Virus record (IMG/VR): IMGVR_UViG_3300026512_000006
Coordinates: 64,001-102,191 of that record
Direction: 5' to 3' (one strand)
Length of the DNA stretch: 38,191 bases
Source of the DNA: a virus
Below the pieces are notes generated by a model. That model saw only the letters and a program-made list of their open reading frames with translations, had not been told where the DNA came from and ran no database searches. The position numbers and the translations under genes are program-made. Numbering within the stretch: position 1 is the stretch's first letter; every line of letters starts with the position of its first letter. Of the stretch, positions 1 through 38,191 are shown in pieces.

Positions 1-1
1 T

Positions 2-1360
2 ATGGTATTCAACTATGGTTCAGGTATTAGTAAAATTGTACAAGGGATGATTGATAGATCTATAGAGAATTTCTACGGCCTTATAGAGGATAATTCAAAA
101 GAGGCTGCTAAGAAAGTAGAGGCAGTGATACTGTCAGCTGCTAACGGCTTTAAGTATAACGTAGAAACTAAAGATTGGGTAAATAATAAGAGCAATCTAA
201 CAGAGCTAGCTAAGTCTGAAGCACAGAGATATTTAAGTAGTAGTGCTGATGAACGTTTAGAGTTTGTGCTTAATAAGAAATTACAAGATAACTTAGAGAG
301 TAGTATAAAAGCAAGTGTTGGTGTAGCTTTAGATGAGACGTTTAACAAAACATATGCTAAGTATATAGAAGCTGGTAGAACAATAAATGATTCATTTACA
401 GCAATGTTTAGAATATTTAAAGTCAAGCTTGATAAAGCTGTCAAGGCTGAAGAGGAAGTACTTGAAAGACCTCTTAACTCTATAGAAGTAGACGATATAA
501 TAACTACACTTAAAGATTCTATGCCAGCTGTTAAGGTAGCTTTAGCAGAAAATGTTGACGATAAATTAATGATATTTAATGAAGAATCAAAGAACTATGA
601 GCCAGTCACTATAGGTAAGCTAAAGGTAACAGGACAAGGCAAGTTTAGAACTAGTGCCGATAAGTTTGATAGTGCCCAGTCTAAGACTAGAGAGCTAGTA
701 GAGTCGTATGCTTCCGGAGCAGTTATACCTATACACTTCTTGGATGGTTCGTTAATGAGTTTGTCGCTATTAGCTACAGATTCATTAGGTGTGCATGATG
801 CTAAGATGGCTACTATAAAAGATGCTGTTACAGACGGTAAAGTATATAATAAGGCAGTTGCAGATCTTACTAATAGCTACAGTCTGACTACTGAGATATT
901 AAGTAGCCTAGTTACAGCTATGGACTCGGCAACAGTTGAAGAGCTGCTAGAGGTAGATGGTAAGTATTTAAAAGAGGCTGAAAGCCCCGATAAGGCTAAT
1001 ACGGTAGCTAAGATTTATAGTGGTATGAAAGACTTGCAAAGCATCTCTGAGGAAGGCAGAGCTAAGATACTTAGCAAGCCTATCAGGTATGAGCACGTAG
1101 CTATCGAAGGTGGTCACTATGATTGGAACACTGAGGGTAAGGCATACGAGAAACAAGAAGTAAAAGCTCCTAAGAATAAGTATTGGGAAAATAGCGAAGC
1201 TGCTAGTAATGAAGTAATTCTAGGATCTTCACAAGAAGCACTTGACTCTGAAGGCAAACCTGCTATAATTGCAGATAAAATCATTATAGATGGTCTTGAT
1301 AACAAATTTATAGCAGCAAACATCTCTAAAGCTGCTAATCAGATTAAAAAGTGTAACTAA
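2..1360 (+). CDS. virion-type single-subunit RNA polymerase, C-terminal part (5' end outside window)
   Basis: DNA-directed RNA polymerase of the T7/N4 family; in N4 the homologous enzyme is packaged and injected to transcribe early genes. The reading frame is open to the window edge, so the first Met is internal and the start lies upstream. Residues 1-12 (MVFNYGSGISK) match the end of polymerase motif B (T7: YGS). Residues 245-250 (HFLDGS) match T7 HSQDGS. Residues 264-268 (VHDAK) match motif C, whose Asp is a catalytic metal ligand. About 95 residues follow motif C and the gene stops at TAA 1358-1360. In N4 the protein continues for more than 1000 residues after the polymerase domain; here a separate gene starts 9 bases later. 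The motifs make the family assignment firm; the virion (N4) subtype is inferred from the neighbour and the window layout. Confidence 0.85.
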   Translation: MVFNYGSGISKIVQGMIDRSIENFYGLIEDNSKEAAKKVEAVILSAANGFKYNVETKDWVNNKSNLTELAKSEAQRYLSSSADERLEFVLNKKLQDNLESSIKASVGVALDETFNKTYAKYIEAGRTINDSFTAMFRIFKVKLDKAVKAEEEVLERPLNSIEVDDIITTLKDSMPAVKVALAENVDDKLMIFNEESKNYEPVTIGKLKVTGQGKFRTSADKFDSAQSKTRELVESYASGAVIPIHFLDGSLMSLSLLATDSLGVHDAKMATIKDAVTDGKVYNKAVADLTNSYSLTTEILSSLVTAMDSATVEELLEVDGKYLKEAESPDKANTVAKIYSGMKDLQSISEEGRAKILSKPIRYEHVAIEGGHYDWNTEGKAYEKQEVKAPKNKYWENSEAASNEVILGSSQEALDSEGKPAIIADKIIIDGLDNKFIAANISKAANQIKKCN

Positions 1361-1369
1361 AGGAACCAG

Positions 1370-4300
1370 ATGGCATGTAAAGCAAGAGAAGCTATGGTAA
1401 AAGATATAGCTAAGAGCGTTACTAAAGAGTTGATTAAAACTAGTAAGGATGCTGACGTACGTTTAACAGGACCTCAAATTAAAGCTAAGGCTAGAGAGGC
1501 TGCTGAGAAGATAGTAGACAAAGCTAATGCTTTGGCAAGACAGACTCCAGCTATGGCTATGACAGAAGCTGTGAGAGCTAATGCAAGCACTGAAGTACCT
1601 TTATCAAAGGATAAGCAAGCTACTGTAACTATGAGCAAAGAAGTACAGTTGCTACAGGACGAATTCAATAAGAACTTTAGTAATGAGGCTTATGCTAAAT
1701 TGCTTAATGCTGAGATAGCTCATGGGTATCGTAATGCTAAAGGTGAAAGCTTAGTAAAGCTAAGACCTTTGAAGCCTGTGTTAGGTAGTAAAGATATCAA
1801 AGATGAGATGACGAATGATGAAGTAGAAGAATACTTCTATGACACTGACGGTACCATGAGAAATAGTTACAATGTTAACGAAACATTGAAGCAGCTAGAT
1901 AAAGCTAACTTAGGGGATAATTTCGATGAAGCGCAGAGTGCTAGATTGGATAATGTATTACAACGTATCACAACAGTAGTAGAAGAGCTACAGAATACTA
2001 ATACTAAAATAAAATGGGATACACTTACAGGTAAAGAAGCTCAAGGGCAGTACAATACAGTTACAGGCGAGATACAAGTAGAAGTTGATACAGATGGTCC
2101 AGGTGCTGATTTTAGGAATAAGTTTACTATGACAAATCAAGAAGTGTATGTACATGAGTTAGTGCATGCTGCTATGGATTTTATGTTTGATGATAGTAAT
2201 AGAGTAGTATCTAAAGATACAGAAACTATAGCATTAGTCGGAGCATTAAAGAAGCTATACAAAGTAGCTAGAGAACACTCTACATGGGAGTCGCTATTAC
2301 CTGGCTACTCGGATGGAAGCAAGCAGTACTCCTCGTTGGAAATAGAGCAAGCTAAAGCTAAATGGAAGTATATATTTGAGAATACAGACAGACATGGTAA
2401 TCCTACAGCTAATGGACTACATGAGTTCATGGCTGGTATACTGACTAATGAGATGTTCAATGAAGCTATGCAGAATATTAGTGCGTTGAGTAAAATTGAT
2501 GCAGAAGCTGGTGAAAAGATACTAGACATGATACATAGACTGTTTTTAAATCTAATGGCTAAGATAGCAGGGTTTGCAACAGGTGTAAAAGATGAGTCAA
2601 TATCAGATGCTGGAGCTAATTTAATATTTGATATTATGCGAGCTAATAGACATGCAGCGGATAAAACTTCAGAGAATCAAGCAGTAAAGATGTTTGATGC
2701 TACAGCGGATATTACGGCTAAAGCTTTTGACAAGGCTGATGAACATATTAAGAAGATTACAGATCCTATATTAGGTGTATTCGATAGTGCTGAGAAAATA
2801 GAAGGGCTTAGTGATAAAGAACGTGCTGAGGAAATGATAGCTTTAAGAAAGGAAGTTAAGAAGATCATAGGAGATGTATCTCCAGGCAGTAACTACTTTA
2901 CTAAGATAATAAATATAATTACAATTTCTTATAAGATGACTAGAGTGTTGCCTAAGATTAATAGGGCTAAAGGATTAATAGGGCATACGGAAGAAGCTAA
3001 GAAAATAGCTGCACAGTATGCTAAAATGTATAATGATTTATTGACAGGTGTAGGATTAGCTGAGGATGGGTTTATAAGATCTGCTATAGGAGACTTTTTA
3101 GATAAGCCAGGACTGTACACTCAGTTGACTGACGCTATATTGAAGTTAACACAATCAGTAGATAATGTAAGAGAGAAGGCATATGAGAATGTACTAGGAC
3201 AGGCTACAGAATTCTTTGGAGATGTTTTAATTAATAACGATAGGCTCAATGTACGTAACAATGAGGCACTTACAGACGTAGTTCTAAGAACTGATATACA
3301 ATCACTAGGGTTAGATTCAAAGTCCCTTCAGGAGCTTCTACGTGATCCTAGTAAGGTAGATAATAAGATAAAAGAATTGTCTAAAGGACTAAGTGACAAT
3401 GTATTAAGAGATACTAAGTCTTTAGCTAATTACATGGTAACAGGTAAAGGGTTAATAACTAATGCAAAGAATATAGTATTAGAGTTTGGTCAAGAAAGAA
3501 AGCAAGGCACTATATACAAGAAAGAAGATATCAAACAAGTAGATCAGTTAGCTAGTTATATAGCACTTAAAGAAACTAGTGACAGTGCTAAGAGTGATAT
3601 GTTAGATTTTCTTAGTGGTAAAGGATATGATAATTATAAGGATACTTTAGAGAAGAAATTGCTAAGTAAGGTAAAGTTGACTAAGAAGTCAGTAATGACT
3701 AAGAAAGAGTATGTAGCACAAGTACAGGAAGGTGTTGATAAGTTTATACTATTAGCGCACGGGCTTCAGGTAGCATCTGCTAAGGAGCTTGAGGGTAACC
3801 CACATAATATTATTAAGGGATACATTAAAGAGACTTACAATAATGATATCTCTTTAGAGTTCTTTCCACTACGAGATAGAAAACAGAAAGAAAATGAAGG
3901 GTATACATTTATCAGGGAGACTGGCAAGATACCAGGTAGTACTACTAAATATGGAATGTTCCTTATAAAAAATACAAATGTAAATAGAGCTAATGGAGCG
4001 TTTGGACTGCAGGATAAGAAGTCTAGAGGTTATACACTATTAGATATTATAAATGCAGAGTCAGATGGAGTTGATGCGCTAGAGCAGCTAGATAGTATTC
4101 AGAAGGCTAAGAAGTTTAAAAAAGTATTAGCAGAGACTACCGCGCTGTATAAAGCAGATAGACTTGAAGTTAATATGCATCCTATGTACGATCAGTATGG
4201 TGATATTATAAACTTTAGAGTAACTATGGATCATGCAGAAAAGAAGAAATATTTGGAGATGGAAACTAGAGGCACACAAAATCTAGCTAGATCTTACAGT

Positions 4301-5563
4301 ACTATGGGTACAGCAGCTGCTACAGATAGACATAATAAATCTGTAATGAATATGTTGTTTGAAGACTATGAGGCTAACTACGAGTTAAATAAAGAAGCGT
4401 ATGTAGAGATTAGACCATCTGAGTTAAGTGCTGAAGCATTTGGGCTAGAGCTTAAGAATGCTGGAGAGATGGGTGTTACTAAGTATGAACAAATGTGGGC
4501 TAGACTCCCTAGAGGAACTAAAGAGTACGCTAAAGAAAAGTTTGGAAAAGGTAAAGATAGGGTTATAATTATTAAGAAAGAAATGCTTGAAGCTGCATTT
4601 GGAGATGATGATTTAACTGCTGCTAACTCTGTACTTGCTGATAAGATGTCTGTTAAGACTAGAGCTAAATTTAGAGTAATAGAAAAGTTATGGCAGGATT
4701 TAATGCAGATAGCTAAAGGAAATATAGTTATTAAGACTCCTGAGGTACTATTTGGTAACTTGGTATCTAATGCAAAGTTACTCGCATACTCGGGGGTTCA
4801 TCCCATTGTAGGATTTAAGTTGTTAGTGCTAGGTGCTAAAGAATTAAAAAGGTATGAGGCTGATAAGAAAGAATTAGGTATTTTATTAAGAAACGAGCAG
4901 GCTGGTATGAAGATTAATAAATCTAGAGTAATGGAACTTACGGAGGATATTAAGAGTAATACTGTAGCACCATTAATTGATGCAGGGTTGTACCAATCTA
5001 TAGTTGAGGATGTTAGTACTATACAAGATAATAATAGAGTTGCTAATTGGGCTAATGAAAAGACAGATAAGTATATAACTAATGAGACAGCTAATACTGT
5101 TATACAATATTTATTTATGACTCAGAAGACTAAGCCATTTCAACAGATGTTAAAAGCTACTCAAGTATCTGACTTTTATTTTAGATATGCACAGTATTAC
5201 AATGCCATAGAGAATAAGGGACAAAGTAAAAAGCAAGCTCTTAGAGAAGCTATAGATAACTACATTAACTACGAAGCTCCTCTTAATAAATATATTAGAT
5301 ATGGGGATAAGATGGGACCATTTTTCTTTATTAGATATTTTACTAGAATTCAAAGAGTAGTTAAAAGAATCGTAAAGGATAACCCATCTAGAGTTGGTGC
5401 AGATGTTGCATTACAGACATTTGTTACTGGAGATACGTCAGACGTATTAGATGGTAGTATACTTGATAAAGGTATTAGTTCTTATAATCCATTCAAGATA
5501 TTTGAAAGAGTGTGGGAAGTTGTAAGTCCATCAGGTGTTGAGATGGTAGCCAAGGTATTATAG
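1370..5563 (+). CDS. large virion-type protein with HExxH metallopeptidase motif, possible split-off C-terminal part of the vRNAP
   Basis: Protein of 1397 residues starting after AGGAACCAG, a good ribosome binding site, so it is translated separately from the polymerase gene ending at 1360. Residues 262-266 read HELVH, the HExxH zinc-metalloprotease signature, and HEF at 351-353 could give the third zinc ligand. The rest is Lys/Glu-rich and mostly helical in character, with no signal peptide or clear membrane segment. N4 vRNAP has a C-terminal region of about this length needed for packaging the enzyme in the virion; size and position suggest this gene is that region made separate, which is inference. 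It could equally be an independent ejected virion protein with protease activity. It ends 637 bases before the convergent leftward gene block. Confidence 0.7.
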   Translation: MACKAREAMVKDIAKSVTKELIKTSKDADVRLTGPQIKAKAREAAEKIVDKANALARQTPAMAMTEAVRANASTEVPLSKDKQATVTMSKEVQLLQDEFNKNFSNEAYAKLLNAEIAHGYRNAKGESLVKLRPLKPVLGSKDIKDEMTNDEVEEYFYDTDGTMRNSYNVNETLKQLDKANLGDNFDEAQSARLDNVLQRITTVVEELQNTNTKIKWDTLTGKEAQGQYNTVTGEIQVEVDTDGPGADFRNKFTMTNQEVYVHELVHAAMDFMFDDSNRVVSKDTETIALVGALKKLYKVAREHSTWESLLPGYSDGSKQYSSLEIEQAKAKWKYIFENTDRHGNPTANGLHEFMAGILTNEMFNEAMQNISALSKIDAEAGEKILDMIHRLFLNLMAKIAGFATGVKDESISDAGANLIFDIMRANRHAADKTSENQAVKMFDATADITAKAFDKADEHIKKITDPILGVFDSAEKIEGLSDKERAEEMIALRKEVKKIIGDVSPGSNYFTKIINIITISYKMTRVLPKINRAKGLIGHTEEAKKIAAQYAKMYNDLLTGVGLAEDGFIRSAIGDFLDKPGLYTQLTDAILKLTQSVDNVREKAYENVLGQATEFFGDVLINNDRLNVRNNEALTDVVLRTDIQSLGLDSKSLQELLRDPSKVDNKIKELSKGLSDNVLRDTKSLANYMVTGKGLITNAKNIVLEFGQERKQGTIYKKEDIKQVDQLASYIALKETSDSAKSDMLDFLSGKGYDNYKDTLEKKLLSKVKLTKKSVMTKKEYVAQVQEGVDKFILLAHGLQVASAKELEGNPHNIIKGYIKETYNNDISLEFFPLRDRKQKENEGYTFIRETGKIPGSTTKYGMFLIKNTNVNRANGAFGLQDKKSRGYTLLDIINAESDGVDALEQLDSIQKAKKFKKVLAETTALYKADRLEVNMHPMYDQYGDIINFRVTMDHAEKKKYLEMETRGTQNLARSYSTMGTAAATDRHNKSVMNMLFEDYEANYELNKEAYVEIRPSELSAEAFGLELKNAGEMGVTKYEQMWARLPRGTKEYAKEKFGKGKDRVIIIKKEMLEAAFGDDDLTAANSVLADKMSVKTRAKFRVIEKLWQDLMQIAKGNIVIKTPEVLFGNLVSNAKLLAYSGVHPIVGFKLLVLGAKELKRYEADKKELGILLRNEQAGMKINKSRVMELTEDIKSNTVAPLIDAGLYQSIVEDVSTIQDNNRVANWANEKTDKYITNETANTVIQYLFMTQKTKPFQQMLKATQVSDFYFRYAQYYNAIENKGQSKKQALREAIDNYINYEAPLNKYIRYGDKMGPFFFIRYFTRIQRVVKRIVKDNPSRVGADVALQTFVTGDTSDVLDGSILDKGISSYNPFKIFERVWEVVSPSGVEMVAKVL

Positions 5564-5572
5564 TTATTATAT

Positions 5573-5600
5573 AGTTATTCACATGTGATTGTGAATAGCT
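5573..5600. repeat. inverted repeat just after the + strand block
   Basis: Arms AGTTATTCACA (5573-5583) and TGTGAATAGCT (5590-5600) pair over 11 positions with one G-U and a 6-base loop, 10 bases after the stop codon of the large + strand gene. It could stop or protect + strand transcripts, but no T run follows. Both arms also contain DnaA-box-like sequence. Confidence 0.55.
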
Positions 5601-5667
5601 TGAGAATATGTGAATATCATGTGAATAACTTTTCATTACTACAAGAATTGTAGAAAGATGTGAATAA
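5575..5667. promoter_or_regulatory. left cluster of DnaA-box-like sites
   Basis: TTATTCACA occurs at 5575-5583 (+). On the minus strand it occurs at 5620-5628 and 5659-5667 (exact), with one-mismatch copies at 5590-5598 and 5609-5617. The bacterial DnaA-box consensus is TTATNCACA, so the exact copies fit fully. Three exact and two near copies within 93 bases of non-coding DNA is unlikely to be chance, but binding by host DnaA is inferred; a phage protein could use the same repeats. Confidence 0.55.
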
Positions 5668-6141
5668 CTTTGGGTAAGATTTATACCAGTAAATAATACT
5701 GAATTAAGATTAGTATATTAAATGAGTAGTAACAGAGTATGTTTAATAGTCTAATACACCTACCATGGGCATTTAAAGCAATTTAAGGTTAGAGAGAGAT
5801 TTATTCGATATACTCTTCGTAAACTGAGTTTACTCAGGTAGAGCTGTAAGTACCTAATACAGGGACTCGTAGCTATTAAGAAACTAGTAATTATATCGAG
5901 AGTACAGTTTAACATATATCTTACGTATAAACAATACTATATGCCTAGGCTATACTTTGTATCTGTTCGAAGTGTTTGAGGCTTGTAGGTACCTTAAAAT
6001 TACTCTCAGCAGTATACTAATTACTTAGTATATCGTCACAATGTATAAGATGTTCGTAAGTTAATAGTAAATAGTTCTTCTTCATTTGCTAGTATTATAT
6101 ATAGTATACGTAAATAGTGTATTTAAATATAACTATGATAG

Positions 6142-6193
6142 TTATTCACGTACATTTAGTATCTTATTCACATTTTGTTTGTAATTATTCACA
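6142..6193 (+). promoter_or_regulatory. right cluster of DnaA-box-like sites
   Basis: TTATTCACG at 6142-6150 and exact TTATTCACA at 6164-6172 and 6185-6193, all in + orientation, spaced about 21-22 bases apart, i.e. roughly two helical turns. They face the mainly minus-oriented left cluster across about 470 bases. The last site ends 7 bases before the stop codon of the helicase gene. Confidence 0.55.
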
Positions 6194-6200
6194 TAGTCTT

Positions 6201-7658
6201 TTAAGTAAGTACTTTGGGAAAACAGGTAGCATTAGTTAATTCAATCATAGCTCTACTACAAGCTACATAGTATAGGCGTAGCTCTTCTTCTAATTTATTT
6301 AATTGTATGTTTCTTTGTGCAGCATTTTCTATTTTTATAAGTTTAAGTTCATAAAGAGCTTTACTAGTAGATTCATTAAGGTCAGGAGCTATTTCTACTG
6401 CTGAGAATTCTAAACCTTTTGAGGAATGCGCAGTAGTTAGTGTGAGGTTACATTCGGATTTAGCACATTCTCTAGCGTATTTAGCAAGAGCATTAAGTTC
6501 CCTAGGGCTATGTATTAGTACAGTATTAAAAGCTGATTGCAACTCTGCATCTTCTTTATTCATTTTTCTTACATATGTTCCTACAGACATAAATTTCTTT
6601 TTTAATACAGGACTCTTTTCATATTCTTTTCTAAGTTTTTCAATATGTTTATATTTGAAATCTTCTATAGGTTTACCATTTCCTAGATTAGCTAATACTA
6701 AAGGAAGCTCTAAAATTGTATCAATTCTACGAGTAGTATGAAACCTAGTTAATTCTGTTTTTAGTCTAAACATTTCTTCAAGAAGTCCTGAATTATTCCT
6801 CGCTATATACCCTCTAGTTATTATAGGAGTATCTTTCGGGTACTCTCTTCCTTTAAATAAAAAGCTAGGATCTATATAAGCTCTTACGAAGTTTTCTATA
6901 TCTTTAGCGATAGGAGCAGATACTCTAAAGGATTCAGTAAGATTTGCAGATATCCCTGCAGCTTCTAAGGCATTAAATGCATTTATAGTTTTGTTAAAAC
7001 TATAAATATTTTGTAGAGGGTCTCCTACTGCTATTTTCTTAGGGGCTTTAATTCTTTTAAATATATCAAGTGTTAACTCTGAAATATCTCCGAATTCATC
7101 TGCCATTAATACGTCTACGCTTGGTACTGGTATAGCATTGTTTGATATAAGGATATGATAAAGTTTTAAGTAGAAACTATGCCCACAATGGATCTCTCCA
7201 TTAGCCATTCTGTTTAAATTATCAAGACATAATAGCTTAACATCTGAACTTGCATCAGTATTGTTTAAATATTGTTGAATATCAATATGAGATGATAAGA
7301 AAAAATCTTCTAAGGTGTCTACTACTTCACGTCTAATGAGGTAAGGAGCGATACTAGGAACTACATTTCGTACTCCAAAGAAGCCTACTTTTAAACCTTG
7401 TTGCCGTACTACTGCGTTGTAGGCTAAGGAGTGAATTGTGGAACACTGCATATTAGTGCCTTTAAACTTCTGTGTGGCTTCCTCAGCGATTGCTTTATTG
7501 TATGCTAAGTATAAGCCTTTAGTCGGCTGCAGCTCTTTAGCTAATTCTACTAATGTGAATGTTTTTCCAGCACCAGCTACTGCTTTTACTTTTACTAGCG
7601 ATACATCTTCTCTTTTTACAGTATCTATTACATGCTGTTGTTGAACTGTTCTACTCAT
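6201..7658 (-). CDS. UvrD/Rep-like SF1 DNA helicase
   Basis: ATP-driven 3'-5' type DNA helicase of superfamily 1, 485 residues. Motifs run in order: Walker A AVAGAGKTF (26-34), motif II DEFGD in place of the usual DEAQD, motif III VGDPLQNIYSF, motif IV TESFRVS, motif V TTAHSSKGLEFSAVEI and motif VI LYYVACSRAM near the C terminus. The protein is shorter than bacterial UvrD (about 720), as is common for phage helicases. Its likely role is unwinding in replication or recombination. It is the last gene of the leftward block, its 3' end touching the convergence zone. The start follows AAGGAAACCTA. Family assignment is firm; the exact role (N4 also has a helicase, gp37) is inferred. Confidence 0.9.
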   Translation of the reverse strand: MSRTVQQQHVIDTVKREDVSLVKVKAVAGAGKTFTLVELAKELQPTKGLYLAYNKAIAEEATQKFKGTNMQCSTIHSLAYNAVVRQQGLKVGFFGVRNVVPSIAPYLIRREVVDTLEDFFLSSHIDIQQYLNNTDASSDVKLLCLDNLNRMANGEIHCGHSFYLKLYHILISNNAIPVPSVDVLMADEFGDISELTLDIFKRIKAPKKIAVGDPLQNIYSFNKTINAFNALEAAGISANLTESFRVSAPIAKDIENFVRAYIDPSFLFKGREYPKDTPIITRGYIARNNSGLLEEMFRLKTELTRFHTTRRIDTILELPLVLANLGNGKPIEDFKYKHIEKLRKEYEKSPVLKKKFMSVGTYVRKMNKEDAELQSAFNTVLIHSPRELNALAKYARECAKSECNLTLTTAHSSKGLEFSAVEIAPDLNESTSKALYELKLIKIENAAQRNIQLNKLEEELRLYYVACSRAMIELTNATCFPKVLT

Positions 7659-7702
7659 TAGGTTTCCTTATAGTTACTATTAGTTTATCTTATATATAAT
7701 AA

Positions 7703-7721
7703 GGACTCCCTAAGGAGTGCC
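7703..7721 (-). terminator. weak hairpin in the helicase leader
   Basis: ACTCC-CTAA-GGAGT (7705-7709 with 7714-7718), extendable with a bulge, lies between the upstream small gene and the helicase. Read leftward it is followed by TTATTATATA rather than a T run, so it could be an attenuator, processing site or weak terminator. Confidence 0.3.
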
Positions 7722-7728
7722 TATATAC

Positions 7729-7932
7729 CTAACGATATTTTTTTAGATTGAGATTATTAAATACCCAATTAACGAAGTGTCCTTTTAGGGCTACCTCGTT
7801 ATCATGCATTTGTTTTCTAATTTTAGCATTAGCTATTAATCTATACGCTCTAGCAATCTCTGCTTTTGTAGGCTCAGCAGTGTCACTTGTTAGATTATTA
7901 TCTAGTGTAGAGTCTTTATGTTTTTCAGTCAT
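7729..7932 (-). CDS. small hypothetical protein (67 aa)
   Basis: Not recognised. It starts after AAGGATCAGC, a good ribosome binding site, 8 bases after the stop of the upstream Acb2-like gene. The N-terminal 20 residues are polar and probably disordered; residues 22-67 are Lys/Arg-rich and helix-prone (for example KAEIARAYRLIANAKIRKQ). No membrane segment or known motif is visible. Tight spacing within the operon supports it being a real gene. Confidence 0.6.
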   Translation of the reverse strand: MTEKHKDSTLDNNLTSDTAEPTKAEIARAYRLIANAKIRKQMHDNEVALKGHFVNWVFNNLNLKKYR

Positions 7933-7940
7933 GCTGATCC

Positions 7941-8156
7941 TTAAAATGTTGTAGGCTGTTCAATGCCTCGTATGAGGCCCATGAAGCCTTTTTGTAAATC
8001 TATGGCACCAATAGATACCCAACGTTGGTTCGGGCCTTCTAGGGCCTTTAACTTGTTGATTAAGGTACTACATGAATCAGCTAATGTTTTAGCTTCATTC
8101 AGTAGTACTACTTCTTCTTTTGAAAGGTCTCTGTAACATTTTATCTGTTTATCCAT
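7941..8156 (-). CDS. acb2: Acb2-family cyclic-nucleotide sponge (anti-CBASS)
   Basis: Small helical protein of 71 residues ending in WVSIGAIDLQKGFMGLIRG followed by IEQPTTF. This matches the C-terminal signature of the Acb2 (T4 Vs.4) family: W/R, a helix ending in LQxGFM, then RA/RG and a terminal P-T-x-F. Acb2 forms hexamers that sequester cyclic di- and trinucleotides made by CBASS enzymes, so the host abortive-infection effector is not triggered. The N-terminal part (CYRDLSKEEVVLLNEAKTL) fits the family's first helix. The start MDKQIK at 8156 is chosen because GAGGAG lies upstream and it overlaps the stop of the preceding gene by 8 bases; an in-frame start at 8195 would overlap by 47. It sits next to a nucleotide pyrophosphatase. 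Confidence 0.85.
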   Translation of the reverse strand: MDKQIKCYRDLSKEEVVLLNEAKTLADSCSTLINKLKALEGPNQRWVSIGAIDLQKGFMGLIRGIEQPTTF

Positions 8157-8649
8157 CCTGGGGCTTCTCCTCAGGAGTAGTTGCAAGTCTTTCATCTAAG
8201 ATTTTCTGTAACTCTGGTTCAGGACCAGTCCAGCCTTCAGGCTTTAATTGTTTACCAAGTTTGTCTTTAGGAGCTCCGAGTTTACTCATATTGCAATCAC
8301 TTACTACTTTGAAAGCTTCTTTTATTTGAGCTACAGATAGTCCCATTTTGGCCATTTTACCGATGTTGAAAACAACACCGTCAATTGCTTTGTCTAACTC
8401 GTCCACTTCTGAGGGCATAGGCAAGTTTCTATTTTCTTTAGCCTCTTTAACTTGATTGAGGAAGCCTAGGGCCCAGTCTCGTGCTGTTACTGTAGGAGCA
8501 TCTGGATCGTCAGGCATATTAAATACATCTTCATAACCTTCTACAGCTTCTTCAAGGATATAGGCAGTTTCTACGAAACTATCCATACCTTTTCCTAGTA
8601 ATCCTGCTTTGTCGTTGAAGTCATAAATATCTTGTACTAAGTCATTCAT
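8149..8649 (-). CDS. MazG-like / all-alpha NTP pyrophosphohydrolase
   Basis: Helical protein of 166 residues with the pattern of the MazG / phosphoribosyl-ATP pyrophosphohydrolase superfamily. An acidic metal-binding helix (EEAVEGYED, about residues 33-41) is followed by DELDKAIDGVVFNIG (about 83-97), and a C-terminal block VVSDCNMSKLG then GWTGPEPELQKIL is typical of phage members (NMSK...G...P.L..IL). Such enzymes cleave NTPs or dNTPs to NMP and pyrophosphate; phage versions are thought to clean the nucleotide pool or lower (p)ppGpp. The start overlaps the upstream stop as TAATG. Placement next to Acb2 suggests a small nucleotide-signal control cassette, which is inference. Confidence 0.75.
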   Translation of the reverse strand: MNDLVQDIYDFNDKAGLLGKGMDSFVETAYILEEAVEGYEDVFNMPDDPDAPTVTARDWALGFLNQVKEAKENRNLPMPSEVDELDKAIDGVVFNIGKMAKMGLSVAQIKEAFKVVSDCNMSKLGAPKDKLGKQLKPEGWTGPEPELQKILDERLATTPEEKPQDG

Positions 8650-8960
8650 TAGTCATTCCAACTTGAACATACATTAACTGCTTCTAGTAGTGTAAGAAGT
8701 TCTTGAGCATGTACTACTTCGATATCTTTAGATAATAAGTCATCAAGAATGTTATGTACTACTTTATTTGCTTTTTCTTTAAGGGTTAATGCGTTATCTG
8801 TTTCTGAAGGTACTTCAGTATCTTGTGCATGTTTAACTGCCTCTAAGTGTTCATCCCATGGTGTTACTTCCGCAAGATCAATAACACCAAGGAAAGAGCC
8901 TAAAAAATCTCTTAAACTTTCAATATCTTGAGCAGTGCTATCATTTTCTTTAAATGCCAT
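8649..8960 (-). CDS. hypothetical acidic protein (103 aa)
   Basis: Not recognised. The start MAFKEND at 8960 is preferred because AAAAGGAAATGCA precedes it and the gene then begins 16 bases after the upstream stop; a longer frame to 9071 would overlap the membrane-protein gene by nearly 100 bases. The product is acidic and probably all-helical (SLRDFLGSFLGVIDLAEV, LTLLEAV near the end), soluble, without cysteine clusters. It is translationally coupled to the MazG-like gene by a TAATG overlap, hinting at a joint role. Confidence 0.6.
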   Translation of the reverse strand: MAFKENDSTAQDIESLRDFLGSFLGVIDLAEVTPWDEHLEAVKHAQDTEVPSETDNALTLKEKANKVVHNILDDLLSKDIEVVHAQELLTLLEAVNVCSSWND

Positions 8961-8976
8961 TGCATTTCCTTTTGAT

Positions 8977-9291
8977 TTAATCGAACAAACTATCAAATTT
9001 TTCAGCCATTGTGGCATATTTGTCTTGTTCTTTATTAGTGCAGGTACTATCTGCATCTTTTTTTTGTTCAAATACTTTGATTGGAAACCATATTAAGTAG
9101 AGACTTATTAAGGTCGAACCAGCAGTCGCTGATACAACTCCAAGTATTGAACCACCAAATATACTGTTCAGTAAAATTAACATTAATATGTCAACTCCTA
9201 CGTCAGCGTATTTCCCTTTATTCCATTTTATACGTAGTATTATGAAGTTAAATAGAACGGCTAGCCCTAAGGCTATTACCATTGCTCCCAT
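8977..9291 (-). CDS. small membrane protein (104 aa)
   Basis: Two or three hydrophobic segments: residues 1-19 (MGAMVIALGLAVLFNFIIL), about 31-54 (VGVDILMLILL onward through NSIFGGSILGVV) and 57-71 (GSTLISLYLIWFPIK), followed by a charged tail of about 33 residues. The short charged loop RIKWNKGKYAD separates the first two. Ribosome binding site GGAGGTG overlaps the end of the PhoH-like gene (TAATG). Function unknown; similar small membrane proteins are common in phage early/middle regions. It could be a holin-like or inner-membrane effector, but no lysis gene is adjacent. Confidence 0.65.
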   Translation of the reverse strand: MGAMVIALGLAVLFNFIILRIKWNKGKYADVGVDILMLILLNSIFGGSILGVVSATAGSTLISLYLIWFPIKVFEQKKDADSTCTNKEQDKYATMAEKFDSLFD

Positions 9292-10397
9292 TACACCTCC
9301 TTTGAGAATAGCTTTTCAGCGTACTCCGCAAAGTTAGATCGTACAACTCGTTGAAGAGGTACTACGTGTTTGTTCACACCATTGCCTAGTATCGTAGCAC
9401 AATCATTAAGTATTACACTAAGTCCATTTGTGAATTTAGTCATATTAGGATTATCTATTTGGTTGTTAGAGCCTACTAGTATTATCTTACAGTTCTTACC
9501 GAATCTGGTTAATACTTTTTGTAGGGAACTCTTAGACATCCCTTGGACTTCATCTATAATAACTACAGTGTCTGTAAATGTTCTACCGCGCATGCCGAGA
9601 CCTGTAAGGGCCTCGATGTTACAGTCTTGTACTATTTTTTCCATCTGTGTTTCTACTTTTTCTTCTAGTTCTCTACCTTTCGCTTTACCGCCTTTTAGGC
9701 GATTACGAACAATAAAGTCTAAAGAATCGTAGAGGGGGTGGAAATAGATTAAGTTCTTTTCATCTGCAGAGTTATGGGTAGGTATGTAATTATCTGTCAA
9801 GTATAAGTGGTCAGAAGAGTCTAGTGTAATACACTTAACAGCTTCTACCCCGATATGCTCAATAGCGGCAATACTTAGTCTACTGTTTTCAATGTACCTG
9901 TGATTAGCTGCTTTACGCGGTATTGATGCTAAATTAAATTCACATCTCTTAATACGTACTTCGTAAGAGATATGGTTACAATTAGTTTCAATTCCTTTAA
10001 TTTTAAGAGCTCCCATACGATCTCTTGTGGATACTGTAGTATACGCACCTAAAGACTTAGATACCTCCACTACATCCATAGCCAACTGGTGTGAGGATGT
10101 ATAAAACATTACTTCACCAGAAGGTCTTATAGAGCCATCAGTGTCAATCAGTCCTTGTAGAAGTGCTACTCGTTGTGCAATAGATCTAAATTTAAAATCG
10201 TTAGGGATATACTTCTCATAAGATCTCTTACCTTTTAAGCCTATGCTTTCAAGTTCGTTAAGGCCTGACTTTTTAGAGTCTAGTTCGTCAATTACTGTTT
10301 CTGCTATACACACTATAGTGTCTTTTTCTTGCCTTAGCGCAATTATGTGATTAGCGTCAAGTAATGGTATATTAGTGTCTATACATAAGTATTTCAT
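9291..10397 (-). CDS. phoH: PIN-PhoH hybrid with in-frame internal deletion and intein remnant
   Basis: An apparently damaged PhoH2-type gene. Residues 1-50 are the start of a PIN nuclease domain (CIDTN, then IDELDSKKSGLNELE). Residues 51-209 are the C-terminal part of an intein: homing-endonuclease motif LLQGLIDTDGSI (79-90) and splicing blocks ending CITLDSSDHLYL...YIPTHN followed by Ser210. From 210 on it is PhoH ATPase: ADEK...HPLYDSLDF, Walker B VVIIDEVQG (278-286), then LVGSNNQID and VPLQRVVRSNF. Missing are the rest of PIN, the PhoH Walker A loop and the N-terminal intein blocks, so neither splicing nor normal ATP binding is expected. The fusion keeps one open frame of 368 codons. It is coupled to neighbours by TAATG overlaps. 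Confidence 0.8.
   Translation of the reverse strand: MKYLCIDTNIPLLDANHIIALRQEKDTIVCIAETVIDELDSKKSGLNELESIGLKGKRSYEKYIPNDFKFRSIAQRVALLQGLIDTDGSIRPSGEVMFYTSSHQLAMDVVEVSKSLGAYTTVSTRDRMGALKIKGIETNCNHISYEVRIKRCEFNLASIPRKAANHRYIENSRLSIAAIEHIGVEAVKCITLDSSDHLYLTDNYIPTHNSADEKNLIYFHPLYDSLDFIVRNRLKGGKAKGRELEEKVETQMEKIVQDCNIEALTGLGMRGRTFTDTVVIIDEVQGMSKSSLQKVLTRFGKNCKIILVGSNNQIDNPNMTKFTNGLSVILNDCATILGNGVNKHVVPLQRVVRSNFAEYAEKLFSKEV
9771..10247 (-). mobile_element. C-terminal intein fragment with LAGLIDADG endonuclease motif
   Basis: Corresponds to residues about 51-209 of the PhoH hybrid. GLIDTDG is one LAGLIDADG motif. The C-terminal splicing region ends in His-Asn followed by Ser, as required at an intein/C-extein junction. 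The N-terminal nucleophile block and the preceding intein half are absent. The insertion point, just before ADEK...PLYD, is a conserved PhoH position. The left edge is approximate. Confidence 0.75.
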
Positions 10398-11005
10398 TAC
10401 TTATTCTTTCTACTTTCAGCAATATCCTCTATAGCAGCAGCATCACATTCTTTTCTAGCAGTCCAGCGAGCTTTAAGTTCTTCTTTTCCCATCCAGATGT
10501 CTTTACCAGCTATTACTAATTCCATCTCATGAGGTGTTAGGAATCCTCCATAGATTTCAGTAAATGCGGAGTTGAGTTCTTTGTCTGTGAAGTCTACCTG
10601 TGCTTTAACTTCGTGTCCTTTTCCACTTGCACCGCCTGAATAGTTATGTACCATAAATTGTATATAATTTGCAATTTCTATTTCAGCACAGGATAAAGTT
10701 ATTATAGTGGATACAGATGCTACAGTTCCAGATAGTTTGGCTGTGACTGTTGCTTTGCTATTTGTAATAGCTTCAATAATCATGAAACCAGAATCTACGT
10801 ATCCTCCACCATTATTAATATGTAGCGTAACAGTATCTCCTGCGTAGGAATGATTAAGAATATGACATACTCTATTGTATTCAGACGGCTCTTCTATTTG
10901 GCCTGTAAGGTATATATCAGTATGTCTTCCATTTTGTAAAATAGGTACGTAATCATCCCATATTGATGTCTTTGCGGCTGGTTGTTGTAAGAATAATTCT
11001 TCCAT
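10397..11005 (-). CDS. ClpP-like serine protease
   Basis: Protein of 202 residues of the ClpP/crotonase fold. It shows the oxyanion/substrate strand INNGGGYVDSGFMI, the nucleophile region SGTVASVSTI (equivalent to ClpP GxAASMG), the catalytic His region FMVHNYSGGASGKG (ClpP MIHQPSGG) and IWMGKEEL, matching the ClpP region with the third triad residue. It lacks the long N-terminal loop of bacterial ClpP. Phage homologues may process structural proteins or act with a host unfoldase; a middle-gene position outside the capsid module makes a prohead protease role unlikely. The stop overlaps the PhoH start (TAATG). Confidence 0.8.
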   Translation of the reverse strand: MEELFLQQPAAKTSIWDDYVPILQNGRHTDIYLTGQIEEPSEYNRVCHILNHSYAGDTVTLHINNGGGYVDSGFMIIEAITNSKATVTAKLSGTVASVSTIITLSCAEIEIANYIQFMVHNYSGGASGKGHEVKAQVDFTDKELNSAFTEIYGGFLTPHEMELVIAGKDIWMGKEELKARWTARKECDAAAIEDIAESRKNK

Positions 11006-11015
11006 TATTGTCTCT

Positions 11016-11540
11016 TTATTTTAAATTTTTTAGTATATCGTTCGCGGTAGTAGTACTTACTCTTATTTTAATAAAAGGAATTGCATTATCTATTAGTAGC
11101 TGTTCTATAACTTTATCTTTATTTTCTGCTTCTTCCAATGAATGCGCTCTTCCATATTCTTGGTAAGGGTGTTTTTCAGTGTCTCTAATTAACAGGATAT
11201 TAAGATTATTATACTTATGAAATAGTTCTAATGTTAAAGTTTTAAAAGCCTTAGTCGGTATGATACTAGTGTCGTCTAAGTAGGCTAGTCCCATTATAAA
11301 TGGACTATCGTGTATTACGTAGTCTACACTATCTTGTAGTCTAAATAAACGATGATGTTGTTCTCCTAGTATGTGTAGTTGATCAGATAGCCTTACAGTG
11401 TCTTTGCCATAAGTTAAGTCTTTAGCGTACTCTTGTAGTAATTCTACTTTGTATTGGTTAGACTTCATCTTACTGAATAATTCAGCAGCTGTAGTACTTT
11501 TACCTGTACCAGGACCGCCAAATAAGTTTATATTTATCAT
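11016..11540 (-). CDS. P-loop NTPase, NadR/AAA_28 kinase-like
   Basis: Protein of 174 residues with Walker A FGGPGTGKST (7-16), a second conserved block LLQEYAKDLTYGKD, HILGEQHHRLFRL, and a Walker-B-like DSPFIMG around residue 98. This order is typical of the small phage P-loop proteins related to NadR and Ttd14 (AAA_28), which resemble nucleoside/riboside kinases. The substrate is unknown; a role in nucleotide or NAD metabolism is possible. The start overlaps the stop of the preceding gene as ATGA, so the two are translationally coupled. Confidence 0.75.
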   Translation of the reverse strand: MININLFGGPGTGKSTTAAELFSKMKSNQYKVELLQEYAKDLTYGKDTVRLSDQLHILGEQHHRLFRLQDSVDYVIHDSPFIMGLAYLDDTSIIPTKAFKTLTLELFHKYNNLNILLIRDTEKHPYQEYGRAHSLEEAENKDKVIEQLLIDNAIPFIKIRVSTTTANDILKNLK

Positions 11541-11842
11541 TGTGAATCCCTTGCTGTTATTACTAGCTTATGGAACCATAGAGGTCTACATTGTATTCTA
11601 CAGATATTAAGTAAATTACTAGATAAAATAAAACACATTCCTTTTATAGCATTTATAGTGTTAGAGGTTATAACATAGTCATTAGAAGGCCTATTACATT
11701 TTATAGTAATAAAATCAGGTCTATTACCATCTTTATTTTTCATACCTCTAAACATTAATAAGTCCGTATCTACTACATCAGTGTAGTCTTCGTACTCAAA
11801 GGTAATTGTGAAATGTTTATTCTGTTGGCTGACCATTGGCAT
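11537..11842 (-). CDS. hypothetical protein (101 aa)
   Basis: Not recognised. The start ATG at 11842 lies 5 bases after GAGGA; a GTG at 11845 and an ATG at 11836 are alternatives. It overlaps the end of the ligase gene by 26 bases. The N-terminal half is beta-rich and acidic (HFTITFEYEDYTDVVDTD), the C-terminal half contains ICRIQCRPLWFHKLV. No membrane segment. Four cysteines are spread without a metal-site pattern. Confidence 0.55.
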   Translation of the reverse strand: MPMVSQQNKHFTITFEYEDYTDVVDTDLLMFRGMKNKDGNRPDFITIKCNRPSNDYVITSNTINAIKGMCFILSSNLLNICRIQCRPLWFHKLVITARDSQ

Positions 11843-12917
11843 CACATCCTCTAAACATAATACCTACAGGTTTTAACGGTATCCCATTCTTGCTATAAGT
11901 TTCAAATTCAATCTTTAACCACTTACCGATATAGTTGTCAGCTTCCGCTGCCATTGCTAATCGTTCTTCGTTAGTGCCTTTTAGTTTTACTTTGAACATT
12001 TTACCTTCTTCAGGACTACCTACAAAAGCTTCAAAAACTGGATGATTGTTCTTGTCAATGCTATAAGCATGTACCAGGAATTCAGCATCTTTAGTTTTCT
12101 TGTATTTAAATTGAGATGTACTTCTAACATTATGCTCGTATAATCCATTAAAGTTTTTTATTACAGTACCTTCAAGACCAGCAGCCATGCATTGGTTATA
12201 GTGATTTTCTATGTCAGTCATATCATCACACTCTATGCCTGTAAGGAAGAATACATAATTATTAAACTCTGTAGCTAATTCAACATCAATCATCTTGTTA
12301 TGCCTATATTCAAATTCTTCAGCTATGAGTGGGATATCGAAGATATTAAATGTAAGTTTCTTGGATAATTCTTTAGGTTTTTTAACAGCAGATGTAATAT
12401 CCTGTAAGTGTTCTCCATGGATGTATAATTCTCCATTTAATTCAGTTGTGGATAGACGTTCCATAATGTCCCGTACTTCATCCTCTAAATGAGGAATAGG
12501 AGGATATACTTCACCTCCACGGCTAGTTAGGAGTAACTCATTATCTATTAACCTATATGTGGCATTTACACCATTTAGTTTAGGAGTTGAGACACATGGA
12601 AATATAACATTATTTAGCTGATCTTGAAATACTTTTACTTTCATAGGTAAGGCTACTGTTGTAGGTGCTTCCAATGAGGTAGAGTATCCAGCTTTTTGTT
12701 TCTTAGCCCAGACTGATTGAGCTTCTAAGATTGCTTGTTCTTCAGGAGAGGTTTCGTTTGCACGTCCTATGTTTTTACCTTTTGCAATAGTGGATTTAGA
12801 TTGTTGTTTACCATCTAATTGTCCCCATGTGCGTGTATAGGTGTTACCTGTTATTTCCATATCGATGATCTGTGTTGCACCAGTTTTAGAAGTTTTATAA
12901 AGTCTTTCTAATTGCAT
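11817..12917 (-). CDS. ATP-dependent DNA ligase with WGR-like N terminus
   Basis: Nucleotidyltransferase-fold DNA ligase, 366 residues; seals nicks during replication and repair. Residues about 29-50 (TRTWGQLDGKQQSKS) form a WGR-like DNA-binding segment. The catalytic lysine is in PKLNGVNA (motif I, usually KxDG), followed by LLTSRGGE, motif III ELNGELYIHG, motif IV LEGTVIKN and motif V FKYKK. A C-terminal OB domain fits the region from about residue 275 (VGSPEEGKMFKVKLK). Motif I has Asn where Asp is usual; this may be a phage-lineage variant. It overlaps the upstream gene by 10 bases. Confidence 0.85.
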   Translation of the reverse strand: MQLERLYKTSKTGATQIIDMEITGNTYTRTWGQLDGKQQSKSTIAKGKNIGRANETSPEEQAILEAQSVWAKKQKAGYSTSLEAPTTVALPMKVKVFQDQLNNVIFPCVSTPKLNGVNATYRLIDNELLLTSRGGEVYPPIPHLEDEVRDIMERLSTTELNGELYIHGEHLQDITSAVKKPKELSKKLTFNIFDIPLIAEEFEYRHNKMIDVELATEFNNYVFFLTGIECDDMTDIENHYNQCMAAGLEGTVIKNFNGLYEHNVRSTSQFKYKKTKDAEFLVHAYSIDKNNHPVFEAFVGSPEEGKMFKVKLKGTNEERLAMAAEADNYIGKWLKIEFETYSKNGIPLKPVGIMFRGCDANGQPTE

Positions 12918-13141
12918 AATTTGTACTCTCCACTTATTAGTTTATTTCGTGTGTCAGCGGTTGTTTCATTTAAGAATTGATTTCTAAACTTTGAAGTAGT
13001 TCTTGAGTAGTCCCAAGCATCTGTAAGAGTAACAGTACCGTCAGTATACTTAGATGCTACCGCAGTGTTATAGCTGAACAGTACTTCTCTTTCAGTTGTT
13101 TTAACCACAACATGGTTAGCATTTAAAATATCAACGGTCAT
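12908..13141 (-). CDS. small conserved-type phage protein (77 aa)
   Basis: Contains REVLFSYNTAVASKY followed by YSRTTSKFRNQFL, a pattern I recognise from short phage proteins of unknown role that share a 'FSY..pVA...YS.TTS.H' core (DUF8033-like). Beta-rich, soluble, no cysteine pair. It lies directly after nrdB and overlaps the ligase start. Function unknown. Confidence 0.6.
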   Translation of the reverse strand: MTVDILNANHVVVKTTEREVLFSYNTAVASKYTDGTVTLTDAWDYSRTTSKFRNQFLNETTADTRNKLISGEYKLCN

Positions 13142-13162
13142 GTTATTCCTTTATTTAGTAAT

Positions 13163-14200
13163 CTAACTAGTTTTTAAAAATCTAGCTAAATCGTTTTTAA
13201 TAGTACCTTTTTGGTACTGGTTAGATTTCATTTCTTGCTGGGCTACTACCTGATTACTAATATCTCTATAGTGATTAAACCAAGTTATAGTATCATTAGG
13301 TTTTATAGCTAGTGTATCTATCCCTACATCACGTAATGCTTTGTTTGCTTGGTAGTCAATAAACGCTTCACCTATTGATTTGTTATACCCAGGTATAGAC
13401 CCATCTTTTAGTAGGTAATTATTCCAAGAGTACTCATCCTTAACTATTTTAGTTACTTCATTAGCAATAAATTCATAAGCAAAATCTTTATCCACTAATC
13501 CAGTACGTATCATGTCTTTAATAACATTGGCGTTAGTCGGGTAGTGGATTTCCATTTCATCTTCAGCAATTTTCTTTAACAGCATACTAAAGCCATTAAT
13601 AGCATTATTGTATGCGTTGTTAATGCGAAATGTAACAAAAAAACTGAATGGAAATTTTATATGTTCTAAGAGATATGCGGCTACGACTACTTTGAAGATA
13701 GACAGCATGTTATTGCGGTCTAGCTTGTCTGCATAATCTACTTCAGATGTTAACCTGGTTTTAATTACAGGATCTGTATATACAATATCAATTACTTCAG
13801 TAGCCTTATCTCCAAACATCTCAACAAGTCCTGTAGAGTAGCTTAGTGCATGAATAGACTCATTTTGAGCAATATACTGATACAGCATTGCAAGCTCAGG
13901 GTTAGTGGTACACATAGTTAGATCATTATATATGTTAACAACTCCTGAGTCCATTAGAGATTGATACCCGTTGTTTAGTTTAAACATGCGTTGGGCTACA
14001 GCAGGTAATGATTTAAATCCTAGCGAATCCCCAGAGAAGTCAATCATCTTATCTGTCCAGAATTTACCAAATGCAGCTTCATATAAGTTTTTGTAAATAG
14101 GAAATTGCACATTATCTGAGCGTAGAAATACTCCACCCTCTTGACCACCGAATAGTGGATTAGATGCTGGCTTAGTTTCTATATTTAGTATATTACTCAT
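13163..14200 (-). CDS. nrdB: class I ribonucleotide reductase, small (beta) subunit
   Basis: Generates the radical used by NrdA to reduce ribonucleotides. Counting from MSNILN: Asp84 in LMDSGV, Glu114 and His117 in NESIH, and Tyr121 in ALSYS match the E. coli D84, E115, H118 ligands and the Y122 radical site. LLEHIKFPFSFF matches the E204 region. The second Glu/His pair reads DEMEIH, i.e. one residue more than the usual DExxH spacing, which is odd. The start at 14200 overlaps the nrdA stop as ATGA, giving coupled translation; an in-frame start 9 bases upstream is less likely. Length (345 aa) is normal. Confidence 0.93.
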   Translation of the reverse strand: MSNILNIETKPASNPLFGGQEGGVFLRSDNVQFPIYKNLYEAAFGKFWTDKMIDFSGDSLGFKSLPAVAQRMFKLNNGYQSLMDSGVVNIYNDLTMCTTNPELAMLYQYIAQNESIHALSYSTGLVEMFGDKATEVIDIVYTDPVIKTRLTSEVDYADKLDRNNMLSIFKVVVAAYLLEHIKFPFSFFVTFRINNAYNNAINGFSMLLKKIAEDEMEIHYPTNANVIKDMIRTGLVDKDFAYEFIANEVTKIVKDEYSWNNYLLKDGSIPGYNKSIGEAFIDYQANKALRDVGIDTLAIKPNDTITWFNHYRDISNQVVAQQEMKSNQYQKGTIKNDLARFLKTS

Positions 14201-16359
14201 GATGCACAACTTTCACATATTTCAACTTCTGAGTTCTGAGACTGTAAGTAGTAAAGTGATTTAAGGCCTTGCTCTTCTGCATAAATTATATCCTTGAAAA
14301 TTTCATATGCACTATTAGTGTTAGTGATATATGTATTGATTGACTGACCTTGGTCTAATAGATATTTCTGTCGTACAGCTGCAAGGTCGTATAAAGCTTT
14401 AGTAGGAATGTCAAAGGCCAGTTCATATTTTGAACGAAGCTTTGCTAATTGTGGTACTAGCTGTTTATTAGAGTATGTCCCAGTTTTTTCAGCTATAAGC
14501 TTTAGTACTGGCTCTATTCCCTCAGTGGCTCCTATTATAATGCTAGATGTAGCAGTAGGGGCTATAGCAAATAATGTTGAAAATCTAGAAGGCCTTGTAA
14601 GATTAGTTCTATTGTAGAATGGAAAGCTACCACGTTCTACGGCTAATTTTTCTGATTCAGATGTGAATACTTTTTTTATGGATATACTGAGATCAGCCAT
14701 AACTGTCAAGGCTTTTTTATCTGAGAACTTAATGTTATTGTTAGCGAAGTGGTAGGCTAGGTTGTTCATTCCTATACCTATTGCCCTGTAATTTCGATTA
14801 AACATTTCGCCGTCTTTAACTGGGTAGTATTGCCAGTCTATGAGGTTATCAGAAGCACGTAGTAAGCAATAAGCTGATTTGCTTTTCTCTTCTTCAGACA
14901 TGCTGTCCCATTTAGCAACATTAATACTGGATAGATTACATAAAGCTAAAAGCCCTGCCTCATACGTAGTATTTGTAGTGTACTGTTGGGTACTTAGGTC
15001 CATTGATAGTATGTCTTCTGTATGTGCTGCTGCTTTAGTAGGCAAGTGTATTTCTTGACAAAGATTAGATTGGTGAATCTTAGCATTAAATGGAGATTGT
15101 TCATTTGAATTCTCGTCAAAGAAGACATAGAGGTTGCCCGTTTCTGCTCTAATTTTAGCTACTATGTATGCTAAATCACTAGCAGGTACAGTAGTTTCAC
15201 CTTTTCCTTCTTTTTCTAATCGTTCGTACTCTTTGTCGAATTCTACACCATAGAGATTTAATAGGGAAGAGGCTTCTTTTGGATCAAATAAAGTTATATC
15301 TTTTCCTTCTTGAATTCTACGTAAGAATATTCTATTAATCTTAATAGAGTATTGTAGTTTACGTGCTCGTTTAGATTCGTTACCTCCTTCGTCTTTTAAT
15401 TCTAGTAGCTCGAATACGTCTGCGTGCCACCATTGAAATGTTACTACGCAGGCACCAGGTCTAGCACCTAGTTGATTGTATAGAGTTATAGCACTTTCAA
15501 CGAATTGGATAGTAGGAGTAGGTCCAGAGGACTTACCGGCTTTACCGACTTGAGATGCTCGCATTCGTAGAGAGGATACGTCTACTGCGTTGCCTCCTCC
15601 ATGTCTAGAATATTGCCCAATATCACTAACTACTTTATTAATAGATTCAGTGTTATCTGCCATTTGATGCAAACAGCATGATGCCATTTGTGCATCATTA
15701 GTTAAGCTGTTGAGCCATTTGGACGTAGCCTCTGTGTACACAAATGTAAACAAGTCGTTATACCTTTGCAGGATGTAGTCTACTCTAACTGCTTTATCTT
15801 CGTATAGAAATCCTTGGATAGCTAATCTCATGAAGCCATGTTGTAATAGTTCTACTGGTTGACTATTAATTTTAAAGCTATACTTATCGAAGAATAAGTT
15901 TAAACCTAGGTAAGTAGAATCAAGATCTCTCTCTGGTACTATAGCGTTACCCAGTATATGTATTTCATCTTCAGACAGTATATCAAATATATTAATAATC
16001 TTATTATTACTTATCAGCGTTTGTAGTACATCTTTATAGTTTGGGTACTGATTTCTACGCATATTATACATATCTTTATACATTTTTTGCAAATACAGCC
16101 TTTTAGCCACATCATCGTACTGAGGAGTTATCTGTGAAGTCATATTAGATACTGTATCTATAACTTCATCTACTAATACAGAAATTGGCATTCTGTTATA
16201 GATTTTTATTGTTAATGCATCAGAGATAGCATCTGCAAGGATAGAGTTATTCTCGCAGGCCCATAATAGCACATTGTACATTTTCATGTAGTCGTAAGGC
16301 TCAGCAGTCCCATCACGCTTTATAATTAGATGGCTTTTATTGTCTACGAGTTCTACCAT
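14197..16359 (-). CDS. nrdA: class I ribonucleotide reductase, large (alpha) subunit
   Basis: Reduces NDPs to dNDPs with NrdB. The N-terminal ATP-cone-like region (HLIIKRDGTAEPYDYMKM) is followed by Cys228/229 in MASCCLHQM, the catalytic NLCQE at 432-436 (E. coli N437, C439, E441) and Cys474 in ALCNLSSIN. The C-terminal tail EICESCAS supplies the redox cysteine pair for re-reduction by a thioredoxin/glutaredoxin. At 720 residues it is near the usual length. The start follows AAAAAGGATAAT. No intron or endonuclease interrupts this pair, although nrd genes are frequent targets in phages. Confidence 0.95.
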   Translation of the reverse strand: MVELVDNKSHLIIKRDGTAEPYDYMKMYNVLLWACENNSILADAISDALTIKIYNRMPISVLVDEVIDTVSNMTSQITPQYDDVAKRLYLQKMYKDMYNMRRNQYPNYKDVLQTLISNNKIINIFDILSEDEIHILGNAIVPERDLDSTYLGLNLFFDKYSFKINSQPVELLQHGFMRLAIQGFLYEDKAVRVDYILQRYNDLFTFVYTEATSKWLNSLTNDAQMASCCLHQMADNTESINKVVSDIGQYSRHGGGNAVDVSSLRMRASQVGKAGKSSGPTPTIQFVESAITLYNQLGARPGACVVTFQWWHADVFELLELKDEGGNESKRARKLQYSIKINRIFLRRIQEGKDITLFDPKEASSLLNLYGVEFDKEYERLEKEGKGETTVPASDLAYIVAKIRAETGNLYVFFDENSNEQSPFNAKIHQSNLCQEIHLPTKAAAHTEDILSMDLSTQQYTTNTTYEAGLLALCNLSSINVAKWDSMSEEEKSKSAYCLLRASDNLIDWQYYPVKDGEMFNRNYRAIGIGMNNLAYHFANNNIKFSDKKALTVMADLSISIKKVFTSESEKLAVERGSFPFYNRTNLTRPSRFSTLFAIAPTATSSIIIGATEGIEPVLKLIAEKTGTYSNKQLVPQLAKLRSKYELAFDIPTKALYDLAAVRQKYLLDQGQSINTYITNTNSAYEIFKDIIYAEEQGLKSLYYLQSQNSEVEICESCAS

Positions 16360-16390
16360 TATTATCCTTTTTAATATTATTTTTTTATTG

Positions 16391-16534
16391 TTATCCGGCT
16401 GTAGCAGCTAAAGCACTTACATAGTTGATTAACGCATCTAGTAGGTCTATTCCACTTTGACCATTCAATGTCATTAAAATTAGTAACGGTATCCCACCTA
16501 TTAGGCGAGATCCACTAACATTAATGTTTTCCAT
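16391..16534 (-). CDS. short hydrophobic peptide gene (47 aa)
   Basis: Reads MENINVSGSRLIGGIPLLIL then MTLNGQSGIDLLDALINYVS and a short Ala/Gly tail. One moderately hydrophobic stretch (LIGGIPLLILM). Its ATG overlaps the stop of the upstream 57-residue gene as TAATG, which argues for translation by coupling. No family recognised. Confidence 0.45.
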   Translation of the reverse strand: MENINVSGSRLIGGIPLLILMTLNGQSGIDLLDALINYVSALAATAG

Positions 16535-16707
16535 TATGCTTTGTCTGCTTCTAGTAGTTCAGCACGCACACTTGTTACATTCTTTTTAATCTCTCCTAAA
16601 GTTTTACGAATACGTGCTGATTCAGCTTTAGTTGGTTTATTTTCATATTTTTCGATTTGCCCTAAGACAGTAATTAGTAATTCTTTAGTTTGATTTAATT
16701 TGTTCAT
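16534..16707 (-). CDS. small basic protein, histone H1 (Hc1)-like
   Basis: 57 residues starting MNKLNQTKELLITVLGQIEK, with YENKPTKAESARIRKTLGEI and KKNVTSVRAELLEADKA. Spacing and chemistry (nKA..RiRK.L..lK..v..vRaELl) resemble bacterial histone-H1-like Hc1 proteins, which form a coiled helix and bind DNA without specificity. The start follows AAGGAATCTAA. The short size leaves the assignment tentative; a generic coiled coil is the alternative. Confidence 0.55.
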   Translation of the reverse strand: MNKLNQTKELLITVLGQIEKYENKPTKAESARIRKTLGEIKKNVTSVRAELLEADKA

Positions 16708-17114
16708 TTAGATTCCTTGTTATTTGTTTAATTTAAAAGACCATAACTACACGTTGTAATAACTTGTAGTAGAGGGCCAGGGTTTAACTAGTATTAAGGC
16801 TATTTGCCATAATGATACTAGAGTCCAGGTGTGACCTGGTGTATAGTAGTAGTATAGACCAAAAACTAAACTGGAGTTACGGTTGTTGCTTGATGCAGCA
16901 TCTATTACTGCCCCAGGCTTTACGTCCTAGACGTACTCCGATGGTTTTATAATGACCTATTTAGTGTCTGTGTCAAGACCTAGTACCCATTACTGACGCA
17001 TTAGTCCTCGTCTGTAGTCTGATTTGCTACGCTGGTTCAGTACTAACAAGACCTTATGACACTTGGCACTAGACTAGACTTACAGCTTTCTTCTTAGTGC
17101 ATGCTAGTACTTAG
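16708..17114 (-). other. 407-base non-coding stretch with tri-loop hairpins
   Basis: No open frame of interest on either strand. It holds CCAGGT-GTG-ACCTGG (16825-16839), ACGTC-CTA-GACGT (16922-16934) and GATGC-A-GCATC (16892-16902), and looks more GC-rich than its surroundings. It lies downstream of the SSB-like gene on the leftward transcript. The group I intron R and S sequences found elsewhere in the window are absent, so an intron is not supported. It may be a structured non-coding RNA, a transcript-end region or a promoter region. Confidence 0.45.
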
Positions 17115-17783
17115 CTAGGCTCCAGGGAAGCCTGATTTAGCTTTAGTTGCACCAGGAAAACCTGACTTAGCAGCAGTAGTAGGATTAGCTGCAGGAGTAG
17201 CTCCACCACCACTACCAGATTGTTGAGCTTTTTTCCAAGCTGCTACGGCGTCTTCAGTTACACCATCTTCGTATTTAATTTCAGATGCAAATGCCTCGTC
17301 TTTAGCGAGACGTTCTCCGATATTTTCTCCTGTAAGGACTTCTGAGCCAGATGCTCCGTCGGATACTCTGTAGAAGCGACGTACAGATACGTTTTCTTGA
17401 ATAGCACCTTTGTACATTCTGTAAGAGATTTGAATCCAAGCTTTTACGGCTACATCATTTAATTCTGGAATACAATTAAGTTCTTTAGCACCTTTTTTAA
17501 AAGTTACTGTAGTTGGTTCTGGATCTGATAGTTCTTCTTCACCGATTACAGCTGCTAATGCTTCTAAGATCTTATAGCCGAATGTAGGCTGTCCGTTGAT
17601 ACCTAAGATATTGTTACCGTAAGACATACATTTATCGAAGAAGTAGTTTACTTGTACTGCTCCATTAGTAGTATTAACTACCTCTGCATGTTTTAATGTT
17701 AAGTCATAAATACCTGATTTAGTAATATAACCACTGCCGCCTTCTTGTTGTACTGATTCTTGCTTGACCGTTAAAAATGCCAT
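17115..17783 (-). CDS. single-stranded DNA-binding protein, N4 gp45-like
   Basis: Protein of 222 residues beginning MAFLTVKQESVQQEGGSGYI, then YDLTLKHAEVV and VQVNYFFD, a beta-rich pattern typical of the phage proteins annotated as SSB or DUF669-like. N4 gp45 is an SSB needed for replication, recombination and late transcription and lies in the same relative place (next to the gp44-like ATPase and last before vRNAP). The C-terminal tail is not acidic as in bacterial SSB; it is Gly/Ala/Pro-rich with KSGFPGA repeated twice. Assignment rests on context and general pattern, so moderate confidence. Confidence 0.6.
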   Translation of the reverse strand: MAFLTVKQESVQQEGGSGYITKSGIYDLTLKHAEVVNTTNGAVQVNYFFDKCMSYGNNILGINGQPTFGYKILEALAAVIGEEELSDPEPTTVTFKKGAKELNCIPELNDVAVKAWIQISYRMYKGAIQENVSVRRFYRVSDGASGSEVLTGENIGERLAKDEAFASEIKYEDGVTEDAVAAWKKAQQSGSGGGATPAANPTTAAKSGFPGATKAKSGFPGA

Positions 17784-17819
17784 TATTATTCCTTGTTTGT
17801 TTTATTTTGTTATTTATTG

Positions 17820-18009
17820 TTAGAGTTGAAACTCTTGTGCTTCTACTTTTGAAGCTGTTAATTTAGCGATATGCTCGTTAATGTCATATTGCTCGCTGTC
17901 TAATGAATCTTCCAAATCAGATAGAGTTGTTCTGCATGGGAATTTCATAGACTTTTGATGAATGATAAATTTACCAGTTTTCTTTTCAATGAAAATGGCC
18001 TCATTAGTA
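17820..18009 (-). CDS. RecA-like P-loop ATPase, exon 2 (C-terminal)
   Basis: Second exon, after a group I intron. Its frame reads NEAIFIEKKTGKFIIHQKSM, FPCRTTLSDLEDSL and so on to EAQEFQL and TAA at 17820-17822. Joining T18401 to this exon at 18009 gives SWMSVTNEAIFIE with no stop, total 220 residues. It has no start codon or ribosome binding site of its own, which is why it is missed unless spliced. Confidence 0.8.
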
Positions 18010-18400
18010 CGTTATATTCAGTAAGAGTCGTTACATCTTACCCGCGGCATTACCCGCAGCTATATATCACTATATAGACTAGACTATATCTTATACTATT
18101 GTAGGTATATTTCCTACTATAAGTCCTTTATACTTGCCTTTTGTTATAGGCCTTATTGTCATTTACTACATATAGAACTTAATTTAGTATTTTCCTGTTT
18201 CCACCCACTTGAGTGTACTCCGATGTCTCGGATAGTCGTTGAACCCGTACCTACACGGTACTCGGCTGCTGATTGTCTTATAAGTATAAATTGTTAAACA
18301 TTCATACACTGCTTTCGCGTGTGTTGTAGTTTTATACCCTTCAAGAGATTCCAGCAATTAAGGAAATTATCGTAGTGGTAACTACGCAGCTATTTTATTA
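18010..18400 (-). ncRNA. group I intron (391 nt) in the ATPase gene
   Basis: On the minus strand the core R element (GTTCAACGACTATC, complement of 18231-18244) and S element (AAGATATAGTC, complement of 18082-18092) are present and pair as P7. The 5' exon ends in T (18401) and the intron ends in G (18010), as required. The IGS GCUG pairs with exon CGGU. Removal keeps frame and restores one protein. No endonuclease gene fits inside. Its sequence resembles the MoxR intron at 34263-34758. Confidence 0.88.
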
Positions 18401-18873
18401 ACCGACATCCATGACCCAGCTTTACCGAATTGTCCAGTTGCCGGAATAATATGACGAGCTGTATCTGCATCAAATACTGTGTGAGCTACAATTATTACAT
18501 TTACACCATTGGCTATTAGAACATCTTCGATGTATGCATTTAGATTTAGAGTGTCTCTATTATTATTCTTATGAATATCAAAACCTTTAAAGGCGTTGTC
18601 ATTAAATGCTTGCATTGTGCTATAAAATTGAGTTACAGTGTCTAAAACAACAGTATCGGGTAATTTACCAAAGCGTTCTTTGTATGCTCCAAGTTTCTCA
18701 TTAATAGTATCAATTAAAGCATCAATACCGTGGTACTCTGTAATGTTTACATGAGGTACAGAAAACCCGTATTCTTTTCTATCAAAGTTTATTACTAGTG
18801 CATTGTGAATTTTAGCAGCTAAGGTAGACTTACCTGTATTCTCAAAACCACTGATTAATAGTTTTATTGCCAT
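18401..18873 (-). CDS. RecA-like P-loop ATPase, exon 1 (N4 gp44-like)
   Basis: First exon of a 220-residue ATPase. Walker A SGFENTGKST (8-17), Walker B DTVVLDTVTQF around residue 73, then NGVNVIIVAHTVFD and TGQFGKAGSWMSV, the order of the phage AAA_24/RecA-like proteins that often sit beside SSB and a RecB-like nuclease. Likely role: ATP-driven step in replication or recombination; N4 gp44 has the same neighbourhood. Without splicing, translation would end in the intron after NKIAA. The start follows AAAGGAGCCAAT, directly behind a small hairpin. Confidence 0.82.
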
Positions 18874-18885
18874 ATTGGCTCCTTT

Positions 18886-18904
18886 AATCGGTAACTAGCC
18901 GATT
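18886..18904 (-). promoter_or_regulatory. hairpin next to the ATPase ribosome binding site
   Basis: AATCGG and CCGATT pair over 6 bp with a 7-base loop, ending right at the AAAGGAG of the ATPase gene in the 72-base gap. It could modulate ribosome access or protect a processed end. No T run follows. Confidence 0.35.
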
Positions 18905-18945
18905 TAATTGTTTGATTTGATGAGAGTTTAAAGACATCCTCGTGG

Positions 18946-19194
18946 TCATAGTTTATATATCTTTATACAGTTACCTGCTACAGGCTGTATCAATACGCTG
19001 ATACCAAATTCAAGTGTTATCACTTTTGTATCATTACCCTCTATAGACTCGTATACTGTAAGTCTGTCACGTCTAGAATCACCAAATTGTATTGTAGCAG
19101 GCTCTTTTCGTATATCTCTAATTTTTTGCTCTAGCGTATAAATACGTGCTGTCAGTTCAGTAATATGTGTTTCTAGCTCTGCTTTAGTTGCCAT
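18946..19194 (-). CDS. hypothetical coiled-coil protein (82 aa)
   Basis: Residues 3-33 form a clear heptad-type helix (ELETHITELTARIYTLEQKI) followed by a beta-like C-terminal half (RLTVYESIEG, KVITLEFGISVLIQPV). Probably a small oligomeric adaptor. The start follows AGGATTAATACT. No family recognised; it sits between an ATPase and a nuclease gene. Confidence 0.6.
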   Translation of the reverse strand: MATKAELETHITELTARIYTLEQKIRDIRKEPATIQFGDSRRDRLTVYESIEGNDTKVITLEFGISVLIQPVAGNCIKIYKL

Positions 19195-19204
19195 AGTATT
19201 AATC

Positions 19205-19603
19205 CTAAATATTTTTAATTAAGCTGGCATCTTGAGATACAGCTACTAGATTAGTTATTTCTGCTAGATTAAAATTGCTAGATGATTGTGTGGTTTTAAT
19301 ATCAAGTGTTGTTAGATGTTTAATGACCTCTTTTAATTGATGTTCTACAGATTTGTTTTGTATAGATTTTTCTATTGTGTCTAGTCTGTTTATTATTGTC
19401 TTACCTTCAGAGCGTTGTTCTAAAGGTACAAAGTTGGTAGGCAATATTAGTGTAGAGACAGCTCCTCCTATTACAACACTTACTAAGTAAGCTACTCCAT
19501 CATGTACTAAGTAGACACCGTCTCCATCAGGATAGCTGGTGTTTACATTTATAACCGAGGGGTCAATAGTAAGAATTTCTTTATTTGTGCATTCGATAAA
19601 CAT
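19205..19603 (-). CDS. hypothetical protein (132 aa)
   Basis: N-terminal half beta-rich and hydrophobic in places (GVYLVHDGVAYLVSVVIGGA, STLILPTNFVPLEQR), C-terminal half helical with a coiled-coil-like stretch (INRLDTIEKSIQNKSVEHQL). The start codon overlaps the stop of the nuclease gene, so it is likely co-translated with it. No known motif; function unknown. Confidence 0.6.
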   Translation of the reverse strand: MFIECTNKEILTIDPSVINVNTSYPDGDGVYLVHDGVAYLVSVVIGGAVSTLILPTNFVPLEQRSEGKTIINRLDTIEKSIQNKSVEHQLKEVIKHLTTLDIKTTQSSSNFNLAEITNLVAVSQDASLIKNI

Positions 19604-20445
19604 TATTCTGGTACCGGTATATTGTTCTTTTTGAGCCTGTAATCACATGCCAAAAGATATTGGATATCAGGATAGTTATTAAAGCACTGTACAGAATCTG
19701 CTATTAAATGTAAGATGCCTTCTATGAAGTTATAAGCTTGGTCATCAAACGGTGCTGTAAAGTTTTTAGTGCGTACTGGTAATGTCTTAGTAGGCTGCAC
19801 TACATAGCATAGCTCTACTTGAGATACTTTGATACCTTGTTGGTGCAAGATATAAGCATAAGTATAGGCTTGCAGTTTATAGGCGTAGGAGAATGTTGAC
19901 GGCATTTTAGATGCTGTCTTGTAGTCTCTTACTGTTAATTGTCCTACTGGATTATTAATATCATCATTTGGAGCTGTGGACGTGATAGCATCGTAAGTTC
20001 CCCCGACAAATATGCCAGGGAGTAGCTCATGGTAAATAAAGTTCTCAGTAGCTATAGTATTAGCACTTAGTACAAAATCTTTGATTAGCATTTCTGCCAT
20101 ATTATGCCATAAGCCTCTAATCTTAGAAGTGTCGTAGTCTTCATTGCCTTTATAAACATTTATGAAGGCTTCTACTGCTTCTGCCAATTCTTGACTATTG
20201 TGAGGTGTTTTGGCAATGAGTGCATTTGCTACTACTTCGGCACAGGCATGTACGCATGTCCCTAGTACTGTTGAAGTACTACCAGTGAACTTTTTAGGTG
20301 CTCCTAAGAGGTTCTCACGGTACCATGTAGTCTTGTCACTAAAGAATTTATCTACGCCTGATGGGCTTATTTTAAATGCTTCTTTAGGTATGTGGTCTGC
20401 ACCGTCATAATATTTAAATAACTCTTTATAATTTATTGTAGTCAT
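19603..20445 (-). CDS. PD-(D/E)XK exonuclease, RecB/Cas4-like
   Basis: Predicted DNA exonuclease for recombination or host DNA breakdown. It has the RecB-family order: SPSGVDKFF and TWYRENLLG near the N terminus, GTCVHACAE (conserved His), GGTYDAIT (first Asp), VRDYKTAS (D-x-K active site), then YKLQAYTYAYIL (motif with conserved Gln and Tyr). No cysteine cluster as in Fe-S Cas4 is visible. The start MTTINYKE at 20445 is preferred because AGGAG lies 8 bases before it; ATG codons at 20451 and 20472 are alternatives. An extended -10 promoter lies about 70 bases upstream. Confidence 0.85.
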   Translation of the reverse strand: MTTINYKELFKYYDGADHIPKEAFKISPSGVDKFFSDKTTWYRENLLGAPKKFTGSTSTVLGTCVHACAEVVANALIAKTPHNSQELAEAVEAFINVYKGNEDYDTSKIRGLWHNMAEMLIKDFVLSANTIATENFIYHELLPGIFVGGTYDAITSTAPNDDINNPVGQLTVRDYKTASKMPSTFSYAYKLQAYTYAYILHQQGIKVSQVELCYVVQPTKTLPVRTKNFTAPFDDQAYNFIEGILHLIADSVQCFNNYPDIQYLLACDYRLKKNNIPVPE

Positions 20446-20512
20446 TACCATGTCTCCTTCCATTATCTGCAAATATGTAATGTAATATAGTTGTTATTTT
20501 ATATATAACAAA

Positions 20513-20521
20513 ATTATACCA
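20513..20521 (-). promoter_or_regulatory. extended -10 promoter, TGGTATAAT
   Basis: Read leftward, TGGTATAAT is a perfect sigma70 extended -10 (TGnTATAAT), placed in the 60-base gap before the RecB-like nuclease. No good -35 is visible, as is usual for extended -10 promoters. The same 9-mer occurs before the polymerase gene. Confidence 0.5.
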
Positions 20522-20532
20522 TAATGCTAAGT

Positions 20533-21006
20533 TCATTTCGTTTCCTTTTTTGGTAGTTTTTCTTGAACTGCTCTCACGTATAGTTCTACTCTAGGATTAT
20601 CTTTATCGTAGTCACCTACGTAGTAAGCTTCCTTTTTGCAGAACTTTACGTTGTCATTTTGTATAAGCCCATATTTTTCAAATGCATCATTAGCATGTTT
20701 ACTAGCAAGACCACACACATTTCCTAGGTCAGATACTTTGCTTTTATAGTGATATATAATTGCAAGTTCATACGGACCTGTTATAGTCTCGGCTTTTTGA
20801 GCTTTAAGGTCGGTTAAGATGTAGTCTGTGAACCATTTCTTTACCTCGTTTTTAATGAAGGGATGAGCATTTCTATACCAGTTCATACCTACTAGGAATG
20901 TTTTGTCTGCTTTAGTCTTAAAGCATTGTGTGTAGTACACAGGCATTACTATATGTATGAAAGTGTCTTTATCTACTGCTTTAGGCTTTGGCTTAGTGCA
21001 GGACAT
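20533..21006 (-). CDS. RusA-like Holliday junction resolvase
   Basis: 157 residues. The block YHYKSKVSDLGNVCGLASKH followed by ANDAFEKYGLIQNDNVKF matches RusA, where D-x-D-N...K...D.....G...DD forms the metal site; here some Asp are Asn (NDN). RusA dimers cut four-way junctions in replication and recombination intermediates. The N-terminal KPKPKAVDKDTF then IVMPVYY fits the first strand. The start overlaps the GP88-like gene by 14 bases. Replacement of the usual DD by ND leaves activity uncertain. Confidence 0.7.
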   Translation of the reverse strand: MSCTKPKPKAVDKDTFIHIVMPVYYTQCFKTKADKTFLVGMNWYRNAHPFIKNEVKKWFTDYILTDLKAQKAETITGPYELAIIYHYKSKVSDLGNVCGLASKHANDAFEKYGLIQNDNVKFCKKEAYYVGDYDKDNPRVELYVRAVQEKLPKKETK

Positions 21007-21634
21007 AGGCTACCTTAGCGCTAGTGTAACACATGGTACAATCATTACAAGATTTTCTGTTAGGCTGTACTCCTACAGGACAGACATGTATACCTTGTCG
21101 TTTAGCTTCAAAGATATCTTCTTGGTTAATTACATAGGAGTTTACTCCAGGACGCTCTCTATTATTGAGGCCTATATTATCTGCTGATATGCGTAGGGCA
21201 ACATTAGGTAATGACGATAAGCTATGGCAGTAGGCAGTACGCGTAGTAGCTACTATCGCAGCATTTATGGCAGGTATCTTATCAGACCTAGTTGGTAACC
21301 AAAAAATAGTATTGGGACATAGCCTGCATACTTCAGCTATTTTAGTAGCCAGCTCAGGAGTTTCTATATCTCCGGAGTCAAACCATCTGAAGTAATCGCA
21401 TTTGGATACTTCCTTTACCATGTCATCTACCCAATTGTTGCGATGGTAGTCTAGTTTGTTATGTTCTCGTAGATTTTTTACGGAAGGAAAGTGATACATT
21501 CCTTTTTTAGCATAACAGCTTTTACATATCTCTGCATCGGATGAACCTGGGCAGGAACTGCCTGCAGGTAGTGACCAGCTTTTAACACGTTTACCTGTTA
21601 TCTTCATTTTAGATGTACTGCTTAGTTTAATCAT
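20993..21634 (-). CDS. GP88-like cysteine-rich phage protein
   Basis: 213 residues. WSLPAGSSCPG...CKSCYAKKGMY near residue 20-46, then FRWFDSGDI, TIFWLPTRSDKI and a C-terminal CPVGVQ...CNDCTMC. This is the layout of the phage gene-product-88 family, of unknown biochemical role; the paired cysteines (C..C..C) suggest bound zinc or an Fe-S cluster. It lies at the start of the nuclease transcription block, downstream of a terminator, so it may be separately transcribed from the genes to its right. Confidence 0.7.
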   Translation of the reverse strand: MIKLSSTSKMKITGKRVKSWSLPAGSSCPGSSDAEICKSCYAKKGMYHFPSVKNLREHNKLDYHRNNWVDDMVKEVSKCDYFRWFDSGDIETPELATKIAEVCRLCPNTIFWLPTRSDKIPAINAAIVATTRTAYCHSLSSLPNVALRISADNIGLNNRERPGVNSYVINQEDIFEAKRQGIHVCPVGVQPNRKSCNDCTMCYTSAKVAYVLH

Positions 21635-21723
21635 TAAGATCCTTTATATGTGGATTAGCGTTCATTTAACGTACCTCTACGACGTAAACGTTGTAGTAGT
21701 AGTAAAAGTGTTGCTGTGATATT

Positions 21724-21742
21724 AAAAAGGCCTCATAGAGGC
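21724..21742 (-). terminator. intrinsic terminator after the 61-aa gene
   Basis: Read leftward: GCCTC-TAT-GAGGC then CTTTTT, a GC-rich 5-bp stem with a 3-base loop and a T run. It lies in the 168-base gap between the small gene at 21803 and the GP88-like gene and would end transcription from the right. Confidence 0.75.
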
Positions 21743-21802
21743 TCTTAGCGTTAATAGTGGCTATAACTACATTAGTAAAATCTAGGATATTATATTGGTA
21801 CA

Positions 21803-21988
21803 TTATAGTGCCAGTACTGCAAAGCCTGTAGGAAGCTCTGCTATTAGCTCTAAGCCTTTCACGATTGAAAGTACAGGTGTAGATAATTCTGATAGTGTAA
21901 ATTCATCATACTCATCAGTTATTGTTACTACTACTAATTCGTCGTCGTTGTGTTTATTAAGTAAATCTTTTAGTTCTTTTACTGTCAT
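21803..21988 (-). CDS. small acidic protein (61 aa)
   Basis: Begins MTVKELKDLLNKHNDDELVV, then VTITDEYDEFTLSEL and a hydrophobic end. The first 25 residues resemble the short phage proteins with KELi..L...dDdeVvv pattern, of unknown function. Good ribosome binding site (AAAGGAGCATAT). It is the last gene before the terminator. Confidence 0.6.
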   Translation of the reverse strand: MTVKELKDLLNKHNDDELVVVTITDEYDEFTLSELSTPVLSIVKGLELIAELPTGFAVLAL

Positions 21989-22007
21989 ATATGCTCCTTT
22001 GTGTAGT

Positions 22008-22904
22008 TTAAATTGCTGAGAACAATGATGCTTTTACGATATCTCTAGATTTAGGTACGTCAAGAAAATCATTGATGTCATACATTAAATCCATTATATA
22101 CTCTCTTGATGCACCTAGTTGTTTGGCTTTCTCTATTGCTGCCATTGATGTTTTCCATCTATCTCCTTCTTGTGCATCATACGCAAACTGGAAGGTAGCG
22201 TAGGGGGATGCTAATGCTGCTTTAGCTAAAGCAGGAGTAGTACTAGTCAATGCATATTCTTCTTGCTGTTTAGCTACTGCTACTCTTGCTATTTGTAAGG
22301 CATTGTCAGTATTTAATTTAGTACCATTAGTTACTGATAGTACTTGCCTACCTTTGTAGCCAAATATTACTTGACTCATAGCTAGTCTATCTATCTTGCC
22401 CATTCCTAAAGAAGTAGCTACTGCTTGTAAGTAGAATTTCCATTCATCTCTTGTTATTAGCATTTCTTTGTCTAGCTCTACTAATACTCTATATTTATAT
22501 TGCTTTGAAGGGTCTGATGTCCTACCTATATGATGATTTATGTTAGATAGTATGCTGTGCATTTCAGTGTCTGAGATGGTTGTCACATCTACGTCAAACC
22601 ATAACCATGTACATCCGCCTACTATGTTATTTACTCCACGAACTCTGCCTGTTGCATTAGGATGCTTTTCTTTATTGTACGTAGCATTAAATGCTTCTTT
22701 AAATTGAAAGTTGCTAAATCCTACATCGTTACTCAGTAGGTTAGCCAAGTCTTTAAATGGTACTTTATGGTATTCAAATCCTGTAACGCAGTTAAAGGCT
22801 ACATTAGCTTTAAGACGTGTAATCATATCTGGGTTAGCTTTAGATGCTATTGCTTCTTGTAGTGCGTCATTGTTTACATGTATTAAGCTTACTCCATGTT
22901 GCAT
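22008..22904 (-). CDS. putative archaeo-eukaryotic-type primase (N4 gp43-like position)
   Basis: 298 residues. CTWLWFDVDVTT (about 98-109) looks like motif I of archaeo-eukaryotic primases, hhDhD, and YKYRVLVELDKE follows as the next strand. The C-terminal half (from about 215) is helical and may be a PriCT-like or helicase-contact region (KQLGASREYIMDLMYDINDF). In N4-like phages a primase-like gene is next to the gp42/gp44/gp45 set, as here. The His of motif II and Asp of motif III cannot be fixed by eye, so this is a tentative call. The start follows AAGGAAACTAA. Confidence 0.5.
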   Translation of the reverse strand: MQHGVSLIHVNNDALQEAIASKANPDMITRLKANVAFNCVTGFEYHKVPFKDLANLLSNDVGFSNFQFKEAFNATYNKEKHPNATGRVRGVNNIVGGCTWLWFDVDVTTISDTEMHSILSNINHHIGRTSDPSKQYKYRVLVELDKEMLITRDEWKFYLQAVATSLGMGKIDRLAMSQVIFGYKGRQVLSVTNGTKLNTDNALQIARVAVAKQQEEYALTSTTPALAKAALASPYATFQFAYDAQEGDRWKTSMAAIEKAKQLGASREYIMDLMYDINDFLDVPKSRDIVKASLFSAI

Positions 22905-22918
22905 TTAGTTTCCTTAGG

Positions 22919-24322
22919 TTAGGCTAATTCATCTACTTCTATATCTTGTACGGCTGATTCATAAAAATGTATATACCCTTCTGAGTATTCGTATTTATTG
23001 ATATCATCGTATGACTTTGCTAAATCTATTAGTTCTAGCATTTTATTTTTAGCTAAGCCATTCCCTTTTACAAATCCCATTTTACGAAGTTTGTGAATTG
23101 ATATGTTTGCATAGCCATTTTCTGCAATAGATGCCATGTAGTCTGCAAATAGCTCATAAGGTTCTTTTGCAAGCTCTGTCTCGAATAACTCTAAGTCCAT
23201 AGAGAATATTTCTGTGAAGTTTACTGCATCTACATAATGACGTAATTCTATAGTAGTATCGTTCTCTAAAATTGCTAAAGCACCTGCAAGTTTTAATGCT
23301 TTCCACTGCATGTGTTGGCGGTGTAGTATAGACATTGGGTGTTGTTTAGACATGGTATCGGCTAATAGTTCATTGTACCCTTTATATACTTCGAACAAAT
23401 CTTCTACTTCTGAAGTTACTTTAAGGGGAGAATTGCTTGTAGCATCTACTAGACCTGTTAGCCAAGGTTCTAGGCTTTCCATAGCTTTAAAAGAAGCCTC
23501 TTTAGCTTGGCGTTTAGCTTCTTGAAATTCTTCTATTGAATTATATTTAATTCTTTCAGGTGTTTCTTGTGAAAAACTGAAATAAGATCTTCTTGATAAT
23601 TTAGTAGAGAATTCCTCTTTGAATTTATTTTTAACAACTTCATCGAAGATGATGTTATCAGGAGATCCAAACATTAACCCTGAGAAGGGTAAGTTCATTA
23701 TAGGTGCTACTTGTTGTGTATCGTCTTTTACTGTTTTGGCAGGTATATAACCAGAGTCATAGCCTATCGCTAGTGCTACAATATTTTCTGCTATATCTTT
23801 ATTGCTTTGCAGCTCTGAGCCTAGTTCAGATACTTGGATATATCCAGCTCCTAGCGTACCTTCTTCTAAGGAGGCTAGGTGTTTCATTTGACCTGGTAAA
23901 GTACCAATACCTGAGAATAAGTCTCTGGGTTTAGAGTAGTATTTACGCCAGTCACTAGGTTTTTTACCATCTGCTTCAGCATCTTCTACGGCTTTTACTT
24001 TGGCATAGTCTTCACGATATTTGTTTATTTTTTTATATCCTGGTTCAAGGGCTTTACGAATCATCTGCATAGATGAGTCTTTGCCTATACCAGAACCGGC
24101 TATAATAAATGATATTGTATTTACAGGTATATTAGATTTTTCCCATGAAATAGGTTTACGTAAGTTACTAGCAAATACCATAAGCTCTGTCATAATCATT
24201 AATGCTTTCATTTTAGTTGGAGCATTAGTGGCTACTGTATCCATGCCTACTTTAAGGATGGCAGGATATTCGTCTTTAAAGCAGCCAGCTTCTAAGAGTC
24301 TTTTTTCAAACATTTCTACCAT
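22919..24322 (-). CDS. P-loop ATPase / helicase-like replication protein (DUF3987-like)
   Basis: 467 residues. Walker A FIIAGSGIGKDSSM around residue 74, a later acidic strand GLMFGSPDNIIFDEV, and a Ser/Arg-rich LSRRSYFSFSQETPER that may hold the arginine finger. This is the layout of the DUF3987/phage-plasmid helicase group. N4 gp42 occupies the equivalent place. The partner is probably the primase-like protein encoded 14 bases downstream, making a split primase-helicase. Start after AAGGAATTAAA. Confidence 0.65.
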   Translation of the reverse strand: MVEMFEKRLLEAGCFKDEYPAILKVGMDTVATNAPTKMKALMIMTELMVFASNLRKPISWEKSNIPVNTISFIIAGSGIGKDSSMQMIRKALEPGYKKINKYREDYAKVKAVEDAEADGKKPSDWRKYYSKPRDLFSGIGTLPGQMKHLASLEEGTLGAGYIQVSELGSELQSNKDIAENIVALAIGYDSGYIPAKTVKDDTQQVAPIMNLPFSGLMFGSPDNIIFDEVVKNKFKEEFSTKLSRRSYFSFSQETPERIKYNSIEEFQEAKRQAKEASFKAMESLEPWLTGLVDATSNSPLKVTSEVEDLFEVYKGYNELLADTMSKQHPMSILHRQHMQWKALKLAGALAILENDTTIELRHYVDAVNFTEIFSMDLELFETELAKEPYELFADYMASIAENGYANISIHKLRKMGFVKGNGLAKNKMLELIDLAKSYDDINKYEYSEGYIHFYESAVQDIEVDELA

Positions 24323-24331
24323 TTTAATTCC

Positions 24332-24517
24332 TTATTTATTCTCTATTAAGATTCCCAGAATAGCTATCTCTAAGATAGCATCTGCATCTCCCTTTCCTGC
24401 TTGGTTTGTTAACATTACTATTTTTTCCATTAAAGTTTTTTCTGATGATTCAGATACTACTTTAAGACTTTTATCTATGATAGGATTTAGTTTAGTTAAT
24501 ATTTCTTTTTTTGTCAT
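24332..24517 (-). CDS. hypothetical protein (61 aa)
   Basis: Begins MTKKEILTKLNPIIDKSLKV and is helical throughout (KIVMLTNQAGKGDADAILEI). The ATG at 24517 lies 9 bases after GAGGA and overlaps the stop of the spliced phosphatase (ATGA), which is good evidence that the phosphatase exon 2 upstream is real coding. Not recognised. Confidence 0.6.
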   Translation of the reverse strand: MTKKEILTKLNPIIDKSLKVVSESSEKTLMEKIVMLTNQAGKGDADAILEIAILGILIENK

Positions 24518-24734
24518 GTTGCGCAATCCTCTAGGTGGGCTCTAATTAAAGATTGAGATACTGTATTGCGTGATACTTCTCCATAATTTTTATGAAGAGT
24601 AATAGACTTCATGGATTGGTTGCTGCGATAGCCTTGACCTGCATGCCATGCATCTTTAGCGGTCAATGTGTTGAATGTCTCTACTATACAGTTAGTAAAT
24701 TCTTTTACTGATTGATGGTGGACATGTCCTGTAT
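24514..24734 (-). CDS. metallophosphatase, exon 2 (C-terminal)
   Basis: Frame begins with the last two bases of the Tyr codon, then TGHVHHQSVKEFTNCIVETF and ends RAHLEDCAT, TGA. TGHVHH is the C-terminal metal-binding motif of calcineurin-like phosphatases that exon 1 lacks. Joining T25648 to A24734 gives RYW-Y-TGHVHH without frame change; total 385 residues. Confidence 0.88.
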
Positions 24735-25647
24735 CAATTATGTTATCGTTAGGCTTTTTATCCTAACTTCTATTAGTTGTTTGATTTTGTAAAGCTAACC
24801 AATATAAAAGTTGTTTATTACCTTTGCTTTGATTACAATAAGAACAAGAGATTGTGAGATTATCGAGTTCATGCTTACCACCTTTTGAGAGAGGTTCGAT
24901 ATGATCTATATGATAAGACTCTTCGCACATAGCACCACAATAGGTATACTGCTTTAACTGTGCTTTAGTCCATTTCGATAATTCTGAAGGAGTTAATTTA
25001 GAAGTCTGTAGTAATTCACGTCTCTTATGTTTAGCATTTTTAGCATACATATTCACTTTATCCCTGTTATTTTCATTCCAGAGCTTATCAATAAATTTAC
25101 CGCCATTATGATAACGTTCTCGTTTCTTAGCATTAATTTCTTCACGCTTAGCTTCTCTACGAGCTTTATCATATGCTTTCTTTTCTTCTTTATGTTTATT
25201 GTTATATTCTTTATTACGTATATATACTTTATTTTTATTTTTAGATAAGTATTCTTTTTCGTATTTAGATTTGCAAAATTTACATTGGCTATTATATCCA
25301 GTTTTCTTTTGCTTATCTTTTGAAAATAACTTTAACTCTTTCTCTTCTTTACATTTAGTACAAGTTTTTATTTAGCATCCTTTAACTTTAAATAGTATTG
25401 TAGGATGAATATGCCTAAACTTTACTTAATCTTTCTAATAGTTCGGCGTACGTTTTCACCTCTGACAATGTCAGTAAGGTGCTGAGGACTCTTGGTAGGA
25501 TTATATTCTGTGAACAGTTTCACCTACTACGCTCTGCCCCTGACTAAATTGTTACACTTAGCCTTCGGTTCAAGTAGACATTTCAGTCGTCCTTGCTTAA
25601 TTCCTCAGTAATAATAAAGTGCATTTCTACACTACACGGCATAATCT
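24735..25647 (-). ncRNA. group I-type intron (913 nt) with HNH endonuclease gene
   Basis: The 5' exon ends in T and the intron ends in G, and removal restores the phosphatase exactly in its GHxHH motif, as expected for a mobile intron inserted in an active-site codon. The 5' part (about 25380-25647) is dense in complementary segments, for example GTGAA/TTCAC as a P8-like hairpin followed by AGAATATAATCC, resembling an S element. Its core differs from the other introns of the window, so subgroup is uncertain. Confidence 0.75.
24763..25371 (-). CDS. HNH homing endonuclease with probable AUA start
   Basis: The open frame runs 202 codons from an ATA at 25371. The N terminus reads (I/M)KTCTKCKEEKELKLFSKDK with CQ-type zinc pairs CTKC and CKFC, the standard beginning of phage HNH proteins that normally start MKTC. 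AAAGGA lies 6 bases before ATA. A long charged helix follows, then the HNH domain YCGAMC...HIDHIEPLSKGG...NL..SCSYCNQSKGN at the C terminus. The first conventional start, GTG at 25056, would remove the N-terminal half and has no ribosome binding site. It probably cuts the intronless phosphatase gene to spread the intron. Confidence 0.85.
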   Translation of the reverse strand: MKTCTKCKEEKELKLFSKDKQKKTGYNSQCKFCKSKYEKEYLSKNKNKVYIRNKEYNNKHKEEKKAYDKARREAKREEINAKKRERYHNGGKFIDKLWNENNRDKVNMYAKNAKHKRRELLQTSKLTPSELSKWTKAQLKQYTYCGAMCEESYHIDHIEPLSKGGKHELDNLTISCSYCNQSKGNKQLLYWLALQNQTTNRS

Positions 25648-26584
25648 ACCAATAACGGTTATCAGAATCTGACCATAGGTCTTTACAATCTACAGACATG
25701 ATTTCACCTAGTTTTTCAGCTTTAGCTGTATGACCATGGGTAATGCCTATTAGGTTTTTACCAAACTTATGGTACATGAACATTGAGGGAGTGTCGTGTA
25801 CAATAACTCGTGGGTCGTTACGAAACCAAGCTTTAATGAAACTAGTTACGTAAAGACTTGTATGAGTATTGTGATTACCTATTGCAGATCTCCAATGGAC
25901 TACATTATGTTTAGTTAGAGCTTTTTCAATTAAAGAAATAGTGATATCTAAACCTGCTTGAATTATTTTAGCAAATCTACTGTCTACGTCTACACGTGTA
26001 CCTGCAGTTGTTGTATTGTTTTGAGAATCCATATGATAAAAGTCTCCTACATCAATAATAAAAGCTTCTTCAGAAGGATGTGCTTGATCAACTAATAAGT
26101 TAATTGCTGCTAGTAAATCTGCTACACATTTATCAGTATCGTAATCCTCACCTGCCTCTTTTCCCCAACTTAGCATACCGATGTGTGCATCTCCTATAGA
26201 GTAAATACTCATAGTGTCGGCATCTATTTTGACAGGGCTATTAATAATCTTAGAAGCTAATACTCTATCAGATGACACAAAGTCTTCTATAGCATTTTTA
26301 AAGGCTTCTAATTCAGCTGCTTTTGATTTATCTTCTTGTACCCATTGAGACTTTACGTTACCGTCTGGGTCGTAATGTGTTGATACTTTTTTAATGGCCA
26401 TAGTAGCATGTTGAGGGACTGCGTTTAGTGAAGTTTTAGTTTTATTTAGTCTAGCACTAAGTGTTTGTCTAGATACATTAAATGTGGCAGCTATTGATGA
26501 TATAGCTTCTCCTGATCTATGCAATACTAGAATCTCTTCCCAGTTTTCGTTTAAGATTTTTTTAGTATTTTTGTTTTTACTCAT
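25648..26584 (-). CDS. HTH-calcineurin-like metallophosphatase, exon 1
   Basis: Exon 1 of a 385-residue protein. Residues about 12-48 form a helix-turn-helix (SSIAATFNVSRQTLSARL). The phosphatase domain shows IGDAHIGM, DVGDFYHMD, AIGNHNTH and GITHGHT in the usual order; the last motif GHVHH is in exon 2. DNA-repair nucleases of the Mre11/SbcD type share these motifs, so it may be a sequence-guided nuclease or phosphodiesterase. Unspliced translation would stop after NRYW. The start follows AAAGGAACACA. It lies between thyX and the helicase-like block. Confidence 0.85.
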
Positions 26585-26662
26585 TGTGTTCCTTTAGTTT
26601 GGTATGGAGGTACTACGTAATTAGCCATAAAACTAAAAGTTGTAGTATATCGTAATTTGTGT

Positions 26663-27511
26663 TTACTTTATAATTAAGTCTAAGTATTTACTAGGAGTAG
26701 CTTCTTTTACTGCTTGAGCAAGCCAGCGCATTTGAAAGTAAGCTGCCCCTGAATCTCGTAGTGTGAGGTAATTTTTAAGAGAACGTAAGTTCATATTAAA
26801 TACTAAATCTACTTTCCAATTATCAGTAACAATCCATTTGAAACTGTCTCCTGCGTTGCGCTTGTCTTTGCCGTTTGCTAAGGTTTCAAATATAGCAGCA
26901 GTATCGCTATTATCTTGTAAACTAGTAATAAACAAAGTATTGCTTTTAGATAGAGATAGTTCATAGAATCTTTTAGGAGTTATGGTTTGTATTTGGTAGA
27001 ATAGTTTATTCCATAATTGTTTAATTTCAAGAGTAGCTGCTACATTAGTTATTACTAAAAAGTTTAGTTGTAATAATTTATCTTCAAACCATTTATAATT
27101 ATTTGATAATGATGCAGCTATAAAAGCATTTAGTATTGGAGTCATTGTGTAACGAGTGGATTGTACAGTTAATGATTGAATACGATGTCTTGCATGTTCT
27201 TGTAATACTCCTCTAGGAGCTCCTTTTATTAGAAATGTTAGATTGATTAACTCTAGTACTGAATGATGGTGGTGTACCCAAGCCAGAGAATTTAGCAAGT
27301 CTGCTGAAGGTATTTCTTTTAAGAGTGTTTGTAGAACTTCATTTGGTAACTCTGAAATTGTTTCTTGATTTTTAATAATATCATTTTCACTTTTATCGAA
27401 GCTGTTATATGCTGTACGCCCAGCAAGTTCTGCTGAGCCTAGTCCTGTTTCTTGAAGTAGATATACTTTTGGTTTTTGGTATGTAATACCTGCTATTGTC
27501 TCTGTATGCAT
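26663..27511 (-). CDS. thyX: FAD-dependent thymidylate synthase
   Basis: Makes dTMP from dUMP using FAD, NADPH and methylene-tetrahydrofolate. The ThyX signature RHRx7S is seen as RHRIQSLTVQS, followed by TRYT. LAWVHHHHSVLELI upstream matches the conserved H..H.S..eh region, and LTLRDSGAAYFQMR near the end matches the C-terminal FAD/dUMP-binding block. The start at 27511 follows CAGGAATAACA; in-frame ATGs at 27544 and 27559 would overlap the polymerase. Length (282 aa) is slightly above bacterial ThyX. Confidence 0.93.
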   Translation of the reverse strand: MHTETIAGITYQKPKVYLLQETGLGSAELAGRTAYNSFDKSENDIIKNQETISELPNEVLQTLLKEIPSADLLNSLAWVHHHHSVLELINLTFLIKGAPRGVLQEHARHRIQSLTVQSTRYTMTPILNAFIAASLSNNYKWFEDKLLQLNFLVITNVAATLEIKQLWNKLFYQIQTITPKRFYELSLSKSNTLFITSLQDNSDTAAIFETLANGKDKRNAGDSFKWIVTDNWKVDLVFNMNLRSLKNYLTLRDSGAAYFQMRWLAQAVKEATPSKYLDLIIK

Positions 27512-27530
27512 TGTTATTCCTGTATTAAGT

Positions 27531-28241
27531 TTAATGGCACCCATACCATGAATTATCAATAGTGTATGTATTACCTTTTTTATCTCTAGCTTTGGAGTAA
27601 CCTCCTATGAGGACTTCTCCAGTATACTCACATTTCATTCCTAGATGGTCTGATACTTTTTTATAAGTAGTTTGCAGGATGTCTGCTATCTCATGTATTT
27701 TGTCATTGCGTACTATGAGGTCTACTTCATCGTAGATGCAGGCTTCTTGTTTAAAGTGTATACCATTTACTAATCCTCTACGTTTAGTTTCCTCATGGAA
27801 GAATACGAGGTAGTGCTTCATAGCTTCTGCACCCATTCCTTGTAGTTGAGAGTTAAGGGTAGCATGAGCGTGACGTATAGGTACTCTACGGCCACCAAGC
27901 ATAGTTACATAGCCATCTTGTTGAGCTTGAGCTGTAAGGTCTGCTATGAGCTCTTTAAGGCCTATTGTAGAGGCAATTAGGTCTCTTTGTACTTTAGCTC
28001 CAAAGAGAGCTTGTACTACAAGATGTTTGTTGAATGGTACTAATGCGTCTTTTTTAATTGGATAGAACTCTTTACCATCTACTTCAATTATTCTACGTTT
28101 TAATTTTTTCTCCATAGCTTTAAATTCTTTGTCGGTGTAATCTGCAAAGAAGCCATGTTTAAGTAGTGTGTACCCTGTAAGGGTAGGTGAAGATCCGTAT
28201 AAAACATTATCTTCGTATAGGTGTGTTAGACCTATACCGTT
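27531..28241 (-). CDS. family A DNA polymerase, C-terminal exon
   Basis: Last coding segment of the replicative DNA polymerase. The frame opens after the intron with NGIGLTHLYEDNVLYG (after motif B), then GGRRVPIRHAHATLNSQLQG and CIYDEVDLIV, motif C with its catalytic Asp (usual HDE replaced by YDE). It ends in DNSWYGCH. Without splicing the first ATG is at 28115 but has no role on its own. The exact 5' edge is uncertain: the T/G rule for group I introns gives Asn where motif B usually has Tyr. Confidence 0.85.
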   Translation of the reverse strand, partial: NGIGLTHLYEDNVLYGSSPTLTGYTLLKHGFFADYTDKEFKAMEKKLKRRIIEVDGKEFYPIKKDALVPFNKHLVVQALFGAKVQRDLIASTIGLKELIADLTAQAQQDGYVTMLGGRRVPIRHAHATLNSQLQGMGAEAMKHYLVFFHEETKRRGLVNGIHFKQEACIYDEVDLIVRNDKIHEIADILQTTYKKVSDHLGMKCEYTGEVLIGGYSKARDKKGNTYTIDNSWYGCH

Positions 28242-28607
28242 CTCTTATGAACTGCTATATGTTTCCATATAGATGAGACTATATCATATACCTGTTAAGG
28301 TATCGAACTGCTTCGGGCTACTTAGCCCTACTCTACTAACTCAGCTTCCTGGTTTTCGATAGTCGTTGCACTTTCTTTAATATTTAAGTAGGCTTTATGC
28401 GCCTTTTTGGCTTGTTGGGTTTTTAATTCAATAATGTCTTACTATAATTAAAGCTTAGCTCAGGATTGTCTACAACATTACTTGTTTAGAGTTTCCCTGA
28501 ATTCAATTCGTTTTACTTGGGCTTTTAAAGTCTCAATATGTAATTTTACTAATATATCATTTTTATATTTTCATCTATTAGCAGTGTTACATTTTGCAAC
28601 TATGGAA
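28242..28607 (-). ncRNA. group I intron (about 366 nt) in DNA polymerase motif B
   Basis: On the minus strand the core has R (GCAACGACTATC), S (ATGATATAGTC) and the P4-P6 segment TCAGGGAAACTCT...GTAGACAATCCTGAGC, close in pattern to the T4 td (IA2) intron. It interrupts the codons of motif B (KPLWFGLT / GIG), a typical insertion in a conserved active-site segment. Edges chosen by the U-before, G-last rule and frame; a shift of a few bases is possible. No endonuclease gene inside. Confidence 0.8.
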
Positions 28608-28910
28608 AGTTAACCCAAACCATAAGGGTTTTGCGTCGTTGCGGCTTATATTACAGGCTTTAGCATTTAAAGAATGCAGGTCAGTACCTTTGTCTTTATC
28701 GCCAGAGGCGATAATACTAGCTAAGCGTCCGTTGTCGTAGGGGTATAGCATTTCAGCTAAGTTTACATTCTCCTGACCAGAAAAATCTGTTTAAGTTCCA
28801 ACAAAGGACCAGGATTCTTTTCTGGCTTTGTTGGATAACTCCTTTATAAGACGTTCTGGTACTGTAGGATTAGTTAAAATATTACGATACTGTTGGTCTG
28901 TTATTTTCAT
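28608..28910 (-). CDS. DNA polymerase middle segment with in-frame TAA before motif A
   Basis: Starts MKITDQQYRNILTNPTVPER after AAAGGAATTTC, overlapping the endonuclease gene by 29 bases. It reads to SWSFVGT, then TAA (28793-28791), then ACA, then DFSGQENVNLAEMLYPYDN and on to RNDAKPLWFGLT at the intron. VG-x-DFSG is catalytic motif A of family A polymerases; the canonical spacing is regained if the six bases TAAACA are skipped. Since ACT and ACA are both Thr codons, a tRNA-Thr hop over the stop would give exactly FVGT-DFSG. Otherwise the stop inactivates the gene or is a sequence error. Confidence 0.8.
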
Positions 28911-29598
28911 GAAATTCCTTTACAGTGTTACACATTAGTTGTGAGCAATTAATTGTACGTAGTTCAGTATTTCCGCCGTGTGTAAGGATATTTTTTCCCA
29001 TGTACTTATGCTCTTTTGTATGTAGAAGTAATAGTTTTTCTATATCATAAGCATCTTCACCGTTAATGAACCAATGCTCTTGTAGTATCTCAACTATATT
29101 TCCATCTTTTATGTCTTTACAATATCGTGCCTCTACTCCTATTTTAGTTATACCTATTTTGTATACGCACTTATTGACTTTTACTAAATATAAAGCCGCA
29201 GGGGCATTTTTATATAATGACCTATTCCAGCCTCTTTTAATAGAGGCACATTCAGGGCAGCCTTTACCTTGGAGATGATTATTAGGAGTAATAGCGAAAT
29301 TACCATGGTACTTACAGGTTACATTTAATTTTTTATTAGCTCGTTCGTAGCTGCTATCATTATAAATATAAGTACCCTTATGCATAATTTCTGCTTTTTT
29401 AATAAATTCTGAGGTAGTAGTAGTTTTTCCTTTAGTTACCTTTTTAAACCCCCTGCATGTTCTGCATAATGGGTTCTCTATTAACTTACTGTCTATCCTC
29501 ATTTCTTCTTCTAAATTGCATTTAGTACACCTGCCCAATACAAAATGGCGGTTACGCGTACCTACTTTTTTTAATCCCAAATCTTTTACTATTTCCAT
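28882..29598 (-). CDS. GIY-YIG-type homing endonuclease splitting the polymerase gene
   Basis: 238 residues. N terminus with zinc-type pairs (GRCTKCN, CRTCRG), a DUF723-like repeat (KLNVTCKYHGNFAITPNNHL then GKGCPECA), and a C-terminal GIY-YIG-like core ALYLVKVNKCVYKIGIT...R. Such proteins are homing endonucleases. It has its own ribosome binding site (AAAAGGATTATAA) and stands between the polymerase segments, whose edges have their own stop and start. The preceding 153 bases (29599-29751) contain a GGGC-TTACT...AGTAA-GCCC hairpin but no group I core, so it looks free-standing rather than intronic. Confidence 0.8.
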   Translation of the reverse strand: MEIVKDLGLKKVGTRNRHFVLGRCTKCNLEEEMRIDSKLIENPLCRTCRGFKKVTKGKTTTTSEFIKKAEIMHKGTYIYNDSSYERANKKLNVTCKYHGNFAITPNNHLQGKGCPECASIKRGWNRSLYKNAPAALYLVKVNKCVYKIGITKIGVEARYCKDIKDGNIVEILQEHWFINGEDAYDIEKLLLLHTKEHKYMGKNILTHGGNTELRTINCSQLMCNTVKEFHENNRPTVS

Positions 29599-29751
29599 TT
29601 ATAATCCTTTTGTAATGTAGTGGCAGTATACTGTTTTATACTTAAAGTAATATTATGCGGATTTTTATGGGCAATTACTTGCACTAGTAAGCCCTTGAAA
29701 GTGGCTAATACATGGTATTTTTAAAAAACAGCAAAGAGAACTCTCTATGAG

Positions 29752-30309
29752 TTAGGCATACTTAGTAAGCTCCGCATATAGCTCATCACTAATATGGTAG
29801 TAAGTAGGAGCTCTAAATAGTTCTCTAAATTCTCTCTGAGAGGGAATTTGAGCTAGATTAGGACTTGAGCTAGTGAACCTACCTGTAACTGTTCCACAGG
29901 TATCCACTCTACCGTGGATACAATTAGTAGTTTCATTGTAATGATTTATTAGGGAACCATCTGCTCCACCGACTTGTGATTGATCTTTGGCTACTTTTAA
30001 GTAACGCTTTAAGAGTTTTCCTGCTGGATGTTCCATATGTTCTAATGAATCTACATCAACCTTCACGCCTCCTTTAGGAGTGTAGTAAGGGAATCTATAA
30101 CCATAATCTTCTTCCATCCACTTACGTATGTGATTACGAGAACCAGGGTTGAAAGGTGTGAACTTAATTGGTTGATAGTCTCCGTAGCGAGTTACTATTA
30201 TAGTACGCATAGGTTTGTCGAACCATTTATAAGTTTTAGCTGATTTCATTTTAAACTTACCATTTTTTAGGTATTTACTGTTAGGTATTTTATAAGGGCT
30301 TAAGGGCAT
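29752..30309 (-). CDS. family A DNA polymerase, N-terminal segment (no exonuclease domain)
   Basis: 185 residues starting MPLSPYKIPNSKYLKNGKFK after AAAGGATATAT, with a -10 promoter upstream. It contains FNPGSRNHI, YTPKGGVKVD, then VTGRFTSSSPNLAQIPS and REFRELF, the polymerase thumb/palm entry. It stops after ELTKYA; the next segment MKITDQQ continues the same polymerase. The 3'-5' exonuclease region expected before this point in N4- and T7-type enzymes is absent, so the exonuclease is lost or encoded elsewhere. Whether the pieces assemble into an active enzyme, as known for split phage polymerases and split NrdA, is inference. Confidence 0.85.
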   Translation of the reverse strand: MPLSPYKIPNSKYLKNGKFKMKSAKTYKWFDKPMRTIIVTRYGDYQPIKFTPFNPGSRNHIRKWMEEDYGYRFPYYTPKGGVKVDVDSLEHMEHPAGKLLKRYLKVAKDQSQVGGADGSLINHYNETTNCIHGRVDTCGTVTGRFTSSSPNLAQIPSQREFRELFRAPTYYHISDELYAELTKYA

Positions 30310-30346
30310 ATATATCCTTTATAGTAATTTTGTAAAGTAGAATATA

Positions 30347-30355
30347 ATTATACCA
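30347..30355 (-). promoter_or_regulatory. extended -10 promoter, TGGTATAAT
   Basis: Same 9-mer as before the RecB-like nuclease, read leftward inside the AT-rich 52-base gap upstream of the polymerase. About 38 bases separate it from the polymerase start. Confidence 0.5.
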
Positions 30356-30361
30356 AAATTA

Positions 30362-31060
30362 TTAATTAACTTTGCTTGCCATTGTAGCAGTTATTTCTAC
30401 TAGGTTTGCTGAGATTTCTTGTGCTTTAGTTATATTTTCTAATATATTGACGTCTATTGTTGCTATAATCTCATACGATTCTTTTAAAATATTTTCTATT
30501 ACTGTATATTTTTTATTTTTAGGTAATGTTGATTTTATATGTTCTACGTATAGTGTACCTGAAGTTACATCTCCATCATAAATAGTAGTTGAAATATTTC
30601 TCCTGGAAGATAATAATGTATTATATATACGAGGTATTGTAATATTATATTTAACATAAAAAGGCAATTTATTATTACCTATTATTTTTATAAAAGGTTC
30701 TAATATAGTGTTAAAACGGTGAAACTCTATAGTACTTGAGTACTGAAATATGTCTACAATAGTAGTAAACGAAGGTAAAGGCTGCGTAGTACAGTAATAA
30801 TATAATAATTTTTTTTGAGTATTATACATTTTATTAAAAATAAATGCAGGTAACGACTTACTTCCATTATATAATTTCAATACTTTTGTAAGGCATTTAT
30901 ATGTGAATTCTATAGGGATGATATGTTCAGCAGTAATATCACCATATTCGCATATAGTGTCTAAGGTACTTGTAAGTTCTCTAGCTAGAAATTCTTTAGC
31001 TTTGAGGGTCTTAGCATTATCTATTTCTTGCATCTTTATTGTGTATTGAAAGTAATCCAT
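30362..31060 (-). CDS. hypothetical protein (232 aa)
   Basis: Not recognised. Lys- and Tyr-rich, helical, with few Gly or Pro; examples are MDYFQYTIKMQEIDNAK and LPAFIFNKMYNTQKKLLYYY. No exonuclease motif of the DEDD type is visible, so it is not the missing polymerase domain. It starts 9 bases after the VWA gene, following AAGGACTATA, and ends just before the polymerase promoter. Confidence 0.6.
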   Translation of the reverse strand: MDYFQYTIKMQEIDNAKTLKAKEFLARELTSTLDTICEYGDITAEHIIPIEFTYKCLTKVLKLYNGSKSLPAFIFNKMYNTQKKLLYYYCTTQPLPSFTTIVDIFQYSSTIEFHRFNTILEPFIKIIGNNKLPFYVKYNITIPRIYNTLLSSRRNISTTIYDGDVTSGTLYVEHIKSTLPKNKKYTVIENILKESYEIIATIDVNILENITKAQEISANLVEITATMASKVN

Positions 31061-31069
31061 TATAGTCCT

Positions 31070-32518
31070 TTATACCATTGTTATATTAGTGCCTGGGGAG
31101 CGTACTGGATTATTCTCTGTACAGATCCAGTATTTAGTTACATGCCTCATTACAGGATAGTCGTTAAATACATCATCTATATCTGAATAGTTATCACTAA
31201 ATGACATATAGATAACTTTTGATAAATCTTTTATTTTAGCATTTTGGATATGCTTAAAAACACAGGTATGGCTAGTTCCACCAGAGGTGTACCTAGTTGC
31301 GAGTGCCTTAGTAAATTCAGGTGAACTAGCAATATCGTAATCATCTTCGATATCAAACTCATGTGCTATTTCGGTATCATGTATAAGTACTTTTAAATAT
31401 GAGATACGTTTTGATTCAGACTCTATTAGGTAAAGTAGTTTTTGTAGATCTTGAGTACTCATAGAACCACTATGGTCCACTGATAGTATGATAGCTATCT
31501 TATCGTCGATGAATTGTTTTTTAGGGGCTTTATAGATCTTTCTATAGGTGTTGTTTAAGTTAGCCCATGAAGTAGAGTAGTCATGTGTTTTATAGTAGAC
31601 TTGACGTTTGAATGCTGCTTTTATCTTTTTGAACCAACCCGTTTCTACTTTAATTGAATCAAATAGCTTTTCGAAGAGCTCCCCAGCTTTAGTACCTTTA
31701 GTGTTAGTTGTAATAATGTCTTGTAGGGATTCTGATAAGTCTGATAAAGCATTATCCATGTCGTCTGCTGCTGTGCTGCATTTACCTTCTTTAGAGCTAC
31801 CACTTTTTTGTGTACCAGAGGATGCTTCATATGGCTCAGTTGGCTGAATAGACTCTTTACCGTCCATTGATATTTTTGATAACATGTCTGATAGTTGTTC
31901 TTTAGTTATAGGGTTATTTTTCTTTAGTAAGTCTTTTAAAATATCTATATCTGATAATTGATTTTTATGATAATCTTTATTATACATACCAATAGCTTCG
32001 ATTACAGTCCATTGGGATTTTAATGAAGACGCTAGAAATAAATCTTTAAGACTATAATTAATTGCATGATCTTCTGCAATATTAATTAAGTCGTGAGAAA
32101 ATGCTATGTCTCCTGCTATACGTTCCATCATAGTATTGTAGGAATGAGTTATATGTTTTCTTAAAATGTGTTGTACTTCGTGTAAATACACAAACGCATA
32201 GAATACATTATGTCTATCTAAATGACGTTCAATGGCCTTTAAGTCTTTTTCATTATGGTATATAAATGTGAAGTATACTTTAGTAGTATTTCCTATTTTA
32301 GTATAAGCTGAAAAATATTGCATGAATGACGTTAATTCTTTAGTCAAAGTTGGTAAAGGTTTATAGGATTTTTCTAAGGATACCTCTATAGGTAGCTTTA
32401 AAAAGAGCCCAGTACTTAATGAAGCTGTTTTGTTTTTACCTACTAGGAGGTTAGTATTTTTAGCCACTTCTTTGTAGATGTGATTTTCAGCTAATGTGAT
32501 AAATTCTTGTTCAGTCAT
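31070..32518 (-). CDS. VWA domain protein with HExxH metallopeptidase-like N terminus (N4 gp24-like)
   Basis: 482 residues. YLHEVQHILRKH (about 111-122) is an HExxH zinc motif typical of DUF2201 N-terminal domains. A Ser/Gly-rich linker lies around 230-245. The C-terminal VWA domain has an intact MIDAS: SVDHSGSMS (DxSxS), TSGGTS and SFSDNYSDID. MoxR ATPases with VWA partners are chaperone-like pairs that insert metals or remodel complexes; N4 carries the pair gp24/gp25. The MoxR ATPase lies just upstream, so the two probably act together. Confidence 0.85.
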   Translation of the reverse strand: MTEQEFITLAENHIYKEVAKNTNLLVGKNKTASLSTGLFLKLPIEVSLEKSYKPLPTLTKELTSFMQYFSAYTKIGNTTKVYFTFIYHNEKDLKAIERHLDRHNVFYAFVYLHEVQHILRKHITHSYNTMMERIAGDIAFSHDLINIAEDHAINYSLKDLFLASSLKSQWTVIEAIGMYNKDYHKNQLSDIDILKDLLKKNNPITKEQLSDMLSKISMDGKESIQPTEPYEASSGTQKSGSSKEGKCSTAADDMDNALSDLSESLQDIITTNTKGTKAGELFEKLFDSIKVETGWFKKIKAAFKRQVYYKTHDYSTSWANLNNTYRKIYKAPKKQFIDDKIAIILSVDHSGSMSTQDLQKLLYLIESESKRISYLKVLIHDTEIAHEFDIEDDYDIASSPEFTKALATRYTSGGTSHTCVFKHIQNAKIKDLSKVIYMSFSDNYSDIDDVFNDYPVMRHVTKYWICTENNPVRSPGTNITMV

Positions 32519-32538
32519 TTGATTGCCTTTAGTAGTTG

Positions 32539-32757
32539 TTAAGTATGGTCTTTAATGTATGCTTGAATGTATAGGTCTTTATGAGGACCTAGATAATTTG
32601 CGTGAGTTTGCTCCACTTTCGCTAAGTTTTGTTTAATAGTAAATAGCATTTGGATTCCTGTAGAATCTTCAGCAAGTCGCATGACTCGCTGATAATAGAT
32701 ATCCCAAGGCCCAGGTTCAATCGGTACTGCCGTTAATGTTGTTGTTTCTACACTCAT
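32539..32757 (-). CDS. hypothetical protein (72 aa)
   Basis: Begins MSVETTTLTAVPIEPGPWDI, ending YIQAYIKDHT. The start at 32757 lies behind AAGGACTATAAA; a longer frame to 32811 would overlap the upstream gene and lacks such a site. One helix (IYYQRVMRLAEDS) follows the PGPW turn. Not recognised. Confidence 0.6.
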   Translation of the reverse strand: MSVETTTLTAVPIEPGPWDIYYQRVMRLAEDSTGIQMLFTIKQNLAKVEQTHANYLGPHKDLYIQAYIKDHT

Positions 32758-32782
32758 TTTATAGTCCTTATAATAAGTATTA

Positions 32783-33019
32783 CTAGTTATTTGAAAGGTC
32801 ACACCAGCCATACTTCGTTGTAAGCGCTTTAAATTTTAAGTTATTCTTGTGTTTAAGTTTACGACATTTTTTTATAATCAGTTTTTTAATATATAGGTAT
32901 TCCTTAGCGGGAAGATTACTATATCTGCATTGTATTGCCATACTAAATAATGTGGCTATATCTATCGGTTTATCAGTTTCTAATACTGCAAGCATTACTG
33001 TATAGTTAAATTTATTCAT
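32783..33019 (-). CDS. hypothetical basic protein (78 aa)
   Basis: Begins MNKFNYTVMLAVLETDKPID, then a Lys-rich region (YIKKLIIKKCRKLKHKNNLK). The start at 33019 is supported by AGGAAATTACAAT. Basic charge suggests nucleic acid binding, without a recognised fold. It overlaps the start region of no other gene and lies within the MoxR-VWA block. Confidence 0.55.
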   Translation of the reverse strand: MNKFNYTVMLAVLETDKPIDIATLFSMAIQCRYSNLPAKEYLYIKKLIIKKCRKLKHKNNLKFKALTTKYGWCDLSNN

Positions 33020-33030
33020 ATTGTAATTTC

Positions 33031-33246
33031 CTAGTTCATGTTGTTCATAAATATTGTAGTAGAACAATTTCTCACTAGATTAGATTTAGCTATTTTGTAG
33101 TACAACCTTTTAGCTAGTTTAGAATTTTTTAATTGGTTGGGAGATTTAAGTAATTCGATACTAAATTGTTCAAATTGTTGTGCCGATAAATTGCTATCTG
33201 GGTTGTTAATTAATTCTCGCATTACAATTAGTTGAAATTCATCCAT
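33031..33246 (-). CDS. hypothetical protein (71 aa)
   Basis: Begins MDEFQLIVMRELINNPDSNL; helical, moderately basic toward the end (KNSKLAKRLYYKIAKSNLVR). The start follows AAAGGTATACA, 17 bases after the MoxR stop. Not recognised. Confidence 0.55.
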   Translation of the reverse strand: MDEFQLIVMRELINNPDSNLSAQQFEQFSIELLKSPNQLKNSKLAKRLYYKIAKSNLVRNCSTTIFMNNMN

Positions 33247-33263
33247 TGTATACCTTTGAGTAT

Positions 33264-34262
33264 TTAATGAATAAATTCACTAGCTAATTGAAATAGTCTG
33301 TCATGTTCTTTGAATGATAATGTTTCTAGTAATTCTATATCTTTTTTAGAAATATTTTTATAAGATGATATATCAAAGTCTGCTTTTAAAAGTTTTTCAA
33401 TAATAGCTACTAAGCCATTAGATAATGTATTGCCTTCTTCTTTTATTAAGAACTTATTGTAGAGTTCTCCTACTATGAATCCTATAAAGTTAGATGAACC
33501 AATGTTTGAATCTATTAGTTGCATTACATATTCAGCATCTTCTATAGTGTCTACGTAATTGATAATGTAGGCATACAGGATTTGATCAATAGGTTTTAGT
33601 TGTTCTATATTAACAGGTTGTTTAGCTTGAATTTTAGATGTGAAGTCAATGGCTTCTACATATGCAATATGTTTAGATAATTCATTAGCTGCTGCTAAGG
33701 ATACTTTTTGTTTAGCTAGAAATATTGTATTTTCTTTAATGAAGTCTAAGTCGTATAGAGAGAATTCATTTGCTAAGTGTGTCCAAGATCTTGGAGTAGC
33801 GAATTGTTCTATCATTGTAGATTCAGCTTCTTGCGCATATGTTGGATGTACTTTTAAAAAAGAACTAATGTAAAAATGTAGTTTATTGCCAAAAGTTTCA
33901 AACCAATAGTCAAAATCAAATGGTACCGGTAAGATGCCTAGGCGGTCTTTAATTGGAGAGTCGATACCTGAGAAGCCTGCTTCGTCAGAGTCGTTCATAG
34001 CTCCCATGATGGCTACTTTAGGATCTAGTTTGTATGATCCTAACTTACGTTCTCCTAGTAGACCGTAGAGGTATGGAGCTACTGCCATGTTTACACGATG
34101 TAAGTCATCTATAAATAAGATACAGCCATTTTTGTCTTGAGCAGAAGCTAAACGGTTTACTGTCTCAATGATCTGGGGTACAGACCATTTAGTAGCTTGA
34201 GAATTTTTTGTGTTAGTAGTTGAATAAGTATCCATATGATTAGCATCAATGAAGTCTGGAAT
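33264..34262 (-). CDS. MoxR-like AAA ATPase, exon 2
   Basis: Frame opens IPDFIDANHMDTYSTT after the intron, then Walker B CILFIDDLHRVN, sensor region GAMNDSDEAGFSGID and RLGILPV, the MoxR/AAA_5 pattern. The rest is a helical lid domain. Joined to exon 1 the protein has 398 residues. N4 gp25 is the family's counterpart. The first in-frame ATG (34235) lies past the intron edge and would yield a protein without Walker A. Confidence 0.87.
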   Translation of the reverse strand: MPDFIDANHMDTYSTTNTKNSQATKWSVPQIIETVNRLASAQDKNGCILFIDDLHRVNMAVAPYLYGLLGERKLGSYKLDPKVAIMGAMNDSDEAGFSGIDSPIKDRLGILPVPFDFDYWFETFGNKLHFYISSFLKVHPTYAQEAESTMIEQFATPRSWTHLANEFSLYDLDFIKENTIFLAKQKVSLAAANELSKHIAYVEAIDFTSKIQAKQPVNIEQLKPIDQILYAYIINYVDTIEDAEYVMQLIDSNIGSSNFIGFIVGELYNKFLIKEEGNTLSNGLVAIIEKLLKADFDISSYKNISKKDIELLETLSFKEHDRLFQLASEFIH

Positions 34263-34758
34263 CGCGTATATTCAGTACAAGGCGTTAACTTGTACCCGCA
34301 GCATTACCTGCAGCTAGTACTCTCGTACTAGGCTAGACTATATCTTCAGCTTTGTTTTTTAACTTTCTAGAGTTTGAAAATTTCTGTGTTTACCATTGTA
34401 CTTCCTTAAATTAGATAAGTAAGTATACTGATAAACCTGTTAAAGTTAATTTAAAGCTGTCCCCCATTTCCACTCACTTGAGTGTACGAGCTTGTGCTCT
34501 AGTCGTTGAACCTTCTCCTGTACGGAGCTTGGCTGCTGATTGTCTCTATCATTTATTTGTCAAACCTTCAGTATCTGCTTTCGTGATACTTGTGGTATAA
34601 ATGCTTATCAAGAGTTCCCAGCAATTAAAGGGATTTGCGTATACACATTACTGTGTATAGGGGCTATAACTAGTTAAGGTTTGTCTGTACTATTTAAAAC
34701 TATCGTTTGTTTATTATCATCATAATAAATAGTAGTGTGTATGCCTTAGTAGTAGTTA
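34263..34758 (-). ncRNA. group I intron (about 496 nt) in the MoxR gene
   Basis: R (GTTCAACGACTA) and S (AAGATATAGTC) elements are present on the minus strand, with further blocks shared with the ATPase intron at 18010-18400, such as the complements of CACTTGAGTGTAC, GGCTGCTGATTGTCT and CAGCAATTAA. Exon 1 ends TCGGGT and the intron ends CGCG; removal gives EELSG-IPDFID in frame. The 3' edge could lie 2 bases away with a one-base shift at the 5' edge. No endonuclease gene inside. Confidence 0.85.
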
Positions 34759-34956
34759 ACCCGATAATTCTTCCGTACTGATTTCAGGAATTGAAATTTG
34801 TAACAAGTTCATATTAAGATCTTTAGCAATGGCATACATACTTTGAGTCTTACCAATTCCTGGAGCACCTGCAATACAGATACCTCCTCCGATATCCGCT
34901 CCTGTAAGTTGGCCTTTAATGTTTGTTTCAAGTATTTTAGTTGTTACGTCATTCAT
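34759..34956 (-). CDS. MoxR-like AAA ATPase, exon 1
   Basis: 66 residues, MNDVTTKILETNIKGQLTGA then GICIAGAPGIGKTQSM (Walker A) and LLQISIPEISTEELSG, ending at the intron where TAA follows immediately. Start after AAAGGAAAAAT. Function as in exon 2: ATP-dependent remodelling partner of the VWA protein. Splicing is needed to connect Walker A to Walker B. Confidence 0.87.
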
Positions 34957-34965
34957 ATTTTTCCT

Positions 34966-35928
34966 TTAGTTTAATGTGTTAAGTGTATTTTGTATTTCTT
35001 TTACGCTATTTGCTTTTGATATTATTAAATCATGCATTGAGGCAGGAATACTTTTAAGCATTTTATCTGCAAGTATTTTATAGTTAATATTATTTGTAAG
35101 AGTATAAGCTGTCATAAGTGCAGAAGCATCAGTAAGTCTTCTTTGATTTACTCTATTATTTTCTATTAGATGTGCATGAGAACAATTAGGGATGTCTGAA
35201 GAGTAAGTTTCTATAGAATCTGGAGTCGTAATTGCAGCTAAAATTTGAGAAGATCCACGGGATATACAAATTGCTTCATCTGCATGTAAGTCGTAAGTAA
35301 CCATGTCTTCAGTAGTTATATGAGTTGGCATAAGTAGTGTTAGCATAGCTTTAGTATGTACTGGTGTATTATCTAAAATAATAGCATAAAATTTATTTCT
35401 AATATGCACATCTTCAGTAGTATGAGTTGTTTTAAGAAATGCTTCATTTACTTTTTGTACTAGTACTTTAGCTTCTGTACGTAGAAAAGGTTTTGTTATA
35501 TTATTTTTAAATACTGATAATGAGAAAGTATCCATATTAACTTTGTACTTATTAAATTTATTATTAGAGACTGAATTAGCTTTACGCCATATATTTTTGT
35601 AATAATTACTGAAAAAGATAAGATCTTCTTTAGGTAATTTTGTTATATTAAGCAATGCTATTGTTGGTATTTTTTTCATAGCATAAGATATAGGGCAGGC
35701 ATGGTAAGTTGTATTATAATATTTACCACTACCCCCTTTAAAGCGCATAGCTTTAAGTAATGTTAATTGAGAAACTGTAAGATTGTTTAAATCATTATCA
35801 GTGAGACTGGTTAAGAATTTTCCTAATCCCCCATATGCTGTACTTTCGTCATCTGCTTTTTTAAGTACTTCTAAGTAATATGTGTAATTTTCGGTTTTTA
35901 TTATAGTTAGTAATTCTTCTGAATTCAT
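34966..35928 (-). CDS. hypothetical protein (320 aa), upstream of MoxR
   Basis: Not recognised. All-helical appearance with basic centre (YYKNIWRKANSVSNNKFNKY) and later ITTPDSIETYSSDIPNCSHA. No P-loop, zinc or membrane motif. The short distance to MoxR (9 bases) suggests the same operon. Start after AAAGGATTAAA. Confidence 0.6.
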   Translation of the reverse strand: MNSEELLTIIKTENYTYYLEVLKKADDESTAYGGLGKFLTSLTDNDLNNLTVSQLTLLKAMRFKGGSGKYYNTTYHACPISYAMKKIPTIALLNITKLPKEDLIFFSNYYKNIWRKANSVSNNKFNKYKVNMDTFSLSVFKNNITKPFLRTEAKVLVQKVNEAFLKTTHTTEDVHIRNKFYAIILDNTPVHTKAMLTLLMPTHITTEDMVTYDLHADEAICISRGSSQILAAITTPDSIETYSSDIPNCSHAHLIENNRVNQRRLTDASALMTAYTLTNNINYKILADKMLKSIPASMHDLIISKANSVKEIQNTLNTLN

Positions 35929-35985
35929 TTTAATCCTTTATTAGTATAAGTAAACATCCATTAATATAGGTATTTAAGTATATTA

Positions 35986-36027
35986 ATTACCGTACACCAA
36001 TGTACGGTAATAGCTTACTTGCAAGTA
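35986..36027. repeat. two adjacent palindromes in a 158-base gap
   Basis: ATTACCGTACA-CCAA-TGTACGGTAAT (35986-36011) is an 11-bp perfect inverted repeat; TACTTGCAAGTA (36016-36027) is a 12-base palindrome 4 bases on. They lie between the HTH gene and the 320-residue gene, at 35929-36086. No T run follows on either side, so an operator, processing site or transcript-end stem is more likely than a canonical terminator. The adjacent HTH protein could bind there. Confidence 0.55.
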
Positions 36028-36086
36028 GCAAATGATTAGGTAAGCGTACTGCTATTTATAAACGGCCTAATACCGCAACCTACTGG

Positions 36087-36377
36087 TTATTTATATATTC
36101 TTCCTTGGTAAAGAATAGTATTATCAGATTGAACTGTAGGAGTGTTATAAGCCTTTTGGCGAGCAATTGTAGCTATTCTAGCATGTATTGATGCTGTAAG
36201 GTTTGGATTTGTATTGCGTTGTAAGCCTGCAGCTGATACCCATTTTGCTAGTACTCCTGTAGATATGTTAAATTCTTTAGCTATTTTAGAACCACTTTTA
36301 TTAGTATTTCTCCAAGTGCTTAGTGCTGCGTTTTTTAAGGCTAGTGGGTAAGCCACTCCGTTTCTAATTCTTTTCAT
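36087..36377 (-). CDS. small helix-turn-helix protein (96 aa)
   Basis: Residues about 25-52 (NKSGSKIAKEFNISTGVLAK) form a transposase/Hin-like HTH. The N terminus is Arg/Lys-rich. No catalytic domain follows, so it is a DNA-binding protein, not a transposase. It may regulate the operon through the palindromes next to its 3' end. The start follows AAGGAATACT. Confidence 0.65.
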   Translation of the reverse strand: MKRIRNGVAYPLALKNAALSTWRNTNKSGSKIAKEFNISTGVLAKWVSAAGLQRNTNPNLTASIHARIATIARQKAYNTPTVQSDNTILYQGRIYK

Positions 36378-36386
36378 AGTATTCCT

Positions 36387-36776
36387 TTAATTTTCTTTTG
36401 GTGTAAATTTACATGTGACATCTTCTGAGTAGTACCCGTTTGATTCTCCATACCATCTCCAGTCTAGATATCCTTTTGATGTCTTAAGAGTGTAGAAGGT
36501 AGCTGTTAGGCTACTGCAGTACTCTGGCAGGTCTACTTCACCCATATCGTCCTTACAGATTACTTTTTCAATTAAGTCTATAGCTGTAGCTCCGATATGC
36601 TTTTGCACGTTTCCGTCTACTTGTTCTATTTCTACTGTTTCGCAGCAGTCTTGATCATGATATTGTTCTAGTTTAGTGCCATCTGTAAAGTATATAGTAA
36701 TTTCTTCTGAACCTTTCTCAAGGCCCTTTATATCTTTTATTCTTCTCATAAAGAGTACAGGATTAGATGTTGTCAT
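36387..36776 (-). CDS. DUF7448-like phage protein
   Basis: 129 residues from MTTSNPVLFMRRIKDIKGLE; the core LEQYHDQDCCETVEIEQVDG is the signature of a small phage family (HdQdCCE.V) with unknown role; the two cysteines and His may bind metal. The start at 36776 overlaps the upstream stop (TAATG). A longer frame to 36839 would read back into the phosphoesterase gene. Confidence 0.65.
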   Translation of the reverse strand: MTTSNPVLFMRRIKDIKGLEKGSEEITIYFTDGTKLEQYHDQDCCETVEIEQVDGNVQKHIGATAIDLIEKVICKDDMGEVDLPEYCSSLTATFYTLKTSKGYLDWRWYGESNGYYSEDVTCKFTPKEN

Positions 36777-37438
36777 TATAGCTCTAATAGTATAGGTTTG
36801 TTTTTTAGAGTGTAGTGCTCGTCTAAGACTGATGCACATACATTAGTAAGGTTATTCGCGGTGGAGATGTTATAAGCTTCGTGTATGTGTCCACTTATAT
36901 GGCATTTTAAGGTACCTACAAGCTCTTGTTTTCTTTTAGTGAGTGATTGACTCCCTACATGAGGATCACGGTTGTAGAAGCGGTTAATGAGGTCGTGACA
37001 GCCATAGGCTGGCCCATGTGTTATTAAGACGTTAGTTGTATCTGGAATATTGTCCCAAATTTTTGATAGTTCTAGTTCATCTTCCATGAATGCCCAATTA
37101 CAAAATTCATTTGAGTAGTTACTGCCATAAAATTCTACATTGTTTATTGTGATAGTTTTATGATGCAAGTAAATGACATTAGGGTACATTAATAGTAGCT
37201 CTTGTAATTGTTCTGGATTTTGTTCTAGCTGAAGTTCATGGTTGCCTGCTATGAATAATAAGTTAGCATAAGGTTGTTCAGAGAACCAAGCTAGAAAGTC
37301 TTGAGTTTCAGATAGACCTAGGTCTTTTCCTTTGGTAAAATCCCCTGCATGTATTAGTACATCTGCTGGGTATTTGGATAAATCTAATTCTCTATGTTTT
37401 CCATGGGTATCGCTTATTGCGCAAATTGTTAATGACAT
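36776..37438 (-). CDS. calcineurin-like metallophosphoesterase
   Basis: 220 residues with all five motifs: ISDTHGKH (near residue 8), HAGDFT, AGNHE, THGPAYG and SGHIHEA. This matches small phosphoesterases/phosphodiesterases related to YfcE or MPPED. Substrate unknown; cyclic nucleotides or DNA ends are possible. The start follows AAAGGCCTATA; the gene overlaps its upstream neighbour by 47 bases. Confidence 0.85.
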   Translation of the reverse strand: MSLTICAISDTHGKHRELDLSKYPADVLIHAGDFTKGKDLGLSETQDFLAWFSEQPYANLLFIAGNHELQLEQNPEQLQELLLMYPNVIYLHHKTITINNVEFYGSNYSNEFCNWAFMEDELELSKIWDNIPDTTNVLITHGPAYGCHDLINRFYNRDPHVGSQSLTKRKQELVGTLKCHISGHIHEAYNISTANNLTNVCASVLDEHYTLKNKPILLEL

Positions 37439-37937
37439 TATAGGCCTTTTTTAGTAAAGATGCTTTTAATTCTAATAGAATATCTTTAGTAGAACGATTT
37501 GTTAACCATCCATATTTTATTAAATTAGCTTCGTATATTTTAATTCTTGCTATTTTTGATCGTTGTTTTCTGCCTGTGGCAAGTTCAGTTTTAGTTGTAG
37601 TAACTGCTTTGGCTACTATATCAAGATCTCTCTTGTCATGTAATAATAATATATCTAATTTTTCAAGTCTTACAATAGTGCAGTCCCCTTTAGGACATAC
37701 GCTCATATAAGATCGAATATCTTTAATGTCTGTTCCATACACACTTTTAGGAAACATATTGTAGTAATTAGATTCTAATATAGCTATATCATGGTCTGAG
37801 TCTTCATTGTAGTATCCAGTAGCTCTGCTGCCAAATTCTATACCGCCTGCAAATAGTAATTGTGACATTGTAGGGGATGCTTGTGGAAGAAAAAAATCAG
37901 TAGTATCTCCAAAGTCTAAGTCTGGATTAAATGGCAT
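37392..37937 (-). CDS. nucleotidyltransferase-fold protein
   Basis: 181 residues. EFGSRATGYYNEDSDHDIAI around 34-53 is the minimal nucleotidyltransferase signature GS.A.G....SD.D(I), and KLDILLLHDKRD gives the third acidic residue. Transfers a nucleotide to a protein, RNA or small molecule in known families (MNT, KNTase); the substrate here is unknown. C terminus basic. The start follows AAAGGATAGTA. Confidence 0.75.
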   Translation of the reverse strand: MPFNPDLDFGDTTDFFLPQASPTMSQLLFAGGIEFGSRATGYYNEDSDHDIAILESNYYNMFPKSVYGTDIKDIRSYMSVCPKGDCTIVRLEKLDILLLHDKRDLDIVAKAVTTTKTELATGRKQRSKIARIKIYEANLIKYGWLTNRSTKDILLELKASLLKKAYNVINNLRNKRYPWKT

Positions 37938-37939
37938 TA

Positions 37940-38053
37940 CTATCCTTTAATGTTTAGTATAGGGATTACTCTATCTATTATTTCTACTAAATTTGATTGC
38001 AGTTTCATTACTTCGAAAATATTTTTATAAGCTTTAGGAGCTTCGTCTAACAT
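37940..38053 (-). CDS. possible small ORF (37 aa)
   Basis: MLDEAPKAYKNIFEVMKLQS then NLVEIIDRVIPILNIKG, stop TAG at 37942-37940, ending 2 bases before the next start. Helical and plausible, but the ribosome binding site (CGGATGCT) is weak. It may be the remnant of a longer gene, since the frame stays open to near 38090. The remaining bases to 38191 are AT-rich with no gene seen. Confidence 0.35.
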   Translation of the reverse strand: MLDEAPKAYKNIFEVMKLQSNLVEIIDRVIPILNIKG

Positions 38054-38191
38054 AGCATCCGTGTGGTTAGTAATTAATTTATAGAGATTTTAGTATATAT
38101 AATAAAGAATAATACTCGTTAATACGTCCATACAACTATACTAGTATAATTCTATAGATGTATTTATTAAGGTATTCCCACACTTACATCA

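Follow-up and report, generated by a model that had tools for sequence, protein, structure and literature searches.

How could a phage make an intact DNA polymerase from a gene that is split into pieces and carries an in-phase stop codon directly before the catalytic aspartate of motif A? The locus lies in a 38,191-nucleotide stretch of viral DNA, here called the window, which takes up bases 64001-102191 of a virus record 102,191 bases long. The same arrangement, with stop inserts of its own, is present in two more viruses, and ribosomes therefore probably skip the stop. Our main reading, to which we assign a probability of roughly 0.6, is that a mobile endonuclease and a stop insert form a cassette within the polymerase gene, and that the stop would be crossed by a ribosome hop of 5-6 nt. 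This bypass reading draws on three cases: the window and two viral contigs, L008 (IMGVR 3300026533_000003) and L094 (3300026382_000013).

Results

A T7-like family A DNA polymerase is encoded in pieces on the minus strand of the window. Motifs A, B and C of the family are present (Pfam PF00476), and the T7 DNA polymerase profile is matched at 5.1e-39. A Foldseek search with a predicted model of the unsplit relative L007 likewise points to T7 polymerase (1.9e-16). In this model the motif A aspartate (D177) would end a strand formed by residues 171-177, and the split point (168/169) would just precede that strand. The gene and its surroundings comprise the following features:

29752-30309 (minus): polymerase N-terminal half; Pfam DNA_pol_A, 1.8e-14
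28882-29598 (minus): free-standing homing-endonuclease-like gene; PHROG 681 endonuclease, 1.2e-29
28791-28910 (minus): start of the C-terminal half (short ORF); ATG, 39 codons, in-phase TAA
28797-28835 (minus): RNA hairpin of 14 bp with one 2-nt bulge; 3' arm ends directly before ACT
28794-28796 (minus): putative take-off codon ACT (Thr), from the sequence
28788-28793 (minus): insert TAAACA, the in-phase stop TAA plus the putative landing codon ACA; missing in 11 unsplit relatives
28613-28787 (minus): motif A (DFSGQENVNLAE...) to the start of motif B (...AKPLWFG); 10 synonymous and 0 non-synonymous differences from L008 in the first 12 codons
28205-28612 (minus): group I intron of 408 nt in the same gene; Rfam RF00028, 63.6 bits (gathering threshold 50)
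27531-28204 (minus): last polymerase exon, with the end of motif B and motif C (YDEVD); Pfam DNA_pol_A, 80% identical to L005

In the N-terminal half, polymerase homology stops at ...FRELFRAP (base 29806), and the frame continues into an added tail, TYYHISDELYAELTKYA, and a stop. The short ORF has its own ATG at 28910, preceded 4 nt upstream by AAAGGAA, and its 39 codons read MKITDQQYRNILTNPTVPERLIKELSNKARKESWSFVGT. Each half would be translated on its own and bears an added tail, and we infer that the resulting polypeptides join to form a single enzyme.

The minus strand from 28796 to 28785 reads ACT TAA ACA GAT, with TAA at 28793-28791 and ACA at 28790-28788. GAT TTT TCT GGT, encoding DFSG, begins at 28787, directly past TAAACA. 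The sequence-only reading of this DNA had described six extra bases before motif A, and their position is exact to the base (minus strand, 28793-28788). It had also proposed that their removal restores the family A spacing; this holds, as the resulting VG-T-DFSGQEN matches the unsplit relatives, which read WSFLGTDFSGQEN in L005, WSFIGTDFSGQEN in L006 and L007, and generally FVGTDFSG, FIGTDFSG or similar. What that reading had missed are the ATG and AAAGGAA of the short ORF, the endonuclease gene between the halves and the 408-nt group I intron. Removal of the intron (junction GGGU/UAAC...AUAAUG/UUUU) restores the frame and an exact FGFLYGSS, and the spliced product, ...AKPLWFGFLYGSSPTLTG..., is identical to that of the relatives. 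Given this exact restoration, the downstream intron is an ordinary one, separate from the stop insert.

L008 and L094 share the split and have N-terminal-half tails homologous to that of the window (CYYYVPDSLYKQALSMLAV in L008 and IMYTIPDKLYYELMETLC in L094, each followed by a stop), whereas unsplit relatives have no tail. In L008, the N-terminal half with its tail and stop is followed by an orthologous endonuclease and by the short ORF MKLTEQEYNQLLANP...WVFVGTDFS, which runs into TGACT; past it, the sequence continues in another frame as GGACAAGAA (GQE). The insert, TCC/TGACT/GGA, places an in-phase stop at motif A (FVGTDFS TGACT GQEN). An uninterrupted 736-aa frame considered for this gene is contradicted by its DNA. 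In L094, the tail APIMYTIPDKLYYELMETLC and its stop are followed by two unrelated small ORFs and the short ORF MKTITKDLYEIFLAKPNIPEDLKKELTDKAHESQWVFIGS, after which TAACT precedes GAT TTC TCA GGA (DFSG). Here too the insert, TCC/TAACT/GAT, creates an in-phase stop at motif A (FIGS TAACT DFSGQEN). L094 belongs to a separate branch and has a longer N-terminal half that resembles exonuclease-fused polymerases. The short ORFs of the window, L008 and L094 comprise 39, 42 and 40 codons, have the same N-terminal peptide and all begin with AAAGGAA, 4 nt and ATG. Only skips of +6 in the window and of +5 in both L094 and L008 keep the invariant VG-x-D and D-x4-E spacing.

In-phase stop inserts are thus found in 3 of the 3 genes with this form of split, versus none of the 11 unsplit relatives (L003-L007, L021, L090-L093 and L100); if phylogeny is ignored, the probability of this distribution arising by chance is 1/364. 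In the comparison with related phages proposed in the sequence-only reading, the six bases are absent from all 11 unsplit genes and have equivalents, TGACT and TAACT, in L008 and L094. Judged by these three sequences, the insert is recurrent, and very probably neither an error nor an isolated oddity. In our estimate, it is quite likely that these genes carry a cassette whose stop insert is non-random.

In trees, the window groups with L008 on the N-terminal part (87/90) and with L005 on the C-terminal part (91/94). L094 pairs with L100, and the three split genes do not group together. Given this separation, the trait has either arisen or been transferred on several occasions, or has undergone several losses. 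Together with the homologous tails, the trees give the pattern expected if a cassette moved horizontally with its flanks, which may be what happened; repeated loss may account for it as well. The tail peptide has no real match in INPHARED. Query A3 found no match in genome contigs, and a DNA pattern gave one chance match (L104).

The protein encoded between the halves appears to contain treble-clef zinc fingers and a GIY-YIG-superfamily (T5orf172/MUG113-like) C-terminal domain. Its Pfam matches (DUF4379, MUG113 and T5orf172) are weak, each under the curated cut-off, and a fold search with a model of the protein gave no significant match. The L008 orthologue occupies the same site and is 46% identical. 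The L094 record contains no such endonuclease, yet keeps the stop insert; the gene was lost from, or is absent in, L094. Its place is taken by two unrelated small ORFs (L094:2820-3357) that have a common C-terminal end, FKHKLL followed by a stop, and no convincing family match. As a query against the viral contigs, the endonuclease of the window found no match. A two-sequence profile identified 37 loci in these contigs, among which only that of L008 adjoins this polymerase. Ten matches to this endonuclease family occur in the 111-kb record of L003 (IMGVR 3300023238_000006), where the polymerase is unsplit.

We also considered whether the endonuclease region is itself a group I intron. Rfam RF00028 has no match around the gene in the window (the only hit is 28551-28255), and in L008 the endonuclease start follows the stop of the N-terminal half at a distance of just 6 nt, which leaves no room for an intron. 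The suggestion that an excised mobile element left the six bases behind as a scar is borne out in that a mobile element is involved, but not in its excision: the endonuclease gene is still there, approximately 90 nt upstream of the insert. The insert is probably a companion of this gene.

Between the window and L008, the polymerase proteins, the remainder of the C-terminal half included, are 71-85% identical and third positions are near saturation. As dS was saturated, codon-position counts were used in its place. Across the 12 codons past the insert, the window and L008 are separated by 10 synonymous differences and no non-synonymous one; in L008, the initial three of the 12 directly precede its own insert. 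In the comparison with L094, the same codons show 7 synonymous differences and 1 non-synonymous difference. Strong selection at the protein level acts on the codons just past the stop.

No possible start codon is found between TAA and the motif A aspartate of the window, and the sole in-frame start-type codon of L008 (CTG) lies past the aspartate. Neither gene can give a product with an intact motif A unless the stop is crossed. L094 has an ATG in the frame of the C-terminal half, out of frame with the short ORF (MGIYWVLTDFSG), and so L094 alone could avoid recoding. A second PolA copy was not found in the window, L008 or L094 records; another intact polymerase gene had been named in the sequence-only reading as evidence that would speak against a bypass. 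PolB and PolIII alpha are likewise not found in the window and L008 records; any of these three records may be incomplete.

The RNA directly ahead of the stop can fold into a stable hairpin. In the window its energy is -17.0 kcal/mol (z -4.8, within the lowest 0.1% of 45-nt windows), and the equivalents reach -16.9 kcal/mol in L094 (z -3.8) and -18.6 kcal/mol in L008 (z -4.0). All three lie in the lowest 0.1-0.26% among equal windows of their own sequence, have 13-16 bp, and have a 3' arm that ends 2-4 nt before the stop. The insert of L008 is located 9 nt further downstream, and the base of its hairpin is shifted along with it. Five unsplit relatives have no equivalent hairpin (z +0.9 to -1.7). 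Equally stable folds were reached by 3 (window), 35 (L094) and 3 (L008) per 5000 synonymous recodings, for window lengths that were picked after the folds had been seen; among 70 control windows from genes of the window, 2 have a similar synonymous z, near -4. The region just 3' of the stop folds no better than shuffled sequence, and no take-off or 3' stem-loop is found. By analogy with T4 gene 60, the positions of the hairpins would be suited to aid forward sliding.

Discussion

In the bypass that we propose, a mobile homing endonuclease gene would have invaded the polymerase gene and thereby divided it. A second, tiny insert in the cassette would then have placed an in-phase stop in the DNA encoding catalytic motif A, where it probably shields its own gene copy from the endonuclease. 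Termination at this stop would not be universal. The peptidyl-tRNA would release ACU, slide 6 nt over UAAACA and re-pair with ACA, and translation would resume at GAU to give FVGT-DFSG. The hairpin, re-forming behind the ribosome, would favour a forward move, perhaps together with the 39-residue nascent peptide, and the hop would presumably be in the forward direction.

The tiny programmed bypass put forward in the sequence-only reading is the best-supported account of the locus, given the recurrent architecture, the selection, the lack of another polymerase and the hairpin; the crossing itself is deduced from these features. Re-pairing of tRNA-Thr, as it had been envisaged, suits the window (ACU to ACA) but lacks support as a general rule, since in L008 and L094 the tRNA would leave UCC and land on ACU. 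For the window, landing and take-off codons share 2 of 3 letters; for L008 and for L094 they share only 1 of 3. This poor pairing in L008 and L094 is the weakest point of the hop reading. On balance, we consider it rather probable that ribosomes hop over the stop insert.

Outside yeast mitochondria, no programmed bypass other than that of T4 gene 60 is, to our knowledge, well proven. The origin of bypass elements is debated. The T4 insert, at the TOPRIM motif, reportedly blocks cleavage by MobA, a finding attributed to Bonocora et al. in 2011. In T4, the topoisomerase gene is split by the mobA endonuclease gene; gene 60, which begins at a start of its own, runs for 46 codons to a stop and a 50-nt gap, and roughly every second ribosome bypasses this gap (PMC3014915, PMC11194080). 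Refolding of the mRNA behind the ribosome aids forward sliding (PMC11194080), and a T4 study by Herr et al. (2004, cited in PMC3014915) indicates by its title that minimal pairing can suffice. The likenesses are several. As with mobA and gene 60, a gene essential to DNA metabolism is divided by an endonuclease gene (in the window and L008), the part downstream is equipped with a start of its own, and a second insert sets an in-phase stop approximately 40-46 codons into it (here 39, 42 and 40). A 5' stem-loop also lies ahead of the take-off codon, and the insert is missing in unsplit relatives (PMC3014915, PMC5009743, PMC11194080). In contrast to T4, the gap is 5-6 nt rather than 50 nt, the gene encodes a DNA polymerase rather than a topoisomerase, and the endonuclease is GIY-YIG-like rather than HNH. 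The take-off and landing codons match weakly in two of the three cases, a take-off or 3' stem-loop is lacking, and bypass is here read from sequence comparison.

The nine nucleotides ACU UAA ACA of the window, which would give one amino acid, resemble the synthetic stop-hops of Weiss et al. (1987), made constructs in which a stop is flanked by like codons, as summarized in PMC5009743. According to the same 2016 review, a natural in-frame stop-hop was not known. Division of an essential enzyme by endonuclease insertion is shared with Aeh1 nrdA/mobE and with the split gene 43 of Aeromonas phages, in which two polypeptides assemble (PMC2988022); unlike the genes studied here, these are not described as having a stop insert in the downstream half in the available text of that article. 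The cultured, infectious OM43 phages MEP401 and MEP402 also have a split PolA, in which an intron was suspected by the authors (PMC10580990). In MEP401 (L109:6111-8221) and MEP402 (L110:6651-8762), a 77-aa ORF splits PolA just before motif A, at the same spot as in the window. The ORF between the halves is different, and the C-terminal half is intact from motif A (MILNADAK) and has no stop insert. MEP401 and MEP402 establish that a PolA split at this spot is viable.

The inserts vary in sequence and position, as expected of repair scars, and the TGACT of L008 duplicates a neighbouring TGACT. Combined with an adjoining endonuclease in two of the three cases, this could mean that the endonuclease cuts motif A, error-prone repair inserts bases, and a dead or dying polymerase is replaced by that of the host, with no bypass at all. 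We regard such scars as unlikely, since the C-terminal part is intact and conserved at the protein level despite saturated silent sites, and the small ORF, its SD and the tails are conserved. Moreover, L094 keeps its insert with no such endonuclease in its record, and scars are never seen in the unsplit relatives. An assembly or sequencing error, also raised in the sequence-only reading, would fit the apparent internal deletion of the window's phoH gene. It is nevertheless very unlikely, as L008 and L094 carry similar inserts at the same motif within a homologous architecture.

All three genes leave a frame that continues as (L/X)-T and then native sequence, so that UAA read-through in the window and a frameshift of -1 or +2 in the other two genes could yield a polymerase with one or two extra residues. 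This kind of recoding seems quite improbable to us: the extra residues would sit beside the catalytic aspartate or within D-x4-E, where spacings are invariant among relatives, a slippery site is lacking, and no tRNA gene, hence no suppressor tRNA, was found in the record of the window. Alternatively, translation of the C-terminal half could begin internally, and a polymerase working in pieces would then need no crossing of the stop. The ATG of L094 would permit this, and in MEP401 and MEP402 the C-terminal half begins right at the corresponding split. We give this option very little weight, because the motif A aspartate is unreachable in the window, with no start between TAA and GAT, and in L008 it sits on the short ORF only.

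If a mobile cassette with a ribosome hop is indeed present, the locus would represent a repeatedly used means of self-protection for selfish DNA, seen in three homologous split genes of different phage lineages, two of them with an endonuclease. Its gap of 5-6 nt would be the smallest natural ribosome hop available for study, and the stop-hop would occur where the active site of an essential enzyme is encoded. There is perhaps an even chance that this is an independently evolved second kind of endonuclease and bypass cassette, moving between phage polymerase genes, and the first natural stop-hop. Genes with such stops are easily mistaken for broken ones.

The phage is intron-rich. Further group I introns are located in an AAA ATPase gene (34314-34686, minus strand) and a RecA-like gene (approximately 18060-18410, minus strand), and another lies outside the window (G000:C1:20108-20414). 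In the phoH-like gene (9291-10397, minus strand), one continuous frame links the start of a PIN domain with two C-terminal segments, half of a LAGLIDADG intein and part of PhoH; a large internal deletion seems to have taken place.
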